The translations under genes were made by a program, and so were the position numbers. A stretch of 41,025 bases of DNA, taken from a virus. Positions within the stretch are counted from its first letter, which is position 1. Each line of letters starts with the position of its first letter. Below the pieces are notes generated by a model, which was not told the origin of the DNA, did not search any database, and saw nothing but the letters and a program-made list of their open reading frames with translations. The stretch is from positions 1 through 41,025 of IMG/VR virus record IMGVR_UViG_3300009085_000048, one strand, 5' to 3'. Of the stretch, positions 1-41,025 are shown in pieces.

Positions 1-123
1 AAACAATTCATCGAAAAAAACTTTATTTGGAGGAACATCCCATTTTACAGTATTGGCCCCTTTACGCTCTTTCATAAATCCTGAAACATTTTTATTATAT
101 ATACCATAGGGAGGATCAATTAA
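1..123. repeat. Terminal direct repeat (assembly overlap), left copy
   Basis: Bases 1-123 are identical to bases 40903-41025. An exact overlap at both contig ends is what an assembler leaves on a circular or terminally redundant molecule. The methyltransferase reading frame runs through the join without a break, which supports true circularity and a unique length of 40,902 bp. It is not evidence by itself for physical direct terminal repeats. Confidence 0.95.
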
Positions 124-192
124 GGCTAATTGAAAATGCTTGTCCGGGTATCTTTTCATCAAGTCCATGCAGTCACAATTTTCAAATATCAT
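1..192 (-). CDS. DNA methyltransferase, N-terminal part (split by the contig join)
   Basis: This is the first 64 codons of a beta-class site-specific DNA methyltransferase; the rest lies at 40432-40902, giving about 220 residues when the ends are joined. The start ATG at 192 overlaps the TGA of the primase-helicase gene (ATGA), so translation is probably coupled. The segment carries the catalytic motif IV DPPYG near residue 26, the form typical of N6-adenine and some N4-cytosine enzymes. The enzyme would methylate phage DNA with S-adenosylmethionine, probably against host restriction. No restriction partner is visible. Target base and recognition site cannot be read from the sequence. Confidence 0.9.
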   Translation of the reverse strand, partial: MIFENCDCMDLMKRYPDKHFQLALIDPPYGIYNKNVSGFMKERKGANTVKWDVPPNKVFFDELF

Positions 193-2429
193 ATCCGGTC
201 CTCGAAAGAGTTTTCTTCGTTTATTGATAACCGTATCCCAGTAAAATATATTCGACTTTTTATTTCCTTTTTATTATATCCCTTTTTCGTGAGATCGTTA
301 GAAAATCCTTTCTGCGAAGGTTGATCATATTTCGGTAATTTTGACCATTTCAAATAAGCATTAAACAATACGCTTGACGACACACAGAAATCATTTCCTA
401 AATCACAACAATCATCAATAAAGTTTTTTACATCGTCTGATTCATCCCGATATTCCTCCGTTTTCACCTTTACTGATTCGGGCGTCTTCAATCCATCTTT
501 TTTATATTTACAATATCCGTTGATAAACCAATTCATGATTCCAGATTTACCACAATCAAGAATAATATTTTCAAGGCCGAAAATTCTTTTGTCATCTTGT
601 ACCTCAAAATTAAACGGCAACATTCTCACGCGCCGCCATATTGCGTTATCTGTTTCGTTTATTTTCGGTTTCGGATTCGTAATCAAAAACGGTTTCAATT
701 TTAATTCTATCTTTTCTGGTACTTCATATTTTTGCGCGACCATGAGAGGTTCACCGCCTGTCAATAATTTTATCAGAGGTACATCAAGCCGACCGCCTTT
801 TTTCGGTTCAAAGCAAAAAAGCGCCCGTTTATTTTTAAACAGAGCGAGATACGTATCCTTATTGCCGTAACTCTGCATGAGTTTGTCCGCGTCCGTTACC
901 ATCGCGTATTCATCCACAAGTTTTGTAAAAATAGAAATCAATACACTTTTTCCGTTACCTCCGCCGCCATGTAAAATATAAAACTCTTGCCGATCAACTT
1001 TTCCCGTCAAGCATAATCCGAAAAGTTTTTGGACATACTCGATCAATTCAAAATCACCTTGAAATATTTCTTCAAGGAAATCAATGAATCTTTTCGGTAC
1101 TTTTTCAGATGGATCATATTTACATGCGCACATTTTAGTATGATACTCAGCCCGGTCATGCTCATAAAAGCATTCATCATCAAGATTGTATGTCCCGTTT
1201 GTAAAATTAAGTAGTGTATCTTTACAATCAAAATCTTTCGCAAAAATTGAGAGTATTGGCCGCGCATCTTTTATGATTGTCGTTCGTTTGTTGTAATTCA
1301 AAAGTTTTTTTAGCTTTTCAATATATATCTTGCGCTCTTGTCTTTTCATTTCTTTTAATTTCATCTTACCGACTTCAATTCTTTTTTTCATCGCTTGTTT
1401 ACATGCTTCGTGTATTCTCAATCCGTAATCCTTGACCCATATTCCTTTGTCGAATGTATACCAGATTCCATGCTCCTCACACCATCGGAAATCATCGCGT
1501 ATTGCATCCGCTAAAAATAAGGCGAGATCAATATCATCAAGGTTATATTTATTCTCAATTCTTAGTTTTTCCTGTTCAATTTTATCTCTTCTTGATTGCC
1601 ATATCTTAATTGCTTTTACTATTTTCGGCCTTTCCTCTCTCCAATTTTTCGGATGATGAAAAGCATTATTGCATTCTTCAATAAATGATAGTGTTTCGAT
1701 AGCCTCTTTTTTAAGACTTATGATCAAATGCCCTGTTGCTCCAAATAAATGCGCGTTGCGCTCTCCCTCACTACACGTCAAAAAATGTTTTTTTGTTTCA
1801 TCAAGCGTCAATCCGTACCAGTGTTCTAGCGTTTTTGCATCACTCTCTTCATCTTGTGTTTCCGGCATTTTTGATAGTTCCTCGAACGCAGTCAACCATT
1901 CAAGGACCGATTTCCCTTTGTGATAATCATAAACCGCATCGGACCCGGACGCAAAAAACATTCGCACGGGATCAGAGCACGACTTATCACCTTTACACCA
2001 CATAATTATTTTGTTGAGGTAATCCAGATATACAGATTCATCCGTTATTGTTTCACCGAGAGGAAAACCGACGCGAAAATGATCGCCTGATTTTACACCG
2101 TGACTCCGTGTTGTGATTAAAAAATAATGATAAGGTTCCGCTATTTTTTTGAAATCCTCTATTGATATTTTTCCATCGCAATCTATAACAATCACGTTCG
2201 TTTCACAAAACTTTGCACTTTGATCGTTTATTACCGCCCTTGAACATCGATTCCCGGCGCCATCTACGCAAAGTGCTGGCATGTAGTCGGACGCCTGTAT
2301 TTTTTTGAATAATTTTGATATGCCTTCGTCCGTATTCGGCACATCATATTTATGGGGATATACCGTTTCCTTAATTTCAAATTGTTTGCCTAAAAAATAC
2401 AGCGTGCAAATCGTGTCATTCAATACCAT
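189..2429 (-). CDS. Primase-helicase (AEP-like primase plus SF3 helicase, P4/D5 type)
   Basis: This 746-residue protein is the likely replication initiator. The N-terminal third has archaeo-eukaryotic primase features: a VIDCDG acidic motif near residue 80 and a downstream DHFRV. The C-terminal third is a superfamily 3 helicase with Walker A GGGGNGKS near residue 487, an acidic FCFEP segment as likely Walker B, and the ITNPKP sensor followed by an arginine-rich WRRVR. The order primase, D5_N-like linker, SF3 helicase matches phage P4 alpha and NCLDV D5 proteins. The start at 2429 follows AAGGAAGGCG and overlaps the upstream gene by 14 nt. Its ATGA overlap with the methyltransferase puts both in the leftward early operon. 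Confidence 0.9.
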   Translation of the reverse strand: MVLNDTICTLYFLGKQFEIKETVYPHKYDVPNTDEGISKLFKKIQASDYMPALCVDGAGNRCSRAVINDQSAKFCETNVIVIDCDGKISIEDFKKIAEPYHYFLITTRSHGVKSGDHFRVGFPLGETITDESVYLDYLNKIIMWCKGDKSCSDPVRMFFASGSDAVYDYHKGKSVLEWLTAFEELSKMPETQDEESDAKTLEHWYGLTLDETKKHFLTCSEGERNAHLFGATGHLIISLKKEAIETLSFIEECNNAFHHPKNWREERPKIVKAIKIWQSRRDKIEQEKLRIENKYNLDDIDLALFLADAIRDDFRWCEEHGIWYTFDKGIWVKDYGLRIHEACKQAMKKRIEVGKMKLKEMKRQERKIYIEKLKKLLNYNKRTTIIKDARPILSIFAKDFDCKDTLLNFTNGTYNLDDECFYEHDRAEYHTKMCACKYDPSEKVPKRFIDFLEEIFQGDFELIEYVQKLFGLCLTGKVDRQEFYILHGGGGNGKSVLISIFTKLVDEYAMVTDADKLMQSYGNKDTYLALFKNKRALFCFEPKKGGRLDVPLIKLLTGGEPLMVAQKYEVPEKIELKLKPFLITNPKPKINETDNAIWRRVRMLPFNFEVQDDKRIFGLENIILDCGKSGIMNWFINGYCKYKKDGLKTPESVKVKTEEYRDESDDVKNFIDDCCDLGNDFCVSSSVLFNAYLKWSKLPKYDQPSQKGFSNDLTKKGYNKKEIKSRIYFTGIRLSINEENSFEDRI

Positions 2430-3039
2430 GTTTTCGCCTTCCTTTGTAAGATGTTTTTAAATTATCCTTAGCCAGGATAATTCGTAATTGGCACACAGAT
2501 TTATGATATTCAAAAAAAGATTGTTTTAATTCATTATCAAAGAACCTGACGCCAGTTTCCGATTCGTCAAAAACAATAGAGTATAAATCTATATCCTCTT
2601 TTTCGATGAAATCATCAACAATTTTCGAGAATGTTAATGGGGGGATATGATCAACGTGTTCATTATCTTTTTTATTATTTTTCTCTGCAAAGTCTATTAT
2701 ATAGTCTTTTACGGAGTCACGACACGCTATGTCGAATTTATTTTGCGCTGATTTCCCCCCATTTATGCACGCATAAAAGCTGAAATCTATATACGTCCCG
2801 TCAATACGCATAATAAAAAAGCATTTCTTTCCATATCCATCGGGCGCAACATAAATATAATTTATTCCATTTCCCTTTTTCAATAAAAAATTAGGATGAT
2901 TTCTAAGAAGTGAAAGTAAAAAAACCTCATCTTGACTATCAACTTTTTCTGAAATATTATACTTTTTTAGCATTTCACTAAAAAAAGATATCGCTTGTTT
3001 TTTGCTGTTAAATATTCTTTCACCTATTTTTATTGGCAT
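2416..3039 (-). CDS. DUF3223/DCL-like protein with HNH-like C-terminus
   Basis: This is the first gene of the leftward unit, 207 residues and notably AT-rich. Residues 1-110 fit the DUF3223 (DCL) pattern: SKKQAISFF, a conserved NHPNFLLK block, then CFFIMRIDGTYIDFSFYAC. Residues 125-195 contain VDHIPPLTF and later EYHKSVCQLRIILAK, the arrangement seen in phage DUF3223 proteins with an HNH-like nuclease tail. A nuclease role is inferred, not shown. The start ATG is preceded by AAAGGCGGGAAA and lies about 24 nt below the predicted transcription start of the promoter at 3070-3098. Its place at the head of the replication operon suggests a replication or recombination role. Confidence 0.65.
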   Translation of the reverse strand: MPIKIGERIFNSKKQAISFFSEMLKKYNISEKVDSQDEVFLLSLLRNHPNFLLKKGNGINYIYVAPDGYGKKCFFIMRIDGTYIDFSFYACINGGKSAQNKFDIACRDSVKDYIIDFAEKNNKKDNEHVDHIPPLTFSKIVDDFIEKEDIDLYSIVFDESETGVRFFDNELKQSFFEYHKSVCQLRIILAKDNLKTSYKGRRKHGIE

Positions 3040-3069
3040 TTTCCCGCCTTTCTCTGCTTAACGAGGATA

Positions 3070-3098
3070 TTTATAACATTTTTTTTATTTTTTGTCAA
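3070..3098 (-). promoter_or_regulatory. Leftward early promoter (TTGACA-17-TATAAA)
   Basis: On the minus strand a perfect -35 TTGACA (3093-3098) is separated by 17 bp of A-rich spacer from TATAAA (3070-3075). Transcription would start near 3063 and reach the gene at 3039. A GAGGATA heptamer (3063-3069) sits at the start site, the same heptamer found four times in the neighbouring palindrome. Confidence 0.85.
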
Positions 3099-3123
3099 GA
3101 AAGTTTTCAAAATACCCTCAGAA

Positions 3124-3230
3124 AAAGAGGATAAGGAGGATAGAGACATCTTTTTAATAGGTACGCATTTTCAAAAAGTTGAAAATCGTGTAAAAGATAA
3201 AAATGCCCCTCTATCCTCCTTATCCTCTTT
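3124..3230. repeat. Concentric palindrome between the divergent promoters
   Basis: Two perfectly complementary 22-bp arms lie at 3124-3145 and 3209-3230. Inside them a second inverted repeat, TTTTCAA/TTGAAAA (3168-3174 and 3179-3185), has the same centre at about 3177. Each outer arm carries the heptamer GAGGATA twice, 9 bp apart (3127, 3136; inverted at 3212, 3221). The element lies outside both predicted transcripts, so it should act as DNA: an operator for both promoters, a replication origin with iterons, or a cruciform. It is part of the 311-bp gap 3040-3350, which holds no gene. Confidence 0.85.
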
Positions 3231-3312
3231 CTTTCTAATGTATGTATAAAAATGAGGAGTAAAATAAATAACATCTATTTTTCTATACACATTAAAAAAA
3301 TATGTATAAAAT

Positions 3313-3341
3313 TTGACACAAACGATATAGTATGATATAAT
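3313..3341 (+). promoter_or_regulatory. Rightward late promoter (TTGACA-17-TATAAT)
   Basis: TTGACA (3313-3318), a 17-bp spacer and TATAAT (3336-3341) form a full-consensus sigma70-type promoter. It is the only convincing plus-strand promoter and would drive the packaging and structural genes. Predicted initiation near 3348 leaves only about 3 nt before the terminase ATG at 3351, so the transcript is nearly leaderless. Confidence 0.85.
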
Positions 3342-3350
3342 GCACTTCGT

Positions 3351-3701
3351 ATGAATAAAGATACTGTTGCAAAACAACGGAAAAGCAATCATGGCCCGGG
3401 GATAGGCGTATCAGGCAACCCGAAAGGCCGACCAAAAAAAGAAAACTCGCTTTCTGAACTCGCTCGCGAATTCTTGTCCGCGAAGGTCAAGAACAAAGAG
3501 CGTATATTGATTTACCTCGAACGAATGGACGAGATTATTTTACATGGCGAAAAAGACAGCGATTCAATTTCCGCGTTCAATACCGTTTGTGATCGTGCCT
3601 ACGGCAAACCGGTTCAAGCAATCACCGGCGAAGGCGGCGGGCCGATCGAAATAATTTATCACTCTGCATTTAACGGCTGTCAGGCGGAGGGGAAAGAGTA
3701 A
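3351..3701 (+). CDS. terS: Terminase small subunit-like protein (DUF5681-type N-terminus)
   Basis: A 116-residue basic protein directly upstream of the large terminase. Residues 15-35 contain the GVSGNPKGRPKKE signature of the DUF5681 family, often found in phage packaging loci next to TerL. The small subunit would bind the packaging site and regulate the large subunit; that role is inferred mainly from position. The ATG follows the promoter -10 box by only 9 bp and has no Shine-Dalgarno sequence, so translation is probably leaderless. No better internal start is visible. The next gene begins immediately after its stop codon. Confidence 0.75.
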   Translation: MNKDTVAKQRKSNHGPGIGVSGNPKGRPKKENSLSELAREFLSAKVKNKERILIYLERMDEIILHGEKDSDSISAFNTVCDRAYGKPVQAITGEGGGPIEIIYHSAFNGCQAEGKE

Positions 3702-4922
3702 TTGTCGAAACATGAGTACATGTTCCAGCCGACAAAAAAGCAGCTCGAATTACTCAACCTCATCAACTCCGATGCAACCAACATACTTGCGTTCGGCGGT
3801 GCGCGATCCGGTAAAACCGCCCTGCTTGTCGAATCAATAATTTACCGAGCGCGTCGATATCCCGGATCGCGTCATCTTGTCGCTCGTCTGCATTACAATC
3901 ACGCGCGTACATCACTTTTCCTCGAATCGTTTTTGAAGGCACTTTCTTTTTATCCGACCGATTACACAATCAATAAAAGTGATTGTGTGATCACATTTAA
4001 AAACGGTTCTGAAATATGGGTCGGCGGATTTGATGACAGCGACCGCACAGAAAAGATTCTCGGTCACGAATATGTGACCGTTTATTTTAATGAGATATCA
4101 CAAATCTCATATGATACCATGCTCATCGGAAAAACTCGTCTCGCACAAAATATTCCCGGCTGTAAACCTAAGGCGTTTTTCGATTGCAATCCGCCGTCAC
4201 CTTTACACTGGGCGTATAAAATGTTTGTGCTGAAACGCGAACCGAAAACAGGCGATCCACTTTCACGTCCCGAATTATACGCGTCAATCAAAATGAATCC
4301 GACGGATAACGTTCAGAATCTACCAGCCGGGTTTATTGAAGAAAATCTCGCGACGCTCCCCGAACATCAAAGGGCGCGTTTTCTCTACGGCGAATGGGTA
4401 AAGGCGGAAGGTGTCATCTACGATAAGTTCGACGAATCGATGATCATTACGCGCGATAAAGTACCGCCTATCGAGTATTACACGGTCGGCGTTGATTTCG
4501 GAATCAATTCTGACGGCGTTTTGATCGGATGGTCCGGCGATAATGTTTACGTGCTCGACGAGGTCGGGCTTTTTAACGGTACAGCGTCTAACTTAAATCA
4601 GGCGATGAACGATAAATGGAAAGAGTTTCCGCATATCTCATATTGTGATCCGGCGGGCGGCGAACGTTTGCAAGAGATTGACTACAGCGAAGAAGCAAAC
4701 AACAGCGTTGAACCGGGAATCAATTTCATCAATCAGAAGATCGAGCGGAAACAATTTTTTGTCATTGATACATGCCGTGGTGTTTTAGACGAGATTGTCA
4801 CATACAGGCGAGATGAAAAAGAGCGAGTTGTCAAAGAAAATGATCACTACATGGACGCGATGAGATATGGCATCTTCTCGTTTGGATGTAATGGTCAACC
4901 GGGGGTCGCATGGGTCGGCTAA
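3702..4922 (+). CDS. terL: Terminase large subunit (ATPase and nuclease)
   Basis: At 406 residues this is a complete TerL, the motor that pumps DNA into the prohead and cuts it. Residues 27-36 carry Walker A (GGARSGKT), and VYFNEI near residue 129 is the likely Walker B with its catalytic glutamate. The C-terminal RNase H-like nuclease shows VGVDFGIN near residue 265, YCDPAGG near 308 and DHYMDAMRYG near 388, the spaced acidic residues expected for metal binding. Translation most likely starts at TTG 3702 after GGAGGGG; an ATG at 3720 is the alternative. The gene overlaps the portal gene by 13 nt. Confidence 0.95.
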   Translation: MSKHEYMFQPTKKQLELLNLINSDATNILAFGGARSGKTALLVESIIYRARRYPGSRHLVARLHYNHARTSLFLESFLKALSFYPTDYTINKSDCVITFKNGSEIWVGGFDDSDRTEKILGHEYVTVYFNEISQISYDTMLIGKTRLAQNIPGCKPKAFFDCNPPSPLHWAYKMFVLKREPKTGDPLSRPELYASIKMNPTDNVQNLPAGFIEENLATLPEHQRARFLYGEWVKAEGVIYDKFDESMIITRDKVPPIEYYTVGVDFGINSDGVLIGWSGDNVYVLDEVGLFNGTASNLNQAMNDKWKEFPHISYCDPAGGERLQEIDYSEEANNSVEPGINFINQKIERKQFFVIDTCRGVLDEIVTYRRDEKERVVKENDHYMDAMRYGIFSFGCNGQPGVAWVG

Positions 4923-6991
4923 CATCTGTTATTGATAAATATTACGCTTTCCGCTCGGAAGTTGCGAAGATCAAAGAGAAATATGCTACGAAGGCAAACC
5001 GTACATTCCGTTTGACGGATAAACTCGCAGATATCATATCGGGCGAAGATCGCGGGAAGATGCGAAATCCATACGCACAAGTCGCGACACTTTATGCGTG
5101 CATATCGAACAAGGCGCGGAACATTTCGCAAATTCCCATTATGATCACGAAAGAAGGAAGCGATAAGCCAATCAAGGATAATGATCCGCTTATGATTTTG
5201 TGGAACAACCCAAATCCATACGCGACATCAAGACAATTGATTGAAGCATCGGTCATCTTCAAACAGTTGGACGGTGAATGGTTTGTGTACCCGGATTATG
5301 CAAAGACGATCAACGGCGGATGGCCGGTTTATTTGTGGCACTTGTCGCCGAAAGATGTAAAGACGGAAAGGAATGACGGCGGCGTATGGACCGGCTGGAA
5401 AGTCGATCGTCTGAAACTTGTCCTTGAACGTGATGAATTGATCCACGACAAATATTTTAATCCTGATGATTTTATCCGTGGCCTTGCGCCCATGAAGTCA
5501 CTTGAAAAGACAGCAAACATATACTATTACGCGCAGAGATTTACGGAAACATTTTTTGAGAATGACGCGGTTCCAGGCCTCATACTTGAAACCGAAAAAC
5601 CGTTGTTAAATGATCAAGTAACGAAGCTAAACGATGATCTTTCGAAAAGAAAGGGCGTCGAAAAAGCACATCAATTTCTTTTGCTTCACTCCGGCCTTAC
5701 CGCGAAAACAATCACACCGTCATCGAAAGACATACAACTTTTAGAAATGTTGAAGTTGACGACAGACGACATATGCGCGGTGTTAGGTGTTCCAAAATCG
5801 GAATTGAGTTTACGCGAAGGACTCAATTATGCAACCGCGTTAAGCGAAGACCTTGGATATTGGAAAAAAACCCTACTTCCCGAACACGCGGCAATATGCG
5901 AGACGTGGAACAAACAATTTTTTAATATTTATGGATACGAAATAAAGGGCGACTATAAAAAGTTAGACGTGCTCAACCGCGAGATACTTGAAAAAGTAAC
6001 GGCGGTTGCTGATCTTTGGTCAACGAAAATGTTTACGATGAACGAATTGAACGAACGGTTTGAACTCGGATTCGAGGAACGGCCTGAGCGTGACGAATTT
6101 CCGAGTGAGCCGGAACCCGAACCGCCCGCGCTTGTGGCCGAACCACCGGATAACACAACCCCTCCGGCGCCATCGGACAATAAACCAACAACAAGCGCGG
6201 ACGAACCGGGTAAAAAGATCGTTGATCTGAAATCAATACGCGCGAAAAAATGGCGTGATCTCGTCTCGAAATTATCGCCTGTCACACATAAGGCGATCTC
6301 TGATATCCGGGCGTATATCAACGGCGTAAAAAACAAAACGAGGAAAAGTTTGAAGTCATTCGCCGAAACAAAAATGACGCCGCCTGACATCGACAGCATT
6401 ATCAACAATTTGAGCGATGCAAAATTGAAAAAGGTCATGCAAAAATGGCTCGAACAGGCGAGCGCGGAGGGTGTTGAATCGATCGGCACTCAATTTGCCT
6501 TAGCTGATGATGCGGCTGAGGCGGCGCTGTTGATGCGGCTCGGAAAGATAAAACGGATCAACGACACACTCCGTGAAGAATTGCGGACGGTGTTACAGGA
6601 TAGCATGATTGCAGCCTCAGAAGGTCGGACATTATCAGAAGCTGAGACAGCAAAACTATTGGAAGAGAGCGTCGAACAAGTGTTCGCATCCGCTTTGCAT
6701 CGTGCAAAGACAATCGCTCGAACGGAAATACACGGCGCATACTCTGACGCTCGGTATACGGCGATGGATATGTCACATCCGTATGGTAAACAGTGGCTAT
6801 CAACAAAAGACGATTTCACACGGGACGCACATCAAGAAATTGATGGTGAGGTGAGGTTGTGGAACGATCATTTTTCGAATGGCCTTGATCGCCCGTATGA
6901 TCCAGATGGTCCGGCTGAGGAAGTGATAAATTGTCGGTGTGTGATGGTCCCGATATATGATACGGATGAATTCAGAGAACTTGGAGGCTGA
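4910..6991 (+). CDS. Portal protein fused to Mu F-like head morphogenesis domain
   Basis: A 693-residue fusion. Residues 1-400 match HK97/SPP1-type portal proteins (NPYAQVATLYACISNKARNISQIP, then a central block with DDICAVLGVP and LNYATALSEDLGYW). A proline-rich linker at about 390-435 joins it to a C-terminal region of 250 residues with the Mu gpF/SPP1 gp7 pattern: RAKTIARTEIHGAYSDARY and the terminal NCRCVMVPIY. In many phages these are two genes. The portal forms the dodecameric DNA channel at one capsid vertex; the F-like part is a minor head protein. The ATG lies inside the end of terL in another frame. Confidence 0.9.
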   Translation: MGRLTSVIDKYYAFRSEVAKIKEKYATKANRTFRLTDKLADIISGEDRGKMRNPYAQVATLYACISNKARNISQIPIMITKEGSDKPIKDNDPLMILWNNPNPYATSRQLIEASVIFKQLDGEWFVYPDYAKTINGGWPVYLWHLSPKDVKTERNDGGVWTGWKVDRLKLVLERDELIHDKYFNPDDFIRGLAPMKSLEKTANIYYYAQRFTETFFENDAVPGLILETEKPLLNDQVTKLNDDLSKRKGVEKAHQFLLLHSGLTAKTITPSSKDIQLLEMLKLTTDDICAVLGVPKSELSLREGLNYATALSEDLGYWKKTLLPEHAAICETWNKQFFNIYGYEIKGDYKKLDVLNREILEKVTAVADLWSTKMFTMNELNERFELGFEERPERDEFPSEPEPEPPALVAEPPDNTTPPAPSDNKPTTSADEPGKKIVDLKSIRAKKWRDLVSKLSPVTHKAISDIRAYINGVKNKTRKSLKSFAETKMTPPDIDSIINNLSDAKLKKVMQKWLEQASAEGVESIGTQFALADDAAEAALLMRLGKIKRINDTLREELRTVLQDSMIAASEGRTLSEAETAKLLEESVEQVFASALHRAKTIARTEIHGAYSDARYTAMDMSHPYGKQWLSTKDDFTRDAHQEIDGEVRLWNDHFSNGLDRPYDPDGPAEEVINCRCVMVPIYDTDEFRELGG

Positions 6992-6994
6992 GAA

Positions 6995-7657
6995 ATGGAC
7001 ATGAAAAGAATTGTCGGAGAGATAAAATCCGAGAATAATAAATATGCCGCATGGGCTACGACGTTGACAATCGATCGGTCGAACGAAGTTGTCGTACCTG
7101 AGGGAATTACGAATCAAAAAGAATACCTCACGAAAAACCCGATCATGTATTACGACCATGCATGGGCGTCCGGGTTTTCAGGACCGAGTGAATCGTCGTT
7201 GCCGATCGGCAAGGTCACGGGGATGGAAATTGTAAAAGGCAAAGGGATAAAAATTGATTTTGAGTTTTCATCTTTGCCTTTTGCGCAGAAAATCAAAACT
7301 CTTGTGGATGAAAAGATTCTACGCTCGATTTCAATCGGATTCATTCCGCAGAAAAAGGAACACGATCCGACGATTATACAGAGTGAATTGACACAAGCCG
7401 GATTGATGTTGACTAATACCGCGCCGGATTGTGTTGTCACAAAATGGGAAATGCTTGAAAACTCTGTTGTAGGAATACCGTGTAACAGAGATGCGGTGAT
7501 CCTTAACAGCTACAAACCGGAAATCAAGAAGATCATTGATGATATTGAACACGATATCGAAGATATCAAGAGCACGACGGGAACCGTAAAGGTGGAATCG
7601 TGCGGAGATCATCACGAATATCGATTCAATACATCGAAAAAATACGGAGGAAAATGA
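6995..7657 (+). CDS. Prohead maturation protease (HK97 family U35)
   Basis: This 220-residue serine protease trims the capsid protein and scaffold during maturation. His55 in MYYDHAW and the serine of LRSISIGF near residue 112 are the catalytic residues typical of the herpesvirus-like fold, and ENSVVGIPCNRDAVI near residue 160 is the conserved C-terminal family block. It lies between portal and capsid genes as in HK97. The start ATG follows GGAGG with good spacing. The last 50 residues are acidic and lysine-rich, probably a scaffold or capsid contact region; this is inference. Confidence 0.93.
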   Translation: MDMKRIVGEIKSENNKYAAWATTLTIDRSNEVVVPEGITNQKEYLTKNPIMYYDHAWASGFSGPSESSLPIGKVTGMEIVKGKGIKIDFEFSSLPFAQKIKTLVDEKILRSISIGFIPQKKEHDPTIIQSELTQAGLMLTNTAPDCVVTKWEMLENSVVGIPCNRDAVILNSYKPEIKKIIDDIEHDIEDIKSTTGTVKVESCGDHHEYRFNTSKKYGGK

Positions 7658-7658
7658 A

Positions 7659-9059
7659 TTGAACTATATTGAAATGAGACAGAAAAGAATCGCGGAGATT
7701 GAAGACAATCTCAAAATGCTTGACGAAATGATCAAGAAATCCGCGAACGCAGAGGACGCGAAACCGTATTCGACGAAATACGACGCGCTCCTCATGGAAA
7801 AAGGCCGTGTTTCGCTTGAAATTGAGATCGAGGAAAAGCGGATCGCGGACGAGACGAACGCGCAGCGCAAAGCGGAGACGCCCGCGGTAAAAGCGTTCGG
7901 CACGGAACCGAAAATCGTTGTTGGTACGCCGTCCGATTACAAGGGTTTTAACCTCAAACGGGAAATGGAACATCTGAAAGATCGGATGACCAGAAAAACC
8001 GGATGGATGAGCGACGAATCAAAAGATCGGCTGAAATCCGAAGCAAACGTTGAACTCATTACGAAGATCGGCGCGGACCTGCTCATTAAAGCCGGATACG
8101 ATCCACGGACCGGAGAATTTTCTGGAAAATCCCGCCGGGAAGTTGACGCAGAAATGAAAGCCGTTGTCGCCGAGGGTACTTCTGTTGCAACAGGCTCCGG
8201 CCTCGTTCCAACGGAAGAGGAAAACGAGTTGTATTACTACATGCGTGATACATCGAAGGCTTTGCAGTTTGCAACGGTCGTACCGATGAACTCGGACACA
8301 AAAACCTTGAATGGTGAACTCGCGAAAGTCGATGTCACGTTCGGCGCGGAAACCGAGGCAATCGCAGAGACGGAGCCGACATTTGAACAGACAACGTTGA
8401 CCGCGCGCAAGGCGACTGGTTATTCGCTTGTGACGAATGAGTTTATCGAGGATACGTTCCTCACCGGTGGAATTATCGGCGTACTTCTCCCGCAGTTCCT
8501 CGAGGCGATGGGTCAGAAAATTGACTCTGTTGTGTTCGTCGGCACGGGTGCGGATTCCGCGCTTTTCTCGGGTATCATGCTTGGGCGCACGGGAATCTAT
8601 TCGGAGGTATTTTCTACAGGTTCATCGAACTTTTCCGAATTGCTTTATGCTGACGTTACCGGAATCCTTTCGCAGGTGCCTGAACTTTACATCGGCGGGA
8701 ATGGCCGGTGGTACATGAATCAGGTTGTGTTGTACAACTATTTCGCGAATGTGAAAGACACAACCGGTAACCCACTTTTCTTGGAGACGAGAGGCGGCGG
8801 AGGTGTTCCGCGTCGGATTCTTGGCTATCCCGTTGAACTCGTGACGAAATGTTGGAGCACGACAGCGGCAAGCCGCGCGATGTGTATCTTTGGTGATTTG
8901 TCGGGCGTCTATCTCGGACGACGGATCGCGTCAACATCACTTGTTGTTGATCCGTACACAGCAATCAACAATGATGAGACAAAGTTCTATTTCAGACAGC
9001 GGTGGGCGTTCGCGGTCCCGCTCCCGTCGAAACTTGGACGTATTGTAACGGCCGCATAA
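7659..9059 (+). CDS. Major capsid protein, HK97 fold
   Basis: A 466-residue HK97-type capsid protein. Residues 1-95 are charged and helical with heptad-like spacing, as in the delta/scaffold domain removed by the protease. The shell domain follows, with GSGLVPTEEENELYYYMRD, SLVTNEFIEDT and the C-terminal FRQRWAFAVPLPSKLGRIV. The best start is TTG 7659, placed 7 nt behind GGAGG; an ATG at 7674 is the alternative. A strong hairpin with a U-run follows the gene at 9079, as expected for a gene needing far more transcript than those downstream. Confidence 0.93.
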   Translation: MNYIEMRQKRIAEIEDNLKMLDEMIKKSANAEDAKPYSTKYDALLMEKGRVSLEIEIEEKRIADETNAQRKAETPAVKAFGTEPKIVVGTPSDYKGFNLKREMEHLKDRMTRKTGWMSDESKDRLKSEANVELITKIGADLLIKAGYDPRTGEFSGKSRREVDAEMKAVVAEGTSVATGSGLVPTEEENELYYYMRDTSKALQFATVVPMNSDTKTLNGELAKVDVTFGAETEAIAETEPTFEQTTLTARKATGYSLVTNEFIEDTFLTGGIIGVLLPQFLEAMGQKIDSVVFVGTGADSALFSGIMLGRTGIYSEVFSTGSSNFSELLYADVTGILSQVPELYIGGNGRWYMNQVVLYNYFANVKDTTGNPLFLETRGGGGVPRRILGYPVELVTKCWSTTAASRAMCIFGDLSGVYLGRRIASTSLVVDPYTAINNDETKFYFRQRWAFAVPLPSKLGRIVTAA

Positions 9060-9078
9060 CATATGTGATGCGGGTTAA

Positions 9079-9105
9079 AGGGGAGGGATATCCCTCCCCT
9101 ATTTT
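9079..9105 (+). terminator. Intrinsic terminator behind the capsid gene
   Basis: A perfect palindrome AGGGGAGGGAT/ATCCCTCCCCT (9079-9100) is followed by ATTTT. It lies 20 nt after the capsid stop codon and 14 nt before the next gene. The U-run is short, so partial termination that lowers expression of the glycosyltransferase cassette is likely. Confidence 0.75.
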
Positions 9106-9118
9106 GAAAGGTGGCGGA

Positions 9119-10276
9119 ATGACAATTAACTGGGCTGTGCTGACACACTACATCGGAATTGGTTACGGATACTCGACGCATCAAAAACGTTTGAGCGAAG
9201 CACTCTTGCGCGCGGGCGTGAAGTTTGACAAGGATGCGGATGTCGCGGTCCATCTTACGACACCCGATTGTTTTACGCCCGTTCCCGGAAAGTACAACAT
9301 CCTCTATACGATGTATGAGTGTCAAACGCTCCCCGAAAAATGGCAGAAGGAAATTCAACAGGCTGACTTGATTGTTGTTCCGTGTAAACAGAATAAATAT
9401 TTATTTGAACGATACACGAAAATACCGGTTGAGATATGCACGGAGGGTGTTGAGACGGACAAATATCTTTACCACGAAAGACATTTTCCAGAACCGTGGA
9501 ACAGGGCGAATCCGTTTGTTTTTATGTGGTTCGGCGCGACGAATCCGAGAAAAGGATATGAGCATGTGATCGCGGCATGGGAAAAATTTAACCTTTACCT
9601 TTTCAAAAATTACGGGAACTGCGAGCGCGAAAAGTTTATGCTGATTATGAAAACCACTCAGGAATCAGACCGCGAAGCAACGGTCAAGGTTGATTTCAGA
9701 TATGAAAATGGACAGATAGCTTTGAAGGACACGTTGAAAGAGACGTTGAAAGCGGAGCGCGTAATGAAGGTCGCTGGTAATGTGCTCGTTGATACCCGTC
9801 GGCTACCTGTTATATGCGAGAACGAGAATCAGAAAAGCCCTGAATCGCTCGTCGGATATTACAACGCGGCGCACTGTTTTCTGTTCCCCACACGCGGGGA
9901 AGGATTCGGGCTTACACTCGCAGAGGCGATGTCAACCGGGTGTCCGGTGATCTATACGCCGTGGTCCGGGCCTGTTGATTTTTGCGACGAGACGACAGGA
10001 TACCCGCTCAACTTTAAGTTTTCGCCGGTCCGCACAATCGGATTCGACGAAGAAAAAAAGCCGTTCATCTCGAACGAATCGACGGCGGCTGATCCGTCCG
10101 TTGAACATCTTGTCAGGCGGATGATTCAAGTCTATAAGGATTACGACAAAGCGTTGCAAAAAGGAAAGCGTGCGGCGCAGAGAATCCGCGATGGTTTTAC
10201 ATGGGATATCTCGGCGCGGCATATGATCAAAATAATTCAAAAATATACGGGTGAAAGATTGGAGGCGGTCGCTTGA
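9119..10276 (+). CDS. Glycosyltransferase (GT4-like, GT-B fold)
   Basis: A 385-residue glycosyltransferase starting at ATG 9119 (MTINWAVLTHYIG) after GGTGGCGG; the open frame upstream overlaps the capsid gene and the terminator and is unlikely to be used. The C-terminal domain has the nucleotide-sugar binding E-x7-E motif in GEGFGLTLAEAMSTGCPVIY near residues 260-268, and FMWFGATNPRKGYEHVI near residue 140 starts the second Rossmann domain. The N-terminal GYGYSTHQKRLSEALL is typical of GT4 enzymes. It would transfer a sugar to an unknown acceptor. Because it sits between capsid and decoration genes, virion proteins are candidate acceptors; DNA or cell-surface polymers are also possible. Confidence 0.85.
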   Translation: MTINWAVLTHYIGIGYGYSTHQKRLSEALLRAGVKFDKDADVAVHLTTPDCFTPVPGKYNILYTMYECQTLPEKWQKEIQQADLIVVPCKQNKYLFERYTKIPVEICTEGVETDKYLYHERHFPEPWNRANPFVFMWFGATNPRKGYEHVIAAWEKFNLYLFKNYGNCEREKFMLIMKTTQESDREATVKVDFRYENGQIALKDTLKETLKAERVMKVAGNVLVDTRRLPVICENENQKSPESLVGYYNAAHCFLFPTRGEGFGLTLAEAMSTGCPVIYTPWSGPVDFCDETTGYPLNFKFSPVRTIGFDEEKKPFISNESTAADPSVEHLVRRMIQVYKDYDKALQKGKRAAQRIRDGFTWDISARHMIKIIQKYTGERLEAVA

Positions 10277-10310
10277 AAACTTTCGGAAAACTTTTGAAAA
10301 CTTTTGAAAA
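10275..10310 (+). repeat. Short tandem repeat GAAAACTTTT
   Basis: Three and a half copies of a 10-bp unit (GAAAACTTTC with one extra base, then GAAAACTTTT twice, then GAAAA) fill the 49-nt gap between glycosyltransferase and radical SAM genes. A normal AGAAAGGA ribosome binding site follows at 10312-10319. Function is unknown; slippage variation could tune translation of the radical SAM gene. Confidence 0.7.
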
Positions 10311-10325
10311 TAGAAAGGATTCAAA

Positions 10326-11156
10326 ATGATAAACATTTTATTTTTCCCGACGATGCGGTGTAACCTTAAATGTGAATATTGTCATTTCAAGGTTGAGAAT
10401 GTCGAGGGTGGCTACACATGGGAAGGGTACGGGAAAGAGCATCGGATCGAAAATGAAGTTTCACCTCACGATGTATTAGATTTTCTATTGAAGAATAAAC
10501 CTTTTCATTTAGAGTTTTCAGGTGGCGAGCCGACACTCTGGAAAGGTTTCAAAGAACTCGTCAACAGTATCCCTGAGGGTAACACATGGGCAGTAACATC
10601 AAACACACTCGGGAATGTTGATGAAATAGATTTCGCAAATTGTAAAGCGTGGACCGCGTCATATCACGGCGTCAACTTAGAGAAGTTCGAGAAAAATATT
10701 TTTTCGATCCGTGATAGGTTCCCGTATATATTCGTCAATATCGTTGCTCAAAAAAGCAACGTTGATGAGGCAGTGCGAAGAGCGTTTCATTTTATGGCGC
10801 GCGGCGTGCGCCCGAACATTCTCCGGGAATTGAACCCCGGCGTCGATTGGCGTGAAAGCAAAGAATGGGATTTTCTCGCTGACTTGAAAACGGTCGGCAT
10901 GAATATTGTTGAAGACGACATCCCGCCTTCGTTTGACTTCGCGGCCGGATACACATGCCATGGAGGCGAATCGTATTTCGCAGTTATGCCTGACGGATCG
11001 TTGTATCGTTGTTATTCGGACGCGATGCGTGGGGAATCGATCGGAAAGATAAATGAATATGAAAAAAATGATGAAATGTATCGGTGTTTCAAGCCGTGCC
11101 TTGGTTGCGCGATGGACCACAAAGCACGAGTTACAAAAATAGGCGGCGCAAAATGA
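10326..11156 (+). CDS. Radical SAM enzyme with SPASM-like cysteine tail
   Basis: A 276-residue radical S-adenosylmethionine protein. Cys12, Cys16 and Cys19 (CNLKCEYC) ligate the 4Fe-4S cluster and SGGEP near residue 70 binds SAM. The C-terminus has additional cysteines (YTCHGG, YRCYSD, then CFKPCLGCAMDH) in a short SPASM/twitch-like arrangement, typical of enzymes that modify peptides or carry auxiliary clusters. Its stop overlaps the start of a 25-residue peptide gene (ATGA). Inside a capsid-tail module this is unusual. A substrate cannot be assigned; modification of a virion protein, of the glycosyltransferase product or of the tiny peptide are options. Confidence 0.85.
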   Translation: MINILFFPTMRCNLKCEYCHFKVENVEGGYTWEGYGKEHRIENEVSPHDVLDFLLKNKPFHLEFSGGEPTLWKGFKELVNSIPEGNTWAVTSNTLGNVDEIDFANCKAWTASYHGVNLEKFEKNIFSIRDRFPYIFVNIVAQKSNVDEAVRRAFHFMARGVRPNILRELNPGVDWRESKEWDFLADLKTVGMNIVEDDIPPSFDFAAGYTCHGGESYFAVMPDGSLYRCYSDAMRGESIGKINEYEKNDEMYRCFKPCLGCAMDHKARVTKIGGAK

Positions 11157-11230
11157 CAGCGGCTCCACTGCTCGGGCTGATAGGATTGATCGTACTCGTC
11201 ATTGCTCTGATTATATGGAGGAAAAAATAA
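11153..11230 (+). CDS. 25-residue single-span membrane peptide
   Basis: ATG 11153 overlaps the radical SAM stop codon (ATGA) and the frame ends at TAA 11228-11230, whose last A starts the next gene (TAATG). The peptide begins MTAAPLLGLIGLIVLVIALI and ends IWRKK: a hydrophobic span of about 18 residues with a positive end, predicted N-out/C-in. Two-sided translational coupling supports a real gene. It could be a small membrane anchor or holin-like peptide. A substrate role for the adjacent radical SAM enzyme is only a positional guess, since it lacks a typical leader/core layout. Confidence 0.65.
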   Translation: MTAAPLLGLIGLIVLVIALIIWRKK

Positions 11231-11721
11231 TGGGTGAAATGCTTGTCAAGAAAGCCGACTCTCACTGGACGGATTTTCTCACGCCGGAACAGCTTGCAGA
11301 GGACAATATAAAGCTCATAGCATATCTCGAAAAATCTCCAGGCGGGTTTATCGTTGAGGTACAGCCGGACGGTTTTTTTGCGACGCCTGAAAACTTGACC
11401 GGGCGCGGATGGCGCGGCGATAAATTCAATCTCGTAAAAGTTACGAATGGAACAGTCGCGCAGATATACGCGACGGTCAAGAACAAAGAGAAGATTATAA
11501 TTTTCAACGGGCAGGAAATCCCGGCTTTATCTGAAGTACTCGATCTGACGAAACTCGATCCGCCCGTACCGTGGGAAACTGGATTGTATCCCGTGCGATA
11601 TATCTACACATCGACACTAAACAAACTGAAATACAAAACAGTCGATTACTCCAAAGTAGCCGACTTGATTGAACAAACTGATATTGACCCTAAGATTGCA
11701 AAGGCGGCAAGGCTGAAATAA
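11230..11721 (+). CDS. Hypothetical head-region protein
   Basis: A 163-residue protein of unknown family. ATG 11230 (MGEMLVKK) is preferred over the in-frame ATG at 11215, because GGAGG at 11216-11220 has proper spacing only to the later start and the preceding gene ends in TAATG. It is acidic-basic mixed, lacks membrane spans or signal peptide, and the middle (GFIVEVQPDGFFATPENLTGRG) looks beta-rich. Its TAATG overlap with the next structural gene suggests a virion or assembly role. Confidence 0.75.
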   Translation: MGEMLVKKADSHWTDFLTPEQLAEDNIKLIAYLEKSPGGFIVEVQPDGFFATPENLTGRGWRGDKFNLVKVTNGTVAQIYATVKNKEKIIIFNGQEIPALSEVLDLTKLDPPVPWETGLYPVRYIYTSTLNKLKYKTVDYSKVADLIEQTDIDPKIAKAARLK

Positions 11722-13109
11722 TGGCAACAGCGCGGACACGATATGCAAATACTGATGTCTCAGGCGGCGCGGCGGATGGTACGAGTCTCGCGAATGCTTA
11801 CTCCTCTTTGTCCGCGCTCGAAGCTGCCGAGGATGATCTGGGGAATCTCGTGTCACGCGATGAGTGGCTCGATGTTCGCGCATATGCGAGCGCGGGAACA
11901 GCTGATACAACAAAATGCACGATCGCCGGGTGGACGTTAGATGGTACACGATACATACAGATCGATAGTCCTGACGGATCGTACAAGCTCGAAGTGAGCA
12001 ATGATGACGCGCTTGTCATTCAGTGCACGAACATCAAGTTTAAACGAATTCGCGGAACCATCACAAGCGGCGACAGCACGAACGATATTTTCTTTGATGG
12101 TTCGTATGTAGCGGCAGCCGCAACGTGTGAAATTGATCGGTGTTATGTGTACGCATCTGGTTCGACAGTGTTCACCGTATTCTCATTCACCGATTCGGAT
12201 TTTACTTTTTACATACGCTCGTCAATTTCGGAATCTGTTTCGACTGGACGCGGGCATTATCACGTCGCGAACACCGGGTATATTTATCAGTGTACCCACA
12301 AGGGAGGCGCGAGCGGTTTCCGATCAGGTACAAGTGGCACATACACGCTTACGAACGATATCTTTTTCTCTACGGCTGATGATATTATTGTCGGAGCAGG
12401 ATCAACAGTCAACACTCTTAATTGTGGTACGGACGATGGTGATGGAACAAATCCGATCGATGCGGTTGACGATGACTGGTCGAACGAATTCACAGACTAC
12501 GCGAACGGCGATTACACGCCTCTGAACTCAGGCAACATCTATCAGGCCGGAGCTGACCTCGATATTGCCGCGGACTACGCCGGTAATGCGTTTGATTCAT
12601 CAACTCCGACAATCGGAGCGTATGAATATGTATCAGCGTCATCCGACACCGAATTGACGGTTGCGGATATTGATATTGGCCTTGATGTCGCGTTGGATGC
12701 GAATCCGTTGACCGCCGCCGCGCAATTATCAATCGATGATATTGATATCGGCCTTGATGTTGCGATGGACTCAAACGCGCTCACGACAGCCGCTCTGTTG
12801 AGTGTAGCGGATATTGATATCGGCCTTGATGTTGCGATGGATGCGCCGGACATTATTTATTATACACTTGGCGATACTGTGCTTGTCGTCGATGATGTGA
12901 GTATCGGCCTTGATGTCGCGATGGATGCGCTTGTGCTTACATCCGCGTCGACACTATCGGTCAATAATATTGATATCGGTTTAGAGATAATTTTTGATGA
13001 AGTACCGGACGCTGATAAACCGGTAAGCGTAAGTTTGACGGCGACCGTTAAATCAATTACGGTGTCGGCGTCCGTCGAACAGATAACAATTGAAGCGGTG
13101 GAGGTATAA
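11721..13109 (+). CDS. Beta-rich virion protein with repeated DIDIGLDVAMD units
   Basis: A 462-residue acidic protein. Residues 1-300 resemble a right-handed beta-helix: short strands with many Ser/Thr/Gly/Asp, for example TRYIQIDSPDGSYKLEVSN and CTNIKFKRIRGTIT. Residues 313-430 hold repeats around DIDIGLDVAMD; three are regular 24-residue units, two further are diverged. No catalytic motif is seen. Position behind the capsid genes suggests a head fibre or decoration protein, possibly extending outward through the repeats. The low-complexity repeat DNA could change copy number between isolates. Start is by TAATG coupling to the previous gene. Confidence 0.75.
   Translation: MATARTRYANTDVSGGAADGTSLANAYSSLSALEAAEDDLGNLVSRDEWLDVRAYASAGTADTTKCTIAGWTLDGTRYIQIDSPDGSYKLEVSNDDALVIQCTNIKFKRIRGTITSGDSTNDIFFDGSYVAAAATCEIDRCYVYASGSTVFTVFSFTDSDFTFYIRSSISESVSTGRGHYHVANTGYIYQCTHKGGASGFRSGTSGTYTLTNDIFFSTADDIIVGAGSTVNTLNCGTDDGDGTNPIDAVDDDWSNEFTDYANGDYTPLNSGNIYQAGADLDIAADYAGNAFDSSTPTIGAYEYVSASSDTELTVADIDIGLDVALDANPLTAAAQLSIDDIDIGLDVAMDSNALTTAALLSVADIDIGLDVAMDAPDIIYYTLGDTVLVVDDVSIGLDVAMDALVLTSASTLSVNNIDIGLEIIFDEVPDADKPVSVSLTATVKSITVSASVEQITIEAVEV
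12666..12960 (+). repeat. 72-bp coding repeats
   Basis: The element GATATTGATAT(T/C)GGCCTTGATG recurs at 12666, 12738 and 12810, exactly 72 bp apart, and in weaker form near 12895 and 12967. It encodes the DIDIGLD motif of the surrounding gene. Nucleotide identity between units is high, which suggests recent duplication or gene conversion. Confidence 0.85.
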
Positions 13110-13110
13110 C

Positions 13111-13197
13111 ATGGATACGGTTTTGAAAGTCGATAACATTTCTATAAAATTAAGAAAGCGTCTCGTCAAAAAAGAGAACGCGGAGGAGAAGAAATAA
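13111..13197 (+). CDS. 28-residue basic peptide
   Basis: A short gene (MDTVLKVDNISIKLRKRLVK, ending KENAEEKK) with a strong GGAGG seven nucleotides before ATG 13111 and a TAATG overlap with the next gene. It is highly charged and has no membrane span. The tight fit between flanking genes and good start signal are the evidence that it is real; function is unknown. Confidence 0.6.
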   Translation: MDTVLKVDNISIKLRKRLVKKENAEEKK

Positions 13198-13586
13198 TGG
13201 CAAAGTCATTTAATGAAACCGCGCCTCTTGATGCGGCGCTCAACGTCATCAAAAACAACGCCGTTGAATTGACGGTGTGCTCAACACAACCGACGACATA
13301 CGCGGAGGGTCATACGACCTATAAACTCGCGGGTGTTACGATTGACACCGGAGATTTCACAGGTCCGGCGGCGGGTGATGCGGGCGGACGGAAATTGACC
13401 GTCGCGCAACAGGCGACAATCACAATCACAGCGTCCGGGACCGCCGCGCATGTCGCGTTGCTCGATAGTGACGACACGCTGTTGCTCGTGACGACGTGCA
13501 CCAATCAGGCGTTAGTCGATAATGATGCAAATACGGTTACGGTCCCGGCGTGGGATATTGAAATTGATGTGGACACAATAACATGA
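13197..13586 (+). CDS. Hypothetical structural protein, beta-rich
   Basis: A 129-residue acidic, alanine- and threonine-rich protein (ATITITASGTAAHVALLDSD) lacking basic or hydrophobic segments. Proteins of this size and composition next to connector genes are often capsid decoration or head-joining proteins, but no family motif is recognised here. ATG comes from TAATG overlap; the end overlaps the next gene by ATGA. Confidence 0.75.
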   Translation: MAKSFNETAPLDAALNVIKNNAVELTVCSTQPTTYAEGHTTYKLAGVTIDTGDFTGPAAGDAGGRKLTVAQQATITITASGTAAHVALLDSDDTLLLVTTCTNQALVDNDANTVTVPAWDIEIDVDTIT

Positions 13587-14518
13587 CGCTATTAACGACG
13601 AAGCTGACAAATAAAAGCGGCGCAAGTATCGAAGTTACCCTCAAAGATGAGGCGAGCGATAATATCTCCGCGTCGTTTATCTCGAACCTCAAATGGTCGC
13701 TCTATGATGCGGACGATGCGGTCATAAACAGCAGGTCCGATGTTGTCGTGACGCCGATCGCAAATCCGTTTTATGTGACGCTTACGGCAAGCGATACGGA
13801 CAACGCGGACGGGTTAAAGAGAAAACTTGTTGTGACGTTTGACGCCGATACATCGTTAGGTGACGACATTGCGCAGGAACAGACAATTATTTTTGAGATT
13901 GAAGGCGACGCGGACGAAGCGGTCATACTCGACGTTGAAAATAATCTGATTACGTTGACACAATTGCAGACGTATTTAAACGTCTCGACGGCGGACGGGT
14001 ACGACGACAGACTTGAAGATATTATCAACGCAGTGTCTGAGTTTTGCAACACGTACACTGGAAGAAAACTTAAGGCGCGGAATCTCGTCGAGTATTACGA
14101 CGGGGACGGCGGTGATGAGCTGTACGTTGATAATCCTCCGATCAATTCTACGCGGTCAACTATCCAGATATGGGGTGACACCGATGTGCCGCGTTCGTAT
14201 GACACCGCCGATCTGTACAGCGCGGACAGCATCGATATTTATTCAGACCTCGGAAAAATCATTTTACTCGATGACTCGTTTTTGTCCGGTAGAAAAACAA
14301 TCAAGGTATCGTACAACGGTGGATATACGGTTATTCCGTATCAGTTGCAAAGGGTCGCGCTTAAGATTTGCGCCGCGCTCTGGAAAACGGAGGTTGATAA
14401 GCTCGCCGGGGTTCGCACGATCGCGGGCGGTGGTGGATCAATCAATCTCGATATTGAATCAGTGTTGACACAATTCGATCGCGATGTGTTAGACACGTTC
14501 AAGAGGATAAAGATTTGA
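13583..14518 (+). CDS. Head-tail connector (gp6-like adaptor) with N-terminal beta domain
   Basis: A 311-residue protein. Residues 120-311 fit HK97 gp6/SPP1 gp15-like adaptors: LITLTQLQTYLNVSTADGYDDRLEDIINAVSEF is the helical start and LQRVALKICAALWKTEVDKL near residue 260 the conserved late helix. Residues 1-115 form a separate beta-rich region (LTASDTDNADGLKRKLVVTFDAD) unlike the usual adaptor, possibly an Ig-like fold. It would sit on the portal ring and prepare it for tail attachment. The gene couples to its neighbours by ATGA at the start and overlaps the next gene's TTG start. Confidence 0.8.
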   Translation: MTLLTTKLTNKSGASIEVTLKDEASDNISASFISNLKWSLYDADDAVINSRSDVVVTPIANPFYVTLTASDTDNADGLKRKLVVTFDADTSLGDDIAQEQTIIFEIEGDADEAVILDVENNLITLTQLQTYLNVSTADGYDDRLEDIINAVSEFCNTYTGRKLKARNLVEYYDGDGGDELYVDNPPINSTRSTIQIWGDTDVPRSYDTADLYSADSIDIYSDLGKIILLDDSFLSGRKTIKVSYNGGYTVIPYQLQRVALKICAALWKTEVDKLAGVRTIAGGGGSINLDIESVLTQFDRDVLDTFKRIKI

Positions 14519-15066
14519 TAAACATCCGTGTTGAGGACCTTGGCGACTCCTCAAAAAAAGCGATTGAAACTCTGCAAAGGATCAAGCGCGAGTTCCCCGA
14601 TATCACTGAAATGATCATCCGTCGATGGTGTGAAGGCGTTATCAAGATTGCACAAAAAGAATATTTAAACGCGCCTACCTCCGACATGTCGAGATTGCAT
14701 CGAGTAACGGGAAAGCTCGCCGCGTCAATGCAATATTGGATGGTCGGAAAAGATACGGGGGATGTAGGATCAAACTTGATTTATGCGCGTATACAACACG
14801 AAGGCGGGATTATATCGCCGGGCGCAAGGGGTTTCCTTGCGTGGCCGATTATGACCGGTGTGTATATTACGCGAACCGGCGCACTACGAAAAAAGCCGAC
14901 GAAGGCCGTGGCTGGATATGCATTTACAACGCGCCCCGTAACCATTCCCGCGCGCCCGTATATCAAGCCGTCGATCCATGATTATTTTGCGCGTGGGATC
15001 GGGGAAAAAGAAGCGGAACGGGTGCTCGAACAAGAGATAAAAAAGAGGGCTGAAAATGGCGTATGA
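14515..15066 (+). CDS. Tail completion/virion morphogenesis protein (HK97 gp10 or Mu gpG-like)
   Basis: A 183-residue protein with YARIQHEGGIISP near residue 92 and IPARPYIKPS near residue 150, the two landmarks of phage tail-completion proteins of the HK97 gp10/Mu gpG type. It would help join head and tail or finish the tail. The probable start is TTG 14515, overlapping the previous stop (TTGA) with GAGGATAA upstream; no ATG is close. It overlaps the next gene by 11 nt. Confidence 0.75.
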   Translation: MINIRVEDLGDSSKKAIETLQRIKREFPDITEMIIRRWCEGVIKIAQKEYLNAPTSDMSRLHRVTGKLAASMQYWMVGKDTGDVGSNLIYARIQHEGGIISPGARGFLAWPIMTGVYITRTGALRKKPTKAVAGYAFTTRPVTIPARPYIKPSIHDYFARGIGEKEAERVLEQEIKKRAENGV

Positions 15067-15535
15067 ATCGAGAATTGAAGACATCATCACGGATGTAAAA
15101 GAATATTTTGAGGATAATATCGATACGTATTTGAACGGAATCGAGACATTGAAAAATGATTCGATTCTTGTTCCGAATTTCCTCGAAGTCGTTCTGGATG
15201 ATATTGACATTTACAATTGTGCAAAATATCCGATCTGCATGTTTGATCCGACGGAAATAATCATCGAACCATTATCTAAAGGTTCCGACCTTTTGCAGAT
15301 ATCATTCAACATCGTGATAGTGATCACCGGCGGAAAGCGGTCGAATATCACGACACAAATTATGCGGTATGTTGACGGCGTTAGACAGTTGTTTGCCGCT
15401 GAACCGACGTGCGGAAATGCGGTCGATGAGACCGATGAAAATATCAAGGTTCAAATCTTTCCGAGTCTCCCCGGAGATACGGAAAAGAAAACGGCGGTCG
15501 TGACCGTGACCGTCCGCAAATCAGTAGGGAGGTAA
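15056..15535 (+). CDS. Tail terminator-like protein
   Basis: A 159-residue protein between the gp10-like and tail tube genes, the usual place for a tail terminator or neck protein. Helical N-terminus (RIEDIITDVKEYFEDNIDTYL) followed by alternating strands (LQISFNIVIVITGG, KKTAVVTVTVRKS) is compatible with the lambda gpU fold. No diagnostic motif, so the assignment rests on size, order and secondary-structure impression. Confidence 0.6.
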   Translation: MAYESRIEDIITDVKEYFEDNIDTYLNGIETLKNDSILVPNFLEVVLDDIDIYNCAKYPICMFDPTEIIIEPLSKGSDLLQISFNIVIVITGGKRSNITTQIMRYVDGVRQLFAAEPTCGNAVDETDENIKVQIFPSLPGDTEKKTAVVTVTVRKSVGR

Positions 15536-15540
15536 AGGAC

Positions 15541-16530
15541 ATGGGAAACATTACCGGACAAGGCGCGGTCATACAGTTTGCGTCAAAGGCAGATTGGAAT
15601 ATCACGCCTGAAACACCGACTTTACAAGTCGAATTTACGAGTGAGGGTTTGAAGCTCAATAAAAATTATATTGACTCAGACGCCCTTCTCGGAAACATCA
15701 CAACAAACAGGATGGACCCCGCCGGGCAGTCGTGCGACGGTCCATGGTCGATGATCGTGCATCCGAATAACATTGGATTGTTGTTATCAGCGGCGTTCGG
15801 ATCGGAGTCGTCAGCGGACGGAGTCGGCGCAACATCGACAATTTACGCACATTCATTTTCATGTGTCCCGTGTGGGAGCGCATACAGCTTGCCGATCTTG
15901 ACGGCGGTCGTCGATCGTGTGCAGTCGTGCGTCGCGTATCCGGCGGTTAAAATCGACTCACTTTCGATTAACGCGAAAGTAAATGATTACGTGCGAGCGG
16001 ATTTCTCGTCGCGAGGGATCGGGGAAGTTGCCGGGACAAAGGCGAGTCTTTCATATTCAACTTTGCGGCCGTTCCAGTTTATTGATCTCGCGGTTTCGGT
16101 CGATGGAACTCCGCTTGCGGATGTGACCGACCTGAAATTAACGATCAACAACGGACTCGAAACTGATCTTTATTGCGCGGGCGCGAGCGCGGAATACATG
16201 AAAGAGATCGAACCGCAAGCGCGGGAAATTACCGGTACGATCGAGATGTTGTATCAGGATGAAGCGGACACAATTCGTGAATCTAATTTCAAAGTCGGGA
16301 CGGCGCTGTCCGCCGTATTCACATTTACATCAACCGAACTCGCCGGGGAAGGTGAATATTATGTTCTTCGCATAACGTTGCCAACATGTTACATCACCGA
16401 TGCGCCGGTAAACGTAGGCGGAAAAGATAGAATCCGAATACCGCTGTCATTCAAGGCGGTGCAGGCGACGGGCACGGAACCAATTACAATTGTACTTGTA
16501 GACAAACAAGCTACAAAATATATCACATAA
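15541..16530 (+). CDS. Major tail tube protein
   Basis: A 329-residue beta-rich protein directly upstream of the frameshifted chaperone and tape measure genes, the invariant position of the tail tube gene in siphoviruses. The start (MGNITGQGAVIQFASK), the central LKLTINNGLETD and the C-terminal CYITDAPVNVGGKDRIRIPLSFKA are typical of tail tube proteins of the phage_tube type. It would polymerise into the tube around the tape measure. Ribosome binding site GGGAGGTAAAGG precedes ATG 15541. Confidence 0.85.
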   Translation: MGNITGQGAVIQFASKADWNITPETPTLQVEFTSEGLKLNKNYIDSDALLGNITTNRMDPAGQSCDGPWSMIVHPNNIGLLLSAAFGSESSADGVGATSTIYAHSFSCVPCGSAYSLPILTAVVDRVQSCVAYPAVKIDSLSINAKVNDYVRADFSSRGIGEVAGTKASLSYSTLRPFQFIDLAVSVDGTPLADVTDLKLTINNGLETDLYCAGASAEYMKEIEPQAREITGTIEMLYQDEADTIRESNFKVGTALSAVFTFTSTELAGEGEYYVLRITLPTCYITDAPVNVGGKDRIRIPLSFKAVQATGTEPITIVLVDKQATKYIT

Positions 16531-16546
16531 CGAAAGGCAGGCGGCT

Positions 16547-16882
16547 ATGAAAGTATCAGAGATCAAAGGATTTTTTACAACACGAATCGACCTCGGAAAG
16601 TTTTTTGAAAAAGAAGACTCCGAGGTATGGATCGAGTTACGCGAACCGACGGAGGATGAGATTATGAAAGCGTCCGGGAAAGACGCGGATCGAAACGTCG
16701 AGAACTTGAAAAAAATGTGGAAATCGTGCGTCGTCGATCACAATCTCTACAACGACGACGACACGAAATTGACGGACAAGGAAGTGTGTGAAATCTTGTC
16801 TAAAAAAGGGTGGTGCGTTGTCCACATCGTGAACGAGTGGAACAAACAAATCCCTTTAGTGATGGAGAAAAATTCGGTTTGA
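16547..16882 (+). CDS. Tail assembly chaperone, short form
   Basis: A 111-residue acidic protein (RIDLGKFFEKEDSEVWIEL and ELREPTEDEIMKASG) between tail tube and tape measure genes, equivalent to lambda gpG. It would coat the tape measure protein during tail assembly. Its 3' part overlaps a second frame in the -1 register, so a longer gpGT-like product is expected by ribosomal frameshifting. Candidate slip sites are an A6G run (16802-16808) and GAAAAAT (16867-16873). Confidence 0.8.
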   Translation: MKVSEIKGFFTTRIDLGKFFEKEDSEVWIELREPTEDEIMKASGKDADRNVENLKKMWKSCVVDHNLYNDDDTKLTDKEVCEILSKKGWCVVHIVNEWNKQIPLVMEKNSV

Positions 16883-17148
16883 ATGTAGCCGCCACCACGT
16901 TGTTCAACGGACTCGCTGTGACAAGCGAGTCCCGCGAACACGTGAACGACTGGGCGCGGATCATCCGGGTTTTTCTCCGATGCATCGACCGGGAACACGG
17001 GCATTACATCCGGTTCCCGTGGGGGGGTTGCGAGCGTGAGCAACCGATCAAGACGATGGAAGCATTCGACCTGTTGCAACAAGCATTCGTAAGGTGCATA
17101 CACAACAGTATCGAAACGGCAAAAAGTAAAATAAACGTGCGGAGGTAG
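16804..17148 (+). CDS. Tail assembly chaperone, -1 frame extension
   Basis: This frame is open from 16804 (just after a stop at 16801-16803) to TAG 17146-17148 and is -1 relative to the short chaperone. Beyond the short form's stop it encodes about 90 residues (LAVTSESREHVNDWARIIRV, later MEAFDLLQQAFVRCIHNSIE), helical like lambda gpT. It has no good start of its own; GTG 16810 and TTG 16879 are weak options. Expression as a frameshift fusion with the upstream protein is inferred from lambda-like tail genes. Confidence 0.65.
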   Translation, partial: KRVVRCPHRERVEQTNPFSDGEKFGLNVAATTLFNGLAVTSESREHVNDWARIIRVFLRCIDREHGHYIRFPWGGCEREQPIKTMEAFDLLQQAFVRCIHNSIETAKSKINVRR

Positions 17149-17153
17149 TAGGA

Positions 17154-19067
17154 ATGGCAGAGATAAAATACAGGATAACCGCCGAGGACAAAACCGGCGC
17201 GGCTACGAACTCCGCATCGAATAATATTTCCGGCATGGCAAACAAGTTTGTCAAAATGGCCGGGGTAGCAATGGCCGCGATTGCGGGCGCAAAGGTCGTA
17301 ATTGATTTCGGTGTTGCTTGTTCTAAGGCATTTATGGACGCTGAAAAATCAGCGATGAAACTTGAAACAGCAATAAAAGCCACTGGGATGTCAGGGAAAA
17401 TATCCTCAAAAAATCTCGCCGAACTCGCGGCGCAATTGCAAGAGGTTACGAGATTCGAGGATGACGCGACAATTGCGGCTATGGCGACATTACAAATGTT
17501 CGGGGAACTCGATGAAAAATTGATTACCGATTTGACTCCTCATGTGATGGATGTTGCAGAGGCGCTTGACGTTGATCTTAATCAAGCGGCGATGATGGTT
17601 GCAAAAACGCTTGACGGATCGATGAATGCCTTTGCGCGATACGGTATCGAACTTGATATGACAAAATCAAAAACCGAACGCGCCGCGCAATTGACCGAAC
17701 AGCTTGAAGGAAAATTCGGTGGGCTTGCAAAGGCAATGGGCGAAACGACAGAGGGAAAGCTCGCGATACTTGCGAATAAATGGAATGATGTTATGGAAGA
17801 CATCGGAGCGGTCATAAATGAGGTACTTGTACCGATACTCGGTGTACTGGGTGATATTATAGACGCAGTTGGAAAAGTCGTAAAAGGTTTCCGGGACATG
17901 CTCGGCGCGATAAAAAACACCGTTGAATGGATCGGGAAAGGCGAAAAAGAACAAGAGAAAATGCAAAACGCCTTGCACCTCACGACAAAGGGAATTGAAG
18001 CGTACCAGAAAGCGACCGGTGAAATGCTCTTGCCAAAAAACGCATCTAATAATCAACTGATTGCATATCTCGAACAGGCTAAGGGGAAATTAAACGAACT
18101 CGGAACCGCTCACGATAAACTCGTGAAAGACATTCAAAATGCAGTTGATAAAAACGAAGTCGCGGCTGGTCCCGATCTTGTGTCGAAGTTTACAAACAAA
18201 ATGACGGACATGTACAAGTCGCGGGATGAATACGAAAAGTTGATGATTGCGAATGAACAGGAACAAGGCCGAATGTTGGCGTACATCGAACAGCTTGAGG
18301 CGGCAATCACAACATCGAAAAAAGGACAGAACGCAGAATCTGAAAAGCAGACGGAAGAATTATTGAAACAACTTGACATCATGAAAGAACGTCAAAGATG
18401 GATCAACGAAATCAACGAGATCAATCCGACGGTCCAGAAATATCAAGGAATGGGCGGATATAAAGGATCGGAGGGAATGGGAGAAGCAAAACCGAAAGAA
18501 CCAGATATGTTGTCTGGACTTATTGACGGTGCGTTCGGTCATCTCATCTCAAACGTTGAGAATCTCGGAAAGTTGCTTGATCCAATAACAACTTTCCTTG
18601 ACGGTTTCCTTTCGATTATCGGCGGACCGTTGAACGACGCGCTGCAACCGCTTGTGAATCTTCTGATGCAACTCGGAAAAATTGTCGGTCAATTATTGCT
18701 CCCTGTTATTCAGATTTTAGGATTTGTAATTAAGGGTGTTGCCGCGTTCATCGCGATGATATTCAACGGGATCGCGACGGTCATTAACTTTTTACTCGGA
18801 TGGGCTGGTGTGCATATCGATTACATGAACGTCGGTAATCTATCGCAGGAATCAGGCGCGGCGTCAAGTGGTTCAACATCCGGCACATCGTCTGAAAGCT
18901 CAACCTATTCCGGCGGAATGTCTCAATCGACCGCCTCACCGGTGTATAATGTAACCGTAAATGTTTACGCTGGTATTCTTGAAGCAGGGGATAAGGTCAT
19001 GACGACAGACGACCTTGCATTATTTATTCGTGACAGGATTTCTGCGCTCGCGGAGGTTGGCAAGTGA
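17154..19067 (+). CDS. Tape measure protein
   Basis: A 637-residue tail length ruler. Residues 1-280 have the usual pattern (YRITAEDKTGAATNSASNNI, then LNQAAMMVAKTLDGSMNAF and AILANKWNDVMEDIGAVINE). Central residues 280-440 are charged coiled coil, and residues 450-560 hold hydrophobic segments (VGQLLLPVIQILGFVIKGVA) that may enter the host membrane. A Ser/Thr/Gly linker precedes a short C-terminal domain. At roughly 0.15 nm per residue, the relation known for siphophages, the tail would be near 95 nm. It overlaps the next gene by 4 nt. Confidence 0.93.
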   Translation: MAEIKYRITAEDKTGAATNSASNNISGMANKFVKMAGVAMAAIAGAKVVIDFGVACSKAFMDAEKSAMKLETAIKATGMSGKISSKNLAELAAQLQEVTRFEDDATIAAMATLQMFGELDEKLITDLTPHVMDVAEALDVDLNQAAMMVAKTLDGSMNAFARYGIELDMTKSKTERAAQLTEQLEGKFGGLAKAMGETTEGKLAILANKWNDVMEDIGAVINEVLVPILGVLGDIIDAVGKVVKGFRDMLGAIKNTVEWIGKGEKEQEKMQNALHLTTKGIEAYQKATGEMLLPKNASNNQLIAYLEQAKGKLNELGTAHDKLVKDIQNAVDKNEVAAGPDLVSKFTNKMTDMYKSRDEYEKLMIANEQEQGRMLAYIEQLEAAITTSKKGQNAESEKQTEELLKQLDIMKERQRWINEINEINPTVQKYQGMGGYKGSEGMGEAKPKEPDMLSGLIDGAFGHLISNVENLGKLLDPITTFLDGFLSIIGGPLNDALQPLVNLLMQLGKIVGQLLLPVIQILGFVIKGVAAFIAMIFNGIATVINFLLGWAGVHIDYMNVGNLSQESGAASSGSTSGTSSESSTYSGGMSQSTASPVYNVTVNVYAGILEAGDKVMTTDDLALFIRDRISALAEVGK

Positions 19068-21988
19068 TAACAGATACATATACGTTTGAGGTTGATTTAC
19101 AAGGCGGCGCAGGATGGCAGGACATTTCAGACTATGTCGATGCAAAATCATTCGTCCGCGAACGGTCAATATACAACAATCTCAAACCGACGATCAACAC
19201 AATGCGGTTAAGCATCAATCGTAACGCTACACTTTTCAATTCATTTTTCACCTGCCAGAATGAAATACTTTTCAAAGCGACAAAAAACACGGCGGCATAT
19301 TTCACCGGGTACGTGAAACCTACTTTCAAGTATTCAGTGAAAAGTACACTCCAAAAAATGAACCTTGAAATTATTGATAACGGTTATCGGCTACAACGGC
19401 GGATCATGTCCGATATTACATACATCGGATATAATGTGATCGATACAAGCACGACGACGGAATCAATCATTCACAAATTATTGACTGCCGCTGGATACTC
19501 GGCGGGCGAAATAAATGTGACATCAATCGCGAAGACAATCGACTATTTCACGATCGAAAAAGGCAAGCAAACATATCAAGAGGCAATAACTAATTTACTT
19601 TTTGAATTCGGATACAATTATTATCATGACGAAAGCGGAGACTTTTGTATTTATAAATGGTTGCAAGACACAATTTCGACGACTGACAAATTTCAAAACA
19701 CGGGAGCCGGAAAAAATATAACCGGAGAATTATCGGCATCCGTTAAACCGGTTGAGATAAAAGGCGTCGATGTTGCATACTGGCCGCACTATCAGATAAC
19801 GGAAAACATACCGGTGTTCAACGAACAGGAAGGGAGTGAATCAAGCTACGCGACAAGGAAAGGGAAAAACTGTTTCGTCGAATTATCGGATGATGAATAC
19901 TACCCACCTAACTCCGGGACAACAGATGTATATATTCCATACTCTGTGAATCTTAATACAGTTAAAAAAAATAATTCTGATTCTGGTTTGACTGTTGGCG
20001 TCTATCATATTGTGAATGGAACTTATCTACCGCCGGATAATAAAACAGCGAACAATTTTTCATCTCATGAAGTGATATGTGTACCGGACACAATCACATA
20101 CAAAGTTGATGCAATCAATGAATATTTAGCGTCGAAAACATTGACACCGACAATAACGAATTATTATACGCGCGCAAAAGTCGTGATGCAAAACACTCAC
20201 GGTGAAACTGTGTGGATGACAAAGTTTCAAATCCTCGGAAAACCGATTTTGCGTGGTGACACTCAAATTGTCATGCGACGATTGATTGAAGATACCGAAA
20301 AGATATTGTCGGTCAAAGCACAATACATCGTGACAGAGGCAGACGCGACTGCTCTTGCATCCGCGCTCGAACGGTATTACCGATTCGGTGTGTACACATA
20401 TCAATTGAGATCGCGCGATGTGTTTGACCCAGGCAATTACGTTTACATCGACGAGGATTACAACATCGGAATCAATGCGCTCTGCCGCATAACAGGTGTT
20501 AAAGACGATGAATGGAAAGGCGAATACACATACACACTTGAAGGCGTCGCTGCTTATGAGGTCGAAACAATAACAACCGAGGGTGTGCGGGAAATGCCGT
20601 CTGTTATATTGCCGTCGGGCGTTGAAACGGCGGTTGATAAAGCTCCGCAAATACAGTTTATCTCCGCGAGCGGCACGACGACATACGACGCGCCGGGTGA
20701 GGGTGATCTATCAAAAATATACGAGGATGGTGTTGATAATTATTATGAATACACGGGGGGTGCGTGGGTGCAAACAACATCAATTAAAATCGGCGCGATA
20801 ATTGCCGCCGCGTTTACGGGTTTGATATCGTGTCTCGCGATTGTAAATCCTGAGGCCGATGTAACATCCGGGGAATGGTTGCCAAATAAGGATTTTCGCA
20901 TGTTTGCGTTTGAGAATAATTACGAGGACCAGAACGGAGTTGATGATTGGTTTGCTAAAAATTATTTACAATTTGAATCAACGATTAAAAAGTTTGGAAG
21001 TTATTCCATTAAACACAACTTATCTACTGACAACTCAGCTATATTAGTAGCATCTAATACGTGGCTCGGTACTGTTGGAGAGTCTCAGGCGTGGGGTTGT
21101 TGGTGTCAATTCAAAACAATTCCAACAGGATATGGGCAGGCAGTTATATTTGTTCAAGCAGATGGTAATAATTATTTTAATATACAAAACAACGAGGGAA
21201 CTATTTCTTTGATTATTAAAAAAGGTGGAACTACGACAACAATTACAGGGCATGAGATAACTAATGATGAATGGCATTATCTTGCTTTTTCGTATGACTC
21301 TGTAAATGATGTCGGTTATTTAGTCATTGATAATAGTATTTATAGTGATACGCCGACAGGTTCATGGGGTGTTGGTACATTTCAGGGTCAATTGAATGTT
21401 GGACAACGTATTAGCTCTGTTAATGTTTATGAAGCATATTTTGATGAATTGCTTCAATATTACGATAAATATCTTGACCCAAATATCCTCGTCCAGCATT
21501 ACAATCACGGCTTACCGTGGAACACGGATTATGCGAAAGATGATGTGACACTGATTGCAAAGACAGGCGGACGAGTTTATGCAAAAAATAAATTGACGAT
21601 CGGTGAAGCTGAATCTGAATTCTACAATCCTGAAAACGATATATCAGCCGGTACATTAAAATTATTAAGTTCGACAATTGAACTATTAAATAGTTCCGTC
21701 ACGTCTACAAGTCTACAAACGCTCGATGTCAGTTCTTTTATTCCTACCGGAACAAAGGCGTTATTGATTTTATGTCAAATGCAAGAGGGTGGTGGAGCCG
21801 TTAGAAGTGTTTATCTATATGCAAAATCAGATGAATCATATGTAACCGGAAGAATATTAAACTACTCAGGAAACATTGAACATAAACAAATTATTTTTCC
21901 GTTAATAACTCCGTATAAAATTTACTGGAAAGCCAGTGATACTGATATCGATCTTTTCAAAATAGATTTATTAGGCTATTGGATATAA
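19064..21988 (+). CDS. Tail-tip/receptor-binding protein with LamG-like domain
   Basis: A 974-residue protein after the tape measure, a position for distal tail and adhesin proteins. Residues 1-490 look like a baseplate hub/tail protein (TDTYTFEVDLQGGAGWQDIS; a repeated-strand core ending EYTYTLEGVAAYEVET). Residues 610-800 resemble a concanavalin/LamG sandwich: WGCWCQFKTIPTG, NDEWHYLAFSYDSVND, and the terminal EAYFDELLQYYDKYL typical of LamG-3 domains. These often bind carbohydrate, so host recognition is likely. DNA for about 20900-21480 and 21640-21980 is visibly more AT-rich and uses different codons than the first half, pointing to acquired receptor-binding modules. Confidence 0.75.
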   Translation: MITDTYTFEVDLQGGAGWQDISDYVDAKSFVRERSIYNNLKPTINTMRLSINRNATLFNSFFTCQNEILFKATKNTAAYFTGYVKPTFKYSVKSTLQKMNLEIIDNGYRLQRRIMSDITYIGYNVIDTSTTTESIIHKLLTAAGYSAGEINVTSIAKTIDYFTIEKGKQTYQEAITNLLFEFGYNYYHDESGDFCIYKWLQDTISTTDKFQNTGAGKNITGELSASVKPVEIKGVDVAYWPHYQITENIPVFNEQEGSESSYATRKGKNCFVELSDDEYYPPNSGTTDVYIPYSVNLNTVKKNNSDSGLTVGVYHIVNGTYLPPDNKTANNFSSHEVICVPDTITYKVDAINEYLASKTLTPTITNYYTRAKVVMQNTHGETVWMTKFQILGKPILRGDTQIVMRRLIEDTEKILSVKAQYIVTEADATALASALERYYRFGVYTYQLRSRDVFDPGNYVYIDEDYNIGINALCRITGVKDDEWKGEYTYTLEGVAAYEVETITTEGVREMPSVILPSGVETAVDKAPQIQFISASGTTTYDAPGEGDLSKIYEDGVDNYYEYTGGAWVQTTSIKIGAIIAAAFTGLISCLAIVNPEADVTSGEWLPNKDFRMFAFENNYEDQNGVDDWFAKNYLQFESTIKKFGSYSIKHNLSTDNSAILVASNTWLGTVGESQAWGCWCQFKTIPTGYGQAVIFVQADGNNYFNIQNNEGTISLIIKKGGTTTTITGHEITNDEWHYLAFSYDSVNDVGYLVIDNSIYSDTPTGSWGVGTFQGQLNVGQRISSVNVYEAYFDELLQYYDKYLDPNILVQHYNHGLPWNTDYAKDDVTLIAKTGGRVYAKNKLTIGEAESEFYNPENDISAGTLKLLSSTIELLNSSVTSTSLQTLDVSSFIPTGTKALLILCQMQEGGGAVRSVYLYAKSDESYVTGRILNYSGNIEHKQIIFPLITPYKIYWKASDTDIDLFKIDLLGYWI

Positions 21989-22001
21989 GAAAGGAAACAG
22001 C

Positions 22002-22478
22002 ATGGAAGATGACAGATTTACATCGGAACAAATCAACGTACTCGCCGGACTTTTTAAACCGATGCATGACCGGCTCGACTCCTCACTTGAAAAGCAAACG
22101 GTATTTAATGAGTCAATCTTGCATGCGTTAGACGAACTCCGCGCATTATCGGCAACGAACATGAACAACAATACACGACTTGAAAAAATAATGATCCATC
22201 ATCAAGAGGAATGTGTAGCGCGTACACGTATCGAGGGGCACATAACAGATCACAAAGATACAATCAAGGCGACCGTGACGGAGGTGCTTGCGAGCATCCC
22301 GAAGAAAAAAAGAGCGCAGGAAGTATTACAAATAATCGCGGTATGTGTATCCATCATCATCGGTGCATCGACGATCGGCACGATGGTATCGGGGTCAATC
22401 GCGAATAATAATATCAAGATCGCGCAACTGCAAACGGAAATTGAAACTATCAAGAGGGGGTTGAAAGATGCTCAGTGA
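22002..22478 (+). CDS. Membrane-anchored coiled-coil protein (hemolysin XhlA/holin-accessory-like)
   Basis: A 158-residue protein with a charged helical N-terminal 105 residues, one hydrophobic span at about 107-131 (EVLQIIAVCVSIIIGASTIG) and a short C-terminal helix. Its place just before the endolysin suggests a lysis accessory or holin-like function, but one span and a long soluble domain also fit a membrane-tethered structural protein. It overlaps the next gene by 11 nt. Confidence 0.55.
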   Translation: MEDDRFTSEQINVLAGLFKPMHDRLDSSLEKQTVFNESILHALDELRALSATNMNNNTRLEKIMIHHQEECVARTRIEGHITDHKDTIKATVTEVLASIPKKKRAQEVLQIIAVCVSIIIGASTIGTMVSGSIANNNIKIAQLQTEIETIKRGLKDAQ

Positions 22479-23079
22479 AAAAGGAATCGAACTTCAAAAG
22501 ATTCTTGACTATGTTGTTCGGCTACCGCAATATAAGAAAGACTATCAAAAAGGCGGTCCGCAGGAGACATACTGCAATTTACTCGCGAGAGGTGTACTCG
22601 ATCATGAGGCCGCCCGCGTGTGGGTGAAAGATTACCTTCCGCACGAATATAATTACGACATCTCGTTCATGAATCCTGGAAAATCGATATCGTACATCAT
22701 GACAATGACGATGATAAAGGTCGCGTATGATAATGTGTTGCGAATGTCTAAATCTGGAATCGCGACCGCGAAAACGCACGATGCAATATTGCCGCCGCAA
22801 GCCGGAAAATATCCGATTGAAGTCGATCCCGCGAGCGCGCAAGAGTACGCGAATGAGGGCGTCCCGATATGGGTTACGTCGGTCGGCGTCGGGCGGAACG
22901 GACATGAGGCGATTGTATATCCGACCGGGAACGCGGTCGATGAATACAGAGGTCCGATGATCGCGCAGGCCGGAGGGTATAACGGGATATTCTGGATTTC
23001 AGAATGGCGAGCGTTCGGCGAATATTATTTTGATAAAAACTCTGACATAAAGTTTTTTAGGTTCCCGTTGAAAGGATAA
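22468..23079 (+). CDS. Putative endolysin, cysteine peptidase/amidase fold
   Basis: A 203-residue soluble protein in the lysis region. Cys36 in ETYCNLLARG at a predicted helix start and His146 in GRNGHEAIVYP on a predicted strand have the spacing and order of CHAP/NlpC-like papain-fold enzymes that cut peptidoglycan peptides. A following aromatic stretch (GGYNGIFWISEWRAFGEYYF) is similar to the end of such domains. No signal peptide is present, so release would need a holin. The catalytic assignment is by pattern only. Confidence 0.6.
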   Translation: MLSEKGIELQKILDYVVRLPQYKKDYQKGGPQETYCNLLARGVLDHEAARVWVKDYLPHEYNYDISFMNPGKSISYIMTMTMIKVAYDNVLRMSKSGIATAKTHDAILPPQAGKYPIEVDPASAQEYANEGVPIWVTSVGVGRNGHEAIVYPTGNAVDEYRGPMIAQAGGYNGIFWISEWRAFGEYYFDKNSDIKFFRFPLKG

Positions 23080-23081
23080 TT

Positions 23082-23948
23082 ATGCAAGTAAATCATATAG
23101 ACATCGAATACAAAGCGAATAACGAAGAGTTTAATTTTTTTATCGCGTCGGATTCGCATATCGGACATATTGATTTTGACAGAGATCGATTTCTGTCTGA
23201 CATGGAAATTGCAAAAAGAAAAAACGCGAAAATAATTTTGAATGGTGACATCCTTGATTTGATAACCGTGCGAGATGCGAAACGATACCGAAAAAGCGGA
23301 GACCGTTATCCGGGTATTGACGCCCTTGTCAACAAACAGATCGAAGACGCCGCCGCAATCCTCGAACCATACGCGAAAAATATTGTGATGATCGGAGTCG
23401 GAAATCATGAGGGGACGTATGTACACTGGAACGGATATGATCCGATCTCCGGTTTGATAACGCTCCTCAATATGAAAACTGGATCGCAAATCCGACATGG
23501 TGGATATGAGGGATTCATCGTCATACGACTGTACCGAGAAAATAAAGGCGAACAGGGAGCGATAAAACGATACACAATTTTTTATAATCACGGTCAAGGC
23601 GGATCATCGGAGATCACAAAGGGAACGATTGACCTTTCACGTCGATCATACATCAACGCGGATTTGATCGTACTCGGCCACAAACACACGAAGATCATGG
23701 AATCGCTCAGTCCTGAAATCGGCGTGGACCGGTCAGGTAATATCTATGAGCGTGAGAAAAAAGGATTGATCACCGGGTGTTACATCAAAAATATTCGGAT
23801 CACCGACCCGGATAAAAACGGATATCAGCCTGATTTCCGCGCCGAAAAATGCAGAGTCCCGCAAGCACACGGCGGCGCACTCTTGACACTATGGGTGCAA
23901 TCGATCGGGAGAAATACGGAAATAAAATCAAGTCTAACAACATATTGA
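23082..23948 (+). CDS. Metallophosphoesterase (calcineurin-like)
   Basis: A 288-residue enzyme with the complete motif series: SDSHIGH (Asp24, His26), NGDILD near residue 48, GVGNHEGT near 108, FYNHGQGG near 169 and LGHKHTK near 194, which bind two metal ions. It would hydrolyse a phosphoester; substrates in this family range from nucleic acids to cyclic nucleotides and proteins. It starts 2 nt after the endolysin stop. A stand-alone phosphoesterase in a late lysis block is uncommon; a role in host nucleic-acid breakdown or DNA ejection is guesswork. Confidence 0.85.
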   Translation: MQVNHIDIEYKANNEEFNFFIASDSHIGHIDFDRDRFLSDMEIAKRKNAKIILNGDILDLITVRDAKRYRKSGDRYPGIDALVNKQIEDAAAILEPYAKNIVMIGVGNHEGTYVHWNGYDPISGLITLLNMKTGSQIRHGGYEGFIVIRLYRENKGEQGAIKRYTIFYNHGQGGSSEITKGTIDLSRRSYINADLIVLGHKHTKIMESLSPEIGVDRSGNIYEREKKGLITGCYIKNIRITDPDKNGYQPDFRAEKCRVPQAHGGALLTLWVQSIGRNTEIKSSLTTY

Positions 23949-23958
23949 GGAGGATAAA

Positions 23959-24165
23959 ATGAAAGAAAAGTTTTTGAATATCTGTTTTCGGATTTATGAT
24001 CTCATCATCAAGATGATATCGGTCAAGGGTTTGGTGTTTGTCATTGCGTCGGTGCTCAGGTTCCGGGGGGATATTGACGCAATAACGTGGGGATTTTTTG
24101 CGGCTGGTTTCGTCGGTTTGCGTACACTCGAAAAGTTTATAAATAGAGGAAATAAAAGTGAATGA
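23959..24165 (+). CDS. Small membrane protein, holin candidate
   Basis: A 68-residue protein with two hydrophobic segments (IIKMISVKGLVFVIASVLRF and ITWGFFAAGFVGLRTLEKF), a basic tail, and AGGAGGATAA before ATG 23959. Size, topology and place between the enzyme genes and the spanin-like pair fit a class II/III holin. No sequence signature confirms it. It overlaps the next start. Confidence 0.55.
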   Translation: MKEKFLNICFRIYDLIIKMISVKGLVFVIASVLRFRGDIDAITWGFFAAGFVGLRTLEKFINRGNKSE

Positions 24166-24478
24166 AAAAATATTATTTTTGGGGATTGGTATCGTTATTG
24201 GTTCTGTTGTTTCCGGTTTTGTTACCGGCGCAGCCTACAGCGGACAACTGGACGACGCTCGAAAACAAGTTAATGAACTTAAGAATTCAAATCGGAAACT
24301 TGAGGATTTATATCGACAGCTTGACGAAAAACATAAACGATTTAGAGAAGGCATTGACGGAATCAGAATTGATATTGCAGGACTTGATAGCGGAATTGGA
24401 AGCGTCGAACAAGAAATTGACGGAATTATTGAGTTTGTTAGATGCCTACGAAAAACAATATCAGGATTTGAAGAATGA
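24158..24478 (+). CDS. Spanin-like membrane-anchored coiled-coil protein (frame 2)
   Basis: A 106-residue protein starting at GTG 24158, 8 nt after GAGG. It has an N-terminal membrane anchor (ILFLGIGIVIGSVVSGFVTG) and a long periplasmic-type coiled coil (LDDARKQVNELKNSNRKLED onward), the layout of inner-membrane spanins. More than 300 nt of it are shared with the gene starting 4 nt later in a different frame. Both products look like genuine membrane coiled-coil proteins, as in Rz/Rz1 pairs, though here neither has a clear lipobox. Confidence 0.6.
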   Translation: MNEKILFLGIGIVIGSVVSGFVTGAAYSGQLDDARKQVNELKNSNRKLEDLYRQLDEKHKRFREGIDGIRIDIAGLDSGIGSVEQEIDGIIEFVRCLRKTISGFEE

Positions 24479-24548
24479 AAACAATATTCTAAAAGCCGGT
24501 ATTGTGGTCGTCGCAATCACCGGCTTTGTGTTGTGGATGTTAAAATAA
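24162..24548 (+). CDS. Secreted coiled-coil protein with C-terminal anchor (frame 3, overlapping)
   Basis: A 128-residue protein starting at ATG 24162, inside GTGAATGA. It has a signal-like N-terminus (MKKYYFWGLVSLLVLLFPVL, probable cleavage after PAQ), a heptad-rich coiled coil of about 75 residues and a C-terminal hydrophobic segment (GIVVVAITGFVLWMLK). The layout is suited to bridging or fusing cell envelope layers. It ends by overlapping the stop of the convergent minus-strand gene at 24540. Both overlapping frames lack stops for over 300 nt and both give sensible topologies, so dual coding is preferred over a choice between them. Confidence 0.65.
   Translation: MKKYYFWGLVSLLVLLFPVLLPAQPTADNWTTLENKLMNLRIQIGNLRIYIDSLTKNINDLEKALTESELILQDLIAELEASNKKLTELLSLLDAYEKQYQDLKNENNILKAGIVVVAITGFVLWMLK
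24485..24527 (-). terminator. Terminator of the leftward unit
   Basis: A perfect 9-bp inverted repeat AAAGCCGGT/ACCGGCTTT (24492-24500 and 24519-24527), extended inward by ATTG/CAAT, is followed on the minus strand by TTTTAGAA. It lies 13 nt beyond the stop of the last minus-strand gene and inside the 3' end of the convergent plus-strand gene. Confidence 0.7.
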
Positions 24549-25121
24549 AGACTCTGGTTGATTTGCATCATACCATTGTTTAATACCACGATCCACAATT
24601 GAAGACATATTTAGGTTTAAAGAAAAAGCCAATGCCCTCATTCTTTCATATTGCTCTGGATTTATATCAAGTGTAAAGTTTTTTAATATTTTGACTCGAC
24701 TATTGTGTTTTTTATTTTCTATTTTTTGTTTATTGTTTGTTGTCTTTTTTTCTCTTTTCTCATATGGTCTATACTTTACCCCCTTACTCATTTTATTCCT
24801 TGTCTCTTCACAAAAGTGTTTATTTTTATTCCCGCCCGATTCAAAATTGTATCCATTCGGGGAGATTGTATTTAATTTTTTTATCAGTTCTTTTTCAAAT
24901 AAATCGAGGAAGTATTCTGGTATATAAAACTTGTAAATATTGAAGTTTTCTACTCCATTTTTTCTTAATGATTTCTGAAATAAATATTTACCTTTTTTAT
25001 GTTGATATAATCGGCATTTAAATGTGTTTACTGTTTGCCCCACATATATTTTCCCGTTCTTTTTGTTCTGAAATACATACACAAGTGATTTCCAATTGCT
25101 GTCTTTTGTTTCAATACTCAT
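24540..25121 (-). CDS. GIY-YIG homing endonuclease-like protein
   Basis: A 193-residue protein. Residues 12-85 form a GIY-YIG nuclease: VYVFQNKKNGKIYVGQT holds the two tyrosine motifs, followed by the conserved arginine in FKCRLYQHKKG and the EKELIKKLN glutamate. After a lysine-rich linker, residues 145-190 look like a ribbon-helix-helix or NUMOD-like DNA-binding tail (FTLDINPEQYERMRALAFSL). Free-standing enzymes of this type act as homing nucleases. It is strongly AT-rich compared with its neighbours and is the last gene of the leftward unit, consistent with insertion. Confidence 0.88.
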   Translation of the reverse strand: MSIETKDSNWKSLVYVFQNKKNGKIYVGQTVNTFKCRLYQHKKGKYLFQKSLRKNGVENFNIYKFYIPEYFLDLFEKELIKKLNTISPNGYNFESGGNKNKHFCEETRNKMSKGVKYRPYEKREKKTTNNKQKIENKKHNSRVKILKNFTLDINPEQYERMRALAFSLNLNMSSIVDRGIKQWYDANQPESLF

Positions 25122-25275
25122 GGATTGACGCCTTTCGCTTCAATATTTTTTCAACGTCCGCGACGACATCGGCGACAATATTCCGTGCTACAAAGCCTGT
25201 GCCGTCGCTTAAATAGTCAAAATATTTTTGTCGTATTCGCTCCGTAATTTCAGCTCGTTCCTTTTCGTCGATCAT
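25111..25275 (-). CDS. Small hypothetical protein
   Basis: 54 residues starting MIDEKERAEITERIRQKYFD at ATG 25275, preceded by AGAAGGGAA and coupled (ATGA) to the gene at 25272. The C-terminal half (GFVARNIVADVVADVEKIL) resembles the end of the protein at 25790-25975 (RFIRNMVSDIVGNF), so the two appear to be diverged paralogues. No known domain. Confidence 0.65.
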   Translation of the reverse strand: MIDEKERAEITERIRQKYFDYLSDGTGFVARNIVADVVADVEKILKRKASIHEY

Positions 25276-25547
25276 TTCCCTTCTCTCGCTTTCACTGCGC
25301 ATATCGGGCAAACAGGCCGGCCACACATAACTTCCCATCCTTGAAGTTGTTTCGCGGTGGGCGTAAGTATAGTTTTCTCACTGCATCGAGCGCAAACAAT
25401 TACCGTTTCGACAAATGCATAAATAGGTTTTTTTATTTCCTCATCGTACCATATACGGCAATTGCCTACATCAATAACCTCATTACAATTATTTTCAATT
25501 CTTTTGTCATAAGACTTGCAATTTTTAATATTACATTTTATTATCAT
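25272..25547 (-). CDS. Cysteine-rich small protein, zinc-ribbon-like
   Basis: 91 residues with an N-terminal C-x4-C-x10-C-x8-C set and a second pair of CxxC-type motifs (VCARCSE and the terminal CGRPVCPICAVK), suggesting two zinc sites. Linked by ATGA overlaps to both neighbours. Function unknown; such proteins are common in early phage regions. Confidence 0.7.
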   Translation of the reverse strand: MIIKCNIKNCKSYDKRIENNCNEVIDVGNCRIWYDEEIKKPIYAFVETVIVCARCSEKTILTPTAKQLQGWEVMCGRPVCPICAVKAREGK

Positions 25548-25780
25548 ATTGTATACCAGATACTCGGATTAATTTGAATCTCCCACATATTACCGTTCGA
25601 TAGAGGTCGCGAGTCATTAAACGACGGCGGTGTTACTGTTGGCGGCGGATAACTAAATTCTTCGTTTAATTCTTCCCACAATTTACGCGCCTCTTCATAT
25701 GATATAGTCGCTGTAAATACCTTTCCACTTTTGCACGAAACCACTATATCAACTGATTTGTTAAACACTGTCTTTTTCAT
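25544..25780 (-). CDS. Small hypothetical protein ending in PSIWYTI
   Basis: 78 residues with a strong AGGAGGGGAG before ATG 25780. The last residues (INPSIWYTI) and the underlying 22 bp recur at the start of the membrane protein at 30272-30625 (IDPSIWYTI). That suggests the C-terminus was joined to a segment copied from the other gene, or the reverse. The central proline-rich stretch (YPPPTVTPPS) looks like a linker. Confidence 0.65.
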   Translation of the reverse strand: MKKTVFNKSVDIVVSCKSGKVFTATISYEEARKLWEELNEEFSYPPPTVTPPSFNDSRPLSNGNMWEIQINPSIWYTI

Positions 25781-26085
25781 ACTCCCCTCCTATTTCCCGT
25801 CATCTCCGAAAAACTTTTTTTGCTCCAGCCAAAAATTACCGACAATATCCGATACCATGTTGCGGATAAAGCGTGGCGGATTGTCGTCGTCTTTGTCGAA
25901 ATATTTTTTCCATGCCGCTTGCGTGATTTTGTCGATCGTTTCCTCGGTCCATTTATCAATCGTTTCGTCGAACATTTTTTCAGCTCCTTTACAATTTTAG
26001 ATTCACGCCGTCCGATTTTAATCGGATGACGGCGCATATATTCATCAAACGCATGTTTGATGATAGGCCACCTTAAATTGATCAT
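25777..26085 (-). CDS. Small protein with good start; 3' part doubtful
   Basis: ATG 26085 overlaps the stop of the preceding gene (ATGA) and follows AAGGAGAAAAG. The first 36 residues (MINLRWPIIKHAFDEYMRRH) look natural; the remainder is shared with another frame (25790-25975) and has the Lys/Arg/Ser/Thr-rich look of a shadow. The frames meet at an A6 run where a -1 slip would fuse the first 37 codons to the downstream protein. Either a frameshift fusion, two overlapping genes, or a lone short gene is possible. Confidence 0.4.
   Translation of the reverse strand: MINLRWPIIKHAFDEYMRRHPIKIGRRESKIVKELKKCSTKRLINGPRKRSTKSRKRHGKNISTKTTTIRHALSATWYRILSVIFGWSKKSFSEMTGNRRGV
25790..25975 (-). CDS. Small hypothetical protein, paralogue of 25111-25275
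   Basis: 61 residues beginning MFDETIDKWTEETIDKITQA with AAAGGAG ahead of ATG 25975. The segment RFIRNMVSDIVGNF parallels FVARNIVADVVADV in the protein at 25111-25275. It may also be expressed as the tail of a -1 frameshift product from the gene starting at 26085. Confidence 0.6.
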   Translation of the reverse strand: MFDETIDKWTEETIDKITQAAWKKYFDKDDDNPPRFIRNMVSDIVGNFWLEQKKFFGDDGK

Positions 26086-27119
26086 TCTTCTTTTCTCCTT
26101 TTTTTGTACAGGCCGACTGCAACATACACACCGAGCGGCGCGATAAGGTCACAAAACAAAGCCGGGATGACATAGAGGATAAACTCAATTATCCCCGACG
26201 CGGCTCCGGTCACACTTGCGAACCAGTCGTAAAAATTATATCGGTGTGTCTGCTCTTGTTCGGTCCCTGTTTCAAAAAGTGTTTTCTGTTCCTCTCGATT
26301 TTTTTTGATATCATTTGAAAGCGTTTGAATTTCGTTTTTGATTTTTTTGATTTCATTTTCGGTTTTTTGGAAATCCTTTGATTTCAAATCCTCTTTTTTG
26401 AAATCTTTTTGAAAACTTTGGAATAGTTTCAAATCCTCTTTTGCACTTTTGATTCTCTCGGAGATATCTTTTTCCTCTTCCTTCAACACTTTCAGCTTCA
26501 AGGTTTTTCCCGTATCTATTTTCAATTCTGATTTTTTAGTCTCAATCAGTTCCGACCGCGCGTTAAACTGGCCGATGACTGACATCGACATCGAAAAAAA
26601 CAAAGCCAGAATCGCCGTGCCGAGAAGTACCCATCCGATCAACGGCATACTCTTTGCGCCTGACGACTCTTTTATTATGACCGCGCCTTCCGGTGCAATC
26701 GCAATATAAGCAGGCATACCGACTGACAAGATTATGGCGATTGGAAGCGGTAAAAAGGTTGCGGTCCACAACAGCGAAAAATATGACGAAACAACCACCG
26801 CCGCACCCGCAATCACGAACATGATGATCTGCACGATCAACCAGACCGCCGGATATTTGTTTAACCTAACGGGTAAAGATTTTTCCGGTACGATCTTTTT
26901 TTCCTCCTGCATGTGCACGACCGCCGGTATGTGATACGAGGAGACGACGCCTTTTTTACTCGGGTATTTTCGTAACACGCCATCACTCGATAACTCGTCA
27001 AGCGTTCGTCTTACATCTTCCGTCGTCATGTCACACCCGACCGCGATTACCTTGACCGATGGCAACGATTTATTTTTCCGGCGATATTCAAAAATGAAGT
27101 CTTTTACTTTTTGTTTCAT
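26082..27119 (-). CDS. Winged-helix protein with membrane segments and coiled coil
   Basis: A 345-residue protein. Residues 1-65 look like a winged helix-turn-helix (VKVIAVGCDMTTEDVRRTLDELSSDGVLRKYPS). Three hydrophobic segments follow at roughly 89-176, then a long Lys/Glu-rich coiled coil (about 190-280) and a last span near 300-330 (IIEFILYVIPALFCDLIAPL). A DNA-binding head on a polytopic membrane protein could tether phage DNA to the membrane or serve as a membrane sensor. No matching family is recognised. It lies between the zinc-ribbon gene and a cluster of tiny genes. Confidence 0.7.
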   Translation of the reverse strand: MKQKVKDFIFEYRRKNKSLPSVKVIAVGCDMTTEDVRRTLDELSSDGVLRKYPSKKGVVSSYHIPAVVHMQEEKKIVPEKSLPVRLNKYPAVWLIVQIIMFVIAGAAVVVSSYFSLLWTATFLPLPIAIILSVGMPAYIAIAPEGAVIIKESSGAKSMPLIGWVLLGTAILALFFSMSMSVIGQFNARSELIETKKSELKIDTGKTLKLKVLKEEEKDISERIKSAKEDLKLFQSFQKDFKKEDLKSKDFQKTENEIKKIKNEIQTLSNDIKKNREEQKTLFETGTEQEQTHRYNFYDWFASVTGAASGIIEFILYVIPALFCDLIAPLGVYVAVGLYKKRRKEE

Positions 27120-27418
27120 TCGTCGTACCCTTTCACGTGTACCAGTCTTTTTCTATATTTGTACGGGTGTCTCACCCAAAATAATAATTGCCGCGCTTCT
27201 TGCGTCAACCATTTATATTTCAAGATCACATCGAGCGTCGGGAACTCTTCGCCCTCTTTCATCTCGTATAACGGTTCATCGCGCGGGTCCGTGTTGTGAA
27301 TTATGATCTCACATCGCGGACAAAAATAATCCTTGCATTCCATCCCGTGTGATTGCCACCGCACATATGGCAAATCTTTTTCATCATATTCTTGTCTGCA
27401 AGCGTTACACGTTATCAT
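27116..27418 (-). CDS. Zinc-ribbon protein next to DNA polymerase
   Basis: 100 residues with CNACRQEYDEKDLPYVRW at the start and CKDYFCPRC near residue 30, two CxxC-type pairs forming a probable zinc ribbon. ATGA overlaps on both sides tie it to the polymerase and the membrane protein. An accessory role in replication is possible from position only. Confidence 0.7.
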   Translation of the reverse strand: MITCNACRQEYDEKDLPYVRWQSHGMECKDYFCPRCEIIIHNTDPRDEPLYEMKEGEEFPTLDVILKYKWLTQEARQLLFWVRHPYKYRKRLVHVKGYDE

Positions 27419-29391
27419 TTACATCCTCCCCATGATTCGCCTGTTTTCACGTCAACCCTCAACGGTACTTTTAACGTCGTCGATGTTTCCATAATATTTT
27501 TCAGCTCTTCAAGCGCCTTGCGCCCGTCGTTCGTGTCTGGGAATGATACGCCTAACTCGTCATGAACGGTGATATGCGGAAACAGCACGTCGAACAATCC
27601 AGCGTCATATGCCACCACCATCGATGTTTTCATGATGTCCGCGCCCGTCCCGGAGTCGATCGCCTGAAATGCCTTGTATGTATGACTTGGATCATGAAAT
27701 CTTCTCTTTCTGCCTGATATCGTTCGTGTGTATCCTTGTTTTGTTGCGGTCGCTTGTGCATCTTGCGCCGTTTTTTTGAGGCACGGGAACGCTTTGTGTA
27801 TTGCGTTTGACTTTTTCCATGCTCGCATATATTGATCGAGATAGGGGTACTCGTCGATGTCCGCCGCCGCATAACCATCTTCAAGTTTTTGCTCCCATGA
27901 CATCCGGCTTTTATTGTTGAAAACCCGATCCCAAAACTTACGCGCGGGATCGGACAACGGTTTCGGGAGTGTGATAATTCCCATTGATCGACCGAGTTTG
28001 TCCGCGGTCATTCCATACATGACACCGAGCGAAATTGTTTTGAAAAGTTTTCGTTCCTCTTTCGTGATATCTTCAATTTTTTTCCCGATCGCGAGCGCGG
28101 CGATTATCTTGTAAATGTCCGCGTCCGCCCGGCGTCTATACATCTCGCGCAAATCCTCCGCACCTTCACCCCGTGCGAAATGCGCGAATATTGCCATTTC
28201 CATTTGACTGTAATCGAGTTTCGCCCATAAACAATTTTCCTCCGGGATGAAAAGCGAACGTATCACCACGCTCATTTCTGAATCGTATTCATCATCTGGG
28301 CGCGGGATGTTTTGCATGTTAGGTCGAGTCCCTGAAAATCGACCGATCACCGTTCCGTAACTATCAGAACGGAGTTGATTGAATTCAGGATGTACGCGCC
28401 CGTGTATGATGTATTGTTCGATCCCGATAATATAGGTTGACAACATTTTCATGACGTGCCTGTATTCAACAATCGCCGCGCCGATCTCTCCGCCTTTTTC
28501 AAGCAGTTCCTTTTTATCGAAAATAGGATTGTCTTTTTTTGACATTTTGTATGATATATTGTTCGCTTTAAAAAACTTTTGAATTGCGTTACTAGTTATG
28601 TTTTCGTTTTCATTTAGTTCGATTTTCTTTTCGAGTAAAATCCGTTTATGTTTTTCTTTCTCCTCGAAATATTTATCTTTCAGATTTTCAAGTCGTCCCG
28701 TGTGTATGCGGACGCCGGTCCTTTTCATTTTCAACATCATCGGAAAAAGCGAACGTTCGAGATCGTACACCTGTTCAAGTTTTTCCTCTTCGATTCTCGG
28801 CATTTGCTCTTCAAATATCGCGAGCGTTTGCCGGCAATCTTCCATACAGTATTTTCCGACGAGAGACGCCGGCATTTTTGCAAGATGTTCTTGCGCTGGT
28901 CCTTTGAGTCCGTGATTCTTGCACCAGTCGTTAATTTCTTTTGATTGTTTTTTTTCGCCGAGATAATGACCCGCGAGTGTGTCGAGACTATAGGATTTTG
29001 CTTCTTCGTCGAGCAACGGTTCGGCGTACTGTATATCGTGACACTCTTTCGGGATGTACCCTTGATATTGTAGATAGTCGAGGTCGTACATGAGATTTGC
29101 GCCGACCGTCGGAACGTGTCGTAAATCCCGGAGCCATGCGAAAAACTTTTCAGCCTCTACATTCTCGATCCGTTCGTCCTTGTCATACAAATCTTTTTGA
29201 TAGTATGGACTATGCGCGAGCGGAAAATAAAACTGTTTTTCTTTTGTCGCAATTCCGACGCCGAGAATATACCCGCCGCCGCGCGCGCCCGATCCCTTGT
29301 CCGCTTTGATCCACGGGTCAGATGTCTCGATATCAAGCGCGATTATTTTTTCATCATTCAGGTTTGGTAATGTCATTTTTGTGATATACAC
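27415..29391 (-). CDS. Family A DNA polymerase with 3'-5' exonuclease
   Basis: A 658-residue T7-like replicative polymerase without the 5' nuclease domain. Exonuclease motifs are ALDIETSDPW (residues 17-26), GANLMYDLDYL near 97 and GKYCMEDCRQT near 180. Polymerase motif A is KLDYSQMEMAIF near residue 390, motif B is RKLFKTISLGVMYG near 446 and motif C is ITVHDELG near 615. The frame starts at GTG 29391; ATG 29376 is an alternative, and both overlap the upstream gene. With the primase-helicase and SSB-like protein it makes a nearly complete replisome. No thioredoxin-binding-like insertion is evident. Confidence 0.95.
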   Translation of the reverse strand: MYITKMTLPNLNDEKIIALDIETSDPWIKADKGSGARGGGYILGVGIATKEKQFYFPLAHSPYYQKDLYDKDERIENVEAEKFFAWLRDLRHVPTVGANLMYDLDYLQYQGYIPKECHDIQYAEPLLDEEAKSYSLDTLAGHYLGEKKQSKEINDWCKNHGLKGPAQEHLAKMPASLVGKYCMEDCRQTLAIFEEQMPRIEEEKLEQVYDLERSLFPMMLKMKRTGVRIHTGRLENLKDKYFEEKEKHKRILLEKKIELNENENITSNAIQKFFKANNISYKMSKKDNPIFDKKELLEKGGEIGAAIVEYRHVMKMLSTYIIGIEQYIIHGRVHPEFNQLRSDSYGTVIGRFSGTRPNMQNIPRPDDEYDSEMSVVIRSLFIPEENCLWAKLDYSQMEMAIFAHFARGEGAEDLREMYRRRADADIYKIIAALAIGKKIEDITKEERKLFKTISLGVMYGMTADKLGRSMGIITLPKPLSDPARKFWDRVFNNKSRMSWEQKLEDGYAAADIDEYPYLDQYMRAWKKSNAIHKAFPCLKKTAQDAQATATKQGYTRTISGRKRRFHDPSHTYKAFQAIDSGTGADIMKTSMVVAYDAGLFDVLFPHITVHDELGVSFPDTNDGRKALEELKNIMETSTTLKVPLRVDVKTGESWGGCK

Positions 29392-29542
29392 TTTCTAAAA
29401 AATATTTTTCCGATGCGTATTCGGTTACGTTTATAATCGCCTCCCATAATGATATATCAACCTCGGTGCGGTTCATCTGTACAATCTGATTTATTTTAAC
29501 ATATGCCTGTAACAATTCGATAGATTCTTTTAGTTCCATCAT
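29354..29542 (-). CDS. Small hypothetical protein
   Basis: 62 residues starting MMELKESIELLQAYVKINQI at ATG 29542 after AAAGGG; the open frame upstream of this start overlaps another gene. Largely helical, no motif recognised. Its end overlaps the polymerase start by 38 nt. Confidence 0.65.
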   Translation of the reverse strand: MMELKESIELLQAYVKINQIVQMNRTEVDISLWEAIINVTEYASEKYFLESVYHKNDITKPE

Positions 29543-29543
29543 T

Positions 29544-29723
29544 TTACCCTTTCGTTTCAATCTGGTTTTTAAATCCGCGTTCCCGCGTGAATTGTACGGT
29601 GTGCCCGCACTCACAGATCACGACGACATTCTCAACTTTAAGTGATGTTGTCGCCCTTAACAATTTTAGTTTTTCAACTTGATCATTCGAATACTGTTTC
29701 CCACAAGCTATACACTTGATCAT
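29544..29723 (-). CDS. Small zinc-finger protein
   Basis: A 59-residue protein starting MIKCIACGKQ with a second cluster CECGH near residue 37. The CxxC ... CxCxH arrangement predicts one zinc site. It starts inside the end of the nuclease gene and stops 1 nt before the next start, the same tight packing as neighbouring genes. Confidence 0.65.
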   Translation of the reverse strand: MIKCIACGKQYSNDQVEKLKLLRATTSLKVENVVVICECGHTVQFTRERGFKNQIETKG

Positions 29724-30069
29724 TTATATGTATCCCTTCTGCAAACGCGTTTATAATCTCATTCAACGATGAGCAAAAAATCGGAAAACGTCTGTTTATT
29801 TTAATGATCTTATATTTTTTTCTTTTATATTCACTCACAATAAAAACCCTTGTATTCATTCCGTTTTTTTTAAACCACGAAACTTGATGCTTTGTTAATT
29901 GTTCCTCTGCTTCTTTTTTTCCGTATTTAAATTCGAGTAAAGCGTATGTATTATATTTTATTATGCAACAATCCGGGACGCCATTTCCGATTCCCTCCAT
30001 GTCGATGACCGTCCATCCGCTTTTTCTGAATTCATTTTTCAGGCGTTTAGAAAAAGATTTCTCGTTCAT
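29683..30069 (-). CDS. VRR-NUC-like nuclease
   Basis: 128 residues with the PD-(D/E)xK signature of VRR-NUC/Holliday-junction-resolvase-type nucleases: Asp in GNGVPDCCII (about residue 33), then LLEFKYGK (Glu-x-Lys about residue 46) and a downstream Gln-rich helix (EEQLTKHQVSWFKKNG). It would cut branched DNA or flaps during replication and recombination. The start ATG 30069 overlaps the previous gene by ATGA. Confidence 0.85.
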   Translation of the reverse strand: MNEKSFSKRLKNEFRKSGWTVIDMEGIGNGVPDCCIIKYNTYALLEFKYGKKEAEEQLTKHQVSWFKKNGMNTRVFIVSEYKRKKYKIIKINRRFPIFCSSLNEIINAFAEGIHINDQVYSLWETVFE

Positions 30070-30275
30070 TTTTCGTCCTTATACTGTAAGTATAGATAGA
30101 TCGATCCATAAAGCAAACCGAACAAGAACAACAGCACTGCGCCGAGTAGCGCCGACCAAAATACAACGGCGCCATCCGCGTCGTGCGCTATTCCAAAAAG
30201 CACGGCGAAAATAATTCCTATGATCGCGACAATTACGATTGACGCCGTCCAATATATTTTTTTCATGTCGTTCAT
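30066..30275 (-). CDS. Two-span membrane protein
   Basis: 69 residues with two hydrophobic segments (ASIVIVAIIGIIFAVLFGIA and ALLGAVLLFLFGLLYGSIYL) and charged ends. AAGGAACTGAA precedes ATG 30275. Function unknown; small early membrane proteins in phages often interfere with superinfection or host envelope functions. Confidence 0.65.
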   Translation of the reverse strand: MNDMKKIYWTASIVIVAIIGIIFAVLFGIAHDADGAVVFWSALLGAVLLFLFGLLYGSIYLYLQYKDEK

Positions 30276-30625
30276 TTCAGTTCCTTCACTTTCTCGATGA
30301 TGTATTCAACAAGCGAACGCGCTTCGTTCTTGAACATCTCAATATTACCCGGCGTGATTTGTTTTGTAATTTCCTGTTTCATGATCGTGTCACCGTTCGG
30401 GAAAAAGCAACCGAGCAAAATGCAAATACTAACCATTACAATACAAGTAAAAAGAGCGATTTTTTGTGCCGTGCATACTTCATCCATTCCACATTGAGCA
30501 AGAATTACTGCACCAATAACAATCGCCGCACATCCAGAAATAATTCCGAATGCAAAGCATGCCGTTACTACACCATTACCACATTGAATTGTATACCAGA
30601 TACTCGGATCAATAATCGGATTCAT
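30272..30625 (-). CDS. Membrane protein
   Basis: 117 residues starting MNPIIDPSIWYTIQCGNGVV at ATG 30625, preceded by AGAGGTGAAAAC. The longer open frame upstream (to 30730) crosses a terminator hairpin and tRNA-like sequence and is rejected. Two hydrophobic spans (CFAFGIISGCAAIVIGAVIL and IALFTCIVMVSICILLGCFF) are followed by a soluble helical tail. The first codons share 22 bp with the end of the gene at 25544. Confidence 0.65.
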   Translation of the reverse strand: MNPIIDPSIWYTIQCGNGVVTACFAFGIISGCAAIVIGAVILAQCGMDEVCTAQKIALFTCIVMVSICILLGCFFPNGDTIMKQEITKQITPGNIEMFKNEARSLVEYIIEKVKELK

Positions 30626-30641
30626 GTTTTCACCTCTCAAA

Positions 30642-30684
30642 ATAAAATAGGCGGAGGGCAAGGAGAGCCGGAATCCCTCCGCCT
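30642..30684 (-). terminator. Intrinsic terminator between RNA region and small membrane genes
   Basis: AGGCGGAGGG (30675-30684 side) and CCCTCCGCCT (30649-30658 side) form a 10-bp perfect stem; on the minus strand ATTTTATTTT follows. It would end RNA made from the SSB-like gene and the tRNA-like region just upstream, with 17 nt left before the next gene's start. Confidence 0.7.
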
Positions 30685-30685
30685 T

Positions 30686-30728
30686 TCGGCTTGTGAAACC
30701 AATCGTTTTGCCGTTAGACGATCGCCGC
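30686..30728 (-). ncRNA. Partial tRNA-like element (D-arm and anticodon-arm like)
   Basis: On the minus strand, GATCGTCTAACGGC followed by AAAACGA has the look of a tRNA-Glu/Val D-arm. The next 17 nt fold as TTGGT-TTCACAA-GCCGA, an anticodon arm with U33, CAC (Val) and A37, including two G-U pairs. The expected T-arm and acceptor partner are missing; the 3' part is instead the terminator hairpin at 30649-30684. It could be a decayed tRNA gene. Confidence 0.3.
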
Positions 30729-30774
30729 ATCCATCGATTTTCTACCTCCCGTTAGTGCGTTGTTCAGAGGGTCT

Positions 30775-30843
30775 GGAGCGGCGAGGATTTGAACCTCGGC
30801 TGACGAGTTGAGTCTCGTCTATGCTTCCTTACATCACCGCTCC
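30775..30843 (-). tRNA. tRNA-like gene with 8-nt anticodon loop
   Basis: 69 nt folding as a cloverleaf: a 7-bp acceptor (GGAGCGG/CCGCTCC), T8-G9, D-arm ATGT-AAGGAA-GCAT, anticodon stem GACGA/TCGTC, short variable region AGC and a perfect T-arm CGAGG-TTCAAAT-CCTCG. No CCA is encoded. The anticodon loop GACTCAAC has 8 nt, or 6 nt if the G-C closes, so an ordinary triplet cannot be assigned: CAA (Leu) or TCA (stop/Sec) are readable but not in standard register. It shares its acceptor stem and TG linker with the element at 36126-36270. A hairpin (30846-30865) lies just upstream. Confidence 0.55.
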
Positions 30844-30845
30844 GC

Positions 30846-30865
30846 GCCTGTCCTCCCGGACAGGC
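30846..30865 (-). other. GGGA-loop hairpin 5' of the tRNA-like gene
   Basis: GCCTGTCC and GGACAGGC form a perfect 8-bp stem closed by the tetraloop GGGA, 2 nt upstream of the tRNA-like acceptor on the minus strand. There is no U-run, so it is not a terminator. A processing signal or part of a larger RNA fold is possible. Confidence 0.6.
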
Positions 30866-30960
30866 AATAAATAAAAAGCATCTTATCAATTGCAGGGAGT
30901 CGCCTCCCATCCTTAGCATTATTTACGGCTTCTCGATACGTTACCCTCATTTAAAATATT

Positions 30961-31010
30961 GGTCTTATGACCGCACATCAACGATGTGCTATCTGTTCCG
31001 GCAACGCCGG
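30961..31010 (-). ncRNA. Triple hairpin directly behind the SSB-like gene
   Basis: Three stems lie in series 7 nt after the stop codon: CCGGC-GTT-GCCGG, then after AACAGATA the stem GCACATC-GTT-GATGTGC, immediately followed by GGTC-ATAA-GACC. Two have the same GTT triloop. No U-run follows, so this is not a classical terminator. The gap 30844-31017 otherwise holds only weak signals. A structured RNA, ribozyme or 3'-end stabiliser is likely; it matches no class that I can name. Confidence 0.6.
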
Positions 31011-31017
31011 ATAAAGA

Positions 31018-31839
31018 TCAATCTTCAAAATCGTTTTTCTCATCGTCAACGATAGCGTCGGATTCAGATGCATAGTTGATTTTCTGCTTTCTCATTTCCT
31101 CGATGAGCTTCACCGCGTCCGCGAGCGTCGGCAAAATACCCGCGTATGTTTCCTCGAAAATGTTTCCGACCATCTTGATTTTTGATCCCGTTTTGTCGCC
31201 GAGATTATACCATGTTCCTAAATCATTTTCGTCCTTGACTGTTTCGAGTTCCCATACGATTTGATATCGTGCCGCTTTGCGTGTCTCTTTTCCGACTTTG
31301 ACTGTAAGTCCCTGTGAAAGGCTGTTCCAGTTTTTCGCGTGTTTGAGCTGTTTTGATTTTGTGACGAATGGAAGGATACCATCAAGCGGATGGTCCGGGA
31401 GAAAGCAAAAGAAGGTAATCACAAAAAAGCATTTTCCGCCGTCGCTGTCATGCCAGCCCGGTGCTCCGTCGTTTATTTTCAGTACTCCGTCCCTTACCAT
31501 TTTATCAATCTGTTCCTCGGTGAATTCGCCTTTGTAATTTCCCGTTCCCGATCCGTAGTACAGATAGGACGATTTCGCGAAAAGTGGAACGACCTTAATC
31601 TTTTTTCCGTATACTGTACCTGTCTGATTGTTGAAAAAGTATCCGGGTTTGAGTCCGGGGATGTGCGAGGGGTCGCCCTCGTCCGCCTGTCTCGTGTTCG
31701 TCTGCGCGATTTTGAGGAACGGCGTATTAAGCATTTCACTCGTCGTCCCCTCGAATCCCGTAAACTCGTTCGACGATAGAATCTTTGCCGCTTCGATTTC
31801 CGCTTGTGTTCTTTTAGCTACTTGTTTTTCTTCGCTCAT
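31018..31839 (-). CDS. SSB-like single-stranded DNA-binding protein
   Basis: A 273-residue protein. The body contains beta-rich segments (KIKVVPLFAKSSYLYYGSG, CFFVITFFCFLPDHPLDGIL) and the C-terminus is strongly acidic and ends in aromatic residues (DAIVDDEKNDFED), the tail used by phage and bacterial SSBs to recruit replication partners. Phage proteins of this length and arrangement are commonly found beside recombination and helicase genes. OB-fold identity is inferred, not shown. The start is coupled to the upstream 42-residue gene. Confidence 0.6.
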   Translation of the reverse strand: MSEEKQVAKRTQAEIEAAKILSSNEFTGFEGTTSEMLNTPFLKIAQTNTRQADEGDPSHIPGLKPGYFFNNQTGTVYGKKIKVVPLFAKSSYLYYGSGTGNYKGEFTEEQIDKMVRDGVLKINDGAPGWHDSDGGKCFFVITFFCFLPDHPLDGILPFVTKSKQLKHAKNWNSLSQGLTVKVGKETRKAARYQIVWELETVKDENDLGTWYNLGDKTGSKIKMVGNIFEETYAGILPTLADAVKLIEEMRKQKINYASESDAIVDDEKNDFED

Positions 31840-31964
31840 TTGTTCTTTGCTCCTGTGATAGTTTGTTGTTTTCCGAGTAACACCCGGATTTTATATTCGA
31901 TCCTTGCGGATGTGAATATTAAATCCAATTCTTTTTGAAAAAGTAAAAGCTCAAAATCCGTCAT
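31836..31964 (-). CDS. 42-residue hypothetical protein
   Basis: A short helical peptide (MTDFELLLFQKELDLIFTSA, then RIEYKIRVLLGKQQ) with ATGA overlaps at both ends, to the gene ending at 31961 and to the SSB-like gene at 31839. Two-sided coupling in a co-directional operon is the main support. No domain recognised. Confidence 0.6.
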   Translation of the reverse strand: MTDFELLLFQKELDLIFTSARIEYKIRVLLGKQQTITGAKNK

Positions 31965-32518
31965 GATATTTTTGCCTCATCCCATACGCCGACCTGTACC
32001 GCATCTTCCGGCGGGAAGTTTTCACCGGCGTCGAGACGGTCCTTGATAATCTTTTTCAAAGTCTGCCAGTGCGCATCCTGTTCCATCTCGAAACTATAAC
32101 CCTGCGTTTCGAGATATTCTACAAGATCATTTTTCACTTCACCTTTCGGGAATGTCATTTTCGTTTTGATACTATCGCCTTCACCGATATTTTCCAACCA
32201 GTCGATCATCCGTTCTCTCGATATGACTTTCGGATAAATGTTTTTCTTGATCGAAATATGCGTTCCGTTTTCAAGTGTGATGTCTGCGATTTCATTTTCA
32301 ATCATGAGGTCGGGAATCTTCTGCTTGATAATTGATTCGTATTTCTTTTTGTAAAGGTCAAGCACTTCCTCGATGATCTTCACCGGAAACAATTCACCCA
32401 TATACTCACAAAGCGAATTAATCATTTTGACTTTTATGTTTTCCGGCGGATCATCTGAAAGTTTTTTCGCCTGTTCCGACAACAATTTTAATCTTGACAT
32501 CAATTCATTATTCATCAT
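31961..32518 (-). CDS. Hypothetical early protein
   Basis: 185 residues starting MMNNELMSRLKLLSEQAKKL at ATG 32518, which GAGGAGGG precedes with good spacing; an ATG at 32530 overlaps that ribosome binding site and is unlikely. The protein is mixed alpha/beta with a central VDLYKKKYESIIKQKIPDLM-like helical region and no catalytic motif I can name. Position between the helicase and SSB-like genes suggests a recombination or replication accessory. Confidence 0.7.
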   Translation of the reverse strand: MMNNELMSRLKLLSEQAKKLSDDPPENIKVKMINSLCEYMGELFPVKIIEEVLDLYKKKYESIIKQKIPDLMIENEIADITLENGTHISIKKNIYPKVISRERMIDWLENIGEGDSIKTKMTFPKGEVKNDLVEYLETQGYSFEMEQDAHWQTLKKIIKDRLDAGENFPPEDAVQVGVWDEAKIS

Positions 32519-32732
32519 CGCCCTCCTCATAAAAATATTTGAAAATCATATCGTCTATTTCATCTTCTATCATTTCAATTTCTTCGTTTGATTCTTCCCA
32601 TTGGACAGTAAAAGAGTGCGAAAAATCAGGTGTGAGTATATTTATGCACTCCAATATATTTTTTAACGAAATTCCACATTCTTTTTCCGCCGGACGATTT
32701 GCGCCGCTTCTTGTTTCACATGCTGGATTCAT
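32508..32732 (-). CDS. Acidic small protein
   Basis: 74 residues; cysteines only in the N-terminal half and a very acidic C-terminus (NEEIEMIEDEIDDMIFKYFY, ending EEGDDE). GGAGGCGAGAA precedes ATG 32732 and ATGA overlap links it to the next upstream gene. Such acidic phage proteins can mimic DNA or inhibit host enzymes, but nothing here proves it. Confidence 0.65.
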   Translation of the reverse strand: MNPACETRSGANRPAEKECGISLKNILECINILTPDFSHSFTVQWEESNEEIEMIEDEIDDMIFKYFYEEGDDE

Positions 32733-33178
32733 TTCTCGCCTCCAAATAATTTATTTTTAATTTTCTTGAAAAAGTCTTTTATGTCTGCCACCATGTTTTG
32801 AATTTTATCATAGTCAATTACATCAAAGTCAATATTTAATCTACACTTATCCCCCGGATAAAGGATTATTGACTCACCTCTGCACATCACAAAATTTTTT
32901 GATCCTGTTTTATCGGAATAATTGATTTCAATTTTCGAACGATAAATATTGAAGGATTTACAGGCGGTTATCTCTTTTGAAAAAGCCCTGTACATATAAT
33001 TGGAATTGTTTTTGCTGTTTGTCGCTATAATTGAACCACATGGAATTTTATATTCCTCTCCGTCAACGGTAAAATAAAAAAAGATTCTTTCTTTTAATAT
33101 TTCAAGTTTTTCCTGTAATGCCATTCTTTTTCGCTTTTCAACTTTTGCAAAAATGTCCACCTTCTCAAAATTTTTCAT
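32729..33178 (-). CDS. Hypothetical protein
   Basis: 149 residues with a basic helical N-terminus (KVEKRKRMALQEKLEILKER), a beta-rich middle (FVMCRGESIILYPGDKCRLN) and a lysine-rich end. No known domain. ATGA overlaps bind it to the SNF2 helicase gene and the acidic protein gene, implying coordinated expression. Confidence 0.7.
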   Translation of the reverse strand: MKNFEKVDIFAKVEKRKRMALQEKLEILKERIFFYFTVDGEEYKIPCGSIIATNSKNNSNYMYRAFSKEITACKSFNIYRSKIEINYSDKTGSKNFVMCRGESIILYPGDKCRLNIDFDVIDYDKIQNMVADIKDFFKKIKNKLFGGEK

Positions 33179-34629
33179 TTCTCGCCGCCTTTCAATAAAA
33201 ATTCCTTGATCATATCTTTTGATGTAAATAGTTTTGATAGCTCCTGCTTCTGATTCAATATCAATTTAATCCGCTCATCGATTGTGTCCTGATACATTAC
33301 ATATTTATACAGACAATTTTTTGTTTGTCCGATCCTGTGTATTCGGTCCTTTAATTGTTGATATTGTTCCGGGGACGTCGGCAAGCTGTAAAAGTACATG
33401 ATCCGACAAAACTGTAAATTCAAACCAAATGCGCCGGTCATCGGATTGAGAATTAAAAATCTCGTGCGTTCATTCTTTTCAAACGCTTCAAGATTATTTG
33501 CGCGGACCTCAACGGATTGGAGTCCTGTATAACAGACCGTCGAATCCTTGTCATACTCTTCTATCAGCATTTCATATAAGAGGTTTATTTCTTCGTGATA
33601 GTTCGCGGAGATAATTATCTTCTCGCTCGTGTCTTCAATTTCATCAAGCAAAAATGTTTTCTTCCTGTTGTCGGCGAAAGTTTTTATTTCCCCGGAGTCC
33701 GCCTTGAAAAACCCGCCACATATTTGCCGTACCCGCGTGAACTTCGCGATTGCGGATGTGACCGACAGCGTATCGTCATCAAGCTGCGCAATCAATCGTT
33801 TGACGAACTCGTCATAAAATTGCCGATGTTCGCCAGACATTTCAAGGATGATATCCTGTTCGATTTTCTCCGGTAAGTCAACACAATCCTCTTTTTTCAA
33901 TTGGATTGTACAATACTCAATTTTGTTTTTCAGTTCATCGAGTTTTTTGAATCCGATCACTTTTTTTATCACGCGATCGCGTGATACCCGCTCGTCAACT
34001 AACACCGCATAGCGAGCGCGGAACCTGTAAAAAGATTGTTTCAACGTGTTCGCTTGTATGTTCCAAAAATTAGGTTTTAAAAATTCGTATTGCGCGAAAA
34101 AATCAAGCGGTGAATTCGTAATGGGAGTACCGGTCAAAATCATTTTCGATGCGTCGTCGAAAACCGATAAAAGGTTTTTAGTTCGGAGCGCATCGGGATT
34201 TTTTATTTTTGTACTCTCGTCAAGAATCAAAATCTGATTTTGAATAGTTTCGAGTTTATTTAAAAGTTTTTGAAAATCCTTGTTTCGCGTTTGAAAACTT
34301 TCGATATTGATTATGATAATTTTTGTATTTTTTTGAAACCAAAAATTAAATTGCTTTTTCCACTTTTGAGTTTTTGATTTTGTTGCTGACCACAGAATTA
34401 CGTTTTTGATTTCCGTGCATTTTCCAATTTCTTTTTTCCAGTTTGACATCAACGTTTTCGGACAGATAATGATGATAAGATCAAAGCATATTTCTTTTGC
34501 GATCCGTAAAGACATCATCGTCTTTCCGAGTCCCATGTCAACGGGTGCGAGCGCAAGATGACGGTGCTGTTTGATAATCGCTTTGCCCTGTTCGATTACT
34601 TTTTTTTGATACTCGTATGGTATCAACAT
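33175..34629 (-). CDS. SNF2-family DNA helicase/translocase
   Basis: A 484-residue superfamily 2 ATPase. Motif I is PVDMGLGKTMMS (about residues 29-40), motif II is LDESTKIKN near 137 (DEST in place of DEAH, a variant seen in phage SNF2 enzymes), motif III is LTGTPITNSP near 166, motif V FGLNLQF near 398 and motif VI DRIHRIGQT near 424. It would translocate along double-stranded DNA for recombination, repair or protein removal. It is the first gene behind the attenuated promoter at 34645-34747. Confidence 0.92.
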   Translation of the reverse strand: MLIPYEYQKKVIEQGKAIIKQHRHLALAPVDMGLGKTMMSLRIAKEICFDLIIIICPKTLMSNWKKEIGKCTEIKNVILWSATKSKTQKWKKQFNFWFQKNTKIIIINIESFQTRNKDFQKLLNKLETIQNQILILDESTKIKNPDALRTKNLLSVFDDASKMILTGTPITNSPLDFFAQYEFLKPNFWNIQANTLKQSFYRFRARYAVLVDERVSRDRVIKKVIGFKKLDELKNKIEYCTIQLKKEDCVDLPEKIEQDIILEMSGEHRQFYDEFVKRLIAQLDDDTLSVTSAIAKFTRVRQICGGFFKADSGEIKTFADNRKKTFLLDEIEDTSEKIIISANYHEEINLLYEMLIEEYDKDSTVCYTGLQSVEVRANNLEAFEKNERTRFLILNPMTGAFGLNLQFCRIMYFYSLPTSPEQYQQLKDRIHRIGQTKNCLYKYVMYQDTIDERIKLILNQKQELSKLFTSKDMIKEFLLKGGEK

Positions 34630-34644
34630 AAAAAACCTTTCAAT

Positions 34645-34681
34645 AAAAAACCCCCGGTCCGGGCGAGGAAGACGGGGGTTT
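34645..34681 (-). terminator. Leader terminator (attenuator) before the SNF2 gene
   Basis: AAACCCCCG (34673-34681 side) and CGGGGGTTT (34648-34656 side) form a 9-bp stem, and the minus strand continues with six U residues. It stands 16 nt before the SNF2 start and about 30 nt behind the start site of the promoter at 34719-34747. Leader bases TCCGGGCG (about 34706) can pair with CGCCCGGA in the terminator loop region, an alternative fold that might relieve termination. Confidence 0.8.
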
Positions 34682-34717
34682 GAAAAAGTCTATTTAATTC
34701 CCGCCCGGAATTGTTTT

Positions 34718-34747
34718 AATAATAACACACCGGTTATTATTTGTCAA
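34718..34747 (-). promoter_or_regulatory. Promoter with overlapping perfect inverted repeat
   Basis: Minus strand TTGACA (34742-34747), 17-bp spacer, TATTAT (34719-34724). The spacer and -10 are covered by the inverted repeat AATAATAAC/GTTATTATT (34718-34726 and 34733-34741, 6-bp centre), placed where a bound dimer would block RNA polymerase. It drives the SNF2-SSB-polymerase genes. The -35 lies within the last codons of the 42-residue gene at 34737-34865. Confidence 0.8.
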
Positions 34748-34865
34748 TCATTTTTTCAATCCGCTCGATTCTGGCTTTTAATTTCACGTTCATTATAAGA
34801 ATAAGCGCCCATTGATACCCGCCATACGTATGCATATATTGATTCGTGAGTTTATATCTTTTCAT
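34737..34865 (-). CDS. 42-residue hypothetical protein
   Basis: ATG 34865 overlaps the previous stop (ATGA). The product (MKRYKLTNQYMHTYGGYQWA, then LILIMNVKLKARIERIEKMI) has a short hydrophobic centre and a helical basic end. Its final codons contain the -35 box and half of the operator of the downstream promoter, so coding and control overlap. Confidence 0.55.
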   Translation of the reverse strand: MKRYKLTNQYMHTYGGYQWALILIMNVKLKARIERIEKMIDK

Positions 34866-35026
34866 TTCGTCCAGTCCTCCAGTTGTCTTTCGACTTTCTT
34901 CCACACGTCACGCGAGCGCCGCGCGTTGTCGTCGATACGATTCTGGATCATCCGCGTTCGATAACAGTGATGCACCGACCACAAGACGACCAATATACCG
35001 ATAATTGCATAGATGAGTTTAAACAT
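34862..35026 (-). CDS. Small single-span membrane protein
   Basis: 54 residues starting MFKLIYAIIGILVVLWSVHH at ATG 35026 after AGGGGCGAATC. An N-terminal membrane segment is followed by a basic cytoplasmic-type helix with many Arg and Trp residues. Function unknown. Coupled by ATGA to the next gene and by overlap to the previous one. Confidence 0.6.
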   Translation of the reverse strand: MFKLIYAIIGILVVLWSVHHCYRTRMIQNRIDDNARRSRDVWKKVERQLEDWTK

Positions 35027-35204
35027 GATTCGCCCCTGTTCTGTCTGACGCCGTCCACGCTTCCCATCGGCCATTTCTTTTTACAACTATTTTCGGCATT
35101 CCATTGTATTCAACCTCTTTTGCGTGGTATCCGCCCTGAAATCCGAGATTGTCCAATACTTTACACTCGCATTCTTTTCCGTCCATCATGCATTTTATTT
35201 TCAT
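35019..35204 (-). CDS. Small hypothetical protein
   Basis: 61 residues beginning MKIKCMMDGKECECKVLDNL, beta-rich with clustered cysteines at the N-terminus and a conserved-looking GMPKIVVKRNGRWEAW. GGCGGAAATAT precedes ATG 35204. No family recognised. Confidence 0.6.
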   Translation of the reverse strand: MKIKCMMDGKECECKVLDNLGFQGGYHAKEVEYNGMPKIVVKRNGRWEAWTASDRTGANHV

Positions 35205-35782
35205 ATATTTCCGCCTTTCTTCTCAATCACCATTCCGCCATACGCCCCCACGGTCCCGCCCTGTTGGCCCGACGAGGTCACACGCGATGAGTCATGCGCC
35301 CCCACGTACCCGCCCTGTTGGCCCGACGAGGTCACACGCGATGAGTCATACGCCTGCACGGTCCCGCCCTGTTGGCCCGACGAGGTCACACGCGATGAGC
35401 CATACGCCCCCACGTCACCGCCCTGTTGGCCCTTGACAATTAGATGCCCGCCGAACACGATAGCCGAGTAATCCCCGTCAGGCCTATCAAGCGTCATCTT
35501 GCCGTTCCATAGGATGTGCGTTTCGCACCACGCCGGAAGTTCTTTCCTAACCGCCGCCTCAACCTCTCGCGCATCGTACCAGTCGGGGAGGATGTCTTGA
35601 TCGACTTTGTATATCCAGTGACGGATAGGAGTCGTGTACAGATTGTCTGGAGGAGTTATTTCAACCCGCACCCCGTCCTCATCCTTCAACCCGTAGTGCT
35701 TGATAATCTTCCCGTGGCTATCACACCACGGGAGATGCAAGATTTTTGTCCGCGTTACGAACATAGACGCCGCTCTACACAT
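35201..35782 (-). CDS. Protein with 18-residue SSRVTSSGQQGG repeats
   Basis: 193 residues starting MCRAASMFVTRTKILHLPWC at ATG 35782 (GAGGAGAATAAAA upstream). Residues 1-115 are a globular region with DNLYTTPIRHWIYKVDQDIL; residues 120-190 are almost four copies of an 18-residue unit, GQQGGxVxAYxSSRVTSS. Similar short polar repeats in other phages (AYDSSSV type) are predicted to form left- or right-handed solenoids. It is unusual for such a protein to be encoded among early small genes. Copy number may vary between isolates. Confidence 0.7.
   Translation of the reverse strand: MCRAASMFVTRTKILHLPWCDSHGKIIKHYGLKDEDGVRVEITPPDNLYTTPIRHWIYKVDQDILPDWYDAREVEAAVRKELPAWCETHILWNGKMTLDRPDGDYSAIVFGGHLIVKGQQGGDVGAYGSSRVTSSGQQGGTVQAYDSSRVTSSGQQGGYVGAHDSSRVTSSGQQGGTVGAYGGMVIEKKGGNI
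35228..35432. repeat. 54-bp tandem coding repeat
   Basis: The 15-mer CCGCCCTGTTGGCCC occurs at 35256, 35310, 35364 and 35418, exactly 54 bp apart, inside nearly identical units. The unit encodes 18 residues of the gene at 35201-35782. The high nucleotide identity implies recent expansion. Confidence 0.95.
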
Positions 35783-36050
35783 TTTTATTCTCCTCTGGTA
35801 TCTTGACGATGGAATCGGCAAACGGGTTGATATATCCTCCTCCTTTAACCCTCGCGTCCAGTCTCGCGACCGCTTCACCGATCTTCGCGTTCATCCGCAC
35901 CGCCGCCGTTGCGAGTCGTTCCCATGCATCCCGCATGATCACCGTGCATCGCTCGATACGCTCAATGCAGTCCGCCTGTTGATGTACGACATCGCCGATC
36001 TTCTCGTATACTTTTGTGCATTCGATCGATTTTCCCGTAGGTATTTCCAT
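35775..36050 (-). CDS. Helical hypothetical protein
   Basis: 91 residues, mostly amphipathic helix (CIERIERCTVIMRDAWERLA, then AKIGEAVARLDARV), probably coiled coil. AAAAGGAGAGAG precedes ATG 36050, and a strong hairpin (36069-36089) lies in its leader. The 3' end overlaps the repeat protein gene by 8 nt. Confidence 0.65.
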   Translation of the reverse strand: MEIPTGKSIECTKVYEKIGDVVHQQADCIERIERCTVIMRDAWERLATAAVRMNAKIGEAVARLDARVKGGGYINPFADSIVKIPEENKNV

Positions 36051-36068
36051 GACTCTCTCCTTTTCTTT

Positions 36069-36089
36069 CTCTCTCCGATCGGGAGAGAG
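36069..36089 (-). other. Leader hairpin
   Basis: CTCTCTCC and GGAGAGAG pair perfectly over 8 bp with a 5-nt loop, between the tRNA-like element and the Shine-Dalgarno sequence of the gene at 36050. One arm (GGAGAGAG) resembles the AAGGAGAGAG binding sites used in this region, so it could compete with ribosome binding. Confidence 0.6.
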
Positions 36090-36125
36090 GAGGATTCCAC
36101 GTTAACCGTCATCCACAACCGTAAT

Positions 36126-36270
36126 GGAGCGGGCAGGATTCGAACCTGCACAGATGGTCTTGCATATCATCACTGACGGGAGGTGTCGAACCTTCCAAAT
36201 CCCATCGCCTTAGCCAGTTAGTTGATGTCTCCGATATGCTCGATGCGTCTACCATTCCGCCACCGCTCCG
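36126..36270 (-). ncRNA. tRNA-like RNA with a large insertion and two T-arms
   Basis: 145 nt on the minus strand. The outer parts make a tRNA: acceptor GGAGCGG/CCGCTCC, a Leu-type D-arm (GCGGAATGGTAGACGC), and a perfect T-arm GCAGG-TTCGAAT-CCTGC. Between D-arm and T-arm lie about 93 nt instead of 20-35. Within it GCATATC pairs with GATATGC (7 bp), and between these is a second canonical T-arm (loop TTCGACA, stem GG-AGG/CCTCC with one bulged A) plus a D-loop-like AACTGGCTAAGG. A Cys-type anticodon arm (loop ATGCAAG, GCA) can form near the 3' end but competes with the 7-bp helix. Either a nested tRNA-like RNA, an intron-bearing tRNA or a decayed pair. Confidence 0.5.
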
Positions 36271-36272
36271 TA

Positions 36273-36316
36273 TACGCCGCGCAGGACTCGAACCCGCGCT
36301 GAGTACCTACCGGCGT
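36273..36316 (-). ncRNA. Minimal tRNA-like minihelix
   Basis: 44 nt that start 1 nt after the stop codon of the gene at 36318. ACGCC pairs with GGCGT and GCGCGGG with CCTGCGC (one G-U), together 12 bp, the length of a stacked acceptor plus T-stem. The loop TTCGAGT is a canonical T-loop, and an unpaired A follows as discriminator. D and anticodon arms are replaced by a 12-nt linker (GGTAGGTACTCA). It abuts the larger tRNA-like element by 2 nt. It looks like an RNase P/RNase Z or synthetase mimic; no CCA is encoded. Confidence 0.55.
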
Positions 36317-36317
36317 G

Positions 36318-36563
36318 TTAACCGTACACATATTCGCTGCCTAAAAGATCATTCCATATTAGATCGTTAAGAATAGGGAAATCTGCTTTTTTAGCAGCGT
36401 ACTCAGCGTGCTCAATCGCGTCCGTTTTGCTATCCGTGTACAGTAACAGCGTTCCTGATGTACGATCCCCGATATTTTTGACGTCAACAACATAAACATA
36501 ATAATATTCCCAAACATCTTTACCCGATCTGTATTGTTTAATGACTGTCTGAATTCCCGTCAT
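36318..36563 (-). CDS. Small hypothetical protein
   Basis: 81 residues (TGIQTVIKQYRSGKDVWEYY) with beta-strands followed by helices (DSKTDAIEHAEYAAKKADFP). AAAAAGGAGAGAGAAG precedes ATG 36563. No domain recognised. Its stop is followed after one nucleotide by the tRNA-like minihelix. Confidence 0.65.
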   Translation of the reverse strand: MTGIQTVIKQYRSGKDVWEYYYVYVVDVKNIGDRTSGTLLLYTDSKTDAIEHAEYAAKKADFPILNDLIWNDLLGSEYVYG

Positions 36564-36579
36564 CTTCTCTCTCCTTTTT

Positions 36580-36629
36580 GCGCCGTCGTTCGGATATCGG
36601 CGCTCGTGGTTTACACCCCTTGCGGGGTG
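36580..36629 (-). other. Two hairpins in the intercistronic leader
   Basis: In the 73-nt gap 36564-36636 the minus strand has CACCCC-GCAA-GGGGTG (36614-36629, a GNRA tetraloop) and GCGCCG...CGGCGC with a 12-nt loop (36580-36603), followed by the ribosome binding site. The GNRA loop suggests a defined RNA fold. Function unknown; could be a processing or translation-control element. Confidence 0.6.
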
Positions 36630-36636
36630 CCGTCAC

Positions 36637-36879
36637 CTATATAGACATGATTGCCTTAGCAAACTTTTCGATTATAAACATCGTTCCATTTTCACGAGTC
36701 GCCGAATCAGCATCGGCGATTATTTTCGCATCGATTGCGTTTATGTCGATTGCTTCAATTTTTGCGTTGATAGCAACAAGGATAGCTTCTGGATTTTTCT
36801 GCGGATTTTGTCCGATTGCTTTTTCCATCGACCAGTCAAAGTAATTTCTAATAATTTCTTTCGCCCTATCTCTTGTCAT
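36637..36879 (-). CDS. Small helical hypothetical protein
   Basis: 80 residues from ATG 36879 (MTRDRAKEIIRNYFDWSMEK), preceded by AAAAGGAGAGAG. The longer open frame to 37008 would translate the hammerhead ribozyme and is rejected. Repeated Ala/Ile/Asp residues (AINAKIEAIDINAIDAKIIA) form amphipathic helix. No family recognised. Confidence 0.65.
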   Translation of the reverse strand: MTRDRAKEIIRNYFDWSMEKAIGQNPQKNPEAILVAINAKIEAIDINAIDAKIIADADSATRENGTMFIIEKFAKAIMSI

Positions 36880-36918
36880 CTCACTCTCTCCTTTTCCCCG
36901 CTCTAAGTCGGGGGCCGT

Positions 36919-36970
36919 GGTCTCATCAGTACCGGCAACACCGGCAGACGGCCCAGAGGCCGTTTCGACC
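36919..36970 (-). ncRNA. Hammerhead ribozyme, type II
   Basis: All core elements are present in order on the minus strand: open stem II strand GGTC, then GAAA, then stem III CGGCC-TCTG-GGCCG closed by the A-U pair, the cleavage triplet GTC, stem I TGCCGG-TGTTG-CCGGTA, the core CTGATGA, and the second stem II strand GACC (G10.1-C11.1 pair kept). Predicted cleavage is after C at 36947. It begins 3 nt behind the stop codon of the gene at 36974 and lies 39 nt before the start of the gene at 36879, so it would separate these two cistrons of the early transcript. Stem II is short (4 bp). Confidence 0.93.
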
Positions 36971-36973
36971 TTA

Positions 36974-37225
36974 TTAATTAATTCTAAATCCCGTTGATCT
37001 TTTAACAATCGATTCTATGTGGACTTTGTTTTTCCATATAATTAAGCAGTTCCCCTCCATCAGATTATCGCCGCATATTTCAAGTTCTTCATATTCTCCG
37101 TAACCATAATTCTTTTGTTTTGGGCTATCTATAAATGCGGAATAGATCGGTTTGCCTAAAGCCATCTCGTTTGTGATTGCGGGCGGCAATTCGGTGCAAT
37201 ACCCAGTAAATTTTAATGATATCAT
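36974..37225 (-). CDS. Small hypothetical protein
   Basis: 83 residues beginning MISLKFTGYCTELPPAITNE at ATG 37225, the first gene behind the promoter at 37280-37308. AAGGAGAGAGAAAA is a strong ribosome binding site; an in-frame ATG at 37267 lies too close to the transcription start. No domain recognised. Tandem stops (TAATAA) separate it from the ribozyme. Confidence 0.65.
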   Translation of the reverse strand: MISLKFTGYCTELPPAITNEMALGKPIYSAFIDSPKQKNYGYGEYEELEICGDNLMEGNCLIIWKNKVHIESIVKRSTGFRIN

Positions 37226-37279
37226 TTTTCTCTCTCCTTGATAGTCGTTTATTTGCTTTCGCATCAACTATCTATGTAT

Positions 37280-37308
37280 AATATATATCTATACCGGCTA
37301 ATTGTCAA
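37280..37308 (-). promoter_or_regulatory. Early promoter (TTGACA-17-TATATT)
   Basis: Minus strand TTGACA (37303-37308), 17-bp spacer, TATATT (37280-37285), start near 37273. The 17 bases TATAGATATATATTATA, spanning spacer and -10, are identical in the promoter at 40394-40422, pointing to shared regulation or recent duplication. It drives the genes and RNA elements from 37225 down to about 34737. Confidence 0.85.
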
Positions 37309-37359
37309 GCTTTTTTTCACGAATTCGGAAAATATTTTTACTATACGTTTGTGTAGTAT

Positions 37360-37446
37360 TCAGTCAAAATCGTCATGATCATCACCGCAACCAGCCAAGG
37401 CAATCAATAAGATATATATCACCACGAGAATCAATATGCCTGTCAT
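37360..37446 (-). CDS. 28-residue lipoprotein candidate
   Basis: ATG 37446 overlaps the stop of the preceding gene (ATGA). The product MTGILILVVIYILLIALAGC continues with only GDDHDDFD. The hydrophobic stretch ends in a lipobox LAGC, so after signal peptidase II cleavage a 9-residue lipopeptide would remain, with Gly-Asp at positions +2/+3. An Asp close to the lipidated Cys would favour inner-membrane retention in enterobacteria. Early lipoproteins such as T5 Llp block superinfection, which is one possible role. It is the last gene before the promoter at 37280-37308. Confidence 0.6.
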   Translation of the reverse strand: MTGILILVVIYILLIALAGCGDDHDDFD

Positions 37447-37769
37447 TTCCCTTCCCTCTCTTTCAATTCTTTTTCAGCCTCTTTTCTTGCAAATTCGATC
37501 AAACCATCTGGGCAAGGTTTACCAAATTTCTTAATACATTTCGCGCCGTCTCCGTAAGCACACCATGTATGGCAATAAGCAGGATTAACACGCCATGCCA
37601 ATTCGCGAGCTACCTTTTTCCATATCTCGATCTCGCGGTCTTTCGCGTCGATGTCTGCTTGCACGTATAGCACACCAGCGCCATCACAACCAAAACAGGA
37701 AATCGTCGGTGATCTATCGCAATCAACAGTTTTCAATTTTCCTGTACCGGAACATCCTGGGCACATCAT
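37443..37769 (-). CDS. DnaJ-like zinc finger protein A
   Basis: 108 residues with CPGCSGTGKL and CFGCDGAGVL, the two halves of a DnaJ-type CxxCxGxG zinc site, then ADIDAKDREIEIWKK and a second cysteine set (YCHTWCAYGDGAKC, KPCPDG). It is a clear paralogue of the protein at 39310-39624. No J domain is present, so a chaperone function is not implied. ATGA overlaps link it to both neighbours. Confidence 0.75.
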   Translation of the reverse strand: MMCPGCSGTGKLKTVDCDRSPTISCFGCDGAGVLYVQADIDAKDREIEIWKKVARELAWRVNPAYCHTWCAYGDGAKCIKKFGKPCPDGLIEFARKEAEKELKEREGK

Positions 37770-38020
37770 GTCGCTTCCCTCTCTTTCAATTCTCGCTTGA
37801 CCTCTTCAAGCGTTCGCTTTTCTCTCGGCCTCTTACCCGGCCGGTCGTTATACGGATCGCGCCATATGCGGAGGATTTCCGCGCCGGTGAAAAAAGTAGT
37901 GCGACCGCCTGTCACACCCACGCCTTCCTCATGCGCTCGCGCCGTGACCGTCTTAGGACTCACGCCGAGTATCCGCGCTGCATCGCCTGTTGTGTAGACT
38001 ACTATTGATTTGATTCGCAT
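37766..38020 (-). CDS. Helix-turn-helix (excisionase/MerR-like) DNA-binding protein
   Basis: 84 residues. YTTGDAARILGVSPKTVTAR (residues 9-28) is a typical winged-helix-turn-helix of the excisionase/MerR group, followed by GGRTTFFTGAEILRIW as the wing. A basic tail follows. It is the only obvious small transcription-factor-like gene in this segment and may act on the early promoters. GAGGAGAACAA precedes ATG 38020. Confidence 0.8.
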   Translation of the reverse strand: MRIKSIVVYTTGDAARILGVSPKTVTARAHEEGVGVTGGRTTFFTGAEILRIWRDPYNDRPGKRPREKRTLEEVKRELKEREAT

Positions 38021-38133
38021 TTGTTCTCCTCGAAAAACTTTTCGTTCATCGCCTTTGCATCAACAAGAAATGCATTGTTCTTGTCCCACTTCACCGGGAA
38101 TACTATCCCGCAAAACTCATTCGGATTTTTCAC
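38002..38133 (-). CDS. Small hypothetical protein (GTG start)
   Basis: 43 residues from GTG 38133 after AAAGGAGCAGCGA; the frame upstream of this start runs through another gene and looks random. The product (KNPNEFCGIVFPVKWDKNNA, ending ENKCESNQ) has no known domain. It overlaps the HTH gene by 19 nt. Confidence 0.55.
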   Translation of the reverse strand: MKNPNEFCGIVFPVKWDKNNAFLVDAKAMNEKFFEENKCESNQ

Positions 38134-38293
38134 TCGCTGCTCCTTTCTTCGCGCACCCGGGGCACAGGACAATAGTCCACGGCTCAACAATAGCCTTACC
38201 GGACACAGAGTCCTCGTGTATGCCGCTTTTATGCATTTCTCGGTGCCACAGTTCGTGCAACGTGCGCCAAACAAACTCATCTTCCCTCGTCAT
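38117..38293 (-). CDS. Small protein with His/Cys motifs
   Basis: 58 residues from ATG 38293 (MTREDEFVWRTLHELWHREM), preceded by AAGGGGGAAGT. The pattern HELWHREMHK and the C-terminal LCPGCAKK could bind one zinc ion. Coupled to the upstream gene by ATGA overlap. Confidence 0.6.
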   Translation of the reverse strand: MTREDEFVWRTLHELWHREMHKSGIHEDSVSGKAIVEPWTIVLCPGCAKKGAASEKSE

Positions 38294-38610
38294 ACTTCCC
38301 CCTTCGGCCGCTCCGGTTTCGGACATGTGGGGTAGAGTTCGCCAGTCGAGCATGCGGGATAGAGTTCGCCAATCGAGCGCACTATTTCGCCATCGCCCAA
38401 TATGCATAATGGATTATCCCACGAGTCGTATTTTAAGCATTTACATGCCCAACAATCCTCCGCTCTCTCCGCCTTGTACCCGAACAGCTCGCCGATCACC
38501 GCGTCTACGATCTTGTTAGCCGTATTTGCCGTCGATGTGCGCAGACTGAAGTCGGATAACCAATGGATCAACAGCTCGATTACCTCTTTTGTCGCCGCTT
38601 CTTTATTCAT
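38290..38610 (-). CDS. Small protein with cysteine motif and GELYP repeat
   Basis: 106 residues: helical start (NKEAATKEVIELLIHWLSDF), a CWACKCLKYD cluster, and SIGELYPACSTGELYPTC near the end. The repeated GELYP comes from a 27-bp imperfect tandem duplication at about 38319-38373. AAAGGGGAAAACG precedes ATG 38610. Function unknown. Confidence 0.6.
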   Translation of the reverse strand: MNKEAATKEVIELLIHWLSDFSLRTSTANTANKIVDAVIGELFGYKAERAEDCWACKCLKYDSWDNPLCILGDGEIVRSIGELYPACSTGELYPTCPKPERPKGEV

Positions 38611-38764
38611 CGTTTTCCCCTTTCATCTCCTGTTTCAGCCATCGCCGTTCTTCTCGCCGCGCTTGCCGTTTCTTTTTCCGCCGCTCGCGCATTTTACCAA
38701 ACTCATTCCAGCGCATGTCAGCGAGTGCACGAGCATGGGTCCACGGTACACGACGACCGGTCAT
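38603..38764 (-). CDS. Small highly basic protein
   Basis: 53 residues from ATG 38764 (MTGRRVPWTHARALADMRWN), then a run rich in Arg, Lys and Glu (KMRERRKKKRQARREERRWL). AAGGAGTTGAACG precedes the start, which overlaps the upstream stop (ATGA). Probably a helical nucleic-acid-binding peptide; inference from charge only. Confidence 0.6.
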   Translation of the reverse strand: MTGRRVPWTHARALADMRWNEFGKMRERRKKKRQARREERRWLKQEMKGENDE

Positions 38765-38916
38765 TCGTTCAACTCCTTGCCACAGTATCGGCAAGCCCAG
38801 GTTCTCTCTCCTGTTTGATCTTCATGCCATGCCCACTGATGCAGCCCGAGAAAACACATAATTTTATTTATCGATTTCCGCAATTTCCATTTCAGCATCC
38901 ATATATTGATTTTCAT
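38761..38916 (-). CDS. DUF1660-like small zinc protein
   Basis: 51 residues from ATG 38916. The segment MCFLGLHQWAW with HEDQTGERTWACRYCGKELN has the C-x4-H-x-W ... CxxCG pattern of the prophage DUF1660 family, a probable zinc site. GAGGGGGAGGCGGAA precedes the ATG. Function of the family is unknown. Confidence 0.65.
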   Translation of the reverse strand: MKINIWMLKWKLRKSINKIMCFLGLHQWAWHEDQTGERTWACRYCGKELNE

Positions 38917-39140
38917 TTCCGCCTCCCCCTCTTCGTTGCGTCGTAAATAATCCCTATCCCGAGGAAAATCATCGAGAATGAAGATGATCCAAGGATCACG
39001 CCCGTATAGATTTCTTGAGGTATCACCACCTCAATTAGCAATCTACCCATGAACAGAAAGGCGAAAAGAAGCGATGCAAAAACCACCGCAATCGTCCATG
39101 GCCAGGACATCGATTCACGTTTTCTATATCGTCGCATCAT
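38913..39140 (-). CDS. Two-span membrane protein
   Basis: 75 residues; a basic start (MMRRYRKRES) is followed by two hydrophobic segments (TIAVVFASLLFAFLFMGRLL and TGVILGSSSFSMIFLGIGII). ATGA overlaps at both ends. No family recognised. Confidence 0.65.
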   Translation of the reverse strand: MMRRYRKRESMSWPWTIAVVFASLLFAFLFMGRLLIEVVIPQEIYTGVILGSSSFSMIFLGIGIIYDATKRGRRK

Positions 39141-39313
39141 TTCCCCTCTTGAACATACACGTATCCTTCAGTCATTAGCAATTCAATTTTAAAAATTTTC
39201 TCGCCTGGTTGATTCTTCACGAAAACAATCGCCGCATCCGAGAACGTCCCGGCCACGACAACCGCGAAAGGCAATACTCCAGAATAATTCGTATAAACAT
39301 AATACGCGTTCAT
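39137..39313 (-). CDS. Small hypothetical protein
   Basis: 58 residues from ATG 39313 (MNAYYVYTNYSGVLPFAVVV), preceded by AGAGGAGAGGAA; the frame upstream overlaps another gene. Beta-alpha-beta-like composition. It overlaps both neighbours by ATGA. Confidence 0.6.
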   Translation of the reverse strand: MNAYYVYTNYSGVLPFAVVVAGTFSDAAIVFVKNQPGEKIFKIELLMTEGYVYVQEGK

Positions 39314-39624
39314 TTCCTCTCCTCTACCTGTTGCCGTGCCCATGCTCTGACGCCGTCGATACACGTCGCACCGGACGGCCTAATGCATCCGATTATCGCG
39401 TAATACCCGCACACATTACATGTCGACATCAACGGCGCGCCATCTTCTGCAATTTTTTCAGCCAGCTTGTCGCACATCTTGTTCAGCGTATCAATCTCGC
39501 GGTCTTTCGCGTCGATGTCCGCTTGTGCGTATAGCACGCCGGTGCCTTTGCAATAACCGCAGTCAGACTTGATACCATCATGCATCCATCGTCCATCACC
39601 ACCGCACCCCGGACACTGCATCAC
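39310..39624 (-). CDS. DnaJ-like zinc finger protein B
   Basis: 104 residues starting at GTG 39624 or ATG 39621, paralogue of the protein at 37443-37769. CPGCGGDGRW and CGYCKGTGVLY form the DnaJ-type site; QADIDAKDREID is nearly identical in both paralogues, also at DNA level. The C-terminal half has another cysteine set (TCNVCGYYAIIGC). Role unknown. Confidence 0.75.
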   Translation of the reverse strand: MMQCPGCGGDGRWMHDGIKSDCGYCKGTGVLYAQADIDAKDREIDTLNKMCDKLAEKIAEDGAPLMSTCNVCGYYAIIGCIRPSGATCIDGVRAWARQQVEERK

Positions 39625-39792
39625 TCACCCCCTTACACACCGAATGCAAAAATGCTCCTCAGCGTTATACACAGGGAACCATGCAGGATTTAAAACGCAA
39701 AACCCGTCAACATTTTTTTCGTAATCCTCTTTATTTTTCGGCTTAAAAAACGCTGTACAATCTTTGCACTTACCATAATAGTTTCGTCGCAT
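39625..39792 (-). CDS. Small zinc-finger-like protein
   Basis: 55 residues from ATG 39792 (MRRNYYGKCKDCTAFFKPKN) with CKDC near residue 9, a single Cys near 32 and CIRC near 49, likely one zinc ribbon. AAGGGGGTGAGTG precedes the ATG, one of three copies of this ribosome binding module. The stop is directly followed by the next start. Confidence 0.65.
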   Translation of the reverse strand: MRRNYYGKCKDCTAFFKPKNKEDYEKNVDGFCVLNPAWFPVYNAEEHFCIRCVRG

Positions 39793-39803
39793 CACTCACC
39801 CCC

Positions 39804-40031
39804 TTATTTCCAATACCATACACCGTCTATCTGGACGGCTTGTTTGCCTTTTTTCTGCGCCTCAGGTTCATGATAACTCAATTCCCCGATGCGCCGTTTG
39901 TCGCATCCATTCGACTCCGTTATGTCATATACCTTCCCGTTAATATAATCATAGCGCCGTTCACCGGATTCGATGCCGAAGTTCCACGGGCTGAATGCTC
40001 CGCAAACCTGCTTCCTCATGCGCCGCATCAC
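39804..40031 (-). CDS. Small hypothetical protein
   Basis: 75 residues from GTG 40031 or ATG 40028 (MRRMRKQVCGAFSPWNFGIE), beta-rich (RRYDYINGKVYDI; QAVQIDGVWYWK). The binding site AAGGGGGTGA lies ahead of the start. No family recognised. Confidence 0.6.
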   Translation of the reverse strand: MMRRMRKQVCGAFSPWNFGIESGERRYDYINGKVYDITESNGCDKRRIGELSYHEPEAQKKGKQAVQIDGVWYWK

Positions 40032-40370
40032 TCACCCCCTTGTAAATATCACGCGGATCGATTCACGCGTATCAGCCGGGATCACTTCCTCAACCCGTCC
40101 GCCTTCGCAGTGCGCGAGAAAGTCCGCGATCTGCTGATCTATCTCTTTGAGTCTTGCGAGCCGATCGTTGATCGACTGGTCGAGCTTTTCGACGTGTCCG
40201 ATAGTCGGTGCGGGAACTTCGTGGAAATGTCTGGTAAAATACCATAGTCCACATCCAAACTCACCGCACAAATCTCCACCGCTATCAATACTCGTATCTA
40301 AACATTCCGCCGGACCATTAAAAGCCGAATACGTACCGTCCTGATCGTACCATTTGCCTTTCTCAAACAT
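40032..40370 (-). CDS. Hypothetical early protein
   Basis: 112 residues, first gene behind the promoter at 40394-40422; AACAAGGAGGGCGAG precedes ATG 40370. The N-terminal half is Cys/Gly-rich (SGGDLCGEFGCGLWYFTRHF), the middle is helical (KLDQSINDRLARLKEIDQQI). Function unknown; being first in the unit suggests early, strong expression. Confidence 0.7.
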   Translation of the reverse strand: MFEKGKWYDQDGTYSAFNGPAECLDTSIDSGGDLCGEFGCGLWYFTRHFHEVPAPTIGHVEKLDQSINDRLARLKEIDQQIADFLAHCEGGRVEEVIPADTRESIRVIFTRG

Positions 40371-40393
40371 CTCGCCCTCCTTGTTATACCTAT

Positions 40394-40422
40394 AATATAT
40401 ATCTATAGCTGTACTTTGTCAA
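40394..40422 (-). promoter_or_regulatory. Early promoter (TTGACA-17-TATATT)
   Basis: Minus strand TTGACA (40417-40422), 17-bp spacer, TATATT (40394-40399), start near 40387. It lies between the methyltransferase stop (40432) and the gene at 40370, so the small-gene cluster is transcribed separately from the primase-methyltransferase genes. It shares 17 identical bases with the promoter at 37280-37308. Confidence 0.85.
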
Positions 40423-40431
40423 CATTTATTT

Positions 40432-41025
40432 TTAAAAAAGATCGGGTTGTTTTGGTGATGATTCTTCTATTATATTCAGCTTTGGTTGCGCCCGGAAAAT
40501 CTCAATCCGTTCGCACGCCATCTTGTAATAATCTTTATCCAGCTCGCACCCGACGTAATCGAATCCCATATCTTCACACGCTATCAGACTTGACGCGCTC
40601 CCGACGTGTGTATCAAGGATCAACCATCCCGGTTTTGCGAATCTTTGCAAACACCATCTATATAATGCAATCGGTTTACCGGTGGGATGAAAGTTTTTTT
40701 CACCTCGTTCCGAATCTTTGAAAGCTCCGCACCATTGATGCCGAAATATTCTCAGCGTTCCCTTAAACGATGTCCACGCAAATTCACCATCGGAAAAAAA
40801 ATTAGTTCCGTTTTCCTTATCCCATATTATAGGAGCCGAGCAGTCCCCTAAAAATCTTAAAAAATAATTTCCACCCCATATTATTTGATTAACTGATACG
40901 CGAAACAATTCATCGAAAAAAACTTTATTTGGAGGAACATCCCATTTTACAGTATTGGCCCCTTTACGCTCTTTCATAAATCCTGAAACATTTTTATTAT
41001 ATATACCATAGGGAGGATCAATTAA
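40432..41025 (-). CDS. DNA methyltransferase, main part
   Basis: Codes for the C-terminal three quarters of the methyltransferase that begins at 192; within this window the frame is open to the right edge. After DPPYGIYNK come the target-recognition region and then motif X/I: ALYRWCLQRFAKPGWLILDT with HVGSASSLIACEDMGF, the SAM-binding FxGxG-like loop (here HVGSAS), and YVGCELDKDYYKMACERI. Catalytic motif before SAM motif identifies the beta class. Total joined length is about 220 residues, compact but complete. The first Phe of the SAM motif is replaced by His, worth noting but seen in active relatives of this class only by inference. Confidence 0.9.
   Translation of the reverse strand, partial: LIDPPYGIYNKNVSGFMKERKGANTVKWDVPPNKVFFDELFRVSVNQIIWGGNYFLRFLGDCSAPIIWDKENGTNFFSDGEFAWTSFKGTLRIFRHQWCGAFKDSERGEKNFHPTGKPIALYRWCLQRFAKPGWLILDTHVGSASSLIACEDMGFDYVGCELDKDYYKMACERIEIFRAQPKLNIIEESSPKQPDLF
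40903..41025. repeat. Terminal direct repeat (assembly overlap), right copy
   Basis: Identical to bases 1-123. Collapsing the two copies gives a 40,902-bp circle and restores the methyltransferase gene. Confidence 0.95.

Follow-up and report, generated by a model that had tools for sequence, protein, structure and literature searches.

A compact type II hammerhead ribozyme at the stop codon of a small phage gene belongs to a sub-class missed by default annotation

The window analyzed here, a stretch of 41,025 nucleotides of viral DNA (IMG/VR record IMGVR_UViG_3300009085_000048), carries on its minus strand, at positions 36919-36970, an element that is probably a genuine type II hammerhead ribozyme cutting a polycistronic mRNA once, between genes for proteins of 83 and 80 amino acids (aa). 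The ribozyme is of a kind already known in phages, but its compact sub-class escapes default annotation. Two leads are more surprising: viral type II hammerheads as a class are anchored at stop codons, and the window carries a second intercistronic RNA, here called E2.

An earlier note on this DNA had placed a complete type II hammerhead, with all core bases and three stems, at these coordinates on the minus strand, and our reading of the sequence, the minimum free energy (MFE) structure, and the held-out covariance model described below all agree with it. Read from 36970 down to 36919, the minus strand is GGTC GAAA CGGCC TCTG GGCCG T C ^ TGCCGGT GTT GCCGGTA CTGATGA GACC, with the caret at the predicted cut. 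Stems I and III are closed and stem II is open, which is the type II order, and stems I, II, and III contain seven (a G-U pair included), four, and six pairs, respectively. The 5' strand of stem II, GGUC (36967-36970), pairs with GACC (36919-36922), and pairs 1 and 3 of this stem covary in relatives; the adjoining core segment GAAA (36963-36966; G12, A13, A14, and A15.1) and the second core segment, CUGAUGA (36923-36929), are both invariant in the alignment of relatives. Stem III, ACGGCC-UCUG-GGCCGU (36948-36963), is closed by the A15.1-U16.1 pair and covaries at four of its six pairs, while stem I, UGCCGGU-GUU-GCCGGUA (36930-36946), holds the compact loop motif GU-NNN-GC and covaries at five of seven. 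In addition to the two core segments, the element has U16.1 and a nucleotide 17 other than G at the cut site, as a hammerhead core demands, and both the A15.1-U16.1 and G10.1-C11.1 pairs with three stems around the core. From this core we infer an active ribozyme, with cleavage between C17 (36947) and U1.1 (36946); the earlier note had likewise put the cut after 36947, with a 5'-OH product from 36946. The hammerhead fold is the MFE structure both of the element alone and of its 131-nucleotide (nt) context. A pseudoknot of at least four pairs between loop I and the 3' tail is absent from the window ribozyme.

The ribozyme sits between co-directional minus-strand genes of one putative transcription unit. 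The upstream gene (36974-37225; 83 aa), an open reading frame (ORF) with AAGGAG before its ATG, ends in TAA (36976-36974) followed by a second in-frame TAA, whose bases separate the stop codon from the ribozyme; the start of the element 3 nt after a stop codon, also claimed before, is exact. Downstream, a hairpin, CCCCG-ACUUAGAG-CGGGG (36896-36913), lies between the ribozyme and the ribosome binding site, the Shine-Dalgarno (SD) sequence GGAGAG (36886-36891) of the 80-aa gene (36637-36879), which starts with ATG at 36879. Both genes are of no known family: neither matched PHROG or Pfam, no close protein relatives of either gene or of the helicase were found in viral contigs, and GenBank phages gave no match to the 6.4-kb region or to the upstream protein. 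Upstream of the gene that precedes the ribozyme, a consensus scan found a sigma-70-type promoter-like site, TTGACA-17-TATATT (37308-37280; 11/12), whose architecture is seen again at 40422-40394, and an intrinsic-terminator-like hairpin with a T tract (34669-34651) is the likely end of the unit. These two sites, which are consensus matches only, place the gene pair probably in one unit of ~2.6 kb. The leader GGAGAGAG is common to four successive minus-strand genes (at 37225, 36879, 36563, and 36050), and a hairpin ends a few nt upstream of each copy. Before the helicase gene, at 34747-34651 on the minus strand, a strong promoter-like TTGACA-17-TATTAT is closely followed by a terminator-like hairpin, an attenuator-like arrangement.

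Scanned with Rfam at default settings, the window gave no match. At a relaxed threshold, however, RF02276 (Hammerhead_II) matched the element from end to end at 31.7 bits, with an E value of 1.8e-4 when 701 bases were compared with the whole of Rfam and of 2.5e-6 for the ribozyme when RF02276 alone was run against the record. The default scan was empty because this score is below the curated gathering score of 37 bits, which is an annotation threshold and not a chemical definition; the Rfam hammerhead II match that the earlier note had suggested looking for thus exists, but beneath the family's cut-off. We then scored the window with a covariance model trained on 28 other compact viral hammerheads, from which the window sequence was excluded. 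This model gave the ribozyme 67.1 bits (E = 6.5e-21), and the next best position in the window reached 10.7 bits. Among the 28 relatives, 99.6% of the cells are paired, and 11 of the 17 pairs change on both sides; as a control, sliding the pairing partner by one to three columns reduced pairing to 31-47%.

Two readings would deny that the element is a hammerhead at all. Chance resemblance, to which the sub-threshold Rfam score could be taken to point, is extremely improbable, as a permissive hammerhead-II finder run over the whole window on both strands returned a single match in 300 dinucleotide shuffles compared to one real match, and the E value of the held-out model in practice already refutes it. 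It is also very improbable that the stretch is coding, with the downstream gene beginning at an in-frame TTG at 37008 (123 aa) and running through the ribozyme. The frame from 36637 to 37008 is indeed open, but a strong, well-spaced SD sequence precedes the ATG at 36879, the held-out RNA model recognizes the 52 bases at E = 6.5e-21, and the relatives occupy the same kind of gap.

Type II hammerheads are plentiful in viral contigs of IMG/VR, where a strict core pattern found at least 120 stretches and a structure check yielded 169 matches, two of them the window's own copy. They split into two groups by loop I. In the majority, loop I is larger and able to base-pair with the 3' tail, mostly through at least 4 complementary nt, consistent with the loop I-tail pseudoknot of type II hammerheads described by Perreault et al. 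2011 (PMC3088659). The compact group, 33 of the 160 distinct others, has a stem I of five bases, GU-NNN-GC, and five bases, in which GU-NAN-GC is typical; stem II nearly always has four pairs, usually GGUC/GACC, and loop-tail complementarity is limited to 0-3 nt. The window ribozyme is a member of this compact group. RF02276 exceeded 37 bits in none of the 24 records with compact members (0/24), and at 14 compact-member loci no hammerhead family of any kind reached its Rfam cut-off, while pseudoknot-group loci pass it. The low score therefore reflects the sub-class, which is without the loop I-tail pseudoknot, and is not the mark of a bad copy; routine annotation undercounts phage ribozymes accordingly. 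Some viral type II hammerheads form arrays of seven or more between genes; four single viral contigs (L031, L084, L077, and L117) were each seen to carry four to eight in array.

The position of the window ribozyme beside a stop codon is typical of viral type II hammerheads. In a survey of 153 distinct hammerheads, the window copy included, with stop codons taken from mechanically called same-strand ORFs of at least 40 aa, 121 (79%) start in the interval from -3 to +10 nt, counted from where an upstream stop codon ends. The most frequent distance is -1, at which a TAG stop codon overlaps stem II. As controls, the same spacing was found for 4.7% of random positions, 9.3% of other GTCGA words, and 5.2% of positions on the antisense strand. 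An SD-preceded start lies no more than 60 nt downstream of 81% of the hammerheads, compared to 20% of random positions. The intercistronic location proposed for the window element was thus both right and usual for its class. The stop-codon anchoring of viral type II hammerheads is new here; the term "stop codon" is absent from the main text of Perreault et al. (PMC3088659). The role of hammerheads in phage genomes has been open since their report there (PMC3088659), and the anchoring turns it into a test: does the terminating ribosome gate cleavage?

If the ribozyme acts as its core predicts, a single cut between 36947 and 36946 would divide the polycistronic mRNA. The upstream RNA would then extend only a short way past its stop codon, with stem III and a 2',3'-cyclic phosphate as its 3' end; the downstream RNA would carry a 5'-OH on stem I, ahead of the second hairpin and the SD sequence. 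Since the cut would leave two RNAs, decay and translation of the two genes would be separated, and the likely effect would be to uncouple their stability and translation. Judged by the general size of ribosome footprints, a ribosome that terminates translation of the upstream gene should cover the first half of the ribozyme. Because the ribozyme starts inside the footprint of such a ribosome, it may cut mainly when the upstream stop codon is free of ribosomes.

The last point could be taken further, to a ribozyme whose main role is that of a ribosome-gated switch, cutting only after upstream translation ceases and mainly controlling translation or decay of the downstream gene. This would refine cleavage and not replace it, and we regard it as a tentative and rather doubtful extension: the sharp anchoring of the class at -1 to +9 nt from stop codons favors it, as does Pseudomonas phage YMC12/01/R960, in which the pseudoknot tail of the hammerhead directly adjoins the start codon, but the filling of short gaps alone would also place ribozymes at stop codons. 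A true alternative to cleavage is that the element descends from hammerheads but cuts slowly or not at all in the cell, its hairpins only stabilizing the mRNA. Loop I of the window ribozyme is GU-GUU-GC, and its middle base is U, where 31 of the 32 listed compact members have A; with U in place of the near-invariant A, a tertiary contact may be weak and cleavage slow. The lack of a pseudoknot points the same way, as do the hammerhead-like phage RNAs reported to be inactive (PMC3088659, Figure S7) and the terminase relatives, in which a hammerhead was not found: none was detected in 35 terminase-related records, most of which are fragments and in which sub-threshold members could be missed. Against this, no catalytic base is altered and none of the 17 pairs is broken, an integrity that drift would have eroded, and the compact hammerhead L114 shares the U in the middle of loop I and is otherwise intact. 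Altogether, we consider slow or lost activity in the cell quite unlikely, and a hammerhead that cuts between the two genes is the reading we retain.

The gap that follows the 80-aa gene holds the other lead, E2, an unclassified structured RNA (36580-36637, minus strand; z = -4.5) of the form GGUGACG[P2]AAACCACGA[P3]. In the window, the 80-aa gene's UAG stop codon holds the first base of E2, and the next SD sequence follows directly after its end. A homologue lies between unrelated genes of a distant phage (locus L122, 1681-1738). Both copies start on the G of UAG and keep GGUGACG, AAACCACGA, and an A-rich run before the SD sequence; between the two, three pairs of the hairpins are changed on both sides, with the single-stranded core unchanged. 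E2 matched no Rfam family, and three relaxed collection scans of viral contigs and genomes gave no third copy. Other relaxed matches in these collections were rejected because they were without the hairpins or lay inside coding sequence, and model matches of 10-13 bits were rejected as weak. Stop-codon readthrough at E2 was also considered and dropped, as the open frame joins the next gene in L122 but not in the window. E2 starts on a stop codon, like the viral hammerheads, and recurs with compensatory changes between unrelated phage genes; earlier ribozyme classes were discovered in settings of this sort. E2 may be a processing element or a new ribozyme. A broader proposal, that the unit is punctuated by different cuttable RNAs, namely the hammerhead in gap 1, E2 as a new self-cleaving or processing class in gap 2, and tRNA-like minihelices cuttable by RNase P or RNase Z in gap 3, appears unlikely at present.

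The window probably represents a complete phage genome, either circular or circularly permuted, as a contig (G003, locus L181) joins position 41025 to position 1 at 100% identity. The plus strand carries the portal, terminase, major head, and tail genes, and the minus strand carries the replication genes. Phage G001, in which the L122 copy of E2 lies, has a terminase 61% identical to that of the window and another protein 43% identical to the product of 22468-23079; RF02276 had no match in it. Neither of two contigs that are almost identical to the window extends over the 36.9-kb locus. Several further features were noted. The third gap of the unit (36110-36320, minus strand) contains tRNA-like pieces missed by a default ARAGORN run: an acceptor/T-arm minihelix at about 36273-36317 (minus strand) and a tRNA-Ile(GAU)-like gene with a 61-nt anticodon-loop insert that itself holds a T-arm-like piece. 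Within one gene of the structural region (12650-12980, plus strand), offset self-similar blastn matches reveal internal repeats with a register of ~72 bp, and tandem copies of ~60 nt (around GTGACCTCGTCGGGCCAACAGGGCGGG) occur at 35240-35450 on the minus strand, inside the gene at 35201-35782.

Compared to its closest kin, the compact-loop hammerheads of IMG/VR (e.g., L059, L079, and L114), the window ribozyme has the same 7-bp stem I with GU-NNN-GC, the same 4-bp stem II (GGUC/GACC in most), and the same stop-codon-anchored gap, and it has almost all of stem I in common with L059. Unlike nearly all of the compact members listed, it has a U in the middle of its loop, and it also differs in the hairpin between ribozyme and SD sequence. 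With the type II hammerheads of RF02276 and Perreault et al. 2011 (PMC3088659) it shares the core bases, the circular order with stem II open, and a short stem II, as well as an intergenic position in a phage; unlike the majority of these, it has no pseudoknot of at least four pairs between loop I and the 3' tail, and it has a three-nt loop I (GU-NNN-GC), a four-bp stem II, and a score of 31.7 bits, below 37. Activity has been shown in vitro for hammerheads from phages and in vivo for a prophage array (PMC3088659). The same work already proposed that ribozymes of this kind cleave long transcripts of phages (PMC3088659), so the remark in the earlier note that intercistronic processing is not well described does not hold. 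The clustered prophage hammerheads (the Agrobacterium ardA array, Azorhizobium, and Clostridium scindens; PMC3088659) also lie between phage genes, but as arrays of several, whereas a single one was found in the window record.

The best parallel in a cultured phage is that of R960, an Rfam-grade type II hammerhead that matches RF02276 at 69.9 bits. It begins within the stop codon of an annotated gene and runs up to the last base ahead of the next start codon, filling the gap exactly; this example rests on annotated genes and is independent of mechanical ORF calls. The R960 stretch is carried by 124 phage records, of which 119 are Pseudomonas phages, DMS3 among them, although the deposited DMS3 annotation puts the next gene further downstream. 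Like the window element, the R960 hammerhead and its relatives are type II and fill an intercistronic gap between small genes; unlike it, R960 is of the pseudoknot class, with a shorter stem II and without a separate SD spacer. The copy in DMS3 and its relatives provides a laboratory system in cultured Pseudomonas phages.
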